Source: Candidatus Altimarinota bacterium (GTDB lineage: Bacteria; Patescibacteriota; Gracilibacteria; BD1-5; UBA6164). Taken from it: a stretch of 37,957 bases of DNA. Of the stretch, positions 1-37,957 are shown one piece after another. The stretch lies in NCBI GenBank assembly GCA_022565555.1, contig JAIUMN010000006.1, positions 1 to 37,957 of the forward strand. The letters are read 5' to 3'. A program made the position numbers and the translations under genes. Below the pieces are notes generated by a model. The model searched no databases. It saw only the letters and a list, made by a program, of their open reading frames with translations, and was not told the DNA's origin. How positions within the stretch are numbered: position 1 is the first letter of the stretch; every line of letters begins with the position of its first letter.

Positions 1-2
1 AT

Positions 3-581
3 ATTACAACAGATAACCCGGTAGGTTCTGTTTCATGAACACAAGCAAGCATGAGAATAGTTTCAGAAAGTACGGGTTCTCTTGTTACCAGAACTGGTGG
101 AGTTGTCTCATCAAGAGAACATCTCCTTACTCGTTCTAAGCCTACTATTACTCGTCATAGTGAGACTACTTCTACTACTGCATTTAAGTTTAGTATTACT
201 GCTGATCAAAATAGAAGACTTGACCTTGATGCTCTTGCATTTAATGTACGGGGAATTATAGGGGATGGAATTACTTTTGACTTTAGAAGAGATGGTTCTA
301 ATGAAATCATAGCTTCTACTACTGATGTAACTCTTGCTATTGGTTGAACAGATGTCATACTTACTGGGTTTCAGGATGGTTTTCAAATTGCTGCTGGATC
401 TACTATTACGTATATATTAGAAATATCTGGTGTTGATACTTCTGAATCTGGAAACAGAGACAGAACTCGAGAAGTAAGACTAACTAATTTATTATATAGA
501 GATGATGTAAGTACTCCTTCTGTAATAGAAGTTGCTCCTTATAATATTCTCCCAACTACTCCTTCAACCTATAGATATTAG
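3..581 (+). CDS. C-terminal part of a secreted or surface protein (5' end outside window)
   Basis: The reading frame enters from the left edge and is open to the TAG at 579-581, with in-frame TGA codons at 36-38 and 345-347 read as glycine. The visible 192 residues are rich in Thr, Ser and Ile, with alternating hydrophobic/polar beta-strand-like stretches and almost no Cys. The tail ends in LPTTPSTYRY and has no membrane anchor or LPXTG motif. This looks like the last beta-sandwich segment of a large surface protein of the kind common in Patescibacteria, but no family was recognised. The next gene starts 24 bases downstream and appears to have its own -10 box. The missing N-terminus prevents any statement on signal peptide or domains. 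Confidence 0.75.
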
Positions 582-592
582 TCTTTATATTA

Positions 593-598
593 TATAAT
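593..598 (+). promoter_or_regulatory. -10 box (TATAAT) of a probably leaderless promoter
   Basis: A perfect TATAAT lies seven bases before the ATG at 606, so transcription would start at or next to the start codon. There is no Shine-Dalgarno. No clear -35 box is visible because the upstream sequence is coding. Confidence 0.5.
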
Positions 599-605
599 CA
601 TTACC

Positions 606-1895
606 ATGAAAAAAATACTCCTCACCTCTTTTCTATCTTTTGTAATACTAGGATTATCAGTTTCAGTCACGACCGCGACAGAAGAGAATCAATCAGGAAA
701 TTTATCTATTCCTATGACTGTATTTGGAGATATAGAATATTCAGAAAATCTTTGATGAGCTACACTCAATATATATAGCACATTAAATACACTACTTAAA
801 TCTCAAATATTATCTTGAAATTCTTATGGAAGTAATGATGCTTTTGAGCTTTCTCAAAGAATCAATCTTAACTCTTTTGAAGGAACTCTGAGATATGAAA
901 TTATCTTATGAAATTTTAAATATTCAAATATATCATTAATCAATGTATGAGATTATTGATGTAATGATACTCTTGTGTTTCAAACCAATAAACTTTGTAA
1001 GTATGATTTTAATTTGAGTAATGCGACTCGAACTATTATTAATCAAACAGTTACTCCAACTCCACCAGTAAGTAGTTGAGGATGAGGTGGATGAGGTGGA
1101 TGAGGTGGATGAGGTGGATGAGGCTGAGCCGGAGGACCTCCTGAAACTTGTACTCGCGAAGTTTTGGAGTGTAGAGAGTATCTTGGATCTTATATATGGC
1201 AAAGAAAAACATGATCTACTTGTAATGGTTGAGATGTATGAAAATCATGTAATGCTACTCCTCAATCGAGTGAAGCAATTCAAAACAATCCTAATGCTAA
1301 TAATACTGTTTTTTCTCCTATCTTTTCTCCAGCTACGTGAAGAGAGGTGCAATCAAGAGTACAGGTTAATACGCATCTAAAATCTGTTGTAAAAAATCAA
1401 GGGGTACGTGTCATTATGGAAAGATATGATATTATAATTCAAGAAAAAGGTTTCAATGATACTCTCATTAAATATATAGCTCTTATCAATCCTGAAGTAC
1501 AAAAATCATATGAGGACTTCCTCTTAAATTATGAAAGCTTGTTCTTGAATATGGATAAATTAGTATGAGATAATAATGAAAGTCTCCGAGAAACAACGAG
1601 AAATAATCTCCTAGTCGTGACAAGAGAATTAAATAGGTTGAGTGAGGTTCATAAAGAACATATTACTATCACAAGTAATTGAATCTTTACTCCTACAGAT
1701 ATTGAGCTTAAGAGGCTTACAGACAGAGTAGAGAGAATAATATTTAGAAATATTGATGTTTCTTGAAATATTGAAATGAAAGAAAGCTATAATAATTTCC
1801 TTCTCACTCTAACCTTATTTCGAAGTAGTAATAATTTTGAGTTACGTGATATTGCTGTAGAGTATCTTCAAAGTGTTATTTCACTCAGGAAATAG
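606..1895 (+). CDS. Exported protein with a 17-glycine linker (429 aa)
   Basis: The ORF uses UGA as glycine throughout. The N-terminus (MKKILLTSFLSFVILGLSVS) is a signal peptide. A first domain of about 130 residues has beta-strand character and contains a few Cys. A linker of 17 consecutive glycines follows at about residues 158-174 (bases 1077-1127), coded by TGA, GGA, GGT and GGC in mixture, then a short Cys-containing stretch. The last 190 residues are charged and probably helical, without a membrane segment. Two exported modules joined by a flexible glycine spacer is the simplest reading. No family was recognised and no function is assigned. Transcription probably starts at the ATG itself, from the -10 box at 593-598. 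Confidence 0.85.
1077..1127 (+). repeat. Glycine-codon repeat (9-bp unit TGAGGTGGA) inside the 606-1895 gene
   Basis: Seventeen glycine codons in a row, seven of them TGA, are built largely from the 9-base unit TGAGGTGGA repeated four times. The interchange of TGA with GGN inside one homopolymer is direct support for UGA = Gly. Such a repeat is prone to slippage in steps of three codons. Confidence 0.9.
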
Positions 1896-1940
1896 TTGTT
1901 CTATATGTTCAATTACTGCTTAGCTTATTAATAAAATACT

Positions 1941-2130
1941 ATGAAAGGTTATAAGTAGCGATAATCCTATCAGGTAACTTATCTATATTTATACTCTGTG
2001 CGAAACCTGACTTCAGTATATTGACGATGAAATTGTAGGGTATAGCTAATAGAAATGATTCAATGGTTCAATTTTCCCTAAGACTGGTCTGCCATCAAGG
2101 ATATAATCTTATGATTATATCCTTTTAGTT
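1941..2130 (+). ncRNA. Possible structured small RNA ending in a terminator
   Basis: No frame is open here on either strand, even with UGA as glycine. The GC content is higher than in neighbouring spacers. Pairing segments are visible: CAGGT near 1970 with ACCTG near 2005, and TAGGG near 2036 with CCCTA near 2077. A strong terminator hairpin closes the region at 2097-2124. I compared it by eye with tmRNA, RNase P RNA, SRP RNA and tRNA and found none of their hallmark sequences. It could be a small RNA or just the 3' UTR of the upstream gene; the boundaries are guesses. Confidence 0.3.
2097..2130 (+). terminator. Rho-independent terminator
   Basis: A perfect 12-bp stem (2097-2108 with 2113-2124) with a 4-base loop is followed by a T-rich stretch (TTTTAGTTTTTT). 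The T run lies on the plus-strand side only, so it ends transcription from the left. Confidence 0.8.
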
Positions 2131-2153
2131 TTTTAAATTTTATGAAAACATCT

Positions 2154-2477
2154 TTATGACTTTTGTTTGCTTATCAATAGAAAATAAATACAAAATCAAA
2201 AGCTTATTAAAGCTAAAATCGGTAATCAAGGAAGAAATCTCATAAAAAATAATGTTAGAAAAAAACATATTAAGGATTTTTTTCATTTTGTTAAACTACT
2301 AGGATCAATAATTACTGATAATATTAGAATAAATAAAAATATTTCTCATATATTTGCTCAAATCCATGATGCTATATCATAACCAAGATAACCAATTATT
2401 ATGCATATTAATAATAATCACGCAAGTACAAAGATAAAAATAATACTTCTTTCTAGTTTTATTGTTTCTTTATCCAT
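2154..2477 (-). CDS. Small membrane protein (107 aa)
   Basis: The ORF starts at the ATG at 2477 and ends in TAA at 2154. It is almost entirely hydrophobic, with about four short membrane segments separated by brief charged turns (DPSSLTKGKK at about residues 58-67), and ends in LISKQKS. It lies 33 bases downstream of the baseplate-J-like membrane protein on the same strand and is probably cotranscribed with it. Many glycines are encoded by TGA, which hides it in a standard-code search. No family recognised; a membrane partner of its upstream neighbour is possible but unproven. Confidence 0.75.
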
Positions 2478-2510
2478 GAATTTATTTTATAAAAGTATAT
2501 TTCAATTTTT

Positions 2511-4160
2511 CTACCTTTCATTACTTTGTATGCGGAAAAAAATATTACTTGGAAGTTGTGAGATATTTTTCTTGAAGAATGGGCGGTTTTGTATATCAAC
2601 ATAACTAATAAAAACATCATTGAGAAGTATGCGTTCCGCCTCATGTTTATCTACTCATCTAATACGCTCAGAGAGTCTTTCTATATAAGTATTATTATCG
2701 TGAAGAAAATCATGTTCAGAAAGTACCTCTATTTCAAAGCTCGCTTTGAGTCTAAAAGGGCGTTCCTGTCGACTAAGGAGTTCAATTGCCTTGAGTGAAG
2801 ATTGATCAACTTGAAGTATCTTTTCTATACCTTGAAGTTGTTTTTCATTGATACGATGTCTTAGTCTTTGTATGATATCTCATTCATTAAATACAAATCC
2901 TCTCAGTTCCATGATTCATTGAAGCTCAAAGCTTTCAGCTGCATCTCATGCTTTGAGATTATCTACTACGGATATTTGAGGTGTACTATAATCTAAAGTA
3001 TTTGGAAGCGTGAGAAGTGATTTCTGTACTCATCATAAAATATTATTTTCCAGTATATCATATCTTAATTGTAAAAGTACTTCATTACGAAGTCTTTCTG
3101 TAAGTATACGTTTTGCAATATCAATATCACTTTGTGCTACGATACTTATAAATTCCTCACTTCCTCATGAAAAATCTTCAATTGATTCAGCATAAATAAG
3201 TTCTTGTGATTGTTCTCAAAGTCATGGAAGTGTTAACTTTGTTCATGAGCTTATATTTCACCGTATACCACTTATGTTTCAATGTATATCTTGTGTTCTT
3301 GCAGATACAATTACTTCTTTTACTCATGGCTCTGTTTCTGAGAAGTTATCAGCTAATCCAGCAGGAATTTGTATCCAACTATCGATATCATACACTATAC
3401 CTTCTTCTGTTATAAAACGAGTATTTGGTACAAGGGAAATAGAGTCGGTAGTATAGTTATAGATACGAATACTTCCAACTGCTGTTTGATTATCCTTTGC
3501 TTCTTTTATACTCGTGCCAAACTCTTCACGCATCTCAATTACTTTTGTTATTCTTTCAACTTGAACATTTCGATTATCTCCCAAAATACTTCATGATTGT
3601 TCTTCTGTAAGAGTGAAATTAAGTACCTCTTTTCGTACTGAAAGCTCAGGCTTAATAGTTATAAAGGTTTTACTTATAGCTAAATAGTATATAAAGGTAA
3701 AAATAATTATAGATACAAAAAAGAGTCATAGCGCAAAATGAAAAGGTACTTTTTCATTTATTTTTTTTGTGTTACTTTTTAATTTTGCTACATTTTTGTT
3801 TTGTTCAAATATATCAAAAATCTCATTTTTATAGTATTTTAGTTGATACCAGAAATATTCCCATATGGTAAAATTCTTTTGAAGTATGTTACTTTGAGAT
3901 GCATCTTGAATAACTTCTTTGTTACGGATAAGTGAATACTCAATTCATAGGCTTTGTCATATTTTTCTTGAGAGTCTATCTGAAGTAATAATTACAAGTC
4001 GATGAGCTTTTGGGACTTTATTACGAAGCATCTTGAGAGAGATGTAATTGTGGAGCAGGGGATGTCATACAGGTATATCAAGAAAAATATCTTTGGATTC
4101 ACTCAGTTCTATTTTTTGTATTATATCTATGATAGTATCATCTATTTTAATGGAGATCAT
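2511..4160 (-). CDS. CPR-type single-pass membrane protein with baseplate-J-like extracytoplasmic region (549 aa)
   Basis: Residues 1-75 form a cytoplasmic domain (PVGHPLLHNYISLKML, then RLVIITSDRLSRKIGQSLGI) like the nucleotide-hydrolase-like N-terminus seen in many Patescibacteria membrane proteins. A basic, Lys/Asn-rich linker leads to one membrane helix at about 141-163. The large outside part contains a conserved-looking segment (RIYNYTTDSISLVPNTRFIT at about 227-246), a Gly-rich motif (NISGIRGNISSGTKLTLPG) and a long helical C-terminus. From memory, this layout matches CPR proteins annotated as baseplate J/gp47-like; the true function is unknown. The start is the first ATG after the upstream stop at 4170. 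A -10-like TATAAG lies eight bases before it. A small membrane protein gene follows. Confidence 0.75.
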
Positions 4161-4487
4161 GTAAAGGTCTTATAGGTAAATATACTGTATAGATTATCTA
4201 CAAAGCTTTAAAAATCAATTATTTATGCAATAAGTTTTTTTCTATATTTTATTTTATTTAATAATATTTATATTTTTATTAATCGTAATATTAAAGTATT
4301 ACAAAATCATTATTTATGTATATAATTTTTATTTTTCATGGTTTTGAAGTATTTTATTTAACCCTCGTAATTTAAAATATTACTTACTACACTATCCTAT
4401 TTTTTATGTATTTATTCACAAAAAACTTGATTTATTAAAAGCGTTTGTTATATTAAAGTCAATATTTACAACTTATTTTTTCTACGT
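4161..4487. other. AT-rich intergenic region between divergent genes
   Basis: A spacer of 327 bases, very AT-rich, with homopolymer runs and small inverted repeats around TAATATT. I see no ORF longer than about 15 codons, no tRNA and no hairpin with a T run. It must hold the promoters for both flanking genes, since they diverge from it. Confidence 0.6.
4169..4174 (-). promoter_or_regulatory. -10-like box (TATAAG), leaderless arrangement
   Basis: Read on the minus strand, TATAAG ends eight bases before the ATG at 4160. No Shine-Dalgarno is present between the two. Confidence 0.4.
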
Positions 4488-5528
4488 ATGAATTTTATAA
4501 TGCGAAATCTTTGATGGGTCTTTCTCTTTCTATTTTTCTTATTTATGCTTTTTATCATAGCTACAAATAATCCAAATACTGTTAATACGGGTACTGATCA
4601 GACAAGTAACCAAGATATAGATGAGAGTGATGTTCAATCAGAGGATAATCAATATGATTTAGTTGATTGTCTCATTGATAGACTCGAAAATGAAGCAAGC
4701 CTCGAAAATCCTTCTGAGGATATAGGCGAAGATAATTGAAATAATGAAAGAGTTTCATTTTTTTCTCGCCTCTTCTCTCGTTGAAGTTCAAATGATACTG
4801 AAGAACAAGATGAAGTATGAGTTGATGATTCTTTACTTTCTGAGGATAATGATGATATCGAGCCTTCTCCTACTGCTCCAGAGGTTCTATATTCTCCTTC
4901 CGATCACAATAATCAAAGCCATCTTTCCAAGTGAGATAATACATATATAGCTTCCGGTATTTCTCTTCTTTCAGCTGAGTATATATATGATTTTCAACAA
5001 ATAAGTGAGTGAAATACCGACTTTACTATAGACTCAAATGACTCTTATTTTAGTGTATCTGTTCATTCACTTCGTCTCAATGATGCATCTTTTACAAAGA
5101 CACTCTGATATCTGATGAATGGAGATATAGTTAGAAAAATCTGAGAAAAAAACATATATTGATGCTTTGAGATAGAAGTAATGATGTCACAAACTTCTCA
5201 AGGAAAGAAAGGTTTTGTGTGTGAAAAATATATTACAGAGCTCATGGTTGAGTCAGAAGAAATAAGTAATGGTGAAGTAAAAAAAGACTACGGGATTATT
5301 CTTTCTTCTTTTCCACAGACAGAAATAGGTGATATTATTACAATAACAAGTTTTCAATACGATATTGATGATGTAGCTCTTTTTGAGGGTGATACGATTG
5401 ATCAGATGACAGAAATAAGTAACACGTGATGCTTTACTTGAAGAGTGTACTCAGTATCTCAAGCATGATACAATGAGCTTATTTGACTTGTTCAAGAGTT
5501 TTGTATCCAAGATATTTATAAACATTAA
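4488..5528 (+). CDS. Membrane-anchored acidic exported protein (346 aa)
   Basis: The ORF starts MNFIMRNLGWVFLFLFFLFMLFIIA, an uncleaved signal anchor or long signal peptide; the second Met at codon 5 is an alternative start. Residues 25-140 are very acidic and low-complexity (runs of Asp, Glu, Ser, Asn), probably disordered. From about 155 to the end a beta-rich folded domain follows, with a few Cys that could pair outside the cell. No family recognised. Many TGA glycines are present. The glycosyltransferase follows after 63 bases, so cotranscription is possible. Confidence 0.8.
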
Positions 5529-5591
5529 TCGGACTTTGATTATTTTTCAAAATACATATACTCGCTGTATTCTAGATTTCTAATAGGGTTT

Positions 5592-6713
5592 ATGTGAGAT
5601 AAAAAAATATGTATACTTCATGATACTTTTCTCTATAAATGATGATGAGAACGTCTCATACTTATGATGTGAAAAGCACTTCGCGCTGATATTGCCTCTT
5701 GATTTTTTAGTGCTTGAAGTTTTGATTTACGTAAAGAGTGATTTGAATGAAAAATGATTTCACTTTCATCAGAGATATATAAAAAATGACTCAGACACCT
5801 TAAGCTAAAGTTTGCATTTTTATTTCGAACAAAATTTTTACGTTCATACGATATTGTGCTTTTTAGTTGAGATAGTATATCATGAGTGCGTAACTGTCAT
5901 CCTGATTCATTAAAAGTGTATTATTGTCATACTCCACCACGATATATTTATGATTTACATAGTTTGTATAAAAGTAAACTTTCGTGATTTCAGAAGGTAT
6001 TCTTTGTATTATGATGTAAGATATTTCGTTTTTTGTACGAGCGTGATATAAAAAAAATGGATATTATTCTTACTAACTCAAAAAATACACAAGCGCGAAT
6101 TCAGAAGTATCTTTGACTCAGCTCTATGGTTGTTTATCCTCCTGTTGAGCGATCTAAGTTTCAATATATAGACGATAAAAACTATTTTCTAAGCTTTGCG
6201 CGCCTGGCTGATGCTAAGCGTGTTGATATGATAGTAGAAGCTTTCCGCAAACTTCCTCAGGAAAAACTGATTGTAATTTATTGAAAAAATGATCCACAAA
6301 GAGAAAAAATACTTACTCTCGCTATGTGATATAAGCAGATTGAGTGCATAACCCTTGACGATAATGATGAATTATATAGTTATATATGAAATGCTCGAGC
6401 AACTATATATATACCCGTAGAGGAAGATTTCGGAATGAGTCCAGTTGAATCTATGTCAGCCTGAAAGCCAGTTTTAGGTGTACATGAGTGAGGACTAAAA
6501 GAGAGTATTGTGCATACAGAAACATGATATCTCCTTGAGAGTGATTTTAGTGTAGATGATATAGTCTCTGCAATATGATACTTTAGTCCTGAAAGATGCC
6601 GTTCTATGAAAGAAAACTGCCAAAAACAAGCTGAGAATTTTTCTCTAGAAAATTTTGAATACATCCTCCATGATATCCTTGAGAAATCCTATAATAAAAA
6701 GAAGTATACATAG
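5592..6713 (+). CDS. Family 4 glycosyltransferase (373 aa)
   Basis: A GT-B fold retaining glycosyltransferase that would move a sugar from an activated donor to a surface glycan or lipid acceptor. The N-terminal half has ILHDTFLYKGGGERLI, the acceptor-side glycine loop. The C-terminal half has the donor-site signature EEDFGMSPVESMSAGKPVLG with the two glutamates of the EX7E motif, followed by GGLKESI. Length is usual for GT4. In the standard code it would be broken at more than 20 TGAs. It sits between an exported protein and a convergent STAS gene. A sugar transferase on the minus strand at 9122-10597 may belong to the same pathway. Donor and acceptor cannot be told from sequence. Confidence 0.9.
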
Positions 6714-6729
6714 TATACTTCTTTTTATT
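6693..6729. terminator. Bidirectional terminator overlapping the glycosyltransferase stop
   Basis: A 16-bp perfect stem (6693-6708 with 6714-6729), loop of five bases containing the TAG stop. A-rich on the left and T-rich on the right, so it can serve both convergent genes. Confidence 0.85.
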
Positions 6730-6739
6730 ATATTAGTAC

Positions 6740-7090
6740 TTATTTCATGGCATTGATTGCCTCCTCTTCGCTATCAACTGTAGGAATGATGGTTGTTATT
6801 CCTACAAGCTCAAGTACATCCTTTACTCCCTCATCACAATTACTGATATGCATTTTCCCATTACTTTCCTCAAGATTAGAAAAGACATCTGCGATATATC
6901 CAATTGACTTTGAATTCAGATACTTAAGTCATGACATATTAAAAAGAATCTTTTTATCAGTAAACTCTCCGATACTTTCATATATCCCTGTAAAAGTCTT
7001 ATCTGCGTTTGTTTCATCAAGCTCTCAGGTAAAATCAAACACTATAATATCTCCAACATTTCTGAGTTTTACTTCCATAAGAGTTTCCAT
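6740..7090 (-). CDS. STAS-domain protein, anti-sigma-factor-antagonist type (116 aa)
   Basis: One STAS domain fills the whole protein. It has the central strand VGDIIVFDFTGELDETNA and the segment FNMSGLKYLNSKSIGYIADV, where anti-sigma antagonists carry the phosphorylated Ser in a D-S-S/T-G context; here it reads NSKSIG. Family members bind a partner kinase or phosphatase in the cytoplasm and switch it by phosphorylation. No anti-sigma kinase gene is adjacent, so the partner is unknown. The start at 7090 is followed by a second in-frame Met at codon 5. A -10 box (TACAAT) lies six bases upstream and there is no ribosome binding site, so the mRNA is probably leaderless. Confidence 0.85.
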
Positions 7091-7096
7091 ATAATG

Positions 7097-7102
7097 ATTG
7101 TA
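7097..7102 (-). promoter_or_regulatory. -10 box (TACAAT) of the STAS gene, leaderless
   Basis: On the minus strand TACAAT is followed by six bases and then the ATG at 7090. The divergent tsaE gene starts at 7129, so the promoters of both genes share a 38-base spacer. Confidence 0.45.
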
Positions 7103-7128
7103 TTAGTAATTAATATACATTAGTATAT

Positions 7129-7593
7129 ATGAAAAACACAGGAAGTGCAAATATTTCTTCTTCTAAAACACAAAAAATATTTCATAATATGTGAGTCGAG
7201 GATTACAGGAATATTAACATAGAGATTCCAGCAGGATCCCTCATATATCTTTATGGTTCAGTTGGAATGTGAAAAACAACTCTTTCTCAGATACTCTTAG
7301 GGCGTTTTACATGAAAACAATGAGTCTTTACCTCACCAACTTATACCTATTATAATTCATATTGAGACAATATATACCACTTTGATCTCTATAGGCTTCA
7401 AAATTATGAAGAGTTTTTAATGATAGGATGAGAAGATATTCTACTCAATCGCTCAACATGATATATATTGGTTGAATGGCCAGAACTTATAGAGAAATAT
7501 ATTTCAGCCGATATTTCTTTGTATATTGAAGTATGAGATTCTCATGATACTCGAAATCTTAGGGTAGAGTTTACTCCTCAATATCTCTCATAA
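7129..7593 (+). CDS. tsaE: tRNA threonylcarbamoyladenosine biosynthesis ATPase TsaE (154 aa)
   Basis: TsaE is the ATPase partner of TsaD and TsaB in making the t6A37 modification of ANN-decoding tRNAs. The Walker A motif reads YGSVGMGKTT, with its invariant second glycine encoded by TGA at 7270-7272. The family signature SPTYTYYNSYGDNIYHFDLYRL follows, then the LVEWPEL segment with the conserved Glu and Trp. Length is typical. Its 3' end overlaps the convergent 7TM gene by 23 bases. tsaB, tsaC and tsaD are not in the window. Confidence 0.93.
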
Positions 7594-9118
7594 CTTCCTT
7601 AAATCTCAGGTATTCTGTAATACGTAGTCCTGTAAACTGGGCAAGATAAAAGTTTATAGGGAGAAGGAAAATAAGAAGCTCTGGATATGAGAAAAGAATA
7701 ACTCTTATTATGTCTAAGCTTGATCAAAGAGCGAGTATAACTGCAATAAAGAGAGTTCAGAAAATGGATCAGCTGTACTCCGGGAGCTCTTTTGATGTAA
7801 CAATAACAAGAAATCTCTCACTGATAATGATGAAAAATATAAATGTAATAAGGGTGTGAAATTCAATTTGCCAAATATTGAAGTATGCAAGAAGATGTCA
7901 AATAAGAAAGTACAAAAGGATATTACAAATAATAAGGAAGCTAATTTTTGGAGTATAAAGAAGCGCGTATCTATTAAGGTATTGTGCTATTAAGATGTTT
8001 ATAATTCAGAGGATTATAAACAGTATAAGTATCTCCAAAATACCTATATCAATCATAAGATATGTAAGAAACACTGGAATAATGATTCAGAGAGTATTGA
8101 TTCAAATAAGATGCTTACTTATACTTATTGCAGTAATAAAAAAAGGTATTAATAGGAGAAGATAGAGTTCAGATTGCGTAAGATATCTTCAGAGATATTG
8201 AATCTGCGAAGAAAGAAAAAATAAAGGATGACTCCGCATATCAAATCTTAAATCAAGAAGTGAATATCCATTTTGAATGAGGCTTTGTTTAAGGTTTATA
8301 TATGATACGGGGTATCTGAGTAGCTCATTTAAATGTATATCACTCAATAAAAAAGCATTCCAATTTATAGGAACATCTGAAAAACTATTTCGAAAATATT
8401 CTCTAAAAAGAGTGCGATTATAAGAGCTCAGTAAGGCAATATTTTCTATAGTATTTTCTATATTTCCATGTCTTAAAAATGTAATAGAGAACTCTTTACT
8501 TCATAATACTACTATATAATCAGAACTTACAGGATATCTACTCCTAAACTCTCTAAAGCGATCTCAGAAGTGAATATCTTGCAATTGCTCTTCACGGAAA
8601 AATCATACCTCATCTATAAGTACTCCTCTGTGTTTTGCGAGAGCTTTGAAGTCATCAAAACTATTTTTCATATTTTCCTCAACTACAAATATCATAGCTT
8701 CAGAAAACACAAATACTTCAATATCAGATTGATATACCGGGAGTTCTATATTACCCAATATTCAGAATATAGTAAGTTCTATATCTTTTGTCCCCGCTTC
8801 ATCAAATACGTAGTTTAATATTTGAGTATTCTCTTGTATTTCCTCTTGTATTTCCCATTGAAAACGGAGTTCAACATCCGAAAATCCATCCTGGGCTATT
8901 TCTTGTAACTGATTAAGATCTATAATAAAAGGACTTCATAGAGCAATATTTCTACGATAACTTATGCTATAGTTCTCAAGCGTATCTTGAAGTATATTAA
9001 GGCGTGCAGTATCTTCAAGATCTTCTTCTGTGATATCTTCAGCATATGTTATTTGAAACAATCATGCTATCATAAGAGTAAAGAAAAGTACTTTTATTAT
9101 ATTCGATATATATTTCAT
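7571..9118 (-). CDS. Seven-transmembrane protein with exported N-terminal domain (7TM_transglut-like, 515 aa)
   Basis: A signal peptide (about residues 1-27) is followed by roughly 300 residues outside the membrane. These contain DUF-like strands, no Cys and no visible transglutaminase triad. About seven hydrophobic helices fill residues 300-510. The last loop reads SYPELLIFLLPINFYLAQFTGLRITEYLRFKEV, which resembles the end of the 7TM module fused to inactive transglutaminases (Pfam 7TM_transglut), recalled not searched. Its role is unknown; family members are thought to sense or process envelope ligands. The gene starts three bases after the stop of the upstream sugar transferase, so the two are translationally coupled. 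It overlaps tsaE convergently. Confidence 0.75.
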
Positions 9119-9121
9119 GGT

Positions 9122-10597
9122 TTATTTTCTTAATAAAATATAGGATAGTGTTTTAAGTATAATCTTAAAATCAAGTAGAAAGCTCCAATTTTCTATATAA
9201 AATAAATCAAGCTCAGCTTCTTTGTTAAAGTTATTTTTTTCTCTCCCATGGACTTGTGCCATTCAGGTCATTCCTGGTTTAATAGTCAAAAGCCTCTTTT
9301 GATATTTTTCATATTTTTCAACTTCACGAGGTTGATGAGGTCTTGGTCATACTATACTCATATCTCAAAAAAGTACATTGAAAAATTGAGGGAATTCATC
9401 AAGAGAGTATTTCTCAAGAATAGTTCCAGTACGCGTCTTACGAGGATCATTATGTATCTTGTAAAGTGGTCAACTTCGTGTATTTTTAGATGCAATAAGC
9501 TCTTTTTCTACAAGGTATGCAGGATCTTTTTCTACGTTTACTCCATATCACTCTTTGATGCAATATTTCCAGTACATATAGCGAAATTTATAACAATGAA
9601 ACAGTTTTCCTCATTGACCAATACGAAGATTTTTGTAAATGATAGGTCATCCCGGGTCTTCCAGCTTGATAAGTATAGCGATGATAATAAAAACTGGAAA
9701 AAATATAACAATACCAAAAAGAGAGAAAAGTATATCAAATATTCTCTTAAGAACTCTATTCCAACTCTCAAGTGGTGTATTGAGTATTTCTATAACAGGT
9801 ATCTTATGAATAAGAGAAAGAGTCGTGTTTGTTTTTGTGATATCAAAGTTATTAGTAATGTAGCGGTATCGAACTCAGTGTATACGTGCAGATTCCCAAA
9901 TACTATAGAGTACTACATCATCAAAATCACTATGGATATAATGGAGTTCATCACAGGAATATTTTAAGAGATTATCTTCAAAATCTTTTGCTCACCCGAG
10001 ATACGGTATTTTATATTTTGGTATTTTCTTTGAGGCAATATATCAAGTGATGGTATATACTTTTGCTCTTTTAATATCTCTTAAAATAGGTGAGATATCT
10101 TTTTCTGAGATATCACTAATAAGTATAAGATTTCTTTTTTGGAGTATTTTTTTACTCGTGAGATATGATTGGAGTGAATTAAGTAGTATGCGTGAACCAA
10201 GGGATCATAAGCATCATAAAATCATTGCATATAAAATAATAAGTCGAGGTATTTCTCATCAAGTATAAATGATACCATTCCCAAGATAGACTCACACAGC
10301 GAAAAATAGAAACCAATATATTGAATAACGTACAAGAGAAAGTATTTCTTCAACTTTTGATTGTGAAATCCGAATCTGATAAAGTCAATGAAGTGCAAAA
10401 ACTGAAATATAGAGTAATGATCAAAAAATTGCAAACTGAAAGAGTCTATCTGTTTCTATTATTTGCTCTTCAAGAGAGACTCAAAAAAAACTTTCTGCCT
10501 CCCTTCTGAGAGCTCATGCTATGAAAAATGCCCCAAGCATAACGCTAAAGTCGAGGGGTACCTTACTGATAGAGAAAAAAATTTCTTGACGCTTCAT
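9122..10597 (-). CDS. Polyprenyl-phosphate sugar-1-phosphate transferase, WcaJ/WbaP type (491 aa)
   Basis: It transfers a sugar phosphate onto undecaprenyl phosphate to start a surface polysaccharide repeat. About four membrane helices in the first 145 residues and a Rossmann-like middle part precede the catalytic domain (residues about 290-490). The domain shows the re-entrant helix [34 protein letters not shown], the catalytic DE in [23 protein letters not shown] and KPGMTGMAQVHGR, all hallmarks of the bacterial sugar transferase family. The length fits WcaJ-type proteins. The ATG at 10597 is the only start after the upstream stop at 10670. It is coupled to the 7TM gene downstream. Sugar specificity is unknown. 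Confidence 0.93.
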
Positions 10598-10663
10598 AAA
10601 ATTATTGCAATAGCTTATTTTTTCTGTAGTATACAGAGGATTTTGTACTTCTCAATATAAAAT

Positions 10664-11767
10664 ATGAAATTAGGTAAAATTAAACATTTATTTACTTGAA
10701 AAAAGAAGAAAGATTTTTTTGCGGAATTTTCAAAAGAATTTCTTAAAATTACAAAAGATATCCTCCTTCTTTACAGAAATTTTATTCATTGGAATATTTC
10801 AAAAATCTGTATTAATATCTGATGAATATTCGTAGGGCTTGCTCTCGCATTTCCATTTTTCTTACTTGCTGTATTTATCGCTCTCATAGATCCTATACCT
10901 TGGGGTACTTTTTTAGTTTATCAGATGCAATGAATAAGTCCTGTCTTGGAGGCGTTGAGTTATGCAAGTATGTATACATTTTCTTTTGTAGTGATGACTT
11001 TTGCTATGATATGTACTCTTATAGCTTTTCTTATCTGAAATGCATACTCAAATGTATTATATGCGCGACTTTATACAGAATATATAAATGGTGAGAAACT
11101 TGCATATAGAGACAATATTTATTTTTCTTATATACATATTCGTCGATTTGTAACAGTTGCACTTTGGAGCTTTCTCCTCCTTTTTATACCTCTCATTCTT
11201 ATCGCCTTGATCGTATGAATTTTTATCATACTTTTTGGTTCTGAGATAATGAGTTTTGAGGCATTTTCTTTTTCGCTTTTAGGACTTACCCTGATTTCTG
11301 TATTTCTTTTTTCATATATCATATTTAGACTTCTTTTCTCAGTAATACTGATGTCACTCGATAGTTCTAAAAAAATTATAAAGCATTCTGGATGGTACTA
11401 TATAAAGAAGTCTATCGAAATTACTTCTTGATGGAAAAAATACTTCAAATTTCTATTTGTTCTTTGTCTTTTATTTCTTATCTTATACCCATTTCGAGCA
11501 GTTGGTGATGAATTCAGTACTGATGTAAAACGTCTGAGGGGAACTATAGAATATAGAGCACTAGTAATTGCAAGTCCAGAGCAGGCTGAACAGAGTGGTT
11601 TACGAGAGACAGCTGAATTTTATGACTCTATAAGTGATGAAAATCTTTTTGCAAATTATAGAGGCGCAACTATGTTGAGTATTATCTGGTCTATTATATG
11701 ATTCTTGGTATTATCCTGACTATATACTATGGTTTTTGTTTCGTTTTATAGAAGAGTGCTTAGTTAA
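10664..11767 (+). CDS. Polytopic membrane protein (367 aa)
   Basis: A basic N-terminus of about 45 residues is followed by about six hydrophobic helices. Between helices 5 and 6 lies an outside loop of roughly 80 residues rich in Arg and Glu (from about residue 275). The last helix ends in FYRRVLS. No family signature was found. It diverges from the sugar transferase across a 66-base spacer that must hold both promoters (a TATAAA lies close to the start). The ymdB-like gene follows after 14 bases, so it heads a four-gene plus-strand run ending with the M23 peptidase. A role in envelope biology is likely only from context. Confidence 0.8.
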
Positions 11768-11781
11768 TTATTAATAAAAAC

Positions 11782-12582
11782 ATGAAAGTTCTCATATTTT
11801 GAGATATATATGGGAGAATGGGAAGAAAAGCCCTTGAAAGAGAACTCCCAAAACTTAAAGCTCAGTACAAACCAGATTTTATCATCGCTAATATAGAGAA
11901 TTGTACTTCGTGACGATGACCGATTAGTGAGCATGCAAGAGAAATAGAAAAAATGTGAGTAGATATTATGACTTCGTGAGATCATATATATGATCAAAAA
12001 GATAAGATTTCAGATTATTTATTACAAGAAAGTACAAGACTTATACGTCCAGCGAATTTTCTTCCATATCCTTGAAATATATGAAAGTGATATGTTATAC
12101 TAGAAAAGTGAGGATATAAACTTCTCGTTATTCAACTTATATGAGAAGTGTTTATGAGTCATAAGGTGGAAAATCCATTTTTAAAGCTCAAAAGTATATT
12201 AGCGGAAGTTCCAAAAGATACCTATGATGCATGTGTTGTAGATTTTCATCGAGAAACAACCGCAGAAATTTATGGTCTTTGAAGATATTTTGACTGAGAT
12301 ATTGCTCTACTTTATGGAACGCATACTCATATTCAAACAGCCGATACACATATCATGGAAGCTTGAACAGGTATTATAGCTGATGTTGGTATGAATGGTC
12401 CACAAGATGGAGTTATATGAGCTTCTCCAGAATCTGTATTTCCACGTTTTCTTTCTGGAGTACAAAGATGAAAGATAACACAGCAACTTACTTGAAAAAC
12501 CGTAATATCTGCTCTCTATGCAGAGCTACATATTGATACGAAGTTGTGTACTCATATTGAAGCAATACGTTATAGTTATTAA
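11782..12582 (+). CDS. YmdB-family metallophosphoesterase (266 aa)
   Basis: YmdB/TIGR00282 proteins are two-metal phosphodiesterases; in Bacillus YmdB cleaves cyclic nucleotides. The order of motifs fits: MKVLIFGDIYGRMGR, DFIIANIENCTSGRG, then VDFHRETTAE and LYGTHTHIQTADTHIMEAGTGIIADVGMNGP near the C-terminus. One oddity is the third motif: the usual G-N-H reads G-D-H (Asp67, His68), so the metal-bridging Asn is replaced by Asp. All other ligand positions I can identify are kept. Length is standard. The gene lies in a run with membrane proteins and an M23 peptidase. In other bacteria ymdB often neighbours rny and recA; that context is absent here. Confidence 0.9.
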
Positions 12583-12594
12583 AAATAATCATAT

Positions 12595-12975
12595 ATGAAA
12601 AGAAGATTCTTTCTTTTAATACTTCTGTTTACTTGATGTATCTCACTCGCAAGTTTTTTTTCTATCCTTCATTTTTATGATCCTTATGAAAATCAGATTC
12701 TTGCTCCACTTTTTCTGTTATTAAGCTTTCTCGGATCATTTGTATCTATAAGTTCGATTGTAATATATTTTTGTAAAAAAATATATTACAGAGGAGATGT
12801 AGATATATCAAACATACTCGCAAGTATGAGACAAAGCTTATTTTTATGAGTCATATGAGTCTCATACGTACTTACGCTTCATTTTTGAATCCCGTCACTT
12901 ATTCCTCTTCTCTGAGCTGTACTTTTTTTTCTATCCTTTGAACTCTTACTTCAAAGTTTTTATTATACCTCATAA
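12595..12975 (+). CDS. Small membrane protein, about four helices (126 aa)
   Basis: Starts MKRRFFLLILLFTG, then has helices at about 6-27, 38-60, 82-100 and 103-120, with a short basic loop (CKKIYYRGDVDISNILASMRQS) between the second and third. The latter loop resembles small CPR membrane proteins that lack a name. It lies 12 bases after the YmdB-like gene and five bases before the M23 peptidase gene, so it is certainly part of that run. Function not recognised. Confidence 0.8.
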
Positions 12976-12980
12976 AGTTT

Positions 12981-14966
12981 ATGCGATTTTCTCTAAAACA
13001 TATACTTCTTCTTGGATTATTTTTCCCAATCCTTACTTATGCTGCGATTGATTCTGCACGTATTATACAGGAATTCAAGGAGCGTGAGCAGTCAATGATA
13101 TTTGAAAGTGATACACTCCTTACAGAAGAAGATCGAGAAATCATGAATAACTTTCGTCGATTGAGTATATTTAATTCACTTACTGAGGGGGTGCGTGAAA
13201 GAAGGGAAATCCTAGAAGAACAAGCTGGAAGAGTTACCTCTAGAGTACAATCTTTAGAAGAATCTATAGAGCAGCTTAATACGGATATTGCAGAACTTCT
13301 TGCTGAGGTAAATCGTATAAACTGACAAATCATAGAAACAAAAGAAAAAGTTGATACAACTCGTAAGCAAATATGATTTCTTCAGCAAAGGGTTGAAAAA
13401 AGTTCTGAGGTTATACGTGAATATATCGTATATCTTTACAAGAAATGAAACTTTGTAAGTAGTAATAATGATATAGATAACTTTAAAACGATACTTCTTT
13501 CTTGAGAGAGGATTGATGAGGTACTCAATGATCTCTATTTTAAAAGTCTGATTCAAATTACAGGTCAACAACTTATAGAACGTCATAATAGCCTTATATC
13601 AGATCTCTATGTATCCCAGATAGAGTTAGAAGATTTTGAAAGAGAGTTACGCTTACTGAGGAGGAATGGAATTATAGAAAAAAACTTACTTGATCAAAAG
13701 CGTGAATCCAGAGAATATATACTTACTGTAACGAGATGACAAGAAGCTCTTTATCAGAGATATGTAGAAGACGCACTTCAAAGAGAGCAATGACTTCGTA
13801 TACGTGAACTCAGGGAGCGTGTAAGTATTAATAATACTCAAAGAAGACTTCTTGAACGCTTTAATTGTGAATTTGTAGATATTATAGCTGATCCAACTCT
13901 TCTTAACTCTCTTTCAAGTGAATGTCGAGATATAAATAAAATAATATATGCTGAGTCTCGACTCTCTGGGATTAATCTAAGAAATAATCCGCTTGATTGG
14001 CCGATAATGCCATATGCGTGAATAAGTGCATACTTTAAAGATTCAGTATATAGGGCTCGATTTGGAACAGATCATGATGCTATAGATATCATAGCTCCTC
14101 AAGGAACGGAAATTAAAGCTCCAGCAGACGGATATGTGATATTTATTGAACCACCACGAAGTACAGATTATGCATATTTTGCTGTAAAGCATTCAGATGA
14201 GCTTGTAACAGTATATGGCCATGTGAATGAGATAAAAGTTTGACTGTATGATTTTGTTGAAAAAGGGCAGGTGATAGCACTGAGTGGAGGTGAATTTTGA
14301 ACGCTTGGTGCAGGACTTCTTTCTACTTGACCACATCTCCACTTTGTAGTGTATGAAAATCAAGAGTACAGAGATCCACTCGAATATCTTAATATATCGT
14401 ATCTTCAATATAGAGAACTCCCAGAAAAGTATAGATTTAAATTTCTTTCAGATTTTAGAACTCGCCAATGATATGATTTCTCTGAAGTCTCGCAAGATAC
14501 TGATTCATGAAATAGATTCCGCATAGTGTGATCTAATGAAGTTGAGAGACAAAAATATCTTCTTAATAATTATGCTACACCTGCATTTAGGGATTGGAAT
14601 ATGTGGGTAGAATCATCACTTGCGTGAGGTATTGATCCAACCTTCATGATGTGTGTTTGACTTGCTGAAAGTTGACTTGGAAGGCACTTAAAAAGTAAAA
14701 ATAATATAGGTAATGTTTGAAATAATGACAGAGGTGATACGCGTGATTTTCCTACACCACGTTCAGCAATAGTTGCAATGGTGTCTACTTTCAATAATAG
14801 ATTTCTAGGGCATTATACAGAAATACAACAACTGAGTAGATATGGAAATAAGATAGGTACTATATATGCATCAAGTGACTTCAATTGGCATAATAATATT
14901 ACCCGTTGTATGAGTCATGTAAAAGGGGAATACATCCCAGATCATTACAGTTTCCGTACTCAGTAA
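12981..14966 (+). CDS. Bifunctional peptidoglycan hydrolase: coiled coil, M23 endopeptidase and lysozyme-like domain (661 aa)
   Basis: A signal peptide ends after LTYA (residue 21). A long coiled coil (about 40-290) follows, like the EnvC/PcsB regulatory coil. The M23 zinc endopeptidase domain spans about 335-475: HxxxD at His365 and Asp369, YGHV near 414, and HLH at His452 and His454, so all zinc ligands and the catalytic His are present. The C-terminus (about 545-661) has FMMCVGLAESGLGRHL with a probable catalytic Glu563 and NNIGNVGNNDRGD, which resembles lysozyme/glucosaminidase or SLT folds. It should cut peptide cross-links and probably the glycan as well. It is the last gene of its run. 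Only the second enzymatic activity is uncertain. Confidence 0.88.
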
Positions 14967-15015
14967 AGTATAATAAAAAGATAGTAGATTAATCTGCTAT
15001 CTTTTTATTATACTT
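14966..15015 (+). terminator. Long hairpin terminator after the M23 gene
   Basis: An inverted repeat of about 24 bp each side starts at the last base of the stop codon, with A-rich left and T-rich right arms (ctTTTTATTATACTT). It is close to perfect and symmetric, so it can act in both directions. Confidence 0.8.
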
Positions 15016-15089
15016 GGTTTTTCTCTTCCTCGTTTTATAGATTATCAAATCTATATTATTAATAAAGATATAACTAACATATAGTTATT

Positions 15090-15151
15090 AAAAATCAAAT
15101 ACTTTTTGTAATACTAAATATAAATTTTATAGTAAAAAGTATTTGATTTTT
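15090..15151. repeat. 18-bp perfect inverted repeat with 26-base spacer
   Basis: Bases 15090-15107 and 15134-15151 are exact reverse complements (core ATCAAATACTTTTT). A second short motif, TATAGTAAAAA, occurs twice nearby at about 15129 and 15152. The repeat sits between the M23 terminator and the AbiEi-like gene and could be an operator, a further terminator or a remnant of an element end. Confidence 0.7.
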
Positions 15152-15212
15152 ATAGTAAAAAATATATAATTATTATAGTTGTATTTTACCTATAAATAAA
15201 CAAATACTAGTT

Positions 15213-16001
15213 ATGATTAACTTTAACAATATAGTTAAAAAGTTGTGAAATAAGTGATGAAAAGTGATGTTTAAGTCCGATATCTATGATATTATAGATC
15301 CTGAAAAAAAACCTGAATATCAAAGTCAGGTAGATAAAATAATATATAGACTTAAAGCCGAAGAATATATTATTACTCTCAAAGCTTGAGTATATGTTAT
15401 ACCCAGTGATGAGGATAGAAATCTAAATAGCATTGATCTTCTTGAGAAGTACTTCTTAAAACTTCTTAAGAAGTATATAATCTCAGAGGTATGAACGTAC
15501 TATTATATAGGTTGAACAAAAGCATTAGAATTTCATATGAAAGATTATTCGCTTCCTCTTAGGATTTCTATTATTAATGCGCAAGTACAAAAAAAGATTA
15601 AAATTGGTCATTTTGAAATACATTTCAAAATTCTTTATGGAAGAAAGCAGGGTAAAAAAGTAAAACTATTTCCACAATTTGAAAAATATACACAAGAAAA
15701 AGATATACTCTGAATAAAATTTAAGTTAGCATGTCTTGAGTTAGCTCTTATCGAGTCAGCACTGATTGAAGATATACACCTCTGAATTAATATATGACTT
15801 CTTTCAAAAACTATTAAGAAGTATGAAAAGATTTTTTCTTATGATATTTTTTATGAAATAGGGAAGTATAAATATAATATGGCTTTTAATAGACTTAAGG
15901 AACTTTCAAAACCACTCTCATCTGATGTATATCAAGTATGTCTTGAGGTTATTAAAAAAAATGGATGATGCTTTGTGGGGGAATGATTGAGGAATTTATA
16001 A
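15213..16001 (+). CDS. AbiEi-like antitoxin/transcriptional regulator, orphan (262 aa)
   Basis: The N-terminal 75 residues look like a winged-helix segment (KSDIYDIIDPEKKPEYQSQVDKIIYRLKAEEYI, then LKAGVYVIP), the usual DNA-reading part of AbiEi. The following segment YYIGGTKALEFHMKDYSLPLRISII matches the AbiEi pattern of a Tyr/Gly-containing strand before the antitoxin core. AbiEi represses its own operon and neutralises the AbiEii nucleotidyltransferase. No AbiEii gene follows: the next gene is convergent and unrelated. So this is either a solitary regulator or a remnant. It stands alone between strong hairpins. Assignment rests on pattern recognition only. Confidence 0.6.
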
Positions 16002-16040
16002 AATAAAGAACAGTTTAAACTGTTCTTTATTTTATAAATT
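15993..16040. terminator. 48-bp perfect palindrome between convergent genes
   Basis: Bases 15993-16016 and 16017-16040 are exact reverse complements, forming a 24-bp stem that includes the TAA of the AbiEi-like gene and ends one base before the stop of the minus-strand gene. The T-rich arms in both directions make it a bidirectional terminator. Confidence 0.85.
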
Positions 16041-16041
16041 A

Positions 16042-17451
16042 TTAAGCAAGTTTACGTGATTTAAGGAAGAATATACCTCCAGATAGGAGTACTGCAATAA
16101 TAAGAAGGGTGAAATACAGGGTTGGTCATGTCTGAACTTTTGTCATATCTGAGAGATCTCACTGCACTAGTGTCCCAGTCTGAGTCCTTCAGAGTGCTTT
16201 TATTGCAAATTCTTCATAGGTAAGTTCTTGTCATACAATAGGTATCTCATATCGCGTTTCTTGTACATTTGCAATAAGTTCAACCTGACGCTCGTTAATC
16301 CTTTTATATACATTGTAACTTTCAGCATCTGGAACTGGATCCCAAGTTATAATCGAGCGTTCTTTGAGTTCAGTGACACGTATATTTCTTATACGTAAAT
16401 CCAAATCAGATGCTCTCTCTTGAGGTGTTCACCGTATCCCTATTTCTTCTATTATTCGATCTTCTTCCTCTGGTGCTGCATTTAACTCAACTTTTTCACG
16501 TACTATAAGTTCAGCTGCATTTTCCTCACGAGTTTCTATATTAAATTCATTACTGAGTATAACTGTTACAGGGTATACTCACGCTGTAGAAGGAGCGAAA
16601 CTTCTTCAAGTATATCGTCCATCACGTATTTCTGAAAGCTGGGTGATAACATCATTTATAAGTACATTTACTTGCCTCAACCCAGTATTAGATATTACTT
16701 CTATATTTATCTCAGACTCTGCTTCAACTTCTCCAGTTGGAGTGATATTTATATTACGAAATTCTGGTGCAATAGAGTTAATTTGTACACGAACGATACT
16801 AGATTCACCAATAACATTGTTACTTGAATCTAGTATTTGAGCTTGGAATGTATTTTCTCACTGATTCAAGTTTTCTACATTTATTTCAAATATACCATCA
16901 TCATTACTAGTAGTTGATATATTGCGCGTACCATTTACTTTGATATTAATTTGATGATTTTTTTGTGTCCTCCCAGATACTGTTATATTATCTCTTCATA
17001 GAGTGATGCCAGTTTCTGGACTAAGTATATCGATATCTTCATTTCTATTAACTTCAACATCTGTGATTTCTACCTCTGCAAGTCACATTACTGTTTCTTG
17101 ATTAAGATCATATACATAGATATTTTGAGTTCCAGCCCTACGAAATATTACTGCATTTTCAAATTTTACGCTTCATTCGTTTGCAGGGATGTATTTATAG
17201 CTATTTTCCGATAAAACGCTTGGAAATTCTGCACCAGGATCGCTTTCTGAAAATACAAGTATGTCTCAAAGATAATTCGTAACCGTCTCCCCATTTCTAT
17301 CAACCGCAGTAATAGTTATATCAAGTGCTTCTCAAATTTGAGCTGTATCAAAGTTTAGTTCAACCTCAAATCTATCTACAGAAGCTGAAGCATAGGAGAA
17401 CGAAAAGATACTGAAAACAAGGAAAGCAAAAATTCTTAAAACATGATTCAT
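16042..17451 (-). CDS. Surface protein with Ig-like and fibronectin-III-like domains, C-terminally anchored (469 aa)
   Basis: A signal peptide (MNHVLRIFAFLVFSIFSFSYASA) is followed by beta-rich Ig-like repeats: one at about 25-145 and Big-type modules to about 330 (SPETGITLGRDNITVSGRTQ marks one start). A fibronectin-III-like segment follows at about 345-430 (RNIRVTELKERSIITWDPVPDAESYNVYKR). The C-terminus is a membrane helix (GPTLYFTLLIIAVLLSGGIFFLK) ended by SRKLA, a stop-transfer anchor without an LPXTG motif. The protein would sit on the cell surface as an adhesin or structural protein. An alternative Met at codon 3 does not change the reading (GTG). Specific ligand unknown. Confidence 0.85.
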
Positions 17452-17550
17452 AAACTTATAATTACGTATAATACATAACTATATTATGCAAAAGATATGA
17501 AAATCTCAATAAAAAATACAAAAGCAACTTTACTATATCTAAAAAATATT

Positions 17551-18591
17551 TTAAATATATATCTTATGAGCCTCAACATCTATATCATGTATTGATGTTA
17601 TAATGCATTGTCTTCCGCCTATATATGAGTAAATACATTTTATATGAGAATCGTCAAGTTCTGAGAGAATATCATCTATAAGAAAGAGTATATCTTGTTT
17701 TGAAGAGTGCTGGATAATAAAATCTCCACCAAGAAATTTAAGTCATAAAAGTATGCTTTTTACCTCTCACCTTGATGCGTAGTGAACAAGAGGGGTGTGA
17801 TCAATATGTATTTCAAAATCATCGAGATGCGGTCCTCTAAGTGTTTTTCTTTGAAGTATTTCTTTTCTCTGATTTTCTTTTATATATTCAGTGAGATATT
17901 TTTCTTTGTTATATTTTGGGGTTTTTGAAACAAGGGTAAATCATATTTTCTCTACTTTTCCAAAAAAGTACTCTTTCATATAGTGGATATGATTACTCAG
18001 GAAATCTATAATTAAATCTCTGTACTTATATATTTCTCAACAGCATATGATATATTCACTATCCCAAAAAGTGAGCTCTCAAAGATCTGATTTTCATTCT
18101 GAAATCCTTGCAAGAACTTTATTGCGAGAAGTGATGATTTTTTTATACTGTGTAAGTTTCTTTTGATACTCTGGAAAAGCTTGGATAAGGAGATCGTCTA
18201 AAAATTCTCTTCTTGCACTTGGACTTCCATAGAGGAGATTCATCATATGAGGATGAAAGCTAATAATATGAGGGTAATTGTTTTGAAAAGTCTGCTTTGA
18301 AACTCACTTTTGTTCAAGGATATACTTTTTCTTACTTACTTGAGAATCATAAGAGTAAATAAGTTGTGATGTGTTGAAAGTGTATTGAAGAGAAGTGATG
18401 TTATATCATCTTTGAACATGATAGAGGGGATTTCATTCAAGCAAATGACTCATAGGGAGTGCAAGTGCTTCTAAGATATTTGTTTTCCCCGCACCATTAT
18501 TTCCTATAATAATATTTTTTCCTGAATTTAAGTGTAGTATATAATCTTCAAAATTACGAAAATACCTAAGTCGTATTGCTTCAAGGATCAT
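17551..18591 (-). CDS. recF: DNA replication and repair protein RecF (346 aa)
   Basis: RecF is an SMC-like ATPase that helps load RecA on gapped DNA. The protein starts MILEAIRLRYFRNFEDYIL, the standard RecF opening, then Walker A GNNGAGKTNILEAL. The middle has YGSPSARREFLDDLLIQAFPEY, typical of the family. The end carries the signature-like SRGEVKSILLGLKFLGG and the Walker B LFLIDDILSELDD. Length is slightly below the usual 360-370. The ATG lies immediately after the TAG of gatC (no gap), so the two are coupled. recF normally lies in the dnaA-dnaN-gyrB cluster; here it does not. Confidence 0.95.
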
Positions 18592-18876
18592 CTATTTCAT
18601 AATATTAGGAAGTGCAATATGTCCAGAAACTACTTTTTGATGTGAGCAATCAAGAAGCTCCTTTCAGCTTATATTTCTTTCTTCATCATCGCTACGAAGT
18701 ATTGATGATTCAGGTATTACTGAGACAGTTGGTATAACTCCATTTGTATCGACTTCATTTAAAAGTTCCATATAATCAAGTGTATCACTAATATTTTTTA
18801 GAAGTGCATCACTTTCACTTGGTATTTTAGAAAGCTTCAGAGCAATTTTTTTCAACTCGTCTTGTGATATAGTCAT
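18592..18876 (-). CDS. gatC: Asp/Glu-tRNA amidotransferase subunit C (94 aa)
   Basis: GatC is the small structural subunit that holds GatA and GatB together for conversion of Asp-tRNA(Asn) and Glu-tRNA(Gln). It starts MTISQDELKKIALKLSKIP, then has the DTLDYMELLNEVDTNGVIPTVSVIPESSILRSDD segment and the tail CSHQKVVSGHIALPNIMK. This matches the family's N-terminal helix, the PT(x)nVxxxxxLRxD motif and the C-terminal 'F.VPkvi' ending. I chose the ATG at 18876 by alignment with the family. A -10 box eight bases upstream supports it. gatA and gatB are elsewhere. One in-frame TGA encodes the Gly after NIS. Confidence 0.9.
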
Positions 18877-18884
18877 TTTTTCAT

Positions 18885-18890
18885 ATAGTA
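18885..18890 (-). promoter_or_regulatory. -10 box (TACTAT) of gatC-recF
   Basis: On the minus strand TACTAT ends eight bases before the gatC ATG. The arrangement implies a leaderless or nearly leaderless transcript. Confidence 0.4.
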
Positions 18891-18937
18891 ACAAATATAA
18901 TAATCCCACTATATTTTATTTCTCATCAAAATCAAGT

Positions 18938-19261
18938 ATGTCACTCAAAAAAAGTGTACAATCACTCTCAAAAAAAACAAGTGATTTGATACGCATTTTT
19001 TTTATCTCAGGAAAAATAGTTTTTATTGTAACTTCTCTTGTTTTTTTCTTTTCATATGTCGCGATGACTTCAGGTTTTTATGCAGACATATTTTTTCCAT
19101 ATTTCCTCTCTCTTTATGTATCTTTTGTATTATGATTAAACTTTTTTGTATGAGCCTCTATACTTTATTTTTGACAAAATAAGCTCCCTTTTTGAATTTT
19201 GCTAGGACTTTTGAGTATCCCTATTGTTTGTATTTGAATATTTATATATCCTGTATTATAA
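18938..19261 (+). CDS. Small three-helix membrane protein (107 aa)
   Basis: A basic N-terminus (MSLKKSVQSLSKKTSDLIRI) is followed by three hydrophobic segments at about 21-45, 50-75 and 82-106. No charged loop of note. The lipoprotein gene starts two bases after its TAA, so the pair is cotranscribed. It diverges from gatC. Function not recognised. Confidence 0.75.
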
Positions 19262-19263
19262 AG

Positions 19264-19815
19264 ATGAAAAAAATATTTTTAAGTATACTTGCTTTTCTTT
19301 TATTAAGCTCTTGTTTTTGAAGGTGAGGTGATTTATTTCAATGAGAGACTGGACTTGTTTGAGTTGAAAAAGATGATTTTTCCTTAAGTCTTCCAGTAAA
19401 CTGGCAAGAGGTTTTTGATCATGAGCTGACAACCCCAAGTCAATGAGAGATAGTTTTGGCATATCGAGCAGAGCAAGTACGAGAAGGGTATTATAATAAT
19501 ATCGTTATACTAAAAAATCAAAATCGACTCCAAGAAACAGATATAGCACTTATGAATAATAATATCAATACCTTAAAGCTTAGTATGCAATCTTTCGATA
19601 TCATTACTGAAGATACACTTAATTTTTGACGTGATTCACAAGGGAATGTAATAGTGTTTAAAGGGCAATATGGACTTCAAACCCCAACTCTACATTATAT
19701 TCAAACTGCAAAATCTTGTGGAGAAGAAAGTTTTTTTCTTACTATCTCTATCGGTTCTGATCTCGTTGATTATACCCGTTATTATCCACTTCTCGAATCA
19801 TTTCGTTGTAAATAG
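19264..19815 (+). CDS. Lipoprotein (183 aa)
   Basis: The signal peptide ends in a lipobox (FLLLSSC, Cys17), followed by FGRGGD, so the mature protein would be attached to the membrane by lipid. The domain after it begins FSLSLPVNWQEVF, a pattern seen in PsbP-like and related small lipoproteins (a strand, then P-x-W). Two later Cys residues (in KSCGEES and FRCK) could form a disulfide. It follows its membrane-protein neighbour with a two-base gap and precedes tRNA-Cys. Specific function unknown. Confidence 0.85.
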
Positions 19816-19826
19816 ATGAGAAAAAT

Positions 19827-19853
19827 TTGGAAATAGTGAGAAATATATATAAT
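19827..19853 (+). promoter_or_regulatory. Probable promoter of tRNA-Cys
   Basis: TTGGAA at 19827-19832 and TATAAT at 19848-19853 with a 15-base spacer, 17 bases before the tRNA. The spacing is one or two bases short of optimal. Confidence 0.45.
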
Positions 19854-19870
19854 ACTCAAGCTTAAAAAAT

Positions 19871-19944
19871 GGCGCCATGGCAGAGCGGTCATGCAGGAGC
19901 CTGCAAAGCTCTCTAGTCCGGTTCGACTCCGGATGGTGCCTCCA
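19871..19944 (+). tRNA. tRNA-Cys (anticodon GCA)
   Basis: All arms can be drawn: acceptor GGCGCCA with TGGTGCC (one G-T pair), D stem GCA/TGC, anticodon stem GAGC/GCTC with loop CTGCAAA (anticodon GCA), and T stem TCCGG/CCGGA with loop TTCGACT. The discriminator base is T, the main identity element of tRNA-Cys, and CCA is encoded. A terminator follows directly, so it is a single-gene transcript. Confidence 0.96.
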
Positions 19945-19953
19945 AGTTTGAAA

Positions 19954-19985
19954 AAAAATAATCCCTCAGATGAGGGATTATTTTT
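19954..19985 (+). terminator. Terminator of tRNA-Cys
   Basis: A 15-bp stem (19954-19968 with 19971-19985) with GC core ATCCCTC/GAGGGAT, followed by TTTTT within the right arm. Confidence 0.88.
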
Positions 19986-20071
19986 CCTCTCAGAATTCTC
20001 TTAAAAGTGCTTGGATTTAGGGCGTAACGATGGATATATTTGCTATTTATTATATATTATTATAATTCAAG

Positions 20072-20110
20072 TAGTAATATTATGTAGTAATATTATGTAG
20101 TAATATTATG
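20072..20110. repeat. 13-bp tandem repeat, three exact copies
   Basis: The unit TAGTAATATTATG occurs at 20072-20084, 20085-20097 and 20098-20110. It ends 28 bases before the yggT start, so it lies in that gene's promoter region. Each unit contains the palindrome TAATATTA. Confidence 0.9.
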
Positions 20111-20138
20111 AATTTTACTACTTAAAAGTTATTACTAT

Positions 20139-20507
20139 ATGTATAATAATACAGATAAAGGAGCTAATCGTGAAAAATGACTATATCTTTGAAATCAAAT
20201 CATATGGTATGTACTATCTGTAATTGAAGTATTTCTTTTATTGCGTTTTGTTCTTAAATTACTCGGTGCAAACCCAAACGCTTGATTTACACAACTCGTA
20301 TATAATGTTTGATGATTCTTAAATGAACCTTTTAATCTTATATTTAGTTCATCTACCCCGGTTTCGACTGGTACAACATTTGAATGGTCTATTCTTGTAG
20401 GTATGTTAGTGTATTGGCTTATAGCAATAGGTATTATTAGATTATTTTGAATGGGACGCAAAGTTACAACAGAAGAAGCGCATAATGATTTAGAGAAAAA
20501 TTCTTAA
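20139..20507 (+). CDS. YggT-family membrane protein (122 aa)
   Basis: A cytoplasmic start (MYNNTDKGANREKGLYLGN) precedes helix 1 (about 20-42), then the family signature RFVLKLLGANPNAGFTQLVYNVGGFLNEPFNLIF. A Ser/Thr loop and helix 2 (about 85-108) follow, ending in a charged tail. YggT proteins are small integral membrane proteins often linked to cell division and septal or osmotic functions. This copy has the usual conserved N-P and P-F segments. It lies alone between two terminators. The ATG at 20139 was preferred over the GTG near 20170, which is in another frame. Confidence 0.85.
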
Positions 20508-20560
20508 AAAAAAGGTTAAGGTAAAAAGTCTAGGCGAGCAATCTAATGTTTTCAGTACAT

Positions 20561-20599
20561 AATAAAAAAACCTCTCAACTGTTGAGAGGTTTTTTTATT
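20561..20599 (+). terminator. Terminator after yggT
   Basis: A 19-bp inverted repeat (20561-20579 with 20581-20599) with GC core CCTCTCAAC/GTTGAGAGG and a T run. A-rich on the left, so it can also stop minus-strand transcription. About 180 bases of AT-rich spacer without a recognisable gene follow. Confidence 0.9.
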
Positions 20600-20781
20600 G
20601 ATCAATAATTATTCAATATTACACTAACATTCTTAGAAGATAGCCACCTAAATTATCTATGTGATATTTCTTCTGAATGTTTTTATTTTTGATATAAGCT
20701 AAAGATATTTTTTATCCCAAACTCATCGAGTTTTTTTCATGGACTAAACTTCTTAATAAAAAGATTATGCACTAGTTTAAT

Positions 20782-21282
20782 CTACCTCCAAAACATAAGT
20801 TTTTCCACGAGCCTACTATCAACTCCTTTGGCTTGCCTGAGGAGTTTTTGTGTTTCTTTTTTATACTTCTCAAAGCTTCCATTGGTTTCTTCGAGGACTT
20901 TTTCAAGGGTATACTGATTAAACTTTATGATAGTATCAAACTTTTGTTCGTTATCTCGCTTGAAGTTTTCAAATTGTATCTCAAAATCTCCATGCATCTG
21001 CTCGAGTACTTCTTTCTGTCCATCGTAGAGCTTTGATTTTATCTCTACAAGCTCACGTTCAAGTTTTTTTATCTTATGAAGCTGGTATCCACGTATTCCA
21101 CTATAGGCAATATAGATACTTAGTGCATAGACTACAACAAATCCTGAACTAAAGAGAAACATGGGCACTTCAATATCAAGAGCTCAGAAAATATTTATCA
21201 CTTGAGCGCTTTGTAGGAGCGGAACATTGACTAGCATTAGCGCAAGATAGAGGAGAACAGGGAAGAGGAGAAGTATTTTCAT
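20782..21282 (-). CDS. LapA-like membrane protein with coiled coil (166 aa)
   Basis: Two helices at the N-terminus (about 2-22 and 42-62) are separated by a short loop (SAQVINIFGALDIEVP). They are followed by YSGIRGYQLHKIKKLERELVEIKSKL and a long charged coiled coil to about residue 160, ending VEKLMFWR. The arrangement resembles the LapA/DUF1049 family (two helices and a cytoplasmic coil). The true start is the ATG at 21282; a search that treats TGA as stop would begin at an internal Met. It lies alone between spacers. Function by analogy only: envelope assembly scaffold. Confidence 0.7.
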
Positions 21283-21432
21283 ACAAGGTTTTTAGGGCTA
21301 TTATGAGCTAGTATATATATTTTTTACAAAAATAAAACAAAAGTTCAGGATAGTAATGATATACACCTTAAAAGTCTTTTGCTGTTTTAAGATTTATAGC
21401 TATACTTTTACTATTATACTAAAAGTAATGTT

Positions 21433-22062
21433 ATGAAAAAACCTGCTCGAGTTCTTGGAAAGTTTCAATGTAAAGGAACTGATTATTGATTTGTGATTCC
21501 TGATGAGAAAGACCTTTGGGAGAGTGATTTCTTTGTATATGAGAAAAACTTTGGGTGAGCACAAGATGGTCAACGAGTAGCAGCGGAAGTGATGACTCGA
21601 GTGAGTTGACGAAGACCTGAGGCAAAGATCGTAGAAGTATTTTCCAAAAATACACAAGAAAAATATGAACATACTATTATAGAGGGTGTATTTAGTGGAG
21701 GAAATGGAGACTTTGGTTTTATAGATGTTCCATGAGAGAAACAAGGATATTTTTGTTATGGACTTAAGAAAAATGGAGCGCAAGACGGAGATAGAGTGCG
21801 AGCAGAAATCAAAAAATACAACGGAAAAGATGAGGCAATAGTTCTTGAAATACTCAAAGCCGAGGAACTCGGGAGATATGAGTGAGTATACTCTGATATG
21901 GAGAAGTTCTGATTTGTAAAACCTGATGATGCAAGTGGAGATATATTTATCGCCTGATCTCGTAAGGCTGAAGCTGTATCTTGAGATCGAGTTGAGGTAA
22001 GGATTATAAAAACCTGAGGACGTAGAAGGGAGGGGGTGATAGAGAGGATAATTCAAAAGTAG
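21433..22062 (+). CDS. Protein of three RNase-R-like OB folds without a nuclease domain (209 aa)
   Basis: Three repeats with the pattern of the RNase B/R OB (cold-shock-like) domain are visible: GKFQCKGTDYGFVIPDEKDLWESDFFV (start at about 10), GVFSGGNGDFGFIDVPGEKQGYF (about 85) and GVYSDMEKFGFVKPDDASGDIFI (about 151). Each is followed by a DGxRV(R)AE or GDRVEVRI strand. In RNase R these domains guide RNA to the RNB catalytic domain. Here the protein stops after the third OB and no RNB gene follows; the next gene is the FIST sensor. It is probably a stand-alone RNA-binding or RNA-chaperone protein. UGA codons fall on the conserved 'GFGF' glycines. Confidence 0.7.
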
Positions 22063-22149
22063 TTATATAATATAACTAGTCAATTCACTTTATTTTCTTT
22101 TTTTATACTTTTATAGTAGACTGTTTTTAGTATTTCTTTATTTATTATT

Positions 22150-23304
22150 ATGAAAGTACAGCAATTACAATTTTCAAGAGAGCAATGATGGATATCTTCT
22201 GACAGTGATGAGGAAAATTGAAAGATAAATATTTTAGAGAAATCGCAACTCACTTTTGCATTCTGATCAGCTGCCCTTATATCACAAGAGAATACATATG
22301 CAGAGCTTCGACAGTATTATCCTCATTCTGATATTATTCTTACTTCCACTGCAGGAGAAATCTATTGAAATGAAGTATATGATGATACGATAAGTGTAAT
22401 TTCTTTTGAGTTCCAGGCAACTAAAACTCAAGTAGTATCAACTCAAATCGAAAACTTGGAAGAAAGTTATGAAAAATGAAAAGATATTATTTCTCAACTC
22501 GATTTACAGGATCTTTCATATGTTATGGTATTTTTAGAATGAATAAAGGTAAATGGAAGTAACTTAATCGAAGGGATAAAAAGTTGACTCCCTGATGGGG
22601 TATGAATGAGTGGAGGTCTTGCAGGAGATGGAGCAAACTTTCAAGAAACTTTTGTTGCGCTCAATAGTGTTCCATGAGAGCAGAAAAATATCATATGTGT
22701 TGGGTTCTACGGAAACAATATAGAAATATGAAGTGGTTCTGTAGGAGGATGGGATGTATTTTGACCCAAAAGACTTGTAACAAAATCAAATGAAAGTACG
22801 GTCTATGAACTCGATAATAAACCTATCTTAGATCTTTATGAGCTATATCTTGGAGATTTAGCTCAAGAATTACCAGGTTCTGGATTACTTTTCCCTTTAG
22901 CAGTCACCTTTAAAAATGAAGATATTCCACTTGTACGTACTTTACTTTCTATAGATAGAGATAATAAGAGCGTTACTTTTGCTGGGAATGTACCACAATG
23001 ATGTTATGCACAATTAATGAAAGCAAACTTTGATAGACTTATAATATGATCATTAAATGCTGCAGAATTTTCAAAACGTAGCATTGAAAAACCACAAGCT
23101 GCTATACTTATAAGTTGCATCTGAAGAAAACTTGTCTTAAAACAACGTATAAGTGAAGAGGTGGAAACAATACAAGACTTTCTAGGTTTAAATTGTCTTA
23201 TATCTGGATTTTATTCGTACGGAGAGATATGACCAAGTATGGATATAAAAGACTGTCAGTTACATAATCAAACTATGACTGTAACACTCATTACTGAAAA
23301 ATAA
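22150..23304 (+). CDS. FIST-domain signal-sensing protein (384 aa)
   Basis: FIST domains (FIST_N about residues 30-230, FIST_C about 235-370) are cytoplasmic ligand-binding modules, thought to bind amino acids or small ligands. Recognisable pieces are FAFGSAALISQENTYAELRQYYPHSDIILTSTAGEIYG, VSGGLAGDG-like GMSGGLAGDGANF, and near the end AAILISCIGRKLVLKQR with LISGFYSYGEIGP, the FIST_C signature. It has no signal peptide or membrane helix. The kinase gene starts three bases after its TAA, so the two are one operon and the FIST protein is probably the kinase's input. Confidence 0.9.
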
Positions 23305-23307
23305 AGC

Positions 23308-24726
23308 ATGGAAAGGATATTAAAGCGACAAATCAGTAAGCATCTTTCTTTCTTGAGTTCTGTAGAACTTAAGAAATTTCAACCTTTTTTTGATGCAGTA
23401 CTTTCTATGTATCAATCATTTGAAGAAGATCGTAAAATGATCGAGAGATCTTTAGAGATAAGCTCTCAAGAAATGCTTGAAAATAATGAAAAATTATTTT
23501 CTCAATCAAAAGAACTCCAAGATATATTTAAAGATATGTTGTTATTAATCGAAGAATTAGATAATGATCTACATTTCAAGGCTTCTGATATGAAGATTAA
23601 GGATCTTTCGCAGTATCTTTGAAATCTGATAAGTGAGGTGCAAAATAAGCGATTAGAAGTTATGCAACAAAAGGACTCTCTTTCAGCAATTATAGATAAT
23701 ATTGCAGAGTGAATTATGGTTGTAGGAGATGATTATAAAGTACAAGTGTTTAATAAAATGTCAGAAAAACTTACAGGTATAAAAGAGAGTGAGGTGATTT
23801 GAAAGTTATATGATGAGAATTTCTTCTTTTATAGTGAAAAAACGAAAAAATGTTTTCGAGATTTTATTATTTCTTCTATATTGGAATCTAAGGTAGAGTT
23901 TCTTTACGAGGGGATCGTGATTCAAGATATAAAAGGAAAATACATCCCAATATCACTTATTGTATCTCCTATGTGAGAAAAAAAAGGTGCAGTTGTAGTG
24001 TTTCGTGATGCATCACAAGAGCGAGAATTAGAACACCTTAAAGATGAATTTGTATCTATTGCTTCCCACGAACTCCGTACTCCGATGACAGTTATTAATG
24101 GTTATTCTGCGATGATTTTGGAAGAAAAAATAGGAACACTTAATGCAGCGCAAAAAAAATGCATATCTCGCATAAAGAGTAATGTTGAGCATCTTATTTC
24201 GCTTATTAATGATATGTTAAATATATCAAGACTTGAAGCAGGAAAGATGCAAATAGATCTTGAAGAGATATCTTTAAATGACTTTTTCCAAGAGATACAT
24301 TGAGAATTTTCATATATGTTTCAAGAGAAAAATATACACTTACATGTAGAGAAAAATACATTTACTTGTGTTACTGATAAGACAAAGCTTCATCAAATCC
24401 TTGTAAATCTTCTAGGGAATGCATATAAATTTACAAAACCAGAAGGAGAAGTAACCCTATATGCTCGAAAAGATGAAGGAAGTATAGAAATATCTATTCA
24501 AGATACCGGCGAAGGGATTAATTCAAAAGATATTGAACTTCTTTTCAAGAAATTTTCACAAGTAAATTCTTATCTTCATAATAAAGCTGAAGGAACAGGA
24601 TTGGGACTCTCTATATGTAAAATGCTCGTAGAATTATTATGAGGAAAAATTTTTGTAGAAAGTGAGTATAAGAAGGGAAGTAGGTTTTACTTTACGATTC
24701 CTTGTAAAAATCCTGTAAAACCTTAA
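23308..24726 (+). CDS. Cytoplasmic PAS histidine kinase (472 aa)
   Basis: The N-terminus has the helical segment FEEDRKMIERSLEISSQEMLENN, a pattern often seen in enzymes encoded next to FIST sensors. A coiled coil follows, then a PAS domain (about 125-235). HisKA holds the phospho-acceptor His254 in FVSIASHELRTPM. HATPase_c spans about 345-465, with the N box NLLGNAYKF, DTGEGI and GTGLGLSICKML. All ATP-site motifs are intact. No membrane helix, so it acts inside the cell. It would phosphorylate a receiver; the convergent gene at 24692-25090 is the likely target. Its 3' end overlaps that gene by 35 bases. Confidence 0.95.
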
Positions 24727-25090
24727 TAGTGGTTTCAACAATTTCTGAAATTTCAAAGTCAGACTTTGTGATATAGGTTTTTGCTCCAAGTGAAATAGCT
24801 TTTCTTATATCACTTTCTTGAGAAAGATTACTACATACTACTATAGGGATCTCTATTGAAGATTGTTTAGTGATAACCTCTAACACCTCAAATCCATTCA
24901 TTTGAGGCATCATAATATCTAAAAGGACGATATCAGGTCTTTTTTCAAGAATTTCTGTAATCCCTTTAATTCAATCAAAAGAAGTAAATACTTCAAAGTT
25001 TTTTTCTTCAAAATATAGAGTATAAAGCTCAACGATATCAGTGTTATCTTCGATAATTAAGATTTTTTTCCGTATAGTATTTTTTTCCAT
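24692..25090 (-). CDS. Single-domain response regulator (132 aa)
   Basis: A CheY-like receiver and nothing more. The acidic pocket is Glu14/Asp15, the phosphorylated Asp58 sits in VLLDIMMP, the switch Ser/Thr is in VVCSNLS and the conserved Lys109 in TYITKSD. Without an output domain it must act by binding a partner or in a phosphorelay. It is encoded convergent to the histidine kinase with overlapping 3' ends, and is probably its target. The ATG at 25090 follows an AT-rich stretch with TATATT. One in-frame TGA (Gly40). Confidence 0.93.
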
Positions 25091-25252
25091 AAAATATAAT
25101 ATAAAACATAATAAAAATATAACACTTTCCATACTACCTATCACATATAGTATATTAAAAAAGCAAAAAAGTAAAGAAATGTATATTATTTATTAAGTTT
25201 ATAATATTATTCATGAGGCGTGATGTAAAACATATAAGAAACTATTCTTGTT

Positions 25253-26044
25253 TTAAAAAACTTTCCTTATTTCCTCATACCCAAGCTTCGAAATTTCCTC
25301 ATATTTCATAAAATCAAAGTACTCATAGTCTGAGACGTCAGGTGCGATGAGGATGATATTTTTTCCTCTGCTTCGACAAAGTTCAATATGAAAATCTTCG
25401 TTATTTTTCATCATAATCCCTATAGTTCTTTTAAGTATGCGATAGTTATACTTAAAGAAAGAGCTTCGAAATTCAAAGCCAAATATTTTCTTATGAGTAG
25501 GAATATTTTTACTAAAATCTTCTCGCACTACTGAAACCGCGATGATGTTTTGCGAACTGAGTACTGAGACAGGAAGATTTTCATTAAGTCCTCCGTCGAG
25601 ATATTTTTTATCTTCAATTTCTGCTGGAGTGAAGACTGAGGGGAGTGAGATACTTGCTCGAACTGCCTCGACAATACTTCCTGAAGTAAATACTTTCTTT
25701 TTTCAACTCTCAAGATGAGTTCCGAGTATATATAGAGGAATCTTAGTATCTTCAATACGTGCATCTCAAAAGAGTACTTTAAGAAAATTTTCTACTTTTT
25801 TCCCTGAAACGATTCAAGACTTCATATTGAGGTCTATGAGCTTTAAGAGACTCATATTTGCAAGTATTTGTTGCATATCTGCGGGACTTTTTCAGAGTGC
25901 ATACGCAGCTCCGATAAGTGCCCCCATACTGGTTCCCGATACTTCAGTTATCTTGATATCATTCTCTTCTAGATACTCAAGAACTCAGATATGCGCAATG
26001 CCTCGTGCCGCACCTCCTCAGAGAGCAAGTCAATATGTTTTCAT
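25253..26044 (-). CDS. Patatin-like phospholipase (263 aa)
   Basis: A Ser-Asp dyad lipid acyl hydrolase of the RssA/patatin type. The oxyanion loop is GGGAARG (residues 9-15), the nucleophile Ser39 lies in GTSMG, and the catalytic Asp150 in DGG. The block SGKKVENFLKVLFGDARIEDTKIPLYI is typical of the bacterial RssA group. No signal peptide, so it acts on the inner side of the membrane or is exported otherwise. It starts two bases after the PhnA-domain gene stop and is coupled to it. Substrate unknown. Confidence 0.93.
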
Positions 26045-26046
26045 AC

Positions 26047-26292
26047 TTATTTTTTCTTAAAGAATTCAGTCCTCAGAACCATTTTTCATGACTCAATCAG
26101 GTCGATATCATCCGTGAGGCGGATATTTTTAAATACATCTCCACGTTTTATATCTGTTGCTCACTTTACCTTGAGGTCTTTTATCGCAATAACATCATCT
26201 CAGTTTTCTAGGAAATTTCCATTTGCATCTTTGACTTCAAGAGTGATTTCTGCATCTTCTTGGAGCCATGAAAGGTCTTTTTTCTTTGCCAT
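26047..26292 (-). CDS. PhnA-like domain protein without zinc ribbon (81 aa)
   Basis: The protein is essentially one PhnA (YjdN C-terminal) domain: [43 protein letters not shown] followed by KMVLRTEFFKKK, matching the family's DxxGN..GD.V...DLKVKG...KxGT..K.IRL motif. The usual N-terminal zinc ribbon is missing; instead there are about 14 residues (MAKKKDLSWLQEDA). The name is historical: the family is not shown to take part in phosphonate use. It starts the pair with the patatin gene. The spermidine-synthase-like gene ends 22 bases upstream. Confidence 0.85.
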
Positions 26293-26314
26293 AGTTTAAG
26301 ATTAAAAATAAAAT

Positions 26315-27796
26315 TTATCTTGCAAGTGCCTTTATATAGTAATCAACAGGAGCAAAATCATCTGTTAAGAGTGGTATATTATTATTTTCCGGAAGATATG
26401 TTTTTCTTGTGAGATATCCCCTAAGCTCTCAGTTTCTTATTTCATGCTGCGCGCTCTGTGGATTTTTCATTGCTATAAGCATAATATTTTGCACCTGCGA
26501 AGTGTTTTTATGATCATCTACAGGAAGAAGGAAAACCTCAGGAAATATAGCTTTATAAGTATGGTATTGCGACTGAATAAATCTTCATTTTTCTCATTGT
26601 AAACTCCCGATTATATTAAGTATTACGACTCAGTTTTCAGAGAGAGAATCATACTTTCTTTCTACGGCTTCAAGTGTTGTAAGTTGGTATGGAACAGAGA
26701 AAAAAGAACCAAAAGCATCTCAGAGTATTGCGTCATATACTTCAGTATTTTGATTGAGAAATACTCGTCCATCTTGATGAATACTTCTGAGTCGTGAATT
26801 TTCCGTAAGTCAGAAGTGCTTTTGTGCTATCTGAGTCATCTGAGCATCTATTTCTACAACATCAATATATTTTTCTGGATACGTTTGTAAAAAATGTTGC
26901 GGATAACTATAGGCTGCTCCTCAAAGCATAACTACTCTTTTTGCTTCAGGATTAAGGACTGAAAAGAGATGATAGTATCTAGTATAAGGGTAGAGAAGTT
27001 TATCTGATCCGAGGTATCTTCCTGCATGTGTAATATTATCCACAAAAAGATTTCGTATGATTTCTCCAGATGGAAGCATGTGATCACTGACCTCAATACG
27101 AGAGTAAGGTGAGTTATATATAAATACATTATTTTCTCTGAGCTTACCTTCTGTAAGATACTCTAACGTAAAGCAGCTTAATATAATTAAGAAAAATATA
27201 CTTCTTATAATAATATCATTTTTTATCGAGGTGTATACAGTGAGTACAAAGCAAAAAAGCGAAAGCAAGATAATAAGGGTATTAATTCCTATATATGGCA
27301 GTAGGAAAAATCAAGTTGCAAGTGTTCAGATGATGCTTCATATTGTTCAAATACTCCCGATTCTTCCTATAGTGTGTCATCAAGTTTCAAGGTTTAAAAG
27401 TTCATTTTTTACAAGTATAGGAGGTATCATCCCTAGTATATAACTAGAGGGTGAGAGAAGTAAAAGAGATAGGAGAAGGGAAGAGAGTCTAATATCAGAT
27501 ATTTGAGTACTGATACTAGTAAGAATAGGATCTTTTATAAGATAGAGAACTATAAAGCTTATACCAGCTCACAAGAAGAGTCGCGAGATATATAGTTTTC
27601 ATACTCATTTATCTGCAATCACTCAACCATGATAATACCCTGCAGCCAAAGCTCAGAGTACAACTGCTATGATACTTGTCCACACAAAAAGTGAGTTTCC
27701 AATGTAAGGTCAAAATATACGCGCACCCAGGATTTCAAAAACCATTACTAGTGCTCATGCAAAAAATGCAAGTATTTCAGTTTTATAATATTTCAT
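26315..27796 (-). CDS. Spermidine-synthase-like fusion: membrane domain plus methyltransferase fold (493 aa)
   Basis: The first 240 residues hold about seven or eight hydrophobic helices, starting FFAGALVMVFEILGARIFGPYIGNSLFVWTS, a motif typical of membrane-fused spermidine-synthase-like proteins. From about 250 a Rossmann fold follows. It has VVMLGGAAYSYPQHFLQTYPEKYIDVVEIDAQM (nucleotide loop and acidic ribose-binding Glu) and YDAILGDAFGSFFSVPYQLTTLEAV, with the aminopropyltransferase-like D-A-F motif. Polyamine transfer is not certain: many such fusions lack defined activity. The ATG at 27796 is preceded by a -10 TATACT six bases upstream. It heads the minus-strand run with the PhnA-like and patatin genes and diverges from lexA. 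Confidence 0.85.
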
Positions 27797-27802
27797 AGAG
27801 GA

Positions 27803-27808
27803 AGTATA
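27803..27808 (-). promoter_or_regulatory. -10 box (TATACT), leaderless
   Basis: Read on the minus strand, TATACT is followed by only six bases (TCCTCT) before the ATG at 27796. Transcription would therefore begin at the start codon. Confidence 0.5.
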
Positions 27809-27836
27809 TAAAAAATATTTTTTTTGGAAATTTTTC

Positions 27837-27864
27837 TTGACAGAATGTATATAAAAAATATAGT
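27837..27864 (+). promoter_or_regulatory. Probable lexA promoter
   Basis: A consensus -35 TTGACA (27837-27842) and -10 TATAGT (27859-27864) with a 16-base spacer. Just downstream lies an AT-rich stretch with partial symmetry (TATACAGTATA near 27872-27882), which could be the LexA operator; that part is a guess. Confidence 0.55.
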
Positions 27865-27905
27865 AAGTCTATATACAGTATATTATATCCCTAAACTCAT
27901 CATTT

Positions 27906-28535
27906 ATGCTTACAGAAAAACAACAGCATGTTCTTGATGTTATTATCGATTACACAAGTCGTTATGGAAAGTCTCCTACTATTGAGGAGCTTAAAAATCT
28001 CCTTCATCAAAAGTCTAAGAGGTGAGTAACACAATACCTTGAGGCTCTTGAGAAAAAATGATTTATTACTCGTTTTGATGGATATAGAGGTATCCGTCTT
28101 GGTAATAATATTGGTATGCAAACCACGATAAATATCCCTATTTTAGGATATGCAAATGCTGGAACTCCACTTGCTATTGCGGAAGCAAATGACTATGGAA
28201 CACTTCCTATCTCAAAAAATATTGTTTCCTGAGATGGAAAAAATCACTTTGTACTGAGGGTATCTGGTACGAGTATGAATAATTATGAACTTAAATGAAA
28301 AACACTTGAAAATGGAAGCTATGTTCTTATAGATAAAAATGCTCAAAACCTTAATGAAAAAGATGCATTTCTTTTTATAGTAAACGGAGGTGCGACACTG
28401 AAAAAATATAAAAAACAAGGAACAAATGTATTCCTCCTTCCCGATTCCCATGATGATTTCCATACTCCTATTGTACTTTCTGAGTCAGATTCTGTGATGC
28501 CAAATGGAAAAGTAGTAGATGTATTTCAGTTTTAA
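27906..28535 (+). CDS. lexA: SOS repressor LexA (209 aa)
   Basis: LexA represses DNA-damage genes and cuts itself when activated by RecA filaments. The N-terminal winged helix spans about 1-65 (MLTEKQQHVLDVIIDYTSRYGKSPTIEELK, then RGVTQYLEALEKKGFI). The C-terminal peptidase has the scissile Ala85-Gly86 in GYANAGTP, nucleophile Ser123 in GTSM, and general-base Lys166 in GATLKKY. All catalytic elements are intact and length is normal. It is a single-gene unit between its own promoter and terminator. recA is not in the window; recF at 17551-18591 belongs to the same recombination/repair system. Confidence 0.96.
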
Positions 28536-28549
28536 AAATTTCATTTTTT

Positions 28550-28585
28550 AAGCTTCTCAAGTATACTTGAGAAGCTTTTTTTATT
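28550..28585 (+). terminator. Terminator of lexA
   Basis: A perfect 28-bp palindrome at 28550-28577 (arms AAGCTTCTCAAGTA and its complement) followed by TTTTTATTCTTTTT. Confidence 0.92.
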
Positions 28586-28599
28586 CTTTTTCGATTTTT

Positions 28600-29904
28600 A
28601 TGAGATATGCCCTAAGTATTTTTCTGATTTTTATCTATACTTTTTTTATCATTGCTCCTATTTCTGCTTTCACCGATATAAGCTCTTCATGGTATATGAC
28701 ATATATAGAAGATGCAAGAGATCGTAATTATATAGATTGATATGAAGATGGATCATTTAGGTCTGAAGTAAAGATATCCCGAGAGGAATTTTTAAAAATA
28801 CTTTTTCAAGTTTCAGGTATAGAGTACGATGATGAACCAATGGAAGAATGTTTCCCAGATGTACATGATAATATGTGGTCAAAAAAATATATTTGTACTG
28901 CTAAAGATATATGAATTACACAAGGATTTAAAGATGGAACATTTCGTCCATATAATACTATTACTACCATAGAGGCACTCGCCTTTATATCCCGTATATT
29001 TTCATTTGAAGTTCCACAAGAGAATGAAGAGTGGTATGAAAATCAGAGAATATTTTTCACACATAATAATATTTTTTGACCCCATCTTTATACAAAAAAT
29101 TCACTTCTTTCTCGAGGACAAGCAACAGAGTTATTGATACGCAGTCAAGATTTTCAAGACGGAATAATGCGTGATAATATTTCTCAGGCTTGTTGAACTG
29201 GAATTATACCAACTGATTCCTGAACCATTGAGCTTGCATGAAGTACTCGAAATTACATACTTTCACTTCCAGATTGATATGACGCAAATAGAAGCTATCC
29301 TGTGATATTTTGAATACATGGAAGAACTAATAGTAATGAAATGGTGCAATGATATATGCGTTTAGAAAATTATCCAGGATGAGCGATAGTAGTATATCCA
29401 GCATGACTTTGAAATTGACCTTATAATTGGCACCAAAGTGAAAATATTGATTACTTTGATGCACTTCTTGCAAAAATATCTAAAAATTATTGTGTGAAGC
29501 GAGATAGAGTATTTGTAGTTGGACATTCTCTTGGAGGATACTTTACATATAAACTTGGATGTTTACGGGGGGATGCTATACGTGCAATATCAGTTGTTTG
29601 AGGTTCTGCATATTATTGAGATTGTGGATACCCAGTTGCAACTCAGATACTTCATCGTGAAGATGATTATCTTGTGTTATATGGAGAAGGGGAGCGTATG
29701 TTGAGGCAATTCCAAGAAGTAAACTTATGCTGAACTGAAGCAAATCTCAAAAATTATGGGGGCTTTAATCATTGAGAATATACATGTTCTTCAGAAAATC
29801 CTGTATCTTTTGCTAAAGATTACAATACTCTTTTGAATGATCCACATGGCTGGCCATGAGGAAGGAGTCAATTTATATTTAATTTTTTTGAGAGTCTGAA
29901 ATAG
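28600..29904 (+). CDS. SLH-domain surface esterase, PHB-depolymerase/LpqC type (434 aa)
   Basis: A signal peptide (about 1-24) is followed by SLH repeats. FTDISSSWYMTYIEDARDRNYIDGYEDGSFR at 24-54 and CFPDVHDNMWSKKYICTAKDIGITQGFKDGTFRP at 84-117 are the clear ones; a third is degenerate. They anchor proteins to secondary cell-wall polymers. From about 205 an alpha/beta-hydrolase begins (YILSLPDGYDANRSYPVIFGIHG, the oxyanion region), with nucleophile Ser in VVGHSLGGYFTYK, and a probable catalytic His near NHGEYTC. This resembles secreted feruloyl/PHB-type esterases. Cys residues may pair outside the cell. The natural substrate is not predictable. It follows the lexA terminator and appears to be its own unit. 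Confidence 0.88.
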
Positions 29905-30014
29905 CTACCCGAATATGTATAAACCCGCTATATTATTTTAATAATTGACAATTTTATATTTTAATATAAAATATATAAGTTATACTTTATATCTATCAAT
30001 TTATTATCATAATT

Positions 30015-30488
30015 ATGATTTCTAATATATCCCTCTCATCATTGGATTGACTTTATGATAATGCAGAACAAAGGTTTGATACATGGATGACATCTATTCC
30101 TGAAGAGAGAAAAAATCAGCTTCAGAATGAGGTGACTTTTAAAGATAATGAACTAGTAGTTATATTACAATGACAATATATCAGTATCCCTTTGCCAGCA
30201 ATCACATGACAGATGCTTCATATACAAAGAGTTAATATATCATTATTAGCTGAGTTTATTGAATGAAGTAATAGTGGATTTCCTGTAGTTTGATGAAAGC
30301 TTTTCCAAAGCTTTCTCGTTCAAGTTTTAGGTATAGAGGAAGGAAAAGAATATAAACTCATCCCACATAAGGATTTATGATTTAATTCTATAATAATTAA
30401 AGATAGAGCAATATTAATTCAAGATATTTTTCACGATACTAGAGGTTGAAGCTCAGGTAGAGTTAGGGATATACTCAAAGCTTCGTAA
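30015..30488 (+). CDS. Hypothetical protein (157 aa)
   Basis: A soluble-looking, mixed-charge protein: an N-terminal helical part (LYDNAEQRFDTWMTSIPEERKNQLQNEV), a strand-rich centre (KDNELVVILQGQYISIPLPAITG) and a tail DTRGGSSGRVRDILKAS. No signal peptide, membrane segment or Cys. No family recognised. It has several TGA codons and a normal codon pattern, and is preceded by 110 bases of AT-rich spacer. The aspS leader begins right after its stop. Confidence 0.75.
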
Positions 30489-30496
30489 TATAAGAT

Positions 30497-30523
30497 TTGC
30501 CTTTTTTGTTTTCTTATTATAAT
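30497..30523 (+). promoter_or_regulatory. Probable promoter of the aspS leader
   Basis: TTGCCT (30497-30502) and TATAAT (30518-30523), spacer 15 bases. It would start a leader of about 205 bases before aspS, unlike the leaderless genes elsewhere in the window. Confidence 0.5.
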
Positions 30524-30529
30524 ACTCAC

Positions 30530-30736
30530 ACATACTTAAAAGCACTTGAGCAGCAAACAACTGTGAGCTGAGGGAAGAAAAAGATAATTCTTGAGTAGAC
30601 CCCTTCGGAGTTTGAGATTCTCCGTGAACAAAACAAAATAAAGAATAGTCTGGGTGGCACCTTTCTGCAAAAGCAGAACCAAGACGCATGAAGTTCATTT
30701 TCGTGTGTTTTTTATTTTTATACTTAATATTTTTTT
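30530..30736 (+). promoter_or_regulatory. Structured aspS leader with T-box-like motif
   Basis: The leader is markedly richer in GC than the other spacers. It contains GGGTGGCACC at 30652-30661, the core of the T-box antiterminator, whose bulge TGGC would pair with GCCA, the 3' end of a tRNA with discriminator G such as tRNA-Asp. Other hairpins: AAGAA/TTCTT near 30580-30597, CGGAG/CTCCG at about 30606-30624, and TTCTGC/GCAGAA at about 30664-30680. A canonical Stem I and specifier loop could not be drawn with confidence. T-boxes are best known from Firmicutes. If not a T-box, it is another cis-acting RNA of aspS. An antisense ORF here is treated as an artefact. Confidence 0.4.
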
Positions 30737-32551
30737 ATGCATAGAAGTCATACTTGTAGTGAATTGAGTTCAAAACATATTTGAGAGGAGGTTACACTTG
30801 CAGGATGGGTGAGTAATAGGCGAGATCATGGAGGAATTATTTTTATAGATTTGAGAGATAGGTATGGACTAACGCAAATCGTGTTTGATCCAGCTGACGA
30901 TAAAGTAGCTTGGGAGACAGCTGATAGCTTTCGAAGCGAATATGTTATAAAAGCAACTGGAAAAGTCCGTGCTCGTCCAGAGTGACAAAATAATCCAAAT
31001 ATGCAAACCTGAGAAATAGAGGTTATTATTTATAAGGTCGAACTTATAAGTGCTTCAAAAACTCCTCCTTTTGAGCTTGATGAACATGCAAGTGAAACTT
31101 CTGAAGATGTACGATTTAAATATCGTTATATAGATATTAGGCGTAAAAAAATACAAGAGTTCATTAAGTTTCGTTCTCATATGACTACTTATACACGAAA
31201 CTGGTTTACTGAGCGTGATTTTCTTGATATACAAACCCCTATACTTGCAAACTCTTCTCCTGAAGGAGCGAGAGATTTCCTTGTTCCAAGCCGCCTAAAT
31301 CCATGAACATTTTATGCACTTCCGCAAGCTCCACAACAATTTAAGCAACTTCTTATGGTAGGAGGGATAGATAAATATTTTCAAATAGCTCCTTGTTTTC
31401 GAGATGAGGATCCAAGAGCAGACAGACATGCCGGGGACTTTTATCAGATAGACTGCGAAATGAGTTTTGTAGAACAAGATGATATTTTTCAAGTAGTAGA
31501 AGATTTTTGTTATGATGTATCATCTGAACTTTCTGATAAAAAAATAATCACCGAAACACTTTGAGGAGATAGTTTACGATCTGGAGGAAGGTTTTTCTCG
31601 CTTACATACAATGAAGCGTTGGAGAAATATGGAACAGATAAACCAGATCTCAGATTTTGACTCGCAATGATAGATGTTGCAGATATATTTGTTCGAAGTA
31701 CAAACGAAATATTTTCAAAAATTGCAAGTGATACAGAGAATAATCGTATTAAGGCTCTTAGAGTACCGTGAGCAAATAGTGTATTTTCAAAAACACAAAT
31801 GAAGGGCTTTGAAGATTTTGTTCGCAAGCATGGAGCTGCCGGACTTGGATATTTCCAAATGACGGAAGAAGGACTGAAGTGACCACTCAACAAATTTTTC
31901 TCAGAATCAGACTTAGAAGAAATTATGACTCGAATCGAACTCCAGGTAGGAGATGCAGTGTTTTTTGGAGCAGGAGAGAGAAATCTTGTATGTTCGTATA
32001 TGTGAAAATTCCGAAACTATCTTGCAGATATCATGAAACTTCGTGATACTTCTCAGCTTGCTTTTTGTTGGATAACAGATTTTCCGATGTTTGAGCGAGA
32101 TGAAGTAAGCGGAAAGATAGACTTTTCACACAATCCTTTCTCTATGCCACAAAGTTCAATTGAAAATCTCAATGATGATGAGCTTCTTAATATAAAAGCA
32201 TTTCAATATGACTTAGCCTGTAATGGCTATGAAATTCTTTCTGGTTCGATTCGTAATCATTCGACACGAAATCTTATAAATGCTTTTAAGATAGTTGGAA
32301 GAGATGAACAGGAGGTAAAAACAAAGTTTGGAGCGATGTATGAAGCATTTCAGTACGGAGTTCCTCCGCACGGTGGTTTTGCAATCGGAATGGATAGACT
32401 TATGATGATTTATCTTGATGAGTCTAACATTCGAGATATCTACGCATTTCCTAAGTCAGGAAAGGGAAGAGATGAGATGATGAATTCTCCAATGCCAGCT
32501 GAAGAACTCCAACTTAAGGAGTTAGGGCTTGAAGTAGTAGAGAGTGATTAG
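30737..32551 (+). CDS. aspS: Aspartyl-tRNA synthetase, bacterial type (604 aa)
   Basis: A class II synthetase that charges tRNA with Asp. N-terminal anticodon-binding OB fold: [44 protein letters not shown]. Then the catalytic core: [12 protein letters not shown] (motif 1 region), motif 2 [24 protein letters not shown], the bacterial GAD insertion (about 280-410), and motif 3 [13 protein letters not shown]. The DHGG in the OB fold is the pattern of Pseudomonas-type non-discriminating AspRS, where E. coli has DLGS. Together with gatC nearby this suggests it also makes Asp-tRNA(Asn) for amidation. Motif 2 carries one residue more than usual between ADR and QID. Length is normal. Confidence 0.97.
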
Positions 32552-32573
32552 TTTTTATATTTAAATTTTATCT

Positions 32574-32726
32574 ATGAAAATATTTGCTTTTATTATTTGT
32601 TTTCTTTCTTCACTTTTGCTTATAGTATTTTATATCTTATATCACAGAATTGATTGTATTTGAATGATAGAAAGATGAGAGACACTTCCAGTAATACAGC
32701 AGTTCATATGTCAGATGAAAATATAA
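32574..32726 (+). CDS. Small membrane-anchored peptide (50 aa)
   Basis: One N-terminal hydrophobic segment (MKIFAFIICFLSSLLLIVFYILYH) and a short polar tail (RIDCIGMIERGETLPVIQQFICQMKI) with two Cys. It begins 22 bases after the aspS stop and precedes a small lipoprotein gene by 16 bases, probably as one transcript. Two TGA glycines. Too short for assignment, and the weakest coding call in the list. Confidence 0.5.
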
Positions 32727-32742
32727 AATATTACTTATTATT

Positions 32743-32991
32743 ATGTATAATCTTACTTTTAAAAATATCTGAATCATAGTGATTTTACTGCTTTCCTTTA
32801 CTTCCTGTGCCTCAGGAATTGAGATACCCGAAGATAAAAAAGAGTATATTTGAATTTGGACATCAGATACTATGAATCTCACTTTGAATATGTTTTTATA
32901 TATGAATATCCAAGTTGGAAGGTTTTGAGTTTGAATTATAGAGTTTTTTAGTTGATGTACTAAGTGATTATATTGATTGAAGTTAATCTAA
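32743..32991 (+). CDS. Small lipoprotein, possibly truncated by frameshift (82 aa)
   Basis: A signal peptide with a lipobox (LLLSFTSC, Cys22), then ASGIEIPEDKKEYIGIWTSDTMNLTLN. This resembles the opening of lipoproteins with a GxW motif followed by a strand pair. From about residue 52 the sequence becomes unlike a folded domain (MFLYMNIQVGRFGVGII). Another frame reads YEYPSWKVLSLNYRVF before a stop, which suits a continuing strand better. A frameshift in the gene or in the assembly is therefore possible. It ends four bases into the convergent membrane-protein gene. Confidence 0.5.
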
Positions 32992-33566
32992 TCTTGCATA
33001 TAAGGAATGAATGGTATGATGATGCTTAAGATGAGTATCATCCCAGATAATAAAGTAATAAGTAATCATACAAAGGTCTTACCTCAACTAAATTGAGATA
33101 TTTCAATTTTAAATTTTTCGAGTGGAGCGTCTTTCAAAGGAAGATAGCTTGCGACTTTTTGGATAATAGGATGAAATAAACTTCAATCAATCATATGTAA
33201 TTCATAATTTCAGATGTCTAAATCAAGAGTTCATATTTTTATTTTTTGCTCATCAATATAAGTTACCCTTGTATATAATATTGTTTTTTGATATGGAATT
33301 CCTTTTTTATTTTGAGAATCAAATATCTGTATTTTTCTTTTTAATCAAGGATGTTTTCCATACCAACGTAAGTTTGGAATTATGATCCAAATTGTGTAGT
33401 TTCAAGATTGAGTTACCGTAAAGTTTTGAATATCTTCATCAAAATTAAATATTCAAATACTTTCTCTGGTAGTTTCTTTGAGTAGCATTTTGAGTCCTAC
33501 TATCAATCATATAACTCAAAGTATAAAACAAGTAATTCAGATGAATATGAAAATATGATTATTCAT
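32988..33566 (-). CDS. Two-helix membrane protein with exposed middle domain (192 aa)
   Basis: Helix 1 is at about 3-28 (HIFIFIGITCFILGVIGLIVGL) and helix 2 at about 163-188. Between them lies a beta-rich domain of about 130 residues with NFTVTQSGNYTIWIIIPNLRW, a pattern of a small sandwich. It is the last of a four-gene minus-strand group and lies 39 bases after the 456-aa protein gene. No family recognised. Several glycines in the helices use TGA. Its 3' end overlaps a convergent lipoprotein gene by four bases. Confidence 0.75.
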
Positions 33567-33605
33567 TTTACTTCAAATATAAATATAAATTTATTTATAG
33601 ATTTT

Positions 33606-34976
33606 TTAACTTGGATATATAAAATTTAACCTTTCTAATCAATTACTAGGCAATCTATGTGTTGCAACATTTATATATGGAACTCCTGCAGATTGTAGTG
33701 AATCTAAGAGTCATACTCTATTTGCCCTAGTTCATACGTCGTTATGCCTAAGTTTAAAAAAGTTATTTCATTGTTTTATATATATTTCTCAAGTTCCTCA
33801 TAGCTGTAACCATCAATCAGGAATCTGTTCTAAGCGTTGACGTAAGATAGAATCTCTCACTGCACTAATATCACCGACTCTATATCATTCTATATTATTA
33901 ATCCTATTACCTCTTAAGTTTCATATAAATTCTCGAGCATTAAAGTTGTCAGGCAATGTTGATTGGTTTCTTGGTCTAGATACTATTCATCTTTGGCTAC
34001 CTGGAAGTGATACTGCTCACGATTCATCTGCTAGGAAATTTCTGACTCTTGTGTCTCATCGAGAGACACTACTTGAAATTCTAGAAGCTCACCTTATAGC
34101 TCATGCTGTTCATAGAGTTCATACAGTTGAGAGTATTGTTGCAATTGTTCATGCTGTCCAAGAGCTTGGATTTAGAAGTCATCTCAGAGCTTGAATCGCT
34201 TGTTGTCTTTTTTCAGGCTCTACAATTGTATCTATTAGTCAGATAATAGGATGAGAGCTTGCGAGCGCCTCTTTTTCCATAGTAAATTCATGTCAATTTC
34301 GTATATTACAATATATATATCTTGGAAGAGTTCTTGGAAGATGAGCGAGATCACCTACAAGGAGTATGAGATCCTCAATCATAGCAGGCGCTTCTTGTAG
34401 TAGTGCAAATCTTAATCATTCTCAAAAACCATCTTCATTAAATCTCCGATTAAGTAATTCCCTTTGCATTTCAGGTGATTGATCAGTGACTGAGGAAAAA
34501 AATGTTTCAGAGATTGTTTGTCATCATGTAAGGCGATCCCGAGCATCGCTAAAACTTCGTGCCTCTATATCTTGAATTCTTGTAGTGATTCTTTGTAGAT
34601 CTCATAATCATCATAATTCTATAATATTATTAATTCAATCATTTAGTATTTCTCTGTAGTCATTAAGTGATTGAATATCTATATTTCATTCAATTGTCTC
34701 AAAACTTTGTATATGATAATCTTGAAGTCATAAATTACTTCATCAGACTTGAATAGTATCGAGTACAAAAGAAAGAATATCGCCTTGAATACGATCCCTT
34801 ACTGTATGTTCTGAGCTTAAAAATCAGGATTCATCTTGTATAAACCTATTAATCCTATCATTAAATTCCTCTAATGTTTGAGAAATAACTTGTCATAAGT
34901 CTTCAGAGCTAATTTCTGGAGATAAACTCATTCAAGAATTTTCAACAGCTTGTGGTAAATTTGATAATCACTGCAT
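33606..34976 (-). CDS. Uncharacterised protein with central small-residue hydrophobic segment (456 aa)
   Basis: Residues 1-225 are soluble-looking and probably helical (QTLEEFNDRINRFIQDESGF; RFALLQEAPAMIEDLILLVGD). At about 272-295 comes WTAGTIATILSTVGTLGTAGAI, a Gly/Ala/Thr-rich hydrophobic segment like those of colicin- or polymorphic-toxin-type proteins. After a basic linker (RGASRISSSVSRGDTRVRNF) a C-terminal domain spans about 345-456. It has IPDGWLQLGGTGEIYIKQGNNFFKLRHND and a PYINVATHRLPSNG segment. No signal peptide and no Cys pair (one Cys at 223). Translation appears coupled to the 100-aa gene upstream (seven-base gap). No family recognised; toxin-like organisation is an inference from layout only. 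Confidence 0.75.
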
Positions 34977-34983
34977 AATCTAT

Positions 34984-35286
34984 TTATGGCCAATTAGATA
35001 ATATAGAGTCGCTCTCTTCCTGTATATCTATCTTTTCGCTCTCTAGATATATATCCTTTTGAATCATATGTAATTTTTGTTGTAATATTCACACGAAGTC
35101 TTTCTCTTTTTTTTGAGCACTTTTTAGTAATAAATCTTGTAATTCTATAGATGAATGTATAGATTCTAAAATTGTATTTTGTGATTGGGTATCAAGACTA
35201 CAGTATGAAGTTAAAATTTTATTTTTTACCTCAGAATTTATAAGTAATGCCTTTTTAAGAAGTTTTTGTAACTCAGCTATCTCCAT
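34984..35286 (-). CDS. Small helical protein (100 aa)
   Basis: Probably all helical: MEIAELQKLLKKALLINSEVKNKI, IHSSIELQDLLLKSAQKKEKDF, then a single TGA glycine and QQKLHMIQKDIYLESEKIDIQEESDSIL. No membrane segment. It lies between the 158-aa and 456-aa genes with gaps of 22 and 7 bases. The size and position would suit a chaperone, adaptor or immunity partner of the following protein, but nothing in the sequence proves it. Confidence 0.75.
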
Positions 35287-35308
35287 AATGTTTATTTATA
35301 TAGTATTT

Positions 35309-35785
35309 TTACATCTCTTTAATGAGGTCCCAAGAAACTCAGTAAAAATCTTCTATTTCACTAACAAATTCCCAATTATCCTTTTCTGGATTATAATTTC
35401 ATTCTCGGTATCATTGCAATAGTCATTGTATAAGCTGAGTTCATATAGATTCTGGAGTTGCGCCATCAATACGTAATTCCATTTTTCATAAACGCTTATC
35501 ATTGGCATAGATTACATAAGTGTCTTCTATTATTTCATGCCCTCCAAAAAGTTCTCTTAGAGATCAAGGAAGTACAGTCTCTTTTATATCATTAAAATTC
35601 TCAATACTATTATCATTCATATGAATTGCAAAGCTTGCTATACTTATTCAATCTTGTATAGTATCTCTTCTTTGTTGTTGCTCTATTTCATCTGGTACAG
35701 ATCATGGTTGATAATCAATTTGATTTTCTGCATCTCAATATATAGATGGTTGCTCATTATAAGCTCAAGGCGTATTGATTGACAT
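35309..35785 (-). CDS. Hypothetical acidic protein (158 aa)
   Basis: A soluble acidic protein with a low-complexity start (MSINTPGAYNEQPSIYGDAENQIDYQPG) and a folded-looking remainder (IEDTYVIYANDKRLGKMELRIDGATPESIGTQLIQGLLQGY). No signal peptide, Cys or membrane segment. It is the first gene of the minus-strand group, and its start faces the der leader. Ending FYGVSWDLIKEM. No family recognised. The spacing to the next gene (22 bases) suggests one transcript. Confidence 0.75.
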
Positions 35786-35897
35786 ATAAATTGTGATTAT
35801 GAATTACTTATACTAAATTCTACTATACATAATATATTTCTTCAATTATTTTCTCTTGACAAAAAGAATTTTTTTCTTGCTTTTCTCAATAATTCCG

Positions 35898-35992
35898 TAT
35901 AATCGCACTACTTTTATTTTTCATGAATATTTTTCAGCACTCTCGATGTTAGAGAGACCTCTAGAGCGATGCCACGAGGGAAAAATTATGAA
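35898..35992 (+). promoter_or_regulatory. der promoter -10 and hairpin-rich leader
   Basis: A perfect TATAAT at 35898-35903 without a well-placed -35 (TTGACA at 35856 is too far away). The leader of about 85 bases can fold in two mutually exclusive ways around ACTCTCGATGTTAGAGAG and TAGAGAGACCTCTA. GAGGG at 35977-35981 could act as a ribosome binding site. No known riboswitch recognised. Confidence 0.4.
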
Positions 35993-37423
35993 ATGATGTT
36001 ACCACCTTTCAATATGCTTGCAAAAGTTACGATAATAGGCCGCCCAAACGTTGGGAAGTCGAGTATTTTTAATATGATGACCGGCCATAAAATAGCTATA
36101 GTTGCCGATGAAGCGGGAACAACTCGTGATATCTCAGAGTTTGAGTACCATGATGAAAAAAATGATCTTACTTACATACTTTCAGATTCTGGAGGACTTG
36201 ATTTTTCTAGTACTGATGATGAGGTAGCTGAGGATATCATAGAACGAACGGAGAGAGCAATTATAGAAAGTGATTTGCTACTTTTTGTTATTGAATATGA
36301 TAGATTTACTGAACTTGATGAACGAGTACTCCATATTCTAAGAAGTCATAAACTTAGTAATTATATAGTCCTTGCAAATAAATCAGATAACGAGATGCAA
36401 GTGATGGAGTCATATTCTCAAGCTGGACGAGGTGAAGCAGAGTTTTTTCCAGTTTCTTCAAGCCATAATAGGGGTTTTGATGAAGTACGAAGATATATTT
36501 CTAAATATCTAAAGTCTAAAGGACTTAACTACAAAAAAGATTCCGAAGACGCAAGTATTAAGTTAGCTTTTATCGGGCGTCCAAACGTTGGGAAGTCGAG
36601 TATTGTAAATACTATTCTCTGAAATAATCGCGTTATGGTAAAAGATTTATCATGAACCACTCGTGACGCTATAGATACGAAGTTCCATTTTGAAGATCAA
36701 GATTTTACTCTGATAGATACTGCAGGAATACGAAGACTTTCAAAGATAGGAACTCGTAATATCGAAAACTGGTCAGTGATGCGTACTGAGCGTGCTATTA
36801 AGCGTGCAGATGTTATTGCAGTGATTATCGATGGATTTGAGGGAATAACACAGCAAGACCTTTCAGTAATCTCTCAGGTGCTTGAAGAAAAAAAATGACT
36901 TGTCATCGTAGTAAATAAATGGGATCTTGTACTTGATAAAGCTACAGACTCAAAGAAGATATTAAGTTCATGAGTAGATATTGATGCAGCAAAAGATAAA
37001 ATGATGAACCGATATATTTCATACTTGCAAGAAAAAATTGATTTTCTCCCATGGGTATCGGTAATATTTACCTCAGCTACTGAGAAGAAAAGACTTACTG
37101 AGATACTCTCCCGTGCGATAGAGATTTCAGCTGAGCGTCGTAAGCGTGTAAAAACTGGGATACTCAATGAGTTTATGGAACAACTTATATACAAGCATCC
37201 ACCTACGTGAAATAAAAAATCACATAATCCAAAGATATATTATAGTTCACAAGTTGATACCAATCCTCCAAAGTTTTTAATAAGTGTTAATAATCCAAAT
37301 CATTTCCACTTTTCTTATAAGCGTTATATTGAAAATAAAATCCGAGATAATTTTGGATTTCACGGAACACCTATTACTATAGAGTATAGTGGAAGAGGGA
37401 AGTATAAAGATGTGAGAAAATAA
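35993..37423 (+). CDS. der: Ribosome-assembly GTPase Der/EngA (476 aa)
   Basis: Der has two GTPase domains in tandem and a KH-like domain and acts in 50S subunit maturation. Domain 1: [19 protein letters not shown] (usually DTGG) and NKSD. Domain 2: [16 protein letters not shown] with the Gly encoded by TGA, DTAG and NKWD. The KH-like part begins at about 375 ([16 protein letters not shown]) and ends [23 protein letters not shown], typical for the family. The start could be the ATG at 35993 (M-M-L-P, 12 bases after GAGGG) or at 36014 ([12 protein letters not shown]), which fits homologues better. An upstream in-frame ATG at 35969 is less likely. Confidence 0.95.
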
Positions 37424-37462
37424 ACTAAAAAATCTGAGAAATTTCTCAGATTTTTTAGTTTA
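37421..37462. terminator. 42-bp perfect palindrome between der and mltG
   Basis: Bases 37421-37441 and 37442-37462 are exact reverse complements. The TAA of der is inside the left arm. The T run is on both ends, so it terminates both convergent genes. Confidence 0.9.
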
Positions 37463-37471
37463 TTACAAAAT

Positions 37472-37957
37472 TTACCTCAAATATCTTCTCTTATTTTCTT
37501 CGTGTTCTGCATTCGTTCTTCCATAATAGATTTGTCCATTTGGAGCATGGAGATAATAATAATACTGACTTTCTGTTGGACGTATCACCGCGTCTATAAT
37601 ACGAGCTTCAGGATTCGCGATTGGTCCACGAGGCATTCAAACCATTTGACGCGTATTGTATTCGTTTCTATCATAGAGGTGAGTGAGGACTGCTGTTGGA
37701 GTACAGTCCTGTGTCGGAAGCTTGTGTGCATAACAGACAGTTGCGTCCGCCCCGATATACCAGCCCTCACGTGATCGTTTCAAAAGAACTCAAGCAACAG
37801 TGGATGCTTCTTCATATATCTCAGCGTCAGTCTTGCCCTGAAAAGTCACTTCTTTCTGAACGATACTTGCCATATTGATGATATCAAGAATCTCTATACT
37901 TCCCATATCCGAGATAATTCCAGAATCTATTACTTTCGTTTGAAAATTCTGAAGCAT
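37472..37957 (-). CDS. mltG: Endolytic murein transglycosylase MltG, C-terminal part (N-terminus outside window)
   Basis: MltG cleaves new glycan strands and sets their length. The visible 161 residues form the catalytic end: INMASIVQKE with the catalytic Glu, VAGVLLKRSREGWYIGADATVCYA, YNTRQMVGMPRGPIANPEARIIDAVIRP, and YYYLHAPNGQIYYGRTNAEHEENKRRYLR. This matches the YceG/MltG family order. Two Cys (VCYA and QDCTP) are unusual. The sequence continues past the right edge; the ATG at 37957 is internal. It converges with der. The N-terminal membrane helix and LysM-like domain are not visible. Confidence 0.93.

Follow-up and report, generated by a model that had tools for sequence, protein, structure and literature searches.

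In Gracilibacteria/BD1-5 and Absconditabacteria/SR1, UGA is read as glycine (code 25) (PMC4032931; PMC8629427), a recoding known also from Campbell et al. 2013, as cited in those papers. Proteomics on a BD1-5 population has shown the glycine reading (PMC4032931), and in Absconditabacteria the codons CGA and CGG have additionally been described as tryptophan codons (PMC8629427). For repeats in surface proteins of these bacteria, the closest described system is the PTD-repeat surface protein of gracilibacterium 28_42_T64, which is built on a 9-mer tripeptide repeat and shows cell-to-cell heterogeneity (PMC6851277).

Here we analyzed a stretch of 37,957 nucleotides ("the window") that contains a run of glycine codons, many of them TGA, within a predicted surface protein gene. 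Its genome resembles the other code 25 lineages in having a UCA tRNA with glycine identity, no RF2, and abundant TGA at glycine positions, but differs from Absconditabacteria (PMC8629427) in that CGA stays arginine at the conserved sites examined. The locus shares with the PTD-repeat protein the 9-bp units coding for a tripeptide repeat, a predicted extracellular location and a gracilibacterial host. However, the PTD repeat consists of four synonymous 9-mers and has no TGA (PMC6851277), whereas the array in the window is built of a single perfect 9-mer and encodes polyglycine with TGA.

Results

The glycine run lies in a gene whose predicted product is a secreted, multi-domain surface protein. 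The features of the gene and its neighbor, all on the forward strand of the window, are as follows.

3 to 581, +: C-terminal part of a larger surface protein truncated at the contig end; a paralogue of 1120 aa lies elsewhere in the genome
606 to 1895, +: gene encoding 429 aa in code 25, with 20 in-frame TGA codons; predicted secreted surface protein
606 to 677, +: signal-peptide-like N terminus, MKKILLTSFLSFVILGLSVSVTTA, as read by eye
705 to 1025, +: N-terminal domain with the motif PM...G...YG.N.F...F.G.L...C....C.Y, from an alignment (A3) with three other genomes
1077 to 1127, +: 17 consecutive glycine codons, codons 158 to 174 of the open reading frame
1080 to 1123, +: perfect 9-bp tandem array, GGATGAGGT in 4.9 copies (Tandem Repeats Finder, 100% matches, no indels)
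1149 to 1250, +: cysteine module, CX6C...K.G..C...G..C, directly 3' of the glycine hinge
1323 to 1892, +: C-terminal domain, probably helical according to a low-confidence model; related to the C terminus of the G017 homologue and, less closely, to that of G075

The N terminus looks like a signal peptide by its sequence, and homologues have a similar start, with MKKI or MNKKI and a hydrophobic stretch. The protein otherwise falls outside the domain libraries: it had no Pfam match (SLH domains included), and NCBIfam gave one weak match far under the cut-off. In a PDB profile search, the N-terminal domain had no match, and the module and C terminus had chance-level matches only. AlphaFold2 run on the single sequence returned a useless model (mean pLDDT 31.6). 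The upstream piece is 61% identical to the C terminus of the TGA-free 1120-aa protein on C13 and, unlike that paralogue, holds 2 TGA codons. An Adeno_hexon (Pfam) hit for this upstream ORF was under the cut-off and judged spurious. Homology between this ORF and those lying upstream of the homologues in G018 and G021 would have pointed to a conserved gene pair, but the test did not support it.

A scan of genome contigs with the single protein found no relative. Across 60 genomes, the window's own included, 7 others had a match to the protein; each belongs to the window's family but lies outside its genus, whose seven other genomes had none. These homologues have a common layout of a signal-like N terminus, a variable N-terminal part, a Gly-rich linker, a module of about 34 residues with four conserved cysteines, and a C-terminal domain. 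The C termini differ among homologues and appear SLH-like by eye in some (L087, L088, L089). Searched with a profile of the module (A1), 77 genomes of the order gave hits in 17, all of which belong to the window's family; 25 genes carry the module in these 17 genomes. Among nine module-bearing sequences, no Pfam family was hit by two or more. A class-wide sample added a single genome, from a different family, with a glycine linker of the same kind; there, a mixed TGA/GGN glycine linker accompanies the cysteine module (G106:C1:600000-603500, L150).

Linkers before the module contain 121 TGA and 123 GGN codons over the 25 genes, and one of them (L098) has seven TGAs in a row. Because three of the module genes (L104, L107, L114) have almost no glycine run, a long hinge is not obligatory.

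Glycine-rich hinges occur in modular bacterial surface proteins, and the linker described here is likewise a low-complexity flexible spacer between domains. The window's hinge family differs from such hinges in general by its fixed place immediately ahead of a conserved cysteine module, and by UGA making up about half of its glycine codons. We regard the combination of hinge and cysteine module as a modestly interesting, undescribed and modest family of surface proteins, having found no earlier description of it. In a broader and tentative reading, which we judge less likely than not, the two would form a mobile surface module not described before, belonging to the Gracilibacteria class and fused to varied display domains at the N terminus and varied anchors at the C terminus; its hinge would change length by slippage and so tune reach towards prey or host cells.

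The run itself is exactly as first read from the sequence: 17 in-frame glycine codons, comprising 7 TGA, 5 GGA, 4 GGT and 1 GGC, in the order TGA GGA, then TGA GGT GGA four times, then TGA GGC TGA. No other glycine run in the genome approaches this length, the next longest being 9, 8 and 7 codons. An 18-mer core occurs four times with up to 3 mismatches, against 0.01 expected from shuffles, which is far more than chance would give. The original prediction explained the mix of TGA, GGA and GGT by synonymous drift within the repeat. The repeats do not bear this out: the 9-mers are 100% identical, as expected from unit duplication, and the TGAs in the array are strictly periodic and not mutually independent. 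Since the array is perfectly periodic, the mix must have sat in one unit (GGA TGA GGT) that was then copied, and the seven TGAs consequently amount to about one or two independent observations. The 9-mer doublet was found in none of the 47 other family genomes (48 searched, its own included), so the array is probably recent.

Length differences among related linkers bear on how such an array changes. Linkers differ in length between module genes, and the differences are in frame both between paralogues and between genera. In the complete genome G024 (CP042461.1, titled gracilibacterium 28_42_T64), which is probably the genome of the PTD-repeat protein, four hinge-plus-module paralogues have a similar module beside the linker, TGA/GGA swaps inside and outside the linker, and in-frame linker gaps of 15, 9 and 6 nt. 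These gaps fit the prediction of length change by slippage, which draws its support from these paralogues in another genome.

The window's array likewise consists of the perfect short in-frame units of a slippage-prone coding repeat (VNTR/contingency locus). The run could be a contingency locus whose repeat number differs from cell to cell and so adjusts the reach or antigenicity of the surface protein, as proposed for variable repeats in other surface proteins. A perfect 9-mer array found, within the family, in this genome alone and the in-frame indels among the G024 linkers agree with such a role, as does the cell-to-cell heterogeneity of a 9-mer tripeptide-repeat surface protein in another gracilibacterium (PMC6851277). 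We nevertheless think this improbable, as 4.9 copies make a short array and a 9-bp unit cannot switch a gene on or off.

The run was originally taken as internal evidence that UGA encodes glycine. From the run alone this evidence is weak for the reason given above, and the less periodic glycine runs of the same genome (GGA TGA GGA GGT TGA GGT GGT GGA TGA and GGG TGA TGA TGA GGT TGA TGA GGT) serve better. The argument holds where the interchange of TGA and GGN is genuine, namely in related linkers and in aligned genes. Genome-wide work, which covers 1,021,523 of 1,022,299 bases of a genome that is 97.7% complete, found that TGA makes up 45% of glycine codons (9339 codons) and that 874 of 898 ORFs contain it. 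In Der, AspRS, RF1 and Obg, aligned after TGA was masked as X, 21 of 29 aligned TGA positions, counted by hand, face glycine in the best solved homologue and 0 face tryptophan. In 23 masked Der genes (the window's and 22 relatives), TGA mismatch partners were glycine codons in 2752 of 3660 pairs, which are not independent of one another, and never tryptophan. The nearest Der relatives are 60 to 78% identical and most matching records are titled Ca. Gracilibacteria, which agrees with the predicted placement of the organism.

The decoding machinery comprises the following.

L034:7115-7193, +: tRNA-Gly(UCA), found by ARAGORN and labeled SeC from its anticodon
L081:1450-2586, -: RF1-type release factor, whose best solved relatives are RF1 structures

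The search suggested at the outset, for a tRNA(UCA) bearing glycine identity elements, was successful. This is the one UCA tRNA that ARAGORN found in the genome, and it is not among the genome's 34 Rfam tRNA matches. It has a 7-bp acceptor stem (GCGGGGG/CCCCCGC) and CCA, and its G1:C72, C2:G71, G3:C70 and U73 are the same identity elements as in tRNA-Gly(UCC) and agree with published elements for glycine identity (PMC8629427). A separate tRNA-Trp(CCA) is present in the ARAGORN list. The tRNA-Gly species in that list are UCC and UCA only, GCC not being found, and tRNA-Lys(UUU) is likewise missing, so some tRNAs may have escaped the list. In the 97.7% complete genome a single release factor was found, of RF1 type, and no RF2. 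The first glycine of its GGQ motif is written TGA. E. coli RF1 has PAT at the position where this factor carries PET.

We conclude that the assignment of UGA to glycine (code 25) in this genome, as originally predicted, is well supported; the recoding is already known, and it is confirmed here for one more genome. Two other readings of the TGA codons retain next to no probability. If TGA were a stop, the locus would be either non-coding repeat DNA or read in another frame as an Asp-Glu-Val repeat (97-aa ORF, 1087 to 1380), and with the standard code the GAT GAG GTG frame indeed stays open over 97 codons. We rejected this reading, as homologues match both flanks of the run in the poly-Gly frame, that frame has 0 TAA/TAG outside the run against 18 and 34 in the other two, and the genome, at 97.7% completeness, has a glycine-type tRNA(UCA) and no RF2. 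UGA as tryptophan or selenocysteine, the latter suggested by the SeC label, is just as negligible and is contradicted by the 7-bp stem, glycine identity elements and U73 of the tRNA, by the lack of any SelB above the cut-off in the genome, by the separate tRNA-Trp(CCA) and by the absence of tryptophan from the 3660 aligned partners.

Use of TGA is uneven between genes. The median share of TGA among glycine codons is 44% per ORF (ORFs with at least 15 glycines), and the following genes have none.

L020:5385-6581, -: EF-Tu, 0 of 42 glycine codons TGA
L067:5895-6587, +: ribosomal protein L1, 0 of 23
L031:2047-2418, -: ribosomal protein L7/L12, 0 of 17
L069:9713-13072, +: 1120-aa protein with no NCBIfam match, 0 of 82

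Across the order, the TGA count ranges from 0 to 24 (G017) in full-length EF-Tu and from 0 to 25 (G009) in Der. These codon counts could reflect selection against UGA-Gly in genes with high expression.

Discussion

Most likely, the glycine codons encode, in frame, a flexible polyglycine hinge within a multi-domain surface protein that is secreted by a gracilibacterium reading UGA as glycine; the hinge would have been made by duplication or slippage of a 9-bp unit and would join a display domain to a cysteine module and a C-terminal domain. Judging from the genes present, tRNA-Gly(UCA) would decode the TGA codons, with no RF2 to terminate there. Tandem duplication or slippage of GGA TGA GGT probably lengthened the hinge in this lineage; this unit codes for Gly-Gly-Gly, so that its duplication cannot break the frame. 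The domain order suggests that the hinge links the N-terminal display domain to the cysteine module and C-terminal domain, and a flexible spacer is its most likely function. By analogy, the C-terminal domain would probably anchor the protein to the cell surface.

A perfect repeat that contains many recoded codons should count as close to one observation and not as seven, which corrects a tempting but weak argument for codon reassignment. If genes with typically high expression indeed avoid UGA-Gly, the cost of a recoded codon would become testable. Finally, surface proteins of these bacteria, which are uncultured and probably depend on hosts, could be recognized by the hinge-plus-cysteine-module architecture.
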